A stretch of 26,798 nucleotides of DNA from the IMG/VR virus record IMGVR_UViG_3300038424_000267, positions 1-26,798 of that record. The stretch is one strand, 5' to 3'. Shown one piece after another: positions 1 through 26,798 of the stretch. Numbering within the stretch: the first letter of the stretch is position 1; each line of letters starts with the position of its first letter. The notes under the pieces were generated by a model. The model was not told the DNA's origin. It worked only from the letters and a program-made list of their open reading frames with translations, and ran no database searches. Made by a program: the position numbers and the translations under genes. Source of the DNA: a virus.

Positions 1-1
1 C

Positions 2-361
2 AAGTCGCTTTGCCATTCAGGAAAGCACCTTAGCGGAGATTGTCCTGCCTGCGGAGTTAATCCGGCTCGACCATCTAGAGATAGGCGTTGTAAAGAATGT
101 GTAGTGAGCGCCCATAGACAAAAGAAGTATGGCGTGACGGCAACCGATATCAAAAGAATGAAGCGGCAGCAATATGGCCTATGTTTGTGGTGTTTGCAAC
201 ACCTCGGCAAGAAGTTCGCGATAGACCATAACCATGAGACAGAGCAAGTGCGAGGATTAATGCACATAGCCTGCAATACGCAAGCAGGTATGGTTGAGAA
301 ATGGTTAGCCTTGAGTGAGGAAGAACGAGAGCGACGAACCAAGGTGTTGATTGTAACATAA
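2..361 (+). CDS. Endonuclease VII-like HNH endonuclease (5' end outside the window)
   Basis: The reading frame is open from base 2 to the TAA at 359-361, so the gene starts upstream of the window. The visible 119 residues hold an N-terminal zinc-knuckle pattern (CHSGKHLSGDCPACG, then RRCKECV) followed by YGLCLWC, the DHNHET core and RGLMHIACN. That order is the recombination endonuclease VII (T4 gp49-like) treble-clef nuclease seen in many phage homing endonucleases. A GTG at 104 could be called as a start, but this would cut off the zinc knuckles that belong to the family, so I prefer the longer frame. Two more members of the family lie at 6883 and 11169. It is likely a free-standing mobile endonuclease rather than a junction resolvase, judging from the number of copies. 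Confidence 0.8.
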   Translation, partial: KSLCHSGKHLSGDCPACGVNPARPSRDRRCKECVVSAHRQKKYGVTATDIKRMKRQQYGLCLWCLQHLGKKFAIDHNHETEQVRGLMHIACNTQAGMVEKWLALSEEERERRTKVLIVT

Positions 362-645
362 TGATACTCTTTGTGGTTTTCTTACCACAGTTCGTAAGTA
401 TGGTATTTTTGCGACAGTTTGTGTCTTTCGTACCACCCCAACCAAAGGTTTTTTAATCGTCAGCAAAATATTGCAGTGTCAGAATAATATGACAGTGAAC
501 AAATAGAGAACGAAAAAGCATAAGAAAAGCGAAGACGTTGCAACGATTGCACTTGGCGTGAGTTTGTGGGTTTGTATTCCAAAATAAAGCACTTACGATA
601 ATCGAATGCCACTTTTCGCTATTTTCTATACTCGTGGAGGAAGAA
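362..645. other. Non-coding stretch before a small ORF
   Basis: I see no gene here. It contains a short hairpin (GTGGT, 6-base loop, ACCAC, about 372-387), a weak terminator-like element (AACC AAA GGTT running into T6, about 440-454) and an inverted repeat TGTCA-N8-TGACA near 478-495 that could be an operator. A TATACT at 627-632 is a possible -10 box, but there is no convincing -35 box. Confidence 0.35.
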
Positions 646-804
646 ATGAACGAGAAAGAAGTAGAAGCTATGATTACTCTAAGATTGATTATGTTTCATG
701 ACGCGCTGGTCGAACGCGGACAGATCGCACCAGCACCGAAACCTGCTGATCCTGTTGAGTTTATGCCTGACCGCACGGTCGTGGATACTCCCAGCATTTT
801 GTAA
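646..804 (+). CDS. Small hypothetical protein, 52 residues
   Basis: ATG at 646 follows a good Shine-Dalgarno site (GTGGAGGAAG at 634-643), and the frame runs to TAA at 802-804. The product begins MNEKEVEAMITLRLIMFHDALVERG and has a Pro/Ala/Asp-rich second half ending in TPSIL. The N-terminal half is predicted helical by eye, with no membrane segment or cysteine motif. No family is recognised. It is called because of its strong ribosome binding site and its place just before the tRNA control region. Confidence 0.6.
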   Translation: MNEKEVEAMITLRLIMFHDALVERGQIAPAPKPADPVEFMPDRTVVDTPSIL

Positions 805-911
805 ACTTTGGCACGCGGATTGCTGGCCTGCAATTTTCGGGCCAGACTATTTTGTTTGTTATCTATAAGTTAGAAGCGCGTAAATTTTTATACGTGTTAG
901 TTTTGACACAT

Positions 912-920
912 GGGACCCAA
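912..920 (+). repeat. GGGACCCAA box, copy 1
   Basis: GGGACCCAA lies three bases after the TTGACA at 903-908, so it falls between a potential -35 and -10 box. The core GGGACCC is an odd palindrome, as expected of a repressor half-site pair. Further copies are at 1062, 1164 and 1217. Confidence 0.5.
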
Positions 921-1061
921 GTACTAGTATGGGCACGGTCCCCAAGGCATCCCCGGCTCGCCGCGCACAGGTACGAAGATACGTTTCATCTCACACATAC
1001 ATCACCACTAAGTGGAACACATCAAACCACTTACGCGCGATACGCGCACAATATACTTGCG

Positions 1062-1070
1062 GGGACCCAA
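1062..1070 (+). repeat. GGGACCCAA box, copy 2
   Basis: This is an exact second copy of GGGACCCAA. There is no strong -35 box upstream; the nearest is TTGCGG. Confidence 0.5.
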
Positions 1071-1163
1071 TATGAAATGCGTCTATAGATTTCACTAAAA
1101 ACAATCATTTCAGCGACTGCTGAAAGGCGTTATACCATTGAAACGATGCGGCCAATGGCTGGA

Positions 1164-1172
1164 GGGACCCAA
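1164..1172 (+). repeat. GGGACCCAA box, copy 3
   Basis: This is a third exact copy, 45 bases upstream of the -35 box of the main promoter. Confidence 0.5.
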
Positions 1173-1208
1173 ATTGCCCGGGCCCATGAAAATTTCTGAA
1201 GAAAGTTC

Positions 1209-1237
1209 TTGACAAAGGGACCCATCTGTGGTAGAAT
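1209..1237 (+). promoter_or_regulatory. Strong sigma-70-type promoter of the tRNA array, with an internal GGGACCCA box
   Basis: TTGACA (1209-1214), exactly 17 bases, then TAGAAT (1232-1237), with TGTGG just before the -10. GGGACCCA lies at 1217-1224 inside the spacer, where a bound repressor would block RNA polymerase. The first tRNA starts 22 bases after the -10 box. The same arrangement, including TGTGG next to the -10, recurs at 3079 and 19842. Confidence 0.85.
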
Positions 1238-1259
1238 AGTTGTCACGATAAAAGTTTGC

Positions 1260-1334
1260 GGTCGATTCGTATAACCGGCATTACGCCGCTTTCGTAAAGC
1301 GGTTATTTGGGTTCGAATCCCAAGTTGACCTCCA
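1260..1334 (+). tRNA. tRNA-Thr (CGU)
   Basis: First gene of the array. The acceptor GGTCGAT pairs with GTTGACC (two wobbles). The anticodon arm CCGCT-TTCGTAA-AGCGG reads CGT, and the T arm TTGGG-TTCGAAT-CCCAA is perfect. The discriminator is U and CCA is encoded at 1332-1334. All three Thr tRNAs here have U73. Confidence 0.93.
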
Positions 1335-1412
1335 AAATTGGCGAGCTATGCTTCGCCGCGCAAGCGGAGTGAAGAGCCACCAGCGGTTCCAAGCGAACCG
1401 CAAAGTTTCAAA
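1335..1412. other. Structured spacer between Thr tRNAs
   Basis: The spacer is not a tRNA. TGGC (1339-1342) can pair with GCCA (1376-1379), enclosing a CCGC-GCAA-GCGG tetraloop hairpin (1356-1367). A second perfect hairpin GCGGTTC/GAACCGC spans 1383-1401. It may be a small RNA or a processing element; no known family is recognised. Confidence 0.4.
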
Positions 1413-1486
1413 GCTGAATTAGTTCATCGGGAGAACGAACGCTTGGTAAGCGTTAAAGGTTGGTTCAATTCCAACATCTAGCTCCA
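1413..1486 (+). tRNA. tRNA-Thr (GGU)
   Basis: The acceptor GCTGAAT/ATCTAGC has one mismatch. The anticodon arm AACGC-TTGGTAA-GCGTT reads GGT. The T arm is GTTGG-TTCAATT-CCAAC. U discriminator and encoded CCA. Confidence 0.92.
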
Positions 1487-1487
1487 T

Positions 1488-1562
1488 GCCCGAGTAGTTT
1501 AGTTGGCAAAACTCCCGCCTTGTAAGCGGGCGTCCAAGGTTCGAAACCTTGCTAGGGCTCCA
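1488..1562 (+). tRNA. tRNA-Thr (UGU)
   Basis: One base after the previous CCA. The acceptor GCCCGAG/CTAGGGC has one mismatch, the anticodon arm CCCGC-CTTGTAA-GCGGG reads TGT, and the T arm is CAAGG-TTCGAAA-CCTTG. U discriminator and encoded CCA. With the two preceding genes it covers the Thr codon box. Confidence 0.93.
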
Positions 1563-1668
1563 TATTAAGTCTTCCATTCTGTGGAAGCAAATCGGCTTGA
1601 GGGGCGGTGTAAACCCGCTAGGCGCTTCGGCGTTGATAGCTCACTATAGAGAGCGCAGCCCTGATTTT
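1563..1668. other. Structured spacer between Thr and Cys tRNAs
   Basis: This 106-base spacer is not a tRNA. It begins with a perfect hairpin (CTTCCA, 5-base loop, TGGAAG) and contains a GCGC-TTCG-GCGT tetraloop hairpin. It ends with the ATTTT linker that also separates tRNAs. Function unknown. Confidence 0.35.
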
Positions 1669-1742
1669 GGCGTGATCGACAAGCGGCAAGTCAGTTGTCT
1701 GCAAAACAACCAACGTTGGTTCGATCCCAACTCACGCCTCCA
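1669..1742 (+). tRNA. tRNA-Cys (GCA)
   Basis: The acceptor GGCGTGA/TCACGCC is perfect. The anticodon arm GTTGT-CTGCAAA-ACAAC reads GCA. The T arm is GTTGG-TTCGATC-CCAAC. U73, as in bacterial Cys tRNAs, then encoded CCA. Confidence 0.95.
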
Positions 1743-1748
1743 TTTTAT

Positions 1749-1836
1749 GGATTGGTCGCATAGCGGCAATTGCCACTGGCTGTAAACCAGTTGCTCCTTC
1801 GGAGCTTCGCACGTTCGAGTCGTGCCCGATCCACCA
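1749..1836 (+). tRNA. tRNA-Tyr (GUA), class II
   Basis: The acceptor is GGATTGG/CCGATCC. The anticodon arm ACTGG-CTGTAAA-CCAGT reads GTA. A long variable arm (GCTCC-TTCG-GGAGC) is normal for bacterial Tyr tRNAs. A73 and encoded CCA. Confidence 0.95.
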
Positions 1837-1845
1837 TTTTGATAC

Positions 1846-1947
1846 TTAGGTCAGGACGAGATGCTTTGCACCTCGCAAATGGCCGTTTCAGCAACAGACG
1901 AGTCATCCAAGTCGTGGCCACGGCAAGTCTGATGCTGAGATACCTAA
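1846..1947 (+). ncRNA. Candidate structured RNA with a potential pseudoknot
   Basis: TTAGGT (1846-1851) pairs with ACCTAA (1942-1947) and closes the element. Inside are a hairpin CGAG-A-TGC/GCA-C-CTCG (1857-1875) and two crossing helices: TGGCC 1880-1884 with GGCCA 1916-1920, and an 11-base segment at 1889-1899 with 1927-1937 (10 of 11 pairs). The crossing means a pseudoknot or two exclusive folds. It lies between tRNA-Tyr and tRNA-Met and resembles no family known to me. Confidence 0.45.
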
Positions 1948-1961
1948 TACCCGAAAGGGCG

Positions 1962-2000
1962 TCCAAGAGAAGGATGACTGGTTGCAAACGTTCTCTTGGA
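1962..2000 (+). ncRNA. Perfect 10-bp hairpin before tRNA-Met
   Basis: TCCAAGAGAA (1962-1971) pairs perfectly with TTCTCTTGGA (1991-2000) around a 19-base loop. No T tract follows, so it is not an intrinsic terminator. It may be a processing signal or part of the preceding structured element. Confidence 0.5.
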
Positions 2001-2014
2001 TGAATACAGTCTGA

Positions 2015-2093
2015 TGCGGAATAGTTTAGTCCGGTCTAAAACGCATGGCTCATAACCATGATATCATCGGTTCAAATCCGATTTCCGCTACCA
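2015..2093 (+). tRNA. tRNA-Met (CAU)
   Basis: The anticodon arm CATGG-CTCATAA-CCATG reads CAT. The D stem is GTTT/AAAC and the T arm ATCGG-TTCAAAT-CCGAT. A73 and encoded CCA. The first acceptor pair is a U-U mismatch (TGCGGAA with TTCCGCT), which recalls the unpaired 1:72 position of initiator tRNAs. The three G-C pairs of an initiator anticodon stem are absent. An Ile (lysidine) identity cannot be excluded. Confidence 0.85.
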
Positions 2094-2102
2094 ATTTTCT
2101 AC

Positions 2103-2190
2103 TGGGGTGTGGCTCAACCGGCACAGCAGATGGCTGTTACCCATCCAGAGCGCAAGCTCATTACAGGTTCGAATCCTGTTGCCCCAGCCA
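2103..2190 (+). tRNA. tRNA-Asn (GUU) with an unusual long variable arm
   Basis: The acceptor is TGGGGTG/TGCCCCA. The anticodon arm GATGG-CTGTTAC-CCATC reads GTT. G73, the usual Asn discriminator, then CCA. The T arm is ACAGG-TTCGAAT-CCTGT. The variable region is about 17 bases and contains the hairpin GAGC-GCAA-GCTC, whereas Asn tRNAs normally have a 5-base variable loop. Confidence 0.88.
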
Positions 2191-2196
2191 TTTTAT

Positions 2197-2273
2197 GAGG
2201 TTATCGCGTAGCGGCCTATCGCGCTTCCCCGTCACGGAAGACTTCGCGGGTTCGAATCCCGCTAGCCTCGCCA
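2197..2273 (+). tRNA. tRNA-Asp (GUC)
   Basis: The acceptor is GAGGTTA/TAGCCTC with one wobble. The anticodon arm CTTCC-CCGTCAC-GGAAG reads GTC. The T arm is GCGGG-TTCGAAT-CCCGC. G73, typical of Asp, and encoded CCA. Confidence 0.95.
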
Positions 2274-2288
2274 TATTGATTTTTCAAG

Positions 2289-2398
2289 CGAGCCCGGCAT
2301 CGTATCTACTCCCAAAAGGGTAAGATGAATAATCCGGGTCGGTTGCCAGCCCCACGAAAAGGAAGCAATCATTCCTGCCGTCTTGAATTTGGATTCAA
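2289..2398 (+). ncRNA. Candidate structured RNA between Asp and His tRNAs
   Basis: CCCGG (2293-2297) pairs with CCGGG (2334-2338) around an inner hairpin (ATCT...CCC-AAAA-GGG...AGAT, 2304-2326). A second stem, GGTTGC 2341-2346 with GCAATC 2364-2369, follows, and then a TTGAAT-TTGG-ATTCAA hairpin ends just before the His tRNA. It has no tRNA features and no known family. Confidence 0.4.
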
Positions 2399-2399
2399 T

Positions 2400-2474
2400 G
2401 GTGCTTTTGGTGTAGTGATAGCACGCTCGGCTGTGAACCGGGTAGGCTCAGTTTGAATCTGAGATTGCACCCCA
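2400..2474 (+). tRNA. tRNA-His (GUG)
   Basis: The anticodon arm CTCGG-CTGTGAA-CCGGG reads GTG. The gene encodes the extra G at position -1 (2400) opposite C73, the hallmark of His tRNAs. The acceptor has two U-U mismatches. CCA at 2472-2474. Confidence 0.9.
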
Positions 2475-2480
2475 ATTTAT

Positions 2481-2554
2481 CCCGTTTTGGTCTAACGATA
2501 TGACCCCTGTTTGAAGCACAGGTAGTCGTGGTTTAATTCCACGGAACGGGACCA
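2481..2554 (+). tRNA. tRNA-Phe (GAA)
   Basis: The acceptor is CCCGTTT/GAACGGG. The anticodon arm CCTGT-TTGAAGC-ACAGG reads GAA. The T arm is CGTGG-TTTAATT-CCACG. A73 and encoded CCA. Confidence 0.94.
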
Positions 2555-2562
2555 TTTTCAAT

Positions 2563-2638
2563 TGCCCGATGGTGTAACTGGGAACATGGTGGACTTTGAA
2601 TCCATCCGATAAAGGTTCGAATCCTTTTCAGGCAACCA
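2563..2638 (+). tRNA. tRNA-Gln (UUG)
   Basis: The acceptor TGCCCGA/TCAGGCA has one mismatch. The anticodon arm GTGGA-CTTTGAA-TCCAT reads TTG. The T loop is TTCGAAT. A73 and encoded CCA. Its acceptor resembles that of the second Gln tRNA at 5541. Confidence 0.92.
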
Positions 2639-2639
2639 T

Positions 2640-2717
2640 GCAAGTGTGATGCAATTTGGCAGACATCTCTAGCTCAAACCTAGAGTCTTGTGGGTTCGAC
2701 TCCCACTGCTTGCACCA
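2640..2717 (+). tRNA. tRNA-Leu (CAA) with a short variable loop
   Basis: The acceptor is GCAAGTG/TGCTTGC. The D arm (GATG, a loop containing AATTTGGCAGA, CATC) matches the Leu-type D arm. The anticodon arm TCTAG-CTCAAAC-CTAGA reads CAA. Only five bases (GTCTT) separate the anticodon and T stems, so the class II arm expected in a bacterial Leu tRNA is missing. A73 and encoded CCA. Confidence 0.88.
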
Positions 2718-2721
2718 ATTT

Positions 2722-2808
2722 CGCCAAGTGATGGAACTGGCAGACAGCAATCACTTAAAACGATTGGCTCGAAAGAGCGTGTGGGTCCGATCCCCACCTT
2801 GGCGACCA
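2722..2808 (+). tRNA. tRNA-Leu (UAA), class II
   Basis: The acceptor CGCCAAG/CTTGGCG is perfect. The anticodon loop CTTAAAA reads TAA on a stem with one A-C mismatch next to the loop. The long variable arm GCTC-GAAA-GAGC is normal for Leu. The T arm is GTGGG-TCCGATC-CCCAC. A73 and encoded CCA. Confidence 0.93.
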
Positions 2809-2813
2809 ATTTT

Positions 2814-2888
2814 GGGCTACTAGTGTTAAGGTAGCACAGCGGCCTTTTAAGCCGACGAGTCAAGGTCCAAGTCCTTGGTGGCCCACCA
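2814..2888 (+). tRNA. tRNA-Lys (UUU)
   Basis: The acceptor is GGGCTAC/GTGGCCC. The anticodon loop CTTTTAA reads TTT. The T arm is CAAGG-TCCAAGT-CCTTG. A73 and encoded CCA. Confidence 0.93.
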
Positions 2889-2891
2889 ATT

Positions 2892-2986
2892 TTCGGAACA
2901 TGCAGCGTGTCCTTTTGGGTGCAACCAAGAGAGCGGACACAGCATCAAAGTTGTGGTGCTTGCAAACTCCACATAATGTTTCCGAA
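2892..2986 (+). ncRNA. Candidate structured RNA (multi-helix junction) between Lys and Glu tRNAs
   Basis: A 95-base element is closed by TTCGGAACAT (2892-2901) with ATGTTTCCGAA (2976-2986, one bulge). Inside are a two-part arm, ATGC/GCAT then GTGTCC/GGACAC capped by TTGG-GTGCAA-CCAA, and a second hairpin with GTGG/CCAC. Nearly every base is accounted for, as in a folded RNA. It has no T loop, no CCA and no anticodon-like loop. Flanked by the same ATTTT linkers as the tRNAs. Function unknown. Confidence 0.55.
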
Positions 2987-2996
2987 TTCATTTTGA

Positions 2997-3070
2997 GGCC
3001 ACATAGTTTAGTGGAAGAACGGCAGGTTCTCAACTTGCTCGCAGGAGTTCGATTCTCCTTGCGGCCCCCA
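2997..3070 (+). tRNA. tRNA-Glu (CUC)
   Basis: The acceptor GGCCACA/TGCGGCC has one mismatch. The anticodon arm GCAGG-TTCTCAA-CTTGC reads CTC. The T arm is AGGAG-TTCGATT-CTCCT. C73 and encoded CCA. Confidence 0.92.
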
Positions 3071-3078
3071 GTTTTCAG

Positions 3079-3107
3079 TTGACAAGCGGCCAAGTTTGTG
3101 GTAGAAT
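3079..3107 (+). promoter_or_regulatory. Sigma-70-type promoter before an HNH gene and the second half of the array
   Basis: TTGACA (3079-3084), 17 bases, TAGAAT (3102-3107), with TTTGTGG immediately before the -10, almost the same as the promoters at 1209 and 19842. It would drive the HNH gene at 3206 and reinforce transcription of the downstream tRNAs. Confidence 0.8.
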
Positions 3108-3160
3108 GTAATCTGAATCGGAGTGATCCTTCGAAGGGTGGCGACCATTACCGCTAGGTT

Positions 3161-3199
3161 GGGGGTGCCACTATCACCCCCGACATCTCTATAGTGGAG
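3161..3199 (+). promoter_or_regulatory. Leader hairpin whose loop is complementary to the HNH ribosome binding site
   Basis: GGGGGTG (3161-3167) and CACCCCC (3175-3181) form a perfect 7-bp stem. Its 7-base loop CCACTAT (3168-3174) is the exact complement of ATAGTGG (3191-3197), which overlaps the GTGGAG Shine-Dalgarno site of the HNH gene. Either a pseudoknot or an alternative hairpin would hide the ribosome binding site, as known for some phage homing endonuclease genes. Confidence 0.55.
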
Positions 3200-3205
3200 A
3201 GAAAA

Positions 3206-3619
3206 ATGAAGATGTGCCCGAAGTGCGGAAAAGATAACGGAAAGAATGACACTCATGGCGGGTCCTATTGTCACGAGTGTAAAAACGAGTACCAAAAGCA
3301 ACAAGGATATAATCGTGTTTGTTATCTGAAAAACAAAGACAGCATCATTGCCCGACTAAAACTTCGAAAACAGGCACGGGTAGAAATAGTTCGCGATGCC
3401 AAAAACAAACCTTGTATGGATTGTGGAATTTCTTACCCATACTGGATAATGCAATTTGACCACGTGCGTGGAATCAAAACCGGGAATCTTGGTCAAATGT
3501 TATGGCGCTTTGGCATAAAGAGAATTTTAGAAGAGATTTCTAAGTGCGAAGTTGTTTGTGCAAACTGTCATGCGAATCGCACGTATATCAGACAGAAAAA
3601 TAACGGGGAAGTGGTCTAG
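3206..3619 (+). CDS. HNH homing endonuclease with N-terminal zinc ribbon
   Basis: 137 residues. I chose the ATG at 3206, preceded by GGAG at 3196-3199; a GTG at 3194 is in frame but would overlap that site. The N-terminus has CPKCGK (C4, C7) and YCHECK (C22, C25), a small zinc ribbon. The nuclease half has PCMDCG (C70, C73), FDHVRG (D85, H86) and VCANCHANRT (C118, C121, H122), the usual phage zinc-bound HNH layout. The gene sits inside the tRNA array behind its own promoter. Its stop codon lies inside the D arm of the following tRNA-Glu, so gene and tRNA overlap by 15 bases. It is likely a free-standing mobile endonuclease targeting related phage genomes. Confidence 0.88.
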   Translation: MKMCPKCGKDNGKNDTHGGSYCHECKNEYQKQQGYNRVCYLKNKDSIIARLKLRKQARVEIVRDAKNKPCMDCGISYPYWIMQFDHVRGIKTGNLGQMLWRFGIKRILEEISKCEVVCANCHANRTYIRQKNNGEVV

Positions 3620-3680
3620 TGATGAAGATACTGGCCCTTCAAGCCAAGTGACGAGAGTTTGAATCTCTCCTTCCCTACCA
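3605..3680 (+). tRNA. tRNA-Glu (UUC)
   Basis: The acceptor is GGGGAAG/CTTCCCT. The anticodon loop CCTTCAA reads TTC. The T arm is GAGAG-TTTGAAT-CTCTC. A73 and encoded CCA. The first 15 bases are also the last codons of the upstream HNH gene, including its TAG. Confidence 0.92.
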
Positions 3681-3688
3681 AGTTCAAC

Positions 3689-3774
3689 GGATGGGTGGCG
3701 AAACGGTAGCCGCACCAGTTTGCTAAACTGGCAACCGAAAGGTTGTGAGAGTTCGAATCCCTCCTCATCCGCCA
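3689..3774 (+). tRNA. tRNA-Ser (GCU), class II
   Basis: The acceptor is GGATGGG/CTCATCC. The anticodon arm CCAGT-TTGCTAA-ACTGG reads GCT. The long variable arm CAACC-GAAA-GGTTG is as expected for Ser. G73 (Ser type) and encoded CCA. Confidence 0.95.
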
Positions 3775-3783
3775 ATTTTCAAA

Positions 3784-3889
3784 CGGTCTGTGGCCGAGCG
3801 GAACAGGCACCCGTTTCCTAAACGGGACCGATATAGGCGTTCGTCTTCTAAACGAACTAAGGCTGGTTCGACTCCAGTCAGGCCGTCCA
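3784..3889 (+). tRNA. tRNA-Arg (CCU) carrying a second anticodon-like arm (UCU)
   Basis: 106 bases. The acceptor is CGGTCTG/CAGGCCG, the D stem GCC/GGC, and the T arm GCTGG-TTCGACT-CCAGT. U73 and encoded CCA. The first anticodon arm CCCGT-TTCCTAA-ACGGG reads CCT (Arg AGG). The 35-base region before the T stem contains a second perfect arm, TTCGT-CTTCTAA-ACGAA, whose 7-base loop has U33, TCT (Arg AGA) and A37-A38 like a true anticodon loop. It may be a fusion of two adjacent Arg tRNAs or an aberrant long variable arm. Confidence 0.8.
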
Positions 3890-3894
3890 TTTTT

Positions 3895-3968
3895 GTGCTG
3901 CTAAGTCAGTGGCAGACTAGTTGACTCTTAATCAACGAACGAGTGTTCGATTCACTCGCGGCACACCA
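3895..3968 (+). tRNA. tRNA-Lys (CUU)
   Basis: The acceptor is GTGCTGC/GCGGCAC. The anticodon arm GTTGA-CTCTTAA-TCAAC reads CTT. The T arm is GAGTG-TTCGATT-CACTC. A73 and encoded CCA. Confidence 0.94.
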
Positions 3969-3974
3969 ATCTAT

Positions 3975-4048
3975 AGACTGTTAATTCAACGGCAGAATGC
4001 TTGTCCTACACACAAGTCATGGCGGTTCGAATCCGTCACGGTCTACCA
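3975..4048 (+). tRNA. tRNA-Val (UAC)
   Basis: The acceptor is AGACTGT/ACGGTCT. The anticodon arm CTTGT-CCTACAC-ACAAG reads TAC. The T arm is GGCGG-TTCGAAT-CCGTC. A73 and encoded CCA. Confidence 0.94.
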
Positions 4049-4049
4049 T

Positions 4050-4124
4050 GCGCTGTTCGTTCAACGGACAGGACAGAACGCTACGAACGTTCAGACGGGG
4101 GTTCAATTCCCTCACGGCGCTCCA
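4050..4124 (+). tRNA. tRNA-Arg (ACG)
   Basis: Starts one base after the Val CCA. The acceptor is GCGCTGT/ACGGCGC. The anticodon arm GAACG-CTACGAA-CGTTC reads ACG, which would be deaminated to ICG to read CGU/C/A. U73 and encoded CCA. Confidence 0.93.
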
Positions 4125-4138
4125 TTTTGCAAAGCACG

Positions 4139-4172
4139 ACACCTGTGCGACTGTATATACAGTCAGTGGTGT
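4139..4172 (+). other. Long hairpin with a 16-base perfect palindrome
   Basis: GACTGTATATACAGTC (4149-4164) is a perfect palindrome, and the flanks ACACC (4139-4143) and GGTGT (4168-4172) extend the stem across a small internal loop. It could fold as RNA or serve as a dyad protein site on DNA. The spacing between its CTGT and ACAG is too short for a canonical E. coli LexA box. Confidence 0.4.
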
Positions 4173-4176
4173 GATT

Positions 4177-4201
4177 GGCGAACCGAACGTCGCCTCTTTT
4201 T
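4177..4201 (+). terminator. Intrinsic terminator-like hairpin inside the tRNA array
   Basis: GGCGA (4177-4181), 8-base loop, TCGCC (4190-4194), then TCTTTTT. The stem is short, so the terminator is probably weak. It would separate the first 21 tRNAs from tRNA-Arg (UCG), the RNase P RNA and the rest unless read through. Confidence 0.45.
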
Positions 4202-4203
4202 AT

Positions 4204-4278
4204 GGCTCTATCGTCCAACGAACAGGGCACTGGTCTTCGAAACCAGCTATCACGGTTTGAATCCGTGTAGAGCCTCCA
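4204..4278 (+). tRNA. tRNA-Arg (UCG)
   Basis: The acceptor GGCTCTA/TAGAGCC is perfect. The anticodon arm CTGGT-CTTCGAA-ACCAG reads TCG. The T arm is CACGG-TTTGAAT-CCGTG. U73 and encoded CCA. It lies five bases upstream of the RNase P RNA. Confidence 0.95.
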
Positions 4279-4283
4279 TTCTT

Positions 4284-4543
4284 AACGGTGAACAAGAAGT
4301 CGCGGCGAAAGCCGAGGAAGTTCCGGCCATCTGGTCAAGGTGCCGTGGAAGCTGCGGGGCGCGAAAGCGCACGGGTAAGAGTTCGGCAAGCCTTGCTCTA
4401 TCCACTTGTCCGAAACGACTCCACACCGATGCAAGGCAAATAGGGCAGAGGCTGACCACCGATAAAGACTGCCGGGTTGCTGCTTAGACGAATGACTTCT
4501 ACTTACGCAAGTGAGAACAGAAGCCGGGCTACGGGCACCGTAA
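4284..4543 (+). ncRNA. rnpB: RNase P RNA (compact, bacterial-type), phage-encoded
   Basis: RNase P RNA is the ribozyme that removes 5' leaders from tRNA precursors. Helix P1 is ACGGTG (4285-4290) with CACCGT (4536-4541). P2 is GAAGTC (4295-4300) with GACTTC (4494-4499). P3 is reduced to CGGC-GAAA-GCCG. The universally conserved segment GAGGAAGTTCCGGCC (4314-4328) matches bacterial GAGGAAAGUCCGGGC. ACTCCACACCGATGCAAGGC with AAATAGGG matches the bacterial ACUCCACCCGGAGCAAGGCCAAAUAGGG. AGACGAATGACTTC (from about 4487) and ACAGAAGCCGGGCTAC match the distal conserved region, including the second strand of P4. P18 is absent: GCTGCTT joins AGACGAATGAC directly. A P19 hairpin (ACTT-ACGC-AAGT) is present. 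At about 260 bases it is far shorter than the roughly 330-400 of most bacteria. In my fold the loop between GGCAG and CTGCC, where the CCA-binding GGU usually lies, has GGC. It is embedded among its likely substrates. Confidence 0.93.
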
Positions 4544-4562
4544 AGGCATCACAATTTTCAAT

Positions 4563-4636
4563 TTCCTTGTCGTATAATGGCAATACGCGTGGCCGATTAC
4601 CGCGCTATGGTGGTTCGAATCCATCCAAGGAAACCA
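4563..4636 (+). tRNA. tRNA-Ile (GAU) with a non-canonical anticodon loop
   Basis: The acceptor TTCCTTG/CAAGGAA is perfect. The D stem is GTAT/ATAC and the T arm GGTGG-TTCGAAT-CCATC. A73 and encoded CCA. The anticodon arm CGTGG-CCGATTA-CCGCG reads GAT, but position 33 is C instead of the nearly universal U and position 37 is U instead of a purine. The identity is therefore likely but not certain. Confidence 0.78.
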
Positions 4637-4669
4637 TTTTTCAAAATCAACGACCAAAGGTCTACGATA

Positions 4670-4963
4670 ATGAATGCAAGAAAACAAAGAGTAGTAGCAC
4701 AATTAGGTATGCCTCCTGGTACGGCTGCGGGAAGACTTCGCAAGATTATTCTTTTTCATTTGCTTTGCAGACTTGAAGAAAATATATGCTTTAAGTGTGC
4801 CAAAGAAATAGTAACTGTTGATGAGTTGAGCATCGAGCACAAAGAGCCATGGGAAGGCCGCTCTGCTGAGTTGTTTTGGGATTTGAATAACATTGCATTT
4901 TCCCATCTGCGGTGCAATACTATACACCGAGTAAAAATTGGAGAGTATAATACTGCAAACTGA
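4670..4963 (+). CDS. HNH endonuclease, small
   Basis: 97 residues. The ATG at 4670 has AAAGG about nine bases upstream; longer upstream frames run back through the tRNA-Ile gene and are rejected. The product has a basic N-terminus, then CFKCAKEI (a CxxC knuckle), LSIEHKEPW with the first His of the HNH motif, WDLNNIAFSH with the central Asn, and LRCN. This is the short HNH fold common in phage free-standing endonucleases. It is inserted between the two Ile tRNAs, in the same style as the HNH gene at 3206, but without an obvious own promoter. Confidence 0.82.
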   Translation: MNARKQRVVAQLGMPPGTAAGRLRKIILFHLLCRLEENICFKCAKEIVTVDELSIEHKEPWEGRSAELFWDLNNIAFSHLRCNTIHRVKIGEYNTAN

Positions 4964-5012
4964 CAATGCCGGATAGACCGCGCGGATTCACTGGTAGAAC
5001 AAGAAAAGTTTC

Positions 5013-5104
5013 TGTCGATAGCACAGGGTGCAGCGAAGACTTATAAACTTCGGAAAGCGCCAGATTAGCGCAACGGGTCGGCTCAATACCGACATCGACA
5101 ACCA
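5013..5104 (+). tRNA. Aberrant tRNA-Ile (UAU)-like gene with a long variable arm
   Basis: The acceptor TGTCGAT/ATCGACA is perfect. The T arm GTCGG-CTCAATA-CCGAC has C in place of the usual first T of the loop. The anticodon loop CTTATAA reads TAT on a stem with an A-A mismatch next to the loop. The variable region is about 24 bases with a GCGC/GCGC hairpin, unusual for Ile. The D arm is short (GCAC-AGG-GTGC). A73 and encoded CCA, followed by T6. Probably a divergent tRNA; it may also be decaying. Confidence 0.7.
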
Positions 5105-5154
5105 TTTTTTGTAGGGCCTTAGAATATCATGCTCGATGAGCAAAGGAGAGTAAA

Positions 5155-5364
5155 ATGATTGCTAATCATTGTATTGAGATTGTAGAACAGGAAGATGGTA
5201 CTTACGTTTATCCTGTTTTGAATTACAAAAGAGCGCGAGGATGGCATTTGTGTGTGTACAAGGACGGGTCTGCCGATTTATTTCAGAAAGTCGGACCCCA
5301 TGGTGCCTTGTTGGGAAAACCGATTCATCTTCCGCATCCAGTAATAATTGTAGACGAAGAATAA
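5155..5364 (+). CDS. Hypothetical protein, 69 residues
   Basis: The ATG at 5155 follows AAAGGAG (5142-5148). The product (MIANHCIEIVEQEDGTYVYP...) is a small, mostly beta-rich soluble protein by appearance, with no cysteine cluster or membrane segment, ending PVIIVDEE. No family is recognised. A small GCTC/GAGC hairpin lies just before its ribosome binding site. It is a coding insert in the tRNA array, eight bases before tRNA-Ser (UGA). Confidence 0.7.
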   Translation: MIANHCIEIVEQEDGTYVYPVLNYKRARGWHLCVYKDGSADLFQKVGPHGALLGKPIHLPHPVIIVDEE

Positions 5365-5372
5365 ATTTTGAT

Positions 5373-5464
5373 GGAGGGCAGTCGGCAATGGTGCCTCACT
5401 GTCTTGAAAACAGTACCACCGGCTAAGACCCGGTGACAGAGTTCGATTCTCTGGCCTTCCTCCA
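5373..5464 (+). tRNA. tRNA-Ser (UGA), class II
   Basis: The acceptor is GGAGGGC/GCCTTCC. The anticodon arm ACTGT-CTTGAAA-ACAGT reads TGA. The long variable arm (CACCGG...CCGGTG) is as expected for Ser. The T arm is CAGAG-TTCGATT-CTCTG. U73 and encoded CCA. Confidence 0.94.
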
Positions 5465-5471
5465 TTTTCTA

Positions 5472-5531
5472 CTGGCCTTCGCTGATGCCGCGACTAACGA
5501 GTGTGGGGTAAAGCCCCTATCGGGACAGCCA
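5472..5531 (+). other. Short structured spacer between Ser and Gln tRNAs
   Basis: TGGC (5473-5476) pairs with GCCA (5528-5531), and GGGG-TAAAG-CCCC (5505-5517) forms an inner hairpin. It ends in CCA followed by the ATTTTC linker, like the neighbouring tRNAs, but it has no T arm and no anticodon arm. Confidence 0.35.
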
Positions 5532-5540
5532 ATTTTCTAT

Positions 5541-5615
5541 TGCCCGTTCGTTTAACCGGAAGGACAGCGGCCTCTGAAGCCGTGAATCTACGTTCGAATC
5601 GTAGACAGGCAACCA
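5541..5615 (+). tRNA. tRNA-Gln (CUG)
   Basis: The acceptor TGCCCGT/ACAGGCA has one mismatch. The anticodon arm GCGGC-CTCTGAA-GCCGT reads CTG. The T arm is CTACG-TTCGAAT-CGTAG. A73 and encoded CCA. Confidence 0.94.
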
Positions 5616-5619
5616 TATT

Positions 5620-5693
5620 GGGCTGGGAGTAGGCTGAGAATACGTTCGGTTTGCACCCGAAAAAACAGGGTTTGATTCCCTGCCGGTCCACCA
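5620..5693 (+). tRNA. tRNA-Ala (UGC)
   Basis: The acceptor is GGGCTGG/CCGGTCC; it lacks the G3-U70 pair at its usual position but has other wobbles. The anticodon arm TTCGG-TTTGCAC-CCGAA reads TGC. The T arm is CAGGG-TTTGATT-CCCTG. A73 and encoded CCA. Confidence 0.9.
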
Positions 5694-5696
5694 ATT

Positions 5697-5807
5697 TTGT
5701 ACAAGCGGTACGCACCCTATAAGTGGAAGCCAAGGGGATGCGTAGTCCTAGGGAATCCGCGCTTCACGCCGAGGCCCGATTGAACCCGGGAGCAACACGG
5801 CGAACAA
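5697..5807 (+). ncRNA. Candidate structured RNA between Ala and Trp tRNAs
   Basis: TTGT (5697-5700) and ACAA (5804-5807) may close the element. Inside, ACGCA plus CCC (5710-5717) pair with GGG plus TGCGT (to 5743), and CGCCG (5767-5771) pairs with CGGCG (5798-5802) around an inner CCCG/CGGG stem. About 110 bases, without tRNA features. Confidence 0.4.
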
Positions 5808-5814
5808 TTTCTAC

Positions 5815-5889
5815 AGGCGGTTAAGCTCAACGGCAAACTGTCCGTCTCCAAAACGGAACTTGGGAGTTCGAATCTCTCACTGCCTGCCA
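5815..5889 (+). tRNA. tRNA-Trp (CCA)
   Basis: Last gene of the array. The acceptor is AGGCGGT/ACTGCCT. The anticodon arm TCCGT-CTCCAAA-ACGGA reads CCA. The T arm is GGGAG-TTCGAAT-CTCTC. G73 (Trp type) and encoded CCA. Confidence 0.95.
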
Positions 5890-5897
5890 TTTGCGGT

Positions 5898-5997
5898 ACT
5901 ACGATGCGTAACTCACGTAGTCAAGGATCATTCGTGAGGTGATCCATGACCTAGTCCACTCCGTTGAAGTCAGCTAAAATCTGATGGAGGAGTGGAC
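5898..5997 (+). other. Three-hairpin leader before the phosphatase-like gene
   Basis: ACTACG/CGTAGT (5898-5921), GGATCA/TGATCC (5925-5945) and a perfect 9-bp stem GTCCACTCC/GGAGTGGAC (5954-5997) with an inner TCAG/CTGA. There is no T tract. It could end or protect the tRNA transcript or regulate the next gene. Confidence 0.45.
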
Positions 5998-6026
5998 GGT
6001 CGAATTTCAAATCAAAGGAAAACATT

Positions 6027-6893
6027 TTGCGCAGTCTCTTTTTTATCGCAAGACATGGTCAGACTGTCCTAAATGAATCGGGACGTTATCGCGGATGGTC
6101 TGATGGTCCTGACGCCCAACTCAACGAAGATGGTATTCGATCTGCTCATGAAGAAGGCAAGTTTCTTCAGAAGCTGAAGCAGCCGTTTTCAAAGATCATA
6201 TCATCCCCTCTACAACGCGCAGTCTTGACTGCTGCTATTATCGCGGAGTATCTTGGAGTCGAGTTCATTGAAATTGATGATCGCCTTCTGCCTTTGAATG
6301 TTGGCGATTTCAAAGGGCAATCCAAAGCAGATCACCCTATTCAGCCATTTCTTGACAACAAGAACAAAAGATTTCCAAATGGCGAAACGATCAATGAGTT
6401 TGAATATCGTCAGCACGAGTTTGCCGAAGACCTTCTAAAGATAATTGAAAAAGAAAAGAGCACGGAAGACCCCGAAGTTTTGGTTGTTGCCCACGTTTCA
6501 AATGTGATGTACTGGTGGAACCTGCAGACCGGCGCGAACAGCGATGAGTATTTGGGCGAGACGACGGATATTATTAGCCCCGGTGGCATTGCACTGATCG
6601 CGGAGTATACCACGATTCCGATTTTCAAGTCTAATCCTGAAGCCGAATCCGATCACTCCATACAAATTGACATATCTGCGGTTCAAGGGGAGACCGGAAC
6701 TGGATACGAGCCCGCTGCGAACAAGGGGCCATTCTCTTGTGCTAACTGTGAATTTTTTCGATCTGTGGATAATTCCTGCGGACAGGATGACATGTTGAAG
6801 AAGTCAAAGCAGCCGCGCACTTCCGATGGCCGAATTAAGGTTGATCCGAACGCCTGCTGTGAGTATGTTGCCCGAGTCGGCAATGGCAAATAA
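6027..6893 (+). CDS. Histidine phosphatase superfamily protein with C-terminal Cys-rich module
   Basis: 288 residues from a TTG start at 6027, with AAAGGA upstream at 6014-6019. The N-terminus has the RHG motif of the phosphoglycerate mutase/histidine phosphatase fold (ARHGQTVLNESG, catalytic H10), the conserved SPLQRA (R64) and the second catalytic His in VVAHVSN (H156). The position that normally carries the acid/base Glu (RLxE...GxxxG) reads RLLPLNVGDFKG, so that Glu seems to be replaced by Pro. After about residue 230 comes CANCEFF (C238, C241), C251 and DPNACCEY (C277, C278), a metal- or cluster-binding pattern found at the ends of some phage proteins. The last codons overlap the next gene by 11 bases. 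Substrate unknown. Confidence 0.8.
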   Translation: MRSLFFIARHGQTVLNESGRYRGWSDGPDAQLNEDGIRSAHEEGKFLQKLKQPFSKIISSPLQRAVLTAAIIAEYLGVEFIEIDDRLLPLNVGDFKGQSKADHPIQPFLDNKNKRFPNGETINEFEYRQHEFAEDLLKIIEKEKSTEDPEVLVVAHVSNVMYWWNLQTGANSDEYLGETTDIISPGGIALIAEYTTIPIFKSNPEAESDHSIQIDISAVQGETGTGYEPAANKGPFSCANCEFFRSVDNSCGQDDMLKKSKQPRTSDGRIKVDPNACCEYVARVGNGK

Positions 6894-7311
6894 GTGGACG
6901 AAGACTCATTGTAAACATGGGCACGAATTTACTCCTGAGAATACTTGCTGGGATAAACATCGTCGTCGTTCTTGTAGAGTTTGTGGCCGATTAAAATATG
7001 CAAGATTGATGGGCGGTCCTGAAAAGAAACGGTATCATTCAGATCGTTATAGAATGTGGAAATATGGTATAAGCGCAGAAGTGTTTGTTGCGATGCTCGC
7101 GGCTCAAAATAATTGTTGTGGAGTATGTTTGAAACCTTTCTCGGAAGATAAAGGGATGGAGGCGGTTGTAGATCACTCCCATGTTACCGAAATGAATCGA
7201 GGATTAGTTCATAGAAAATGCAACATGGCTCTTGGTCTTCTACAGGATGATCCTGTTACTTGCAAATTGGCCGCAGCATATTTGGAAAAATATCTCGGGG
7301 AGAAGAAATGA
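6883..7311 (+). CDS. Endonuclease VII-like homing endonuclease
   Basis: 142 residues from the ATG at 6883, which overlaps the end of the preceding gene. The pattern is complete for the phage endonuclease VII group: N-terminal knuckle CKHGHEFTPENT with RRSCRVCG, a YG-x-MLAAQNN-CCGVC segment, then VVDHSHVTEMNRGLVHRKCNMALGLL and a C-terminal helix AAAYLEKYL. Upstream in-frame starts at 6826 and 6865 would lie deep inside the phosphatase gene and lack better ribosome binding sites. It is likely a free-standing homing endonuclease; resolvase function is possible but less likely with three copies in the window. Confidence 0.88.
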   Translation: MANKWTKTHCKHGHEFTPENTCWDKHRRRSCRVCGRLKYARLMGGPEKKRYHSDRYRMWKYGISAEVFVAMLAAQNNCCGVCLKPFSEDKGMEAVVDHSHVTEMNRGLVHRKCNMALGLLQDDPVTCKLAAAYLEKYLGEKK

Positions 7312-7472
7312 ATTCAACGCGATACAACTATTCATGTGCTGCCTGCCAAGGTTCTGTAACAAAAACCCCCACTGGAAAATCAAAAGGTGAGAAGGGCACG
7401 ATTCACGGCCTGCATGGCTGGGAGTGCAATAACTGCGGTCGCGGGGCGAAAGTTTCTCGCGCGCTAAAATAA
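7308..7472 (+). CDS. Small zinc-ribbon protein, 54 residues
   Basis: The ATG at 7308 overlaps the TGA of the endonuclease (ATGA) and follows GGGGAGAAG. The product contains two knuckles, SCAACQG and ECNNCGRGAK, separated by a basic Gly/Lys-rich stretch, typical of a minimal zinc ribbon that could bind nucleic acid. Function unknown. It precedes the tail-protein gene by nine bases and is probably co-translated with its neighbours. Confidence 0.75.
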   Translation: MNSTRYNYSCAACQGSVTKTPTGKSKGEKGTIHGLHGWECNNCGRGAKVSRALK

Positions 7473-7481
7473 GAAGGATTG

Positions 7482-9227
7482 ATGCCGACTATTGTTGGAA
7501 CAGACGGACAAAATTTATTTTGGAATGATGAAGTCAAAGGGCTTCAAAAAACACCTTTAACTTCTGCGATAGGAACTACAAATTTTAATGGTTTGACTAA
7601 CCAACCCGGGGTCTTTGCTCAGGCTTTTGGTGTTACTGCAAACACTCGTTGGACTGGCGATGGTTCTATTACGCTCAATTCTCCAACAGTCACATCAGCA
7701 TCCATCAATTTCACTGCTTCCGATGTAGGAAAAACGATTTATACCGTTTATCCGAGCACGGGACAGACAAAATTAATAGGGACAATTCTTTCAGTTCAAT
7801 CTTCAACTCAAGCTACAGCGAGTGCGAATGCATCTGCCACGCAGTCCAATTGTTCTTTGTGCGTCGGAACGGATGACACTGCCGCTTTACAAGCCGCTTG
7901 GGCGGCGTGCCTAGCAGCGGGCGGTGCAATGCTATTTTTGCCCTCGGGGGCAATGCTGGTTTCTGCACAGCCTTTTTATTATTCTAATGGTTCTACGGCA
8001 AGTCCTATAGGTGCATTTGGGCTTCAAGGACAGGGAGGATATGGTTCAGGGACTGTGTTTGTAGTCTCACCAAGTTTTAATTTTGGTTCCATGCACGGGT
8101 CGGGGATGATTTACGATGTGGTATCCGGCGTCTCTGGGGCTTACGACGGTTTTCATATGTTTAATCGCGTTTCCCAGATTAGCGTCACGGGCTTAGGGGC
8201 GGGATTCGGAAGTCAAAGTGGCAGCGGTCTTTCTTTGTTATATGGGAGTAATGCCTGTTTTTCTGATATTCAAATCGCGGGATTTTCTGGCCCTGCGTAT
8301 ATGTCATGCGTGACTTTGAACACGGAGAATCGTGCCTATAATTTGAATATTCAACCCCAATTTAGTAGTGGTTTGGGTAATCCAGTAAACTGTCTCTCAA
8401 TTGCAAACGGCGCAGATTCGGTAGAAATATATGCTCCGATTTTAGCCTACACTGGAGGGTGGGGCTTAGTTTTTGAGAACAATACGAACGTAAATATTTT
8501 TGGCGGCTTAATCACGAGCACGGGTGGGGGACCAGGTAGCAATCCTCACACGGGTGTTAGTGTCATCGGTTCCACGGGAGTGAATTTTTTTGGTACTCGA
8601 ATTAATGCAGCGAATACTGGAGGGGCAACTCCCGGAGGGATTTATGTTGACGGCACATCCGAGGTGTTCTTGTCCGGTGTTGAAATTCTGAATGGAATAA
8701 CAAGTTCTACAAATATTTGGGTAGCTAGTGGTGGTCAACTTTCTTTGCAGAATGTGAACAATGTGGTTACTGGAAGTGCAGCGGGCTTGAACATCGCGGG
8801 TTCCCTTTATGACCTAGGAGGCAACATCTTCGGTCAAACGCCAACAATTTCTGGTTCGATATTCGGAGATGCTTCAATTACAGGCACTGTTCAAGTTGCT
8901 GGAAATATTACGCCGGGGACTGGATGGGGGACCACAGGAGCGGCGGGGAATGGAGTATCATCCGTTAGTGGGAACACGAAAATAATTCAGTTCACCATCA
9001 CCACGGCGGGCACCCCAGGAGCTAGTCCAACTGTGGCGATAGTGTTTCCCACTCCATTTTTGGTTGCGCCCATCGTTAGCTTGCAGCAAGTGGGCGGCAC
9101 GGGAACATCGATATCGAATCCGATTGCGAGTTCGATCACAACAATGGGAGCAACGTTCACTTTCACGGGGACGCCTAGTGCAGCCGGGGCGACATACATT
9201 TTGCAAATGACGGCAGGGCTATCTTAA
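7482..9227 (+). CDS. Tail spike or fibre protein with pectate-lyase-like beta-helix
   Basis: 581 residues from the ATG at 7482; an in-frame TTG at 7479 directly abuts the AAGAAGGA ribosome binding site and is less likely. After an N-terminal domain (about residues 1-125) comes TDDTAALQAAWAACLAAGG...LPSG near residue 131, the signature that opens pectate-lyase-type right-handed beta-helices. Long Gly/Ser/Asn/Thr-rich repeats follow, consistent with stacked beta-helix coils to about residue 460. A beta-rich C-terminal domain comes last. Such proteins are virion tail spikes or fibres that bind or depolymerise host glycans. The gene sits upstream of the terminase-portal-capsid block among other virion genes. 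Confidence 0.75.
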   Translation: MPTIVGTDGQNLFWNDEVKGLQKTPLTSAIGTTNFNGLTNQPGVFAQAFGVTANTRWTGDGSITLNSPTVTSASINFTASDVGKTIYTVYPSTGQTKLIGTILSVQSSTQATASANASATQSNCSLCVGTDDTAALQAAWAACLAAGGAMLFLPSGAMLVSAQPFYYSNGSTASPIGAFGLQGQGGYGSGTVFVVSPSFNFGSMHGSGMIYDVVSGVSGAYDGFHMFNRVSQISVTGLGAGFGSQSGSGLSLLYGSNACFSDIQIAGFSGPAYMSCVTLNTENRAYNLNIQPQFSSGLGNPVNCLSIANGADSVEIYAPILAYTGGWGLVFENNTNVNIFGGLITSTGGGPGSNPHTGVSVIGSTGVNFFGTRINAANTGGATPGGIYVDGTSEVFLSGVEILNGITSSTNIWVASGGQLSLQNVNNVVTGSAAGLNIAGSLYDLGGNIFGQTPTISGSIFGDASITGTVQVAGNITPGTGWGTTGAAGNGVSSVSGNTKIIQFTITTAGTPGASPTVAIVFPTPFLVAPIVSLQQVGGTGTSISNPIASSITTMGATFTFTGTPSAAGATYILQMTAGLS

Positions 9228-9237
9228 AGGACAAGAT

Positions 9238-10386
9238 ATGGGTATATCACCAGTTCTAAATCAATTTGCCAATAGCGGCGGGCTCTCAGGTTCCGTTGCT
9301 TACCCGAACAATAATGCGGCAGGGAATCTCCTCGTCTGCGTGGTGCGCTGCTTAGTGACTGATACAGTAGCGGATACCAATAATGGTTCGTGGACTAGAG
9401 CAGCCTATCAAGCGACATCGGATACTATTGGTGTCGGGATTTTCTATTACGCGAACTGCAAGTCCGGGGCAAACACGGTTAACACGACGGCTTCCATTGC
9501 ACGGCAGGTTGTCATTGGGGAATATTCTGGACTCGCTTTGACGAGTGTTTTGGGTAACACGAATGCAGCAACGGGAACGGGCAATACGGTCAGTTCTGGC
9601 TCTGTTTCGACTTCGCCCAATGCGAACACACTTCTAATCGGCGGGGTTTCAAACGAAACTCTCAACGGTCAAGTTTTTACTCCGACTGGCGGATTTGGTA
9701 ATGAAACAAACGCCAACGCCGGGGGAAATACATTTCTGTGCGACCAGATTGTCTCCTCCGTAAACTCCTATACTTTTGGCGGGTCGTATAGCGGAGCCGT
9801 GGCTCTATGGGCTGCCGCAGCAGCGGTTTTCATAGGAGAGCCGACATGCGCCACTCCAGTCATTAGTCCTGCGGCGGGCGCGTATGATGGCAGTGTGAAT
9901 GTCACGATTACTTGTTCAACACCGGGCAACTCAATTTATTATACGACGGATGGCAGTACGCCTACGTCGGGCTCGACACCGTACACGCCGTTCACAGTAG
10001 ATTCTTCTCTGACCGTCAAAGCAATTGCTATCGCTTCAGGTTATGTAAATAGTGCGGTGGCGTCTGCTGCATACACGCTCACCTACACCATTTCAGGAAG
10101 TGCAGGAGTGGCGGGGGCGACAGTTACTTACGCTGGAACCACTTCAGGAAGTGTGGTAGCCGATGGCTCAGGAAATTATGCTATCTCAGGATTGCCGAAT
10201 CTTTGGACTGGCACTGTTACCCCATCAAAGACAGGTTATACTTTTTCACCTGCTAACTCTTCTCAGACAATTAACAGTGGGGATAACACAGGCGTGAATT
10301 TTACGGCGACATCATCAGGCGGAGGAGCAAGCGGTTGGTTGAATGCTCAACACGATTTCGCAAACAAGAGAGGATTACGAGGATGA
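9238..10386 (+). CDS. Virion adhesin-like protein with CHB_HEX_C and Ig-like domains
   Basis: 382 residues, ATG preceded by AAAGGACAAG. The N-terminal ~195 residues form a Gly/Asn/Thr-rich beta-sandwich-like domain. From about residue 205, ATPVISPAAGAYDGSVNVTI through IYYTTDGSTPTSG to VKAIAIASGYVNSAVASAAYTL matches the chitobiase/beta-hexosaminidase C-terminal-like domain. Next comes a carboxypeptidase-regulatory-like Ig fold (AGATVTYAGTTSG...GNYAISGLP...KTGYTFSP). These domains bind carbohydrate or act as spacers in surface proteins. It ends with a Gly-rich linker and the tail ASGWLNAQHDFANKRGLRG. It probably belongs to the tail or capsid surface with the preceding spike. Confidence 0.72.
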   Translation: MGISPVLNQFANSGGLSGSVAYPNNNAAGNLLVCVVRCLVTDTVADTNNGSWTRAAYQATSDTIGVGIFYYANCKSGANTVNTTASIARQVVIGEYSGLALTSVLGNTNAATGTGNTVSSGSVSTSPNANTLLIGGVSNETLNGQVFTPTGGFGNETNANAGGNTFLCDQIVSSVNSYTFGGSYSGAVALWAAAAAVFIGEPTCATPVISPAAGAYDGSVNVTITCSTPGNSIYYTTDGSTPTSGSTPYTPFTVDSSLTVKAIAIASGYVNSAVASAAYTLTYTISGSAGVAGATVTYAGTTSGSVVADGSGNYAISGLPNLWTGTVTPSKTGYTFSPANSSQTINSGDNTGVNFTATSSGGGASGWLNAQHDFANKRGLRG

Positions 10387-10541
10387 GCGGAGATGCGTTA
10401 GCTCGCGGCGCACGAAGCGCGACATTTGGTCCAGCAAAAGTCACTCAGGCAAAGTGGGATGCCATCTTCGGAAAAGATGAACCCCAAGAAACGCAAGAAA
10501 AGCTCAAGGAATCAGGTAAAGTAAATGGCAAACAGTCTTAA
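10383..10541 (+). CDS. Small hypothetical protein, 52 residues
   Basis: The ATG at 10383 overlaps the stop of the adhesin gene (ATGA) and follows AGGATTACGAGG. The product starts MSGDALARGARSATFG and has the hydrophilic, charged end KDEPQETQEKLKESGKVNGKQS. It overlaps the next gene by 17 bases. The position and size suggest a virion accessory or assembly peptide. No family recognised. Confidence 0.65.
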   Translation: MSGDALARGARSATFGPAKVTQAKWDAIFGKDEPQETQEKLKESGKVNGKQS

Positions 10542-10833
10542 TACCAATCCCATCGTTATCTCTCAAACGCAAACGGCATATAAATCGGCTGTGCTCACAT
10601 CACAGGGATCGTTTATTACGTTACGCATTATTAAAGTATACTGGGAAAATCCGACCAACATTGGCGATACCTTTGTCATTCAAGACCCGGCCAGCGGTCA
10701 GACATGGTTAACAGGCCGATGTGAAGTAGCAAACCAAAGTCAAATTTTTGATTTTACAGCGAAACCCCTGCTATGGAAGGATTTTGAAGTTCTTACATTA
10801 GCATCTGGTACGCTGTATATCTATTTGGACTAA
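10525..10833 (+). CDS. Hypothetical protein, probable virion component, 102 residues
   Basis: ATG at 10525 with AGGTAAAG upstream. The protein is beta-rich by appearance (SAVLTSQGSFITLRIIKVYWENPTNIGDTFVIQDPASGQTWLTGRCE...LTLASGTLYIYLD), with no cysteine pair or membrane segment. Small all-beta proteins of this style are frequent in phage structural regions, for example as decoration or head-tail proteins, but no specific family is recognised. Confidence 0.65.
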   Translation: MANSLNTNPIVISQTQTAYKSAVLTSQGSFITLRIIKVYWENPTNIGDTFVIQDPASGQTWLTGRCEVANQSQIFDFTAKPLLWKDFEVLTLASGTLYIYLD

Positions 10834-10837
10834 CAAG

Positions 10838-10860
10838 TTTTCTCGGTTGCCTTCGGGGAC
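10838..10860 (+). other. Hairpin in the intergenic region
   Basis: TCGGT (about 10840) pairs with ACCGA around an inner stem capped by CTTCGG. No T tract follows. It lies in the 66-base gap before the next gene and may stabilise the upstream message or regulate the next start. Confidence 0.35.
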
Positions 10861-10899
10861 CGAAATCAAGCAGTAAAATTTTTCAGAAGGAAAAGTGAA

Positions 10900-11163
10900 A
10901 TGTCCTATAACAAGCGAGATTCAAAAGACCCCATGCCGACAGCGGATAATGTTTACCGCGAGAATGAGGCGGGCAACGTTCCGGTGACCGGCGAAGATCA
11001 CGACCAAAAGAAAGCCGAGAAGGTTAGCGCCGCTAGCCGTTTTGGTAGCGGTATTGGTCCAGATCAGCCTACCCGTCAAGATGGCGATGGTAACATGCCT
11101 GCAACTGGTGAATCGCATGACCAGTCCAAGGCTTCAACTATACCAGCATCACGCCGCTGGTAA
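10900..11163 (+). CDS. Hypothetical protein with two copies of a GNxPxTGExHDQxKA motif
   Basis: 87 residues; ATG preceded by AGAAGGAAAAG. Very hydrophilic. Two imperfect repeats are seen: EAGNVPVTGEDHDQKKAEKV and DGDGNMPATGESHDQSKAST. A third version (GGGNTPVKGEKHDSKKAEKG) is at the end of the protein encoded at 11947. The shared segment suggests a common binding or incorporation signal in two proteins of the same operon. No known family. Confidence 0.7.
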   Translation: MSYNKRDSKDPMPTADNVYRENEAGNVPVTGEDHDQKKAEKVSAASRFGSGIGPDQPTRQDGDGNMPATGESHDQSKASTIPASRRW

Positions 11164-11168
11164 GCTGA

Positions 11169-11603
11169 ATGACAAAGGAAGAGAAGGCCATTTATAATAA
11201 AAAGTGGCAATCTGCTCATCCTGTGTATGCTTCTAAAAAGTCTAAAGAGTGGAAGGCGGCGCATGTCGAAGAGAAGAAAGTTTACGACAAGCGGTATCAT
11301 AAGGACCGCCTTATGAAAGACCCACTCTATCAAAGACGATATGCGTATAAGAAATTATATGGCATAAGTTTGGAAGAAAAAGAGCGCATTTTAGCATCTC
11401 AAAACAGGTGTTGTGCTATTTGCGGCATTCCAGATGCCAAAAAATGGTGTGTTGACCACGATCATTTTGCAGAAGTTACAACAGGCGAGATTGTTATTCG
11501 TGGAATTCTTTGTTCTACGTGTAATTTCTTGTTGGGTCATGCAAAAGATAATGAGAGTATTTTATTGGCCGCAGTAGAATATCTTAGAAAGAACGGTAAA
11601 TAA
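11169..11603 (+). CDS. Endonuclease VII-like homing endonuclease
   Basis: 144 residues from the ATG at 11169. The N-terminal half is basic with repeated W/Y-K segments (NKKWQSAHP, KEWKAAH, DKRYHKD), typical of the DNA-binding part of phage endonucleases. The catalytic half has YGISLEEKERILASQNRCCAICG, CVDHDHFAEVTTGE, RGILCSTCNFLLGHAKD and a final AVEYLRK helix, i.e. the endonuclease VII/HNH treble clef. It interrupts a run of small virion genes and has only a weak ribosome binding site, so it looks like a recent mobile insertion. Third such gene in the window. Confidence 0.86.
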   Translation: MTKEEKAIYNKKWQSAHPVYASKKSKEWKAAHVEEKKVYDKRYHKDRLMKDPLYQRRYAYKKLYGISLEEKERILASQNRCCAICGIPDAKKWCVDHDHFAEVTTGEIVIRGILCSTCNFLLGHAKDNESILLAAVEYLRKNGK

Positions 11604-11605
11604 AA

Positions 11606-11944
11606 ATGGCAGATAAGCCTAAAACAGTAAAAGTCGGGGATGTCCTCGCCAAAGATAAGACGGAGAAATCCGCCCCGAAGTCGGAATCAAAACCCAAGAA
11701 GTCCCGACCGAAGCACAAACATACCCATATTGAACACCATTACGATGAAAAGGGTAAGTCAACGGGTCATACCGTGCGTCATACTCCAATGGGCGGCGGC
11801 GAAGAAGTCAGCTATGCCAAGCCCGATCTTGATGGAGTCCACGATGGACTTGAAGAGCATGTTGGCGAGCCCAATGAAGGTGAAGCGGAGGCTGAGCCTG
11901 CAGAGCCGCAACCCGCTGCAACCGCACCGCAGCCGGGAGTATAG
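11606..11944 (+). CDS. Hypothetical low-complexity protein, His/Lys- then Glu/Pro-rich
   Basis: 112 residues; ATG at 11606, two bases after the endonuclease stop. The N-terminal half is Lys/Ser/Pro-rich and contains a His cluster (KHKHTHIEHHYDEKGK). The C-terminal third is acidic and Pro/Ala-rich (GEAEAEPAEPQPAATAPQPGV). Probably largely disordered. The context, between virion genes and the terminase, suggests a packaging or assembly accessory. No family recognised. Confidence 0.65.
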   Translation: MADKPKTVKVGDVLAKDKTEKSAPKSESKPKKSRPKHKHTHIEHHYDEKGKSTGHTVRHTPMGGGEEVSYAKPDLDGVHDGLEEHVGEPNEGEAEAEPAEPQPAATAPQPGV

Positions 11945-11946
11945 TC

Positions 11947-12378
11947 ATGCCGAATCAACCCACCGAGCAAGAAAAAGCTGCACTTTCTCAAACCCGTGGT
12001 AAAACCATGTCAGCCCTTGAAAAGTCAGGCGGTCTTGCAACTCCCGAAGCAAAGCAAAAATTTGCAGCGGCGCAAGGAACTGCCGAGGCCGCAGGTAAAC
12101 TCACTCCTGCCCGAATGCAACAACTTGCGGCTCAAGGCACCATGAGTTTCAAGCACGGCGGAAAAGTTCCGGGTAAAAAAGGCGAAGCAGTCCCAATTAT
12201 CGCGCATGCGGGTGAAACAATAATTCCAGCAGACAAATCCAAGGGCCGCAATTCCGAGTATCGCAAGGTATTTGTTGCACGACAGCAAACTCGACAGGGC
12301 GGCGGCAACACGCCAGTCAAAGGCGAAAAACACGATTCCAAGAAAGCGGAAAAGGGTATCGCAGAAAAGAAAGCATAA
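11947..12378 (+). CDS. Hypothetical protein with HGGxVPG...HAGExIIPA segment
   Basis: 143 residues; ATG two bases after the preceding stop. The N-terminal half is Ala/Gln/Lys-rich and helical by appearance. The central segment FKHGGKVPGKKGEAVPIIAHAGETIIP resembles the short GG...PxxxHxGExxxP segment seen near the ends of some phage tail proteins. The C-terminus carries the GNTPVKGEKHDSKKAEKG motif shared with the protein encoded at 10900. It lies immediately upstream of the terminase, so a small-terminase role is conceivable, but nothing in the sequence supports it directly. Confidence 0.65.
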   Translation: MPNQPTEQEKAALSQTRGKTMSALEKSGGLATPEAKQKFAAAQGTAEAAGKLTPARMQQLAAQGTMSFKHGGKVPGKKGEAVPIIAHAGETIIPADKSKGRNSEYRKVFVARQQTRQGGGNTPVKGEKHDSKKAEKGIAEKKA

Positions 12379-12380
12379 CC

Positions 12381-14171
12381 GTGGGCATCTCAAATCTCGG
12401 TGACTTGAACTTCCGATTGACACTGCCCGATGTGCAGAAGTTGTCTAAGGAAGAACAAGACAACGTGAAAATTCGAATCCAGACTGATTTGCGTTTTCTG
12501 GTTAACTGCGTTTTGCGTCCTGCAAACTCCAAGAAGTTTCCAACACTTCTGGAAAAGGTTCATGGAAAAATTATTGACTCGTTCCTTCAGCCTGATCCTC
12601 ACAAAGATTCTTCTGAATGGGATGAACGGGATGAGTTTGTAGTATTGGCTTCCCGAGGCATGCTCAAATCTACAATTGGAGCGGCCTTTCTAACTCAAGT
12701 TATTTTGTGTTCTCCTGACATTCGTATTCTCATCATGTCAGGAAAAATTGATAAAGCTAAGAGCATCCTTGCAATGGCTCGAAAGCCATTCTTTTCCAAT
12801 CAAGTTATTCGGCATTTGTTTCCTGAATGGGCGATTGAAGAATCAGATATCAAACTTGAAGAGTTCACAACTCCAAAGCGAAACCCTGAACTAGACCTTC
12901 GAGACCCAACCATCTCCCTTGCCAGCTTTGAGTCTGTAAAAGCTGGAGGCCACTATGAACTTGTGTTTTTGGACGACGCGACAAACGAAATCAATTCGTC
13001 CAATTTAGAGAATTGCGAAAAAACCCACGGCACATACGATGATACTGACGAGCTAGTTGAGCCGGGCGGATATCGGATGTTTTTGGGCACCAAATGGCAT
13101 GAAGAAGATTTACCCGCTTACATCTGTCGAAAAGGCGCGGAAGACAAAGAGAAATCTGGACGTGAGACAGTTTCTTATTTTGTTTTGCCCGCATGGACGC
13201 TCCGTAAAGATGGAACGCCAAAAGAAATAGAAGAACGGATAAAGAGAGAGAAGAACGGCCAACTTACTCCTGATGATGTCGATCTTACTTGGCCTGAGAA
13301 GCTGAATGCAAACTTCTTATTCAAACGCTATCGCCGGAATCGTTCTGATTTCTACAAGCAATATTTGCTTGATGCGTCTTTGGACGAGACGCCAAAGTCA
13401 TTCACAGAAGCAATTCTGAAGAGACAGATCACATCTCCAAACGATCTTCTGCAAATTCCCATGCATGACCGTTCAGTTGTTGTTCACTGGGATTTAGCAT
13501 CTGCATTTACTGGCCGACGCAAGAAAAGTGAATCAGATTATTCCTGTGGCATTATCGCGGTATTTCAGAACAGCACGATGAGAATGTGGGTTGTGCAGGT
13601 TGTTCTGGCACACTACAACAATGGTACTGATGTTTCAAACGCCATCGTTCAGTTGTATCGGACAGCGGAATATTTCGGGCCCATTGTCGGCCATAGCATC
13701 GAAGACGCCATGGGCGTCCGTTGGCTGGAAGATCAGATCAATGAAGCTGTACGAAGAACTGCCAAGCCAAACGATAAACCGTTCAAGTCTATCACATGGG
13801 AATTACCGAACAACGAATTGAATGCAAAGAATGTCCGTATCGCGGTATTGGCATCGGCCATGAAAGACGGACATGTCTTTATCAACTCCAATGTCGGGTT
13901 CATTGATGATGTCCGCTCTCAATTTGAAAAATGGACGCTTGATGCCAAGCGCCGTAAAGACGATGCTCCTGATTGCATCGCGCAGGCTTGGCAATACTAT
14001 CGCCCGCTGATCTTTCCTAAGACCATTGAGAGTTTGAAACCTAGCGGGCCCATTCTCACATGGGAGCCTGAACTTCCGCCCGAAGCACCGGACTCGCATG
14101 CAGGAGAAGGTGAAAGCACGGATATTGATGCGGTGAATTCAACTAATGTTGCAAGTCTATATCGAGGATAA
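12381..14171 (+). CDS. terL: Terminase large subunit (DNA packaging ATPase/nuclease)
   Basis: 596 residues from a GTG at 12381, two bases after the previous stop. The enzyme cuts concatemeric phage DNA and pumps it into the prohead through the portal. The ATPase domain has a Walker A variant LASRGMLKST (residues 89-98) and Walker B ELVFLDD (193-199), followed by FLGTKWHEEDL as a likely coupling motif near 234-244. The RNase H-like nuclease domain has the acidic residues VVHWDLASAF (D371), SIEDAMG (E441, D442) and KDDAPDCIAQAW (about 527-537). Length and motif order fit a complete large terminase. The portal gene follows nine bases later. Confidence 0.92.
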   Translation: MGISNLGDLNFRLTLPDVQKLSKEEQDNVKIRIQTDLRFLVNCVLRPANSKKFPTLLEKVHGKIIDSFLQPDPHKDSSEWDERDEFVVLASRGMLKSTIGAAFLTQVILCSPDIRILIMSGKIDKAKSILAMARKPFFSNQVIRHLFPEWAIEESDIKLEEFTTPKRNPELDLRDPTISLASFESVKAGGHYELVFLDDATNEINSSNLENCEKTHGTYDDTDELVEPGGYRMFLGTKWHEEDLPAYICRKGAEDKEKSGRETVSYFVLPAWTLRKDGTPKEIEERIKREKNGQLTPDDVDLTWPEKLNANFLFKRYRRNRSDFYKQYLLDASLDETPKSFTEAILKRQITSPNDLLQIPMHDRSVVVHWDLASAFTGRRKKSESDYSCGIIAVFQNSTMRMWVVQVVLAHYNNGTDVSNAIVQLYRTAEYFGPIVGHSIEDAMGVRWLEDQINEAVRRTAKPNDKPFKSITWELPNNELNAKNVRIAVLASAMKDGHVFINSNVGFIDDVRSQFEKWTLDAKRRKDDAPDCIAQAWQYYRPLIFPKTIESLKPSGPILTWEPELPPEAPDSHAGEGESTDIDAVNSTNVASLYRG

Positions 14172-14180
14172 GGAAACGGA

Positions 14181-16292
14181 ATGCAGTTACCCCAGCCAAA
14201 TACTACCGCCGCCCCGCTAAATCAAAGAATAGATGATTTCAGTTTGGATAGTGGTGCAGTAAAAACTGATGAATCTGCACTTTCCTTAGTCATTCAGGAT
14301 ACCCAGCGAGCCGAGAAGTTCGTGATGGCGCGTTTATGGATGAGCGAATGGCGTGTTGCCAAGAGCTTGTACGAAGCTCCGGTTCGTCAGACTTATTGGC
14401 GCGATACTTTGGTTCCGCGCTCAAGTAATTCTTTCCCTCTAATCGCTCAGCACGTTCGGGCAATTCTGGATCAGGCTATGCCCGCTATCTTTCCAGAGAT
14501 GACTCCGTTTGCCATTCAGCCGACTGAAGGCACACCTCGACAAGTATCGCGTGGTTGGGAATCGGTTCTGTCATATCAATTGCGTCAGGCGAATGTGAAA
14601 GCTCAAATGCGTCTAATAGTAAAAGACGCTGAAATTTTTGGCACGGGATTGGGTAAGTTTGGATGGGAAACCTTTGATCGTAAGCGCACGGTCTACAAGC
14701 GCGCGGCTATGCCGAAGGAAATTCCGTCTTCCGTTCCGGGCGGCAAGTCTACCTTTCTGCATACTGCAGAATCCGATGAATTGGAAGAGTACGATGTAAC
14801 CGACCGCGTTAGTCAACCATTCTTTAAGCGCATCGAAATCAACCATCTTTTGGTTAGTCCGGGTCTTCGTGAACCTGATATTCGTGCGGCTGACTTTGTT
14901 GTGTACCGTGACTATTTGACGATCCGCGATTTGAACAAACTTCGGGATTTTGAAGGTTACGATATTCCCGACGAGAAGACTTTGAAGGCTTTGGCAGCAC
15001 CTCCTGCCGAACAAGCACCGAGTTCAGGTTTGGAGAATGAAGGCACGGCGTACCCGACACAGGGGCATCGCCCGCTTCCGCGCTATCTTGATGAGTCTGA
15101 AGACCCGCTGGAACACAAGCTGGAAGTTCTTGAGCACTGGACAAAGGACCACGTCATCGTGGTTCTGCAGCGCAAAAAAGTAATTCGTAATGAAGGCAAC
15201 CCGCTAGGCGTCATCCCGTTTGTTTCTTGTTATTGGGACGATCTACCGGGCACATTCTACGCCTTTGGTATTCCACGTCGTATTGGTGGAATCCAGACAC
15301 ACATTCAAGGTTTGCGTAACCTGCGTTTGGATGACGTTCACATGAACCTTCAAAACATGTGGATGGCTCGCAAAGGTTCCAATATTGCCGCTCAACCCAT
15401 CAAGCAATACCCGGGCGCGGTATTCAAAGTCGATGACATGGACAGTTTGAAAGCCATTGAGAAGCAACCCGTTTTGTCTGAAGCATATCAGGAAGAAGAA
15501 GTTCTTATGGCTGATGCCGAGAAGACAACGGGCGCGAATGAACTGTTGATTCAAGGTGCTATGCCGGGTGGTGTACGCAGTACAGGTATGCGCTCTGGTA
15601 CAGGTGCGGGAGCCGTGGCAGGAGCATCAAGCGCCCGCGTACAAAGTTTTGTGGATATAGTGTGTGACCAGTGCTTGCTTCCGCTTCTCTATTCTTTCCT
15701 GAAAATGGACAGGATGTGGCTTGATCCTGCCGTTATACGCAAGATCGTGGGAAAGACGTTGTGGACATCCATGGAACAGAATCATGACGGCGATCTTACG
15801 CTCGACATGTGCAACAATGACGATATTGAATTTACTTTGTTGGCCGGTTCAAACATCGCAGCTAAACAGAAGATGGGCCAGTCTTTGCCATTGCTTGGTC
15901 AGATGCTGGAAGCCCCGGCTGTTCAGCAAGGATTGGCATCTGCTCAAATGAAGGTCAACTGGGTTGAGTATAGCCGTCGTTGGGAAGAAGTCTCAGGTTG
16001 GAAGACACCAGAAGACATCATTATCCCGATGACTCAGCAAGATCAGCAACGTGCTGCGCAGATGAATCCGAAGATGTTGGATGCCCAAGCAACTCGTGCG
16101 CGCTTGGCTCAGATGCACGCCCAAAATAAGGACCTGTCTGCTCAAGAGCATCAGCAAAAACTTACTGAGATTGATGCCAAGGGTCAGGCAGATACCGGAC
16201 AAATTATCGCCACGAAAGCTGTGGAGCGAGCCTCGGAACGCGAAGAAACTCCGGGCATTGTATCAGGATTCGAAGGGCTCGGAGGAACGTAA
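14181..16292 (+). CDS. Portal protein
   Basis: 703 residues; ATG preceded by AAGGAAACGG. Portals form the dodecameric ring through which DNA enters and leaves the head. The size, the position directly after the terminase, and segments such as DAEIFGTGLGKFGWETFDRK, ISPFFKRIEI-type beta strands, VIPFVSCYWDDLPGTFYAFGIPRRIGGIQTHIQGLRN and the long C-terminal helical, Gln/Ala-rich barrel (DQQRAAQMNPKMLDAQATRARLAQMHAQ) fit the large portals found with N4-type capsid proteins. The assignment rests on context and overall pattern rather than one short motif. Its stop overlaps the next start (TAATG). Confidence 0.85.
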   Translation: MQLPQPNTTAAPLNQRIDDFSLDSGAVKTDESALSLVIQDTQRAEKFVMARLWMSEWRVAKSLYEAPVRQTYWRDTLVPRSSNSFPLIAQHVRAILDQAMPAIFPEMTPFAIQPTEGTPRQVSRGWESVLSYQLRQANVKAQMRLIVKDAEIFGTGLGKFGWETFDRKRTVYKRAAMPKEIPSSVPGGKSTFLHTAESDELEEYDVTDRVSQPFFKRIEINHLLVSPGLREPDIRAADFVVYRDYLTIRDLNKLRDFEGYDIPDEKTLKALAAPPAEQAPSSGLENEGTAYPTQGHRPLPRYLDESEDPLEHKLEVLEHWTKDHVIVVLQRKKVIRNEGNPLGVIPFVSCYWDDLPGTFYAFGIPRRIGGIQTHIQGLRNLRLDDVHMNLQNMWMARKGSNIAAQPIKQYPGAVFKVDDMDSLKAIEKQPVLSEAYQEEEVLMADAEKTTGANELLIQGAMPGGVRSTGMRSGTGAGAVAGASSARVQSFVDIVCDQCLLPLLYSFLKMDRMWLDPAVIRKIVGKTLWTSMEQNHDGDLTLDMCNNDDIEFTLLAGSNIAAKQKMGQSLPLLGQMLEAPAVQQGLASAQMKVNWVEYSRRWEEVSGWKTPEDIIIPMTQQDQQRAAQMNPKMLDAQATRARLAQMHAQNKDLSAQEHQQKLTEIDAKGQADTGQIIATKAVERASEREETPGIVSGFEGLGGT

Positions 16293-16663
16293 TGGCTCAA
16301 GTTATGACTACAGACGGATTCGTTATAGATGTGTCCGACGATGATCCGTTGCTGCGGCGAGACATTCCCCGCGTGGAATATGAAACTTCTCAAGAAAATT
16401 ACGACACCGCGCAAACCATATACGACAAAGCGCGGAGGATAGGGCATCTACGAAATAATCCAGATCATTTGCTGTTTATCAGCGATCTCAAGGAGAAAAT
16501 TCAACAGAAGGCCGATATTTTGCTTGCCTGCACGGATAAGGATAAAAAAGATAAAGCGTGGCAAGATCATCGAGACTTACGGATAGTTTTAGACTATTGC
16601 AATAACACAATAAACGAAGCCGCCACCGTACCAAGACCGCTTTTGCACAAAGTATCACAGTAG
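16292..16663 (+). CDS. Hypothetical protein between portal and scaffold, 123 residues
   Basis: The ATG overlaps the portal stop and follows GGAGGAACG. The protein is charged and mostly helical by appearance (YETSQENYDTAQTIYDKARRIGHLR..., then ADILLACTDKDKKDKAWQDHRDLRIVLDYCNNTINEA). No cysteine cluster or membrane segment. The position suggests a head-assembly accessory; no family is recognised. The gap after it contains a TTGGCC/GGCCAA hairpin with a direct repeat of GATTGGCC. Confidence 0.68.
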   Translation: MAQVMTTDGFVIDVSDDDPLLRRDIPRVEYETSQENYDTAQTIYDKARRIGHLRNNPDHLLFISDLKEKIQQKADILLACTDKDKKDKAWQDHRDLRIVLDYCNNTINEAATVPRPLLHKVSQ

Positions 16664-16713
16664 TAAAAATAGACCTGATTGGCCGGGATTGGCCAAAATA
16701 AAGGAGAATCACA

Positions 16714-18027
16714 ATGGGAACAGGAATACCAGTAGAGAAGGTTTTGAAGTTCACGGACAAAGGCATTTCCGTTGAGGAAGCCCGCAAGAGAATGTTGGAA
16801 GCAGGCGAAGCACCGAAAGGGATTCTGAAAGAAGTACGCAAGAACGCGGCAGTGAATCCAACACCAGCACAACCAGTTGTTCAGCCAACTGTATCGGCTC
16901 CGGTACGACAACCTGTCCCGAAGAGAGAAGTTGCCACATCCGCTAAGCTGACTGTTGTTACCGAAGATGGAACGGACGGAGAAAGTACTATCATCTCCGC
17001 CGAGACGCCGCAAAAGCTAGATGCTGAAATCAGAACGATTCACAGTCAAGCACAAATCAAGCACCAGAAGATTCGCGTTGAGTTTATTGCCGATGAGCCT
17101 ATTGAACCAGTTGTTCAACCAGAACCAACAGCGGTGGTTGTAGAAGAACCCGTTACTGCTCCTGTGGTGGCTCCCGTAGTTGTGTCACCGATTCCTGTAG
17201 AACAACCCGAGCGAATTGAAAACGCCAAATTCATTCTGGAAATCAAACAGGAAGACGGTGAATGGATTGGCGAGATCACGTACAAGAACGGTGCAGGTAT
17301 TGAACGCTTTACTGCTCCGTCACGTAATGCTCTGAATTTGAAGTTGCTCGAAGGCAAGGCCAATGCGACCCTTCGTGTTCGTGAAGCTATACGACGCGAG
17401 AAATATGGCACCGAATTGGATAAGGTCTATACCTTGCCCGACTATCTGACGCAAGAAGCGTATGATGCTCTTCCAAAAGAAGCGCAGATGGGAATTCTTG
17501 ATACGATTGCCACGAATGAAGGCAACGTGTTCAAAGAGTTGCACCCCGAGTATTGGCCGAATGAGGACAATTCTGTCAAGATTCAAAAGTTTTTGAACAA
17601 GCGTGGTTTACCTTTCACGCTAAGAAACATCGAATTTGCTTTTGAAGAACTGATGGAAAGCGAAGAGCTTGATATCAGACCAACTCCAAAACCAACAGTT
17701 GTAGCACCGTCCGTACCTAGCCCTGCACCGCGCACAGAGGATTCTGTGGCGGCGGTAGTGCCTGTAACCCCTGTTGCACCCGCACCAGTGGTTCCGGCTA
17801 CCCCTGCACCGCAGGTACGCAAGAGGGGGACGACTGGCTTGCAGCCCGGTCATTCTAGCGCGGCTAACACCGAACTAGAAACGGCCACAGAGGAAGCTAA
17901 CAAGCCGAGCGAACCCTCAGTCGCGGAACTTCGTAAATCTTCTCCTATCGGAAAACCGCCTAGCGACGACCTCCGACGAGCGTATCAAAATACGCTTGCC
18001 GAACGTCGAAAGGCTCGACAGTTCTAA
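16714..18027 (+). CDS. Candidate scaffold / head-assembly protein, Pro/Val-rich
   Basis: 437 residues; ATG preceded by AAAGGAG. It lies between portal and capsid, the usual scaffold place. Layout: a helical start (VEKVLKFTDKGISVEEARKRMLEAGEAPKG), a Pro/Val-rich linker with short beta segments, a compact central domain (about 165-325, FILEIKQEDGEWIGEITYKN...PDYLTQEAYDALPKEAQMGILDTI), a second Pro/Ala/Val linker, and a basic helical end (SDDLRRAYQNTLAERRKARQF), as many scaffolds have for binding capsid protein. The central domain and long disordered linkers are unusual for a plain scaffold. The assignment is from context only. Confidence 0.55.
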   Translation: MGTGIPVEKVLKFTDKGISVEEARKRMLEAGEAPKGILKEVRKNAAVNPTPAQPVVQPTVSAPVRQPVPKREVATSAKLTVVTEDGTDGESTIISAETPQKLDAEIRTIHSQAQIKHQKIRVEFIADEPIEPVVQPEPTAVVVEEPVTAPVVAPVVVSPIPVEQPERIENAKFILEIKQEDGEWIGEITYKNGAGIERFTAPSRNALNLKLLEGKANATLRVREAIRREKYGTELDKVYTLPDYLTQEAYDALPKEAQMGILDTIATNEGNVFKELHPEYWPNEDNSVKIQKFLNKRGLPFTLRNIEFAFEELMESEELDIRPTPKPTVVAPSVPSPAPRTEDSVAAVVPVTPVAPAPVVPATPAPQVRKRGTTGLQPGHSSAANTELETATEEANKPSEPSVAELRKSSPIGKPPSDDLRRAYQNTLAERRKARQF

Positions 18028-18155
18028 TCGGATTGATTGGGACAATAGTGGGAAGTAAACATTTGTTCGGCATACCATAGCAGAGGTTTCTGCCGCTAGT
18101 CTCTAATATGAATTGGAGTCCTAGTGTTCTAATGTAAAAAATTGAGGTAACAAAT
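18028..18155 (+). promoter_or_regulatory. Leader of the capsid gene
   Basis: A 128-base gap with a hairpin GCAGA-GGTT-TCTGC nested in GGCA/TGCC (about 18069-18094) and a modest ribosome binding site (TGAGG) before the capsid ATG. A TCTAAT near 18127 could be a -10 box, but no -35 box matches. Likely a structured 5' untranslated region for the highly expressed capsid. Confidence 0.4.
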
Positions 18156-18761
18156 ATGCCTAGTAATTCACAGGCTTCATTTGTTATCGGCTCAACTTTG
18201 CCAAGCACCCAAGCGGTCTTTTATGATCGTTTGGCAGTACGTGCTTTGTTCGCGCATCTTGGGTTCCAAGGGCTGACCGCAGAACGTCAGATTCCGAAGA
18301 ACGCAGGTCGCACGACACAAATTTACACGTATAACTTGGCTCCGTTTACTGCGAACGTTTCAGCAAACGCGATTGATATTGGTGGTGGACCCATCAATAC
18401 CCCGCCCCCGACTGCCGTAGAAGGCACCGTGGGCACACCAATCGTGCCAACTGAAGCGAGCATCCAAGCAGTGCTAGGTCAGTACGTTGATTACGTCAAC
18501 GTTTCTGACTTTGCTCTTGCTGTGGATATTGGAAAGCCTCTCGAACAACTCAGCGAAATGCTTGGGTATCGAGGCGCTCTCGTGGTTGATACGTTGATTC
18601 AGCAAGGCTTTGATGCTGCTGTTTCTACGGACCCAACTGCAAGCGTTCAGCTTTCTGATGGTAGCTACGTGACCCGTGCGGTTCTTAACACGGCTGTGGC
18701 TACAATTCGCGGAAAGAACGGACGACCTTTTGCCGGTGGAAGAATGCGTGGAATCATGCAT
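18156..18761 (+). CDS. Major capsid protein, exon 1 (residues 1-202)
   Basis: The ATG has TGAGG upstream. The exon ends with the complete codon CAT (His). The last seven bases CATGCAT pair with GTGCATG (18770-18776) in intron 1, ending in the required U-G pair. The unspliced frame runs on for seven more residues to a TAA at 18783-18785; that is an artefact of the intron. Confidence 0.88.
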
Positions 18762-20802
18762 CAACAAGGGTGCATGCAAAATTAAGCTATATCCGTTAAT
18801 ATCTTACATTTAGCTTGACAAAGTATCAGATATGTGATACAATGTTTAGTGAAATAAGACAAGACGGAGGAAAGACTTCGATGGATCACAACGCATGGCC
18901 GTATGTGGCCGGAATTTTAGATGGTGAAGGAAGCATCTACGTTGTCCGTGGTCAACGCTCAGACGGATGTTCGGGTGAGCGATTTGAATTGGGAATCAAA
19001 ATTAGCAATACAGATTTCCGTCTAATCAAATGGCTACTGCACAACTTTGGTGGACGATTTCAGACTGATGTTAGCAACCGCAAAGGACGAGGTTTTTCTT
19101 CTTTGCGGGCCAAACTTTTATATCAGTGGAAATTGTCTGGCAGCAAAAACAAAGAGAAGTTTTTGTTAGGTGTTATCCCGTATATGATTATCAAGCAGGA
19201 ACAAGCTAAACTCGCTCTTGAGTGGGTTAGATTGGGAACTGGTTGGAATCAAGAAAAGCGCGCGGTGCTGGCAGAAAAAATATCAGCACTGAACCACGGC
19301 CATCTAATCGAAGAATCCCCAACGACTAATACGCTTAACACTCCATTTTATGGAATGAAGATAGAGTCTGAACTGCATGGTGACATGCAGAGTGATCCTG
19401 CGGTGACGCAGAAATCCTAAACAAAAATTACCTTATATACTTAACGATGTTGCTAACGACCTGACTCACAACGGCGTTCTCGACACCGAGAAGTACACCC
19501 GTGAAGGACAGAAGTGGATTGAAGCTGGCCTCGCAGAAGATAATGAAATCATCCCGGTAGCGGGTATCGATTTCGTTATGAGCACCAACGTTCCGTTGGT
19601 TGCCAACTTGCCCGCATCTGGTAAGTCTTCTTGGGAAACCTACATTACTGCTGACGAGACGATGTTCGCTATCGCTCTTGGTGGTTTTGAAGACGTTCCT
19701 TAACCATTGCCGTTTCATGAAGTTACGGCACAGGGTACGTAAAATCTCGCTATATCGGGGAAACACCTGATACCCCTCAGGCCAATCCCGAGGCAACCTG
19801 CGCAAGCAGAGAGTCCGTAGAGACTACACGCGAGAAACATCTTGACAAACTACAGAATTTGTGGTATAATGTTTGGGTGTTATGATATAGTCCGTTCTGC
19901 ATGGTAACATGCAGAGTTAGGGGTGAGACATGGGTTTTGCAACAGTAGAACAAGAGCGGCAATACGCTCGTCAGTATTATGCCCGCAATCGGGCCAAGAT
20001 ACTGGAGCATGCTCGGGAGAAGTATGCCGAGAATGCAGAACTACGTAAAGCGAAATCAGATTATCGAAAAGAATGGTGGAAGGGCGTTTCTTCCGACTGG
20101 GACCGTTACAAGATTTATATGGTTCGCCGGGCTCGTCACCGTGCCAAGATGCTTGGTCTTCCTTTCGATCTCACACCTGATGACATCACTATTCCAGAGG
20201 TATGTCCGCTTTTGGGAATTCGTTTACAAGTGGCAACAGGTCGTCACAAAGACGATTCACCTGCTCTTGACCGAAGAATTCCTGAAAAAGGGTATATCAA
20301 AGAAAATGTGATGGTCATCTCGCAACGCGCCAACGTTTTGAAACGGGATGCTTCTTTAGAAGAGCTAGAGAAGCTAGTTGACGGATTGCGAAGAATAACA
20401 AATTAAGGACGAATCCAACTTCAAGGCAAACATCTATGAATTCGCACCGAGTGCATTTGACCCGGGCGGAGAAATAGGTGGAGCGGTTAGTTACAACTAA
20501 GTAAAATTGGTTCATCGTGGCGAAATCCGCGAATGAGAATCTTCTCTAATTGACTCGAACCCTGAAATGGCAACGAGGCGGAAGCGAAAGCACCGTGAGA
20601 GACTAAGCGAGAAGACACCCTTCGGGGTGATGCAATAGTCCGAGCACACAGGAATCCAACTGTGTGAGATTGTCAGAAATGCACAATCCCCCAAGTTATT
20701 TGGGGTAACAATCCTGTTAAGTTCGTCGTAACTCCCCGTCCTGCCGCCGCTGGCACGTTCCTGCCCTTCCGACGTATTTTGTCGGAAACAGCAACAGCCT
20801 AA
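18156..20802 (+). CDS. Major capsid protein gene, four exons split by three group I introns
   Basis: Join of 18156-18761, 19431-19700, 20408-20498 and 20717-20802 gives one frame of 350 residues plus stop. The product begins MPSNSQASFVIGSTLPSTQAVFYDRLAVRALFAHL and continues QYVDYVNVSDFALAVDI, GGRMRGIMH|PYILNDVANDLTHNG, GFEDVP|DESNFKANIYEFAPSAFDPGGEIGGAVSYN|FKFVVTPRPAAAGTFLPFRRI. Order and motifs resemble the N4-gp56/HK97-fold major capsid family: the Y-D-R start, the QY-DYV-SD segment, and the GEIG...YNFKF...P.FRRI end. Exon junctions were set by intron P1 pairings and by restoring the frame. Without splicing, translation stops 22 bases into intron 1, losing about 40% of the protein. Intron positions all fall in the second half of the protein. 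Confidence 0.88.
18815..18843 (+). promoter_or_regulatory. Sigma-70-type promoter inside intron 1
   Basis: TTGACA (18815-18820), 17 bases, TACAAT (18838-18843) with TGTGA before the -10. It lies 38 bases upstream of the LAGLIDADG start, so the endonuclease can be transcribed apart from the capsid gene. Related to the promoters at 1209, 3079 and 19842. Confidence 0.75.
18881..19420 (+). CDS. LAGLIDADG homing endonuclease in intron 1
   Basis: 179 residues. The ATG at 18881 follows GGAGG at about 18866; an in-frame start at 18815 is rejected because it lies on the promoter. One LAGLIDADG motif is present near the N-terminus (YVAGILDGEGSIYVV), so it probably acts as a homodimer. Further family features are the basic beta-strand segment (FELGIKISNTDFRLIKWLLHNFGGRF) and a helical second half (IKQEQAKLALEWVRLG). 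Such enzymes cut intronless alleles and spread the intron. The last ~35 codons overlap ribozyme elements P7, P8 and P9, so this part of the protein is constrained by RNA structure and is poorly protein-like (HGDMQSDPAVTQKS). Confidence 0.88.
   Translation: MDHNAWPYVAGILDGEGSIYVVRGQRSDGCSGERFELGIKISNTDFRLIKWLLHNFGGRFQTDVSNRKGRGFSSLRAKLLYQWKLSGSKNKEKFLLGVIPYMIIKQEQAKLALEWVRLGTGWNQEKRAVLAEKISALNHGHLIEESPTTNTLNTPFYGMKIESELHGDMQSDPAVTQKS
19373..19390 (+). repeat. P9-type hairpin shared between introns 1 and 2, copy 1
   Basis: CTGCATG-GTGA-CATGCAG. The same 18-base hairpin with GTAA in the loop occurs at 19897-19914 in intron 2, also directly after P7. This suggests that the two introns share ancestry or exchanged this element. 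Confidence 0.7.
19431..19700 (+). CDS. Major capsid protein, exon 2 (residues 203-292)
   Basis: Ninety codons, PYILNDVANDLTHNGVLD to ALGGFEDVP, with no own start. The composition is protein-like and matches the region after the conserved IMHP segment. It ends ACGTTCCT, which pairs with GGGTACGT (19733-19740) in intron 2, ending in a U-G pair. Confidence 0.85.
19842..19870 (+). promoter_or_regulatory. Consensus sigma-70 promoter inside P8 of intron 2
   Basis: TTGACA (19842-19847), 17 bases, TATAAT (19865-19870), with TTTGTGG before the -10. This is the best promoter in the window. It lies between the two strands of P7, i.e. within the P8 part of the ribozyme, and about 60 bases before the endonuclease ATG. 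Confidence 0.85.
19897..19914 (+). repeat. P9-type hairpin shared between introns 1 and 2, copy 2
   Basis: CTGCATG-GTAA-CATGCAG, a perfect hairpin with a GNRA-type loop directly after P7 of intron 2. It differs by one loop base from the copy at 19373-19390. Confidence 0.7.
19930..20406 (+). CDS. HNH-type homing endonuclease in intron 2
   Basis: 158 residues. The ATG at 19930 follows AGGGGTGAG. The N-terminal half is highly basic and helical (YARQYYARNRAKILEHAREKYAENAELRKAKSDYRKEWW), then RYKIYMVRRARHRAKMLGLPFDLTPDD. The C-terminal half has VCPLLGIRL, DDSPALDRRIPEKGYIKENVMVISQRANVLKRDASLEELEKL. The CP-x-G-x-L / SPxLDR / KGY-x-x-N-V pattern is widespread in phage HNH-like endonucleases. The TAA ends one base before the 3' splice site, so the gene fills the intron from P9 to its end. 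Confidence 0.85.
   Translation: MGFATVEQERQYARQYYARNRAKILEHAREKYAENAELRKAKSDYRKEWWKGVSSDWDRYKIYMVRRARHRAKMLGLPFDLTPDDITIPEVCPLLGIRLQVATGRHKDDSPALDRRIPEKGYIKENVMVISQRANVLKRDASLEELEKLVDGLRRITN
20408..20498 (+). CDS. Major capsid protein, exon 3 (residues 293-322 plus one base)
   Basis: Thirty codons plus one T: DESNFKANIYEFAPSAFDPGGEIGGAVSYN. The TAA directly after AAC is not the end of the gene: it is formed by the last exon base and the first two bases of intron 3. The GGEIGGAVSYN segment is the typical penultimate motif of this capsid family. Confidence 0.83.
20499..20716 (+). ncRNA. Group I intron 3 of the capsid gene, without an ORF
   Basis: 218 bases, about minimal size. P1 is exon AACT with GGTT (20509-20512), ending in U-G. 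Core: CGAACCCTGAAATGGC and GCAACGAGGCGG region, then GAGACTAAGC (P7 5' strand, about 20599-20607), a P8 hairpin CACCC-TTCG-GGGTG (20616-20629), AATAGTCCG (P7 3' strand, 20634-20642) and a P9 hairpin CACACAG/CTGTGTG. The last base is G (20716). Joining exons 3 and 4 makes a Phe codon (T+TT) and restores the frame (SYN-F-KFVVTP). Confidence 0.88.
20717..20802 (+). CDS. Major capsid protein, exon 4 (C-terminal 28 residues)
   Basis: Completes a Phe codon and continues KFVVTPRPAAAGTFLPFRRILSETATA to TAA at 20800-20802. A YNFKF ... FRRI ending is what this capsid family shows at its C-terminus, so the short exon restores the natural end of the protein. Confidence 0.82.
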
Positions 20803-20818
20803 GCCGATAATAACTCAA

Positions 20819-20944
20819 GTTTCGGAGTAACGAAACAATCCTTGCTCCACACGGTATGTGGACTAAAATTTACCGAGTTTGCCCGTTTACATAAACGAGC
20901 CGTTACCGAGAACGTTTACTCGGAACCCCCAGTCAGGCAGGGGT
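20819..20944 (+). other. Run of five hairpins downstream of the capsid gene
   Basis: GTTTCG/CGAAAC (20819-20836), TCCACA/TGTGGA (20846-20862), GCCCGTTTA/TAAACGAGC (20881-20900, one mismatch), CCGAG/CTCGG (20906-20923) and ACCCC/GGGGT (20925-20944). None has a T tract. The 255-base gap 20803-21057 has no gene. It is likely a structured 3' untranslated region or an unrecognised RNA. Confidence 0.5.
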
Positions 20945-20994
20945 ATACAAGAAGCCGCCCGGCGTTGGTCCCGCAGGCCAACAAAACTTCGTCA

Positions 20995-21047
20995 AAGGGA
21001 TAGTGGCCTCCTCCCGCTATCCCTTGGCGTTGTAAGAAGAAAAAGGA
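20995..21047 (+). promoter_or_regulatory. Leader hairpin with anti-Shine-Dalgarno loop, copy 1
   Basis: AAGGGATAG (20995-21003) pairs perfectly with CTATCCCTT (21017-21025) around the 13-base loop TGGCCTCCTCCCG. The loop contains CTCCT, the complement of AGGAG in the ribosome binding site (about 21044-21048) of the gene at 21058. A second copy with covarying stem is at 21390. Confidence 0.6.
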
Positions 21048-21057
21048 GAAGAAGATA

Positions 21058-21345
21058 ATGTTGACAGTAAAACTATATACAGACGGAAAAGTCACAGTAG
21101 TTGAAGGTACAAAGATAAACGTCTATGCGGCAGGTCCAAACGAAGGAATTGCGGACAATCCGAAAGACAGATTATGGGATGTAATTGAAATTTCAGTCGA
21201 ACAGGGAGAAAAGAATGAGGTGTTTTATCTCTCTAGTATAAAAAGACCCCGACCTAAAGGGTGGGCGGCTGAAGTCGATTTTTATGAGAAGGCATATATT
21301 GAAAACGAGCATGGTGCGACTATTGAAATTGTAAAACCAGTTTAG
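21058..21345 (+). CDS. Hypothetical protein, 95 residues
   Basis: ATG at 21058 preceded by AAAGGAGAAG. The product (MLTVKLYTDGKVTVVEGTKINVYAAGPNEG...) looks like a small alpha/beta or all-beta protein without cysteine clusters or membrane segments, ending HGATIEIVKPV. No family recognised. It shares a leader hairpin type with the next gene, so the two may be regulated together. Confidence 0.7.
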   Translation: MLTVKLYTDGKVTVVEGTKINVYAAGPNEGIADNPKDRLWDVIEISVEQGEKNEVFYLSSIKRPRPKGWAAEVDFYEKAYIENEHGATIEIVKPV

Positions 21346-21389
21346 TTTTTAATAATAGCCTCGCCTGATCCGCGAGTAAAATCGAAACG

Positions 21390-21437
21390 GGGAGATAGTG
21401 GCCTCTTCCCGCTGTCTCTCGGCATTGTCTCAGAGGA
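21390..21437 (+). promoter_or_regulatory. Leader hairpin with anti-Shine-Dalgarno loop, copy 2
   Basis: GGGAGATAG (21390-21398) pairs with CTGTCTCTC (21412-21420) around TGGCCTCTTCCCG. Against copy 1 the stem has two fully compensated pair changes (A-T to G-C, G-C to A-T) and two changes to G-U pairs, while the loop differs by one base. The loop CCTCT is complementary to AGAGG in the downstream ribosome binding site (about 21432-21436). Confidence 0.6.
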
Positions 21438-21445
21438 GATAAAAA

Positions 21446-21637
21446 ATGAATATAGTTTTAGAAAATGATGGACAAAGAGCAATTGTACGGCGCTCATATA
21501 TTCCTTTATCGGAGCTAAAAACATCTTTTATATTTGCGGACGATATTGGATTACTTTGTGCTGTTTATCGTAGCGATTTTAATTTAACTAAGGAACAATT
21601 TCTTGCAGAACTTCCGGTCGGCGGGGAGTGTAAATAA
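21446..21637 (+). CDS. Hypothetical protein, 63 residues
   Basis: ATG at 21446 preceded by AGAGGAG. The product (MNIVLENDGQRAIVRRSYIPLSELKTSFIFADDIGLLCAVYRSDFNLTKEQFLAELPVGGECK) is small, mixed alpha/beta by appearance, with no known motif. Its stop overlaps the next start (TAATG), so the two are probably translationally coupled. Confidence 0.68.
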   Translation: MNIVLENDGQRAIVRRSYIPLSELKTSFIFADDIGLLCAVYRSDFNLTKEQFLAELPVGGECK

Positions 21638-22344
21638 TGTCTGATGACTTTGTCAAAACAATTACTGATGAAGATGTAGCATGGCATAATAAAGAAGAAG
21701 CCCTGCTTGAAGAGATGGGTTTGACGCGCAACGACACTGACAAGTTGCGCAAGACCATGTTGTCTGCTGACGAAGCTGTTTGCGCGAAGCAAGAAGAACT
21801 GACACGTATCCGCCAGCACAAAGGCCGCAAAGAGAATTGGCAGGAATTTCTGGATACCAAGGCGCGCATGGGGCGCGTGTTGTCTGGCCATGATGTGATT
21901 CGTCATCTTCGCACCATCTTGCCGCAACTGCGTTGCGCCGATGGCCGCGTTCGAAAAACGCTTTCTTTATTTTCTCCCGTTGTGCGCACCTACGAAGACG
22001 GGTTTCATCCGGGCTGGGAGTATTTGGGCTGGATTCAAAGCCATCTTAATCCCGAATATACAATTGATATCGTGGATGCTGACGGCGTGCCCAAGGGCAA
22101 AATTAACGGCTGGCGCACCTTCCTGCTGAACGTCATTATCCGCAAAGACGGCACCGGCAAATGGATTCTGAAATCCAACGGCGTTGTAGCAGATGGGACT
22201 GGATTGCCGTTGAAGATCATCACTGAAGAACAGGCATTACGTGCATTTGGATATCCGACAAACGGAGCCACGGCTTCAGAGTATCGCAGACAACTTTGGG
22301 AGTTCCGCAATGGTAAGCAAGTTAATCCTATTGCATGGACTTAA
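21637..22344 (+). CDS. Hypothetical protein, 235 residues
   Basis: ATG at 21637 overlapping the previous stop, with GGCGGGGAG upstream. The N-terminal ~90 residues are helical and charged (EEALLEEMGLTRNDTDKLRKTMLSADEAVCAKQEELTRIRQHKGRKENW...). The middle and C-terminal parts are alpha/beta with Trp- and Gly-rich segments (FHPGWEYLGWIQSHLNPEYTIDIVDADG, GWRTFLLNVIIRKDGTGKWIL). No catalytic motif is recognised. It may be a virion or assembly protein because of its place after the capsid gene. Confidence 0.7.
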   Translation: MSDDFVKTITDEDVAWHNKEEALLEEMGLTRNDTDKLRKTMLSADEAVCAKQEELTRIRQHKGRKENWQEFLDTKARMGRVLSGHDVIRHLRTILPQLRCADGRVRKTLSLFSPVVRTYEDGFHPGWEYLGWIQSHLNPEYTIDIVDADGVPKGKINGWRTFLLNVIIRKDGTGKWILKSNGVVADGTGLPLKIITEEQALRAFGYPTNGATASEYRRQLWEFRNGKQVNPIAWT

Positions 22345-22424
22345 ACGAATGTTACTGAACTGAGCGAAGCACCACAGTTCAAACCAACCGCGCTCACACG
22401 GAAAGGTGAGATAAGGAGAAGTAT
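22345..22424 (+). other. Leader with two hairpins
   Basis: GAACTG/CAGTTC (about 22357-22380) and CTCAC/GTGAG (about 22394-22411) precede a strong ribosome binding site (AAGGAGAAG) for the next gene. Confidence 0.4.
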
Positions 22425-22910
22425 ATGTCAGAAGAAAAAGATACACCTAATATCACTAAGGTAACGGTACCCGCCGGTCTCACAAACGATCAGCTTTTCA
22501 AGATGTTGATCGATGCTCAGAAGGAACAGGCCAAGTCCAACAAACTGTTGGCTGATGCTCTTTTGGAATCACGCAAGCCTTACATTGATCCGGCTGTATT
22601 GGAAGAAAAGCAGCGGGCTTTGGAAGAGAAGCGCAAGTCGGTGGACCTCACCATGCGCCAGCGTGCTGAAACCAAGAGACAGTGTCCGCATACGCGAACC
22701 ACTCAGGACAGCAACGGCTTTGTTTCGTTTGGCGACAAATTGAACATTAAGTGGCAAGAACACTCCAACGGAATCATCTTGGGTGTTTGCGGCACTTGTT
22801 TCTCTCAGTTTGACGCCCGCAATCCAGCAGATCGAGACCTACTCCGTCGAGACGGAACTTCGATCAAGAATATGGGTCGCGCCCGCGAGCATTCTCGTTT
22901 GGGGATGTAA
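22425..22910 (+). CDS. Hypothetical coiled-coil protein with CPHTR/CGTC zinc-binding pattern
   Basis: 161 residues; ATG preceded by AAGGAGAAG. Residues ~20-85 are a continuous charged helix, probably coiled coil (NDQLFKMLIDAQKEQAKSNKLLADALLESRK...LEEKQRALEEKRKSVDLTMRQRAETKRQ). A compact domain follows with CPHTRTTQD and VCGTCFSQFD, a C-x2-H plus C-x2-C arrangement that may bind zinc. Unknown family. It is the last gene before the terminator at 22919, which closes the structural operon. Confidence 0.7.
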   Translation: MSEEKDTPNITKVTVPAGLTNDQLFKMLIDAQKEQAKSNKLLADALLESRKPYIDPAVLEEKQRALEEKRKSVDLTMRQRAETKRQCPHTRTTQDSNGFVSFGDKLNIKWQEHSNGIILGVCGTCFSQFDARNPADRDLLRRDGTSIKNMGRAREHSRLGM

Positions 22911-22918
22911 AGAAAATC

Positions 22919-22946
22919 AAGGCCGCAAGAGGAAGCGGCCTTTTTT
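22919..22946 (+). terminator. Strong intrinsic terminator at the end of the structural block
   Basis: AAGGCCGC (22919-22926), an 8-base loop, GCGGCCTT (22935-22942) and a run of six T from 22941. Perfect GC-rich stem followed directly by T6. It separates the virion genes from the glycosyltransferase cluster. Confidence 0.93.
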
Positions 22947-22960
22947 ATTTTGAGGAGATG

Positions 22961-23926
22961 ATGAAAAAAGATATCACTGTGGTGACCAGCCTTTGTGGCG
23001 CGGGACTCGAAAGAGAGTATTTACTGCTCCGCGATTTACTTATGTCTCAAGGCCACTATGTGATGGGCGTTCACTATACGGATATGTCCTGTGAACTCCA
23101 TTCCAGCGATCTCACGATATCTTTTGAAGTTGTTTCTCCTCGCGTTCTTTCTCTCTCCCGAGAGCATTGGTTGGTTCCAAACAGTGAATGGTGGAATCCG
23201 CTTAATGACCGTTTCCTTCCGCAGTTCAGCAAAATCATCTGCAAGACAAAAGATTGTTACGATATCTGGTGCCGAAAGGTTGATTCGGCCAAGTGTGTCT
23301 ATACCAGTTTCGAAGCCCGCGATATTTGCCACCCTGAAATTCCGCGCGAATCAAAGTTTCTTCATGTTGCAGGTAAGTCAGAATACAAAAACACGAATGC
23401 CGTTCTTGATGCATGGCGAATGGCCCGCATTGTTCATGGGACTCCGCTCCCACCTCTGACTGTGATTGCCCGTGCCCCGATTTTCAATAATCAGTTTGAT
23501 CCGAAAAATCCATTTCCTGACAACAATGTTACCCACATCCCTCACGCGACGGACGATGAAATCATCCAACTGATAAACAGTCACCAGTTTCATGTGATCC
23601 CGTCCATGTATGAAGGCTTCGGGCATGTGATCCATGAGGCGCTGGGATGCGGAGGGCTCGTATTGACCACAGACGCCCCGCCAATGAACACTTATGGCGG
23701 CATCATGCGCGAATGTCTTATGCCTGTTGTCCAATGTGTGCCCCGGGCATTAGCTCAACTGAATCATGTAACCCCCCAATCAGTACTCAACTCTGTCCGA
23801 AAAGCGGTAAGCATCATGGATCGTCCAGACGCTATTGCGGCAAGAAGTATTCCCGCCAGACAAGCTTTTCTTGATAACAGAGAGTTCTTTCGTAATACTT
23901 TTATGGAGTTGGTTGATGCCATCTAA
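22961..23926 (+). CDS. GT-B type glycosyltransferase
   Basis: 321 residues from the second of two adjacent ATGs (22958 and 22961); the second leaves a better distance from GAGGAG. The C-terminal half has the GT1/GT4-family core: FLHVAGKSEYKNTNAVLDAWRMA, then ITHIPHATDDEIIQLINSHQFHVIPSMYEGFGHVIHEALGCGGLVLTTDAPPM, where the E-G-F-G-x-x-x-x-E-A-L signature contacts the nucleotide sugar. The N-terminal half is the acceptor-side Rossmann domain (TSLCGAGLEREYLLLRDLLMSQGH). First gene after the terminator; it overlaps the next gene by 11 bases. Likely substrate: phage virion protein, modified base or host glycan; not decidable here. Confidence 0.85.
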   Translation: MKKDITVVTSLCGAGLEREYLLLRDLLMSQGHYVMGVHYTDMSCELHSSDLTISFEVVSPRVLSLSREHWLVPNSEWWNPLNDRFLPQFSKIICKTKDCYDIWCRKVDSAKCVYTSFEARDICHPEIPRESKFLHVAGKSEYKNTNAVLDAWRMARIVHGTPLPPLTVIARAPIFNNQFDPKNPFPDNNVTHIPHATDDEIIQLINSHQFHVIPSMYEGFGHVIHEALGCGGLVLTTDAPPMNTYGGIMRECLMPVVQCVPRALAQLNHVTPQSVLNSVRKAVSIMDRPDAIAARSIPARQAFLDNREFFRNTFMELVDAI

Positions 23927-24866
23927 CCAAATCCCAATCATTTGGTATGAAGGGGTCCTCGGACTCGAAAAAAGAAGCCGATACGCTGACGCTACTTTGT
24001 TAAATGAAGCTTTCGACGGTACCGCAGACTATGAACTTCTGCATCCTACCTCTACCGCAGGCATTATGTCTCTGGTTCATTGCAGTGGGATGGCTGATTG
24101 CCCCGCAGACGCAACAGAAGCGGTGGTAGTCATTCATGGCGAGCATTTGATTGGTCAAGTGAATCAGATACAATCGGATTTGAATCGTTTTCAACGTGCT
24201 ATCGTGGTTGTTTTCTGTGATGACGGGGCCTATTTTCCAACTCAATCCTTGGTTCAAACCAATCGAAAAATCTGGCAGCAGATGCCGATTCCGGGCAAGC
24301 ATTGGTTTGCTTCCCGTTTCCTGATTTGCGGTTATCCGCACGACACCCAAATGCATCTAGCCAACTACGATGCCACATTAGTGGATCGACCGCTGGATTG
24401 GTTCTTTTCGGGACAGATTACCCACGTTCGTCGCACCGTTTGCGCATCCGTGCTTCGAGACATGCCCAACGGCAGATTGATAGAGACCAAGGGATTCTGG
24501 CAGGGATTGGAACGCGCGGAGTACTTTCGCACCATGGCCAGCGCCAAGATCATTCCTTGTCCGTCTGGTCCTGTCACTCCTGATACTATCAGAATGGCCG
24601 AAGCACTGGAAGCGGGATGCCTTCCGATCATCGACGCAACTTGTCCGCGCCCCGGATTTCCTGACGGATTTTGGGACTACGTATTGAAATGCACTCCTCC
24701 ATTTCCGATTGTCCGTGATTGGAAAACATTGCCAGAAGTGATGAGGCAGGAACTGGCTAAATGGCCCGCGAACCGAGATACCGCGATGGCATGGTGGAAG
24801 GATTACAAAAAGGCAATGCATGGTTGGTTGTCTCAAGATATGGCGGCGTTGAGGAGAGGCCAATGA
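23916..24866 (+). CDS. Exostosin-like (GT47-type) glycosyltransferase
   Basis: 316 residues. The ATG at 23916 lies inside the end of the previous gene with GGAG eight bases upstream; an upstream in-frame start at 23835 would lengthen the overlap and is rejected. DWFFSGQITHVRRTVCASVLRDMPNG followed by LERAEYFRTMASAKIIPCPSGPVTPDTIRMAEALEAGCLPIIDATCPRPGF is the typical pattern of the exostosin/GT47 donor domain. The N-terminal part has RYADATLLNEAFDG and VVVIHGEHL. It is translationally coupled with the genes on both sides, so the enzymes probably act in one pathway. Confidence 0.78.
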   Translation: MPSNQIPIIWYEGVLGLEKRSRYADATLLNEAFDGTADYELLHPTSTAGIMSLVHCSGMADCPADATEAVVVIHGEHLIGQVNQIQSDLNRFQRAIVVVFCDDGAYFPTQSLVQTNRKIWQQMPIPGKHWFASRFLICGYPHDTQMHLANYDATLVDRPLDWFFSGQITHVRRTVCASVLRDMPNGRLIETKGFWQGLERAEYFRTMASAKIIPCPSGPVTPDTIRMAEALEAGCLPIIDATCPRPGFPDGFWDYVLKCTPPFPIVRDWKTLPEVMRQELAKWPANRDTAMAWWKDYKKAMHGWLSQDMAALRRGQ

Positions 24867-25636
24867 TCGATGATATTGTTACTTGTGTGATTCCTACTTC
24901 ACCCGTGCCTTCACATCCATCTACCACCATCATCGAGAAGACCATTCAATCTATCCGATTCCATTTGCCGGAATCCCGAATTATTGTGATGGCAGATGGC
25001 GTGCGTCCGCAGGTGGAACACCGTAGAGCACAGTACGAAGAATACAAAAATCAACTCAGCAAAAGACTTCTCGAATATGGTCGTATAGAAATGGCTGTTT
25101 TCGATCAGCCGACTCAGCAGGCGTGGATGTTGCGAGAGACTTTGAAAAAGATTACCACGCCTCTTGTATTGTTCATTGAACACGATACATATCTGCCCAC
25201 GATTCAGAATCCCCGAGATGACGGAAGCATTCATCCTGAAGACTGTGCTTTTGCATGGCAAGACATCGCGGATGTCATCACATACAATAAAGTGAACATG
25301 GTTCGTTTCTATCTATGGGAGAAGATTTGGCATGAGCACGAACACCTCATGCATGGCCGTTTGACACAGGGTAATTCTACTTTCATTAAGACAACACAAT
25401 ACTCGCAATGGCCGAACATGGGCTCCGCAAACTTCTATCGTGAAATTCTATCAAGACATTTTCAACCCACCGAACGCAAGATGATTGAGATAGGCATGTA
25501 TGGCCCAGTGGCGAACACGCCATGGGAAACTTTTCGAATCTCTATTTATTACCCTGAACCCAATGCGCGGCGATTCTATCACATGAATGCACGAGTTGAT
25601 TCTGTTACAGGTATTCGTGATCCTGCTGAATGGTAA
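24863..25636 (+). CDS. GT-A type glycosyltransferase (GT2-like)
   Basis: 257 residues; the ATG at 24863 overlaps the previous stop (ATGA) and follows GAGGAGAGG. The N-terminus (IVTCVIPTSPVPSHPSTTIIEKTIQSIRFHLPESRIIVMADGVRPQ) is the nucleotide-sugar-binding start of a GT-A fold. LVLFIEHDTYLPT carries an EHD at the place of the metal-binding DxD. Later segments NMGSANFYREILSRHF and MIEIGMYGPVANTPWETFRISIYYP complete a single GT-A domain. Third enzyme of the cluster; acceptor unknown. Confidence 0.75.
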   Translation: MIDDIVTCVIPTSPVPSHPSTTIIEKTIQSIRFHLPESRIIVMADGVRPQVEHRRAQYEEYKNQLSKRLLEYGRIEMAVFDQPTQQAWMLRETLKKITTPLVLFIEHDTYLPTIQNPRDDGSIHPEDCAFAWQDIADVITYNKVNMVRFYLWEKIWHEHEHLMHGRLTQGNSTFIKTTQYSQWPNMGSANFYREILSRHFQPTERKMIEIGMYGPVANTPWETFRISIYYPEPNARRFYHMNARVDSVTGIRDPAEW

Positions 25637-25644
25637 AATAAACA

Positions 25645-25971
25645 ATGGCTGACAACATTTTCGGATTCTCCCCCAATTGGCTATATGGCCAGCAAAACGC
25701 GGGCCTTGGTATCTATATCGCGCCCGGAGAGATAAATACTGTGCTGTATCTGGGCGGAGAGTTTTCTGTGCCCGCCAATGCCACAACATATTTTTGGGTA
25801 ACAAGCGGCGGGCAGATTCAATCTGGTTCAAGCCTTCCATTTGGATGCTATCCTATTGCAAAAGTAATCTCAGGAAACGTTGCAACAGGCAATCGAAGTC
25901 AGTTTTTCAGTCAGGCGGTAGATACATCGCCCGGAATTCTGAGTATCACGGATTTGAGAACCAATGTCTAA
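25645..25971 (+). CDS. Hypothetical protein, probable virion component, 108 residues
   Basis: ATG at 25645, eight bases after the previous stop; weak ribosome binding site. Beta-rich with Gly/Ser/Asn turns (NWLYGQQNAGLGIYIAPGEINTVLYLGGEFSVPANATTYFWVTSGGQIQSGSSLPFGCYPIAKVISG...). Short all-beta proteins of this kind occur as C-terminal or free-standing parts of phage tail or baseplate proteins. It lies among glycosyltransferases, so it could be their acceptor; that is speculation. It overlaps the next gene by eight bases. Confidence 0.65.
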   Translation: MADNIFGFSPNWLYGQQNAGLGIYIAPGEINTVLYLGGEFSVPANATTYFWVTSGGQIQSGSSLPFGCYPIAKVISGNVATGNRSQFFSQAVDTSPGILSITDLRTNV

Positions 25972-26710
25972 AGTCTCGCTTGTTTTAGCTACATACCATC
26001 ATGCTCCGTATTTGGAAAAGACTCTTTTTTCCATTGTCAACCAGACACGAAAACCGGATCAGATTGTTGTGGTAGAAGACGGGGACGATGACGGGGGTGC
26101 TACATTTGCAGTATGTGAGAAATGGAAGACGGCTCTCCATATTGAACACTATCGGCGGGTAAATCGTCCCAAGTTGGTGTATTCAAACCAAGCGATCCCT
26201 TTGAACTGCGCCATTAAGATAGCGACCGGCAAAATCCTGCTCATTCATGACGACGCCTGCATGTTCACTAAACCCACTGATATAGAAAATCTGGTGCGCC
26301 CGGTCGAAGAGAACCCCAATGTAACTACCTACGCCGTGGTGAAACATCTTGACCGCAATGGACAAAATCCCGGTATAGAGTTCAAAGACGCTAACGGAAT
26401 TCCGACTTTTTGGAATTATCGCGGGCAAGCCATTCGTAGAGATGTTGTAGTAGTCATGGGTGGTATTGAAGAATCGTGGATCGGATACGGCGGGGATGAC
26501 TGCAATTTTCGGGAACGACTTGTGCGATGGAATAATGGGATAATGGAGTCTCGACGTATGTTTGACGTGGAAATATACCATCAGTGGCATCCACAGGGTA
26601 GAACAGATGCAGAGTTGCCCATCTATCATGAAAACTCGCGGCGATATGAACGCCTGTCTGCTCAAATGATTGCCAATGAAGGCAGGGATTGGGGAAATCT
26701 AAATTCATGA
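25964..26710 (+). CDS. Glycosyltransferase family 2 protein
   Basis: 248 residues; ATG at 25964 overlapping the previous stop. The N-terminus VSLVLATYHHAPYLEKTLFSIVNQTRKPDQIVVVEDGDDDGG is the canonical GT2 start. ALNCAIKIATG-like segment (PLNCAIKIATGKILLIHDDACMF) brings the DD pair in place of DxD. VVVMGGIEESWIGYGGDDCNFRERLVRW contains the downstream GGxDxxF-type acceptor/catalytic motif (YGGDDCNF). Complete single-domain enzyme. It overlaps the next start (ATGA), so the cluster continues beyond the window. Confidence 0.87.
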   Translation: MSKVSLVLATYHHAPYLEKTLFSIVNQTRKPDQIVVVEDGDDDGGATFAVCEKWKTALHIEHYRRVNRPKLVYSNQAIPLNCAIKIATGKILLIHDDACMFTKPTDIENLVRPVEENPNVTTYAVVKHLDRNGQNPGIEFKDANGIPTFWNYRGQAIRRDVVVVMGGIEESWIGYGGDDCNFRERLVRWNNGIMESRRMFDVEIYHQWHPQGRTDAELPIYHENSRRYERLSAQMIANEGRDWGNLNS

Positions 26711-26798
26711 GCAAGCCTGTGATTTTGCTTATTTCCTGTTGCGTGGATATCCGCACCCATGATGCGATTCGAAAGACGTGGGGAGCTAATAGTTCCAT
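26707..26798 (+). CDS. GT31-like galactosyltransferase, 5' fragment (runs off the window)
   Basis: Thirty codons are visible: MSKPVILLISCCVDIRTHDAIRKTWGANSS. A hydrophobic strand followed by R...AIRKTWG is the characteristic start of the beta-1,3-galactosyltransferase family (GT31). The start overlaps the previous stop (ATGA). The remaining part, including any DxD motif, lies outside the window, so the call rests on one motif. Confidence 0.55.
   Translation, partial: MSKPVILLISCCVDIRTHDAIRKTWGANSS

Follow-up and report, generated by a model that had tools for sequence, protein, structure and literature searches.

Three inserts with group I ribozyme cores divide the major capsid gene of a soil phage and are very likely removed as introns, one of which ends in adenosine

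The window, the whole stretch of DNA analysed here, is a 26,798-base viral record (IMG/VR) from a soil phage. The order of genes at 12381-20802 is terminase, portal, capsid. The capsid gene (18156-20802, plus strand like all features of the gene described below) consists of four exons and three inserts of exactly 669, 707 and 218 nt. Exon 1 (18156-18761) carries codons 1-202 and ends in ATG CAT, and was placed by alignment with uninterrupted homologues. Exon 2 (19431-19700, codons 203-292), exon 3 (20408-20498, codons 293-322 plus one base) and exon 4 (20717-20802, which includes the stop codon) are supported by both homologue alignment and selection. The joined exons total 1053 nt, which is 350 codons and a stop; the unspliced frame meets a stop after 209 codons. 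The joined product is colinear from end to end, with 85-88% amino acid identity, with the products of uninterrupted genes in three relatives (contigs L003-L008). The joining restores the host coding sequence, as expected of group I introns, and the earlier claim of a 350-residue capsid protein after removal of 669, 707 and 218 bases held. Three further contigs (L015-L017) share the arrangement with a single substitution (A/C at 19024), and it is therefore not an assembly error.

The product is very likely an N4/HK97-like major capsid protein of a tailed phage. It matches the PHROG major head protein family phrog_1357 (1.9e-11), and a relative of it matches the NCBIfam N4-gp56 capsid family TIGR04387 at 6e-10, below the curated cut-off. 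The fold is predicted by a model and for a homologue: the AlphaFold model of the L006 protein, made with 30 diverse sequences (pLDDT 69.7; 9 near-identical sequences gave 25.9), matches the phage N4 capsid 9e99 at 1.3e-11, with an HK97 capsid fold and N4 as the closest structure. The protein thus meets the description of the N4-gp56/HK97-fold group, and the label 'major capsid gene' given by the initial annotation held on all three lines of evidence. Comparison of six full-length relatives gave pS values of 0.50-1.02 and pN values of 0-0.13 across every exon (0.63-0.78 and 0.07-0.13, respectively, in exon 1). Purifying selection acts on all four exons, also on those that follow in-frame stops, and the parts behind the stops are therefore still translated. 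No relative of the capsid protein was found in the bacterial genome contigs searched. Among annotated phages only Tunturi_3 of Tunturiibacter came up as a relative, at 30%, and an Acidobacteriota host is thus merely a guess.

All three inserts contain the group I core (P3-P4-P5-P7-P8 with the P3/P7 pseudoknot), and we sorted their ribozymes into types 1 to 3, a numbering of our own. An Infernal search with the Rfam model RF00028, the check proposed in the initial annotation, placed intron 2 above the gathering score of 50 (64.1 bits at 19705-19914) and intron 1 below it (29.5 bits). Intron 3 has no Rfam match, either within the whole window or when searched alone. The assignment of introns 1 and 3 draws on comparison with relatives. 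Both the type-1 and the type-3 structures contain the P3/P7 pseudoknot, which is the defining feature of group I introns, and covariation in P3, P4 and P7 is far above that in slid and shuffled controls.

Intron 1 (18762-19430, 669 nt) is a type-1 ribozyme. In an alignment with four relatives that occupy other sites, 98.1% of pairs in the helices P3, P4, P5, P7, P9 and P9.1 are standard ones, and 17 of 31 pairs show changes on both sides; pairing drops to 31-40% in slid controls. The end of exon 1, CATGCAT (18755-18761), forms P1 with the guide GTGCATG (18770-18776) through seven of seven pairs, with U-G at the splice site. The adjacent AAGG (18766-18769) forms a 4-bp P10 with the start of exon 2, CCTT (19431-19434), and thereby sets the position of the 3' splice site. 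The ribozyme's 3' half (19322-19430) comprises the 5' strand of P7, the 3' strand of P3, P8, the 3' strand of P7 and the P9 hairpins, and its tail ends ...AAAAATTA.

The last base of intron 1 is adenosine. A terminal G is nearly universal among group I introns; introns 2 and 3 have it and intron 1 does not. Since an exception is already on record in Coxiella (see below), the group I membership of intron 1 rests on its core. We place the 3' site at the terminal A because of the P1 and P10 pairing, the reading frame and four similar relatives. Of all positions of the 3' site within ±20 nt, the inferred one gives the longest P10, and the 16-nt tail aligns position by position with type-1 introns that end in G. 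The nearest Gs would create a stop codon or a frame shift. A terminal A is also found in the type-1 introns of L011, L018 (site B) and L200, each with a 5-bp P10, and in an intron of the distant capsid gene in L208, which lies at the same His-Pro junction as intron 1 of the window. In at least seven further type-1 introns the last base is G. We saw no change in the G-binding pair of P7 linked to the terminal A; it is G-C in all members, whether they end in A or in G. The terminal A is unusual, and it is possible that it lowers splicing efficiency.

Intron 2 (19701-20407, 707 nt) is a type-2 ribozyme with a terminal G, and its P1 contains seven of eight pairs, with one T-T mismatch. One related intron, in L014, was assigned to type 2 solely through its P7-P9 region. 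Intron 3 (20499-20716, 218 nt) is a type-3 ribozyme with a terminal G and no ORF. A covariance model built from 12 introns, with the window sequence excluded, finds its core at 20538-20688 with 169.5 bits (E=2.1e-38). The P3-P9 core of intron 3 and five relatives shows 98.4% pairs (35-42% in slid controls) and two-sided changes at 24 of 41, and the fold z-score of intron 3 is -3.37. A comparable small type-3 intron without an ORF, of 208 nt, is present in L012.

The P1 of intron 3 has just 4 bp and is at chance level when considered alone (17245 of 20000 shuffles reach it). It becomes meaningful through the family as a whole: when P1 pairing with own exons was compared with pairing with swapped exons for 12 introns, none of 100000 permutations matched the observed value. 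In the close clade 13 introns could be placed exactly, and after their removal the junctions are gap-free in the proteins. The inferred 3' sites coincide exactly with the P10 maxima. Taken with the gene structure, these results make it very likely that the capsid gene is split by three group I introns that are removed from the RNA; splicing itself is inferred, without RNA or protein data.

Introns 1 and 2 each contain an endonuclease ORF. The ORF in P6 of intron 1 (18881-19420) encodes 179 aa from its ATG, and its 3' end overlaps P7, P8 and P9. The protein belongs to the LAGLIDADG family, with a single motif (AGILDGEGS); it is related to I-MsoI (5.5e-7; I-MsoI/I-CreI relatives) and matches phrog_5046 at 1.8e-19. 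A related ORF at site C of L018 matches PF00961 at 2.3e-4, just under the cut-off. The ORF in intron 2 (19930-20406, 158 aa) matches PHROG endonuclease families (phrog_3322, 1.5e-33), whose names are the only basis for calling it HNH; it has no match in Pfam, NCBIfam or the PDB. Just upstream of the first ORF lies a promoter-like sequence, TTGACA-17-TACAAT (18815-18843), which matches 11 of 12 positions, and the cassette is expected 0.00 times by chance. The P8 region of intron 2 contains TTGACA-17-TATAAT (19842-19870), which matches 12 of 12 and ranks first among 18 sites in 16.8 kb. The two sigma-70-like sites are among the three best in the 16.8 kb, and similar sites exist in some relatives' introns. 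By inference only, an own promoter could perhaps allow the endonuclease to be made from a short RNA, sparing the ribozyme of the capsid messenger from translation. Type-3 ribozymes are found with a LAGLIDADG protein, with an HNH-like protein or with none, and type 2 with either endonuclease. Ribozyme types and endonuclease types are shuffled in these combinations, as expected of mobile modules.

Several other features were also observed. The endonuclease of a type-1 intron in L013 (3497-4405, 303 aa) resembles two fused LAGLIDADG units; relatives encode single-motif proteins. In L012, a 42-nt exon of 14 codons (6799-6840) lies between type-3 introns of 907 and 208 nt, and the 907-nt intron has an endonuclease ORF within P6. 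The window also contains small, apparently free-standing endonuclease-like ORFs of Endonuclease_7, HNH and zinc-ribbon types at 2-361, 3194-3619, 4577-4963, 6826-7311 and 11169-11603, among tRNA and tail genes. Amid the 26 tRNA genes, positions 4284-4546 of the plus strand resemble RNase P RNA (RF00010, 74.7 bits, E 3.5e-21) over the full model length and below the gathering score of 100. This sequence was present in two of 15 records tested, the window and the near-identical G012.

The introns of the window belong to a larger pattern. Eight of 11 close lineages (80-92% amino acid identity) have introns, 13 in total at 11 sites, and three have none. Distant capsid relatives (about 30-37%) are also intron-bearing, and the mapped positions of all retrieved loci group into about 23 site clusters, resolved to within a few residues. 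The capsid gene at 2823-7115 of L208 contains five introns in about 4.3 kb, four of them mapped and the fifth recognized as a type-3 core after residue 334. We also searched viral contigs with ribozyme motifs that have no exon content and obtained 113 occurrences, 82 after removal of near-duplicates. Capsid genes of several families harbour or adjoin 61 of the 82, of which 43 are in or beside the window's family and 18 in or beside others (PHROGs 267/283, 14242, 3922, 4523/371 and distant 1357). The rest are in portal genes (7), a thymidylate synthase gene (1) and phrog_8234 (1), or are unassigned or unresolved (12). Type-3 introns were seen in the portal genes of L147, L150, L112, L138 and related loci, and in the thymidylate synthase gene of L146. 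The search motifs were derived from capsid introns, and shared descent may inflate the capsid enrichment, though several families are involved. Some motif-found sites have one-sided exons, so these introns may adjoin rather than interrupt the capsid gene. With these caveats, the capsid gene is an intron hotspot and a favoured target of group I introns.

The initial annotation, made from sequence alone, is confirmed by these results with a correction at the terminal base of intron 1. Its central claim of three group I introns held, as did the statements that introns 2 and 3 end in G and restore the frame, wording that passed over the A of intron 1, and that two introns encode endonucleases and one does not. 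The P1 pairings with U-G exist as it described, the one in intron 3 having support only family-wide. The LAGLIDADG label is confirmed, and the HNH label is weaker than claimed, lacking domain-level support. The idea of a dense intron invasion also held, and the invasion is larger, as the gene is interrupted at many further sites in relatives. Its interpretation is thus supported with three refinements, namely the terminal A, the weaker HNH assignment and the scale of the invasion.

The sequences show the gene structure, the reading frame, selection, ribozyme covariation, intron-free alleles and the distribution of the introns. On this basis we propose the following mechanism, in which cellular splicing, endonuclease activity, promoter use and mobility are all inferred. 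The internal guide of each ribozyme would pair with the end of the upstream exon to form P1. Guanosine would then be used to cut the 5' site, followed by exon joining, and in intron 1 this second step would take place at the terminal adenosine held by P10. The endonucleases of introns 1 and 2, each behind its own sigma-70-like promoter, probably spread the introns into intron-free copies, and intron 3 is a ribozyme without an endonuclease. The introns belong to ribozyme lineages that are found again and again in the capsid genes of related and unrelated phages.

Other explanations have to be weighed. The gene could be degraded, the endonuclease cassettes residing in it without splicing while the virion relies on a second capsid gene or on a truncated product of 209 aa. 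The early stop in the unspliced frame is compatible with this, and in a 26.8-kb fragment a second capsid copy elsewhere cannot be excluded. However, the low pN relative to pS in exons 2-4 led us to reject a degraded gene. Ribozyme cores conserved with compensatory changes, near-identical copies in three other contigs, and the perfect frame left by every insert in the eight close lineages once removed also argue against it, and this explanation is all but excluded.

Spliced introns remain our preferred reading, and two further objections concern single introns. Given how widespread terminal G is, the 3' site of intron 1 could be a G elsewhere, or the intron could be a splice-defective natural mutant. 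This is very unlikely: the nearest Gs give a stop codon or a frame shift, the tail aligns with terminal-G relatives, P10 is longest at the A, and a terminal A recurs in four further type-1 introns, of which three have a 5-bp P10. Intron 3, being short, without an ORF and with a 4-bp P1, could be a non-autonomous remnant that needs other introns or a protein. Its full P3-P9 core with covariation, the high score from the independent model and the similar intron in L012 speak against this, and we consider it unlikely. A bolder reading is that capsid-specialised ribozyme lineages jump among sites and among capsid families that share no detectable sequence similarity, exchange endonucleases, and include a terminal-A sub-lineage that still splices well enough for the virion's most abundant protein. 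Taken jointly, these propositions have, in our judgement, only a slight edge over their negation.

These observations have practical consequences. Across a broad group of uncultured phages, capsid genes can be annotated correctly only once introns that Rfam largely misses have been removed. With eight of 11 lineages in the close clade affected, marker-gene and virion-protein surveys will therefore report capsid proteins that are cut short. That several ribozyme lineages concentrate in capsid genes poses a testable question, namely why some genes become homes for mobile introns; candidate causes are conservation of the sites, an abundant late mRNA that is exposed to reverse splicing, and tolerance of delayed expression. 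The natural series of terminal-A and terminal-G introns in one family could be used to examine directly how strict the requirement for G in the second splicing step is.

Single capsid introns, three introns in one phage gene and intron-rich phages are already known. In the open-access literature searched (subscription papers lay outside), we found no description of a concentration of introns in capsid genes across unrelated families, or of recurrent terminal-A phage introns. In the major capsid gene of mycobacteriophage LittleE (Cluster J), a group I-type intron carries an endonuclease gene; its splicing was shown by RT-PCR and N-terminal sequencing, and intron-free relatives exist, as they do here (PMC3706429). 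Unlike the window, LittleE has one intron at one site; this intron ends in G, and its endonuclease is encoded on the opposite strand. Phage genes with two or three group I introns include the DNA polymerase and terminase genes of Bastillevirinae and a Twort gene with three, cited in the same study (PMC11878797). No capsid gene is involved there, whereas one capsid family here has up to five introns in a relative of the window and about 23 site clusters overall. The Jug gut phages contain many group I introns per genome, with metatranscriptome-supported splicing for 37 of 76 tested; however, the interrupted genes named there are terminase, nrdD and DNA polymerase, and we saw no report of a capsid concentration (PMC12363816). 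The 23S rRNA intron of Coxiella burnetii, whose terminal base is an A, has been described as self-splicing without the canonical omega-G (Raghavan et al. 2007, cited in PMC5423948). It resembles intron 1 of the window as a group I intron without a terminal G, but its host gene is a bacterial rRNA gene, whereas at least five terminal-A introns occur here in phage capsid genes, within a family that otherwise ends in G.
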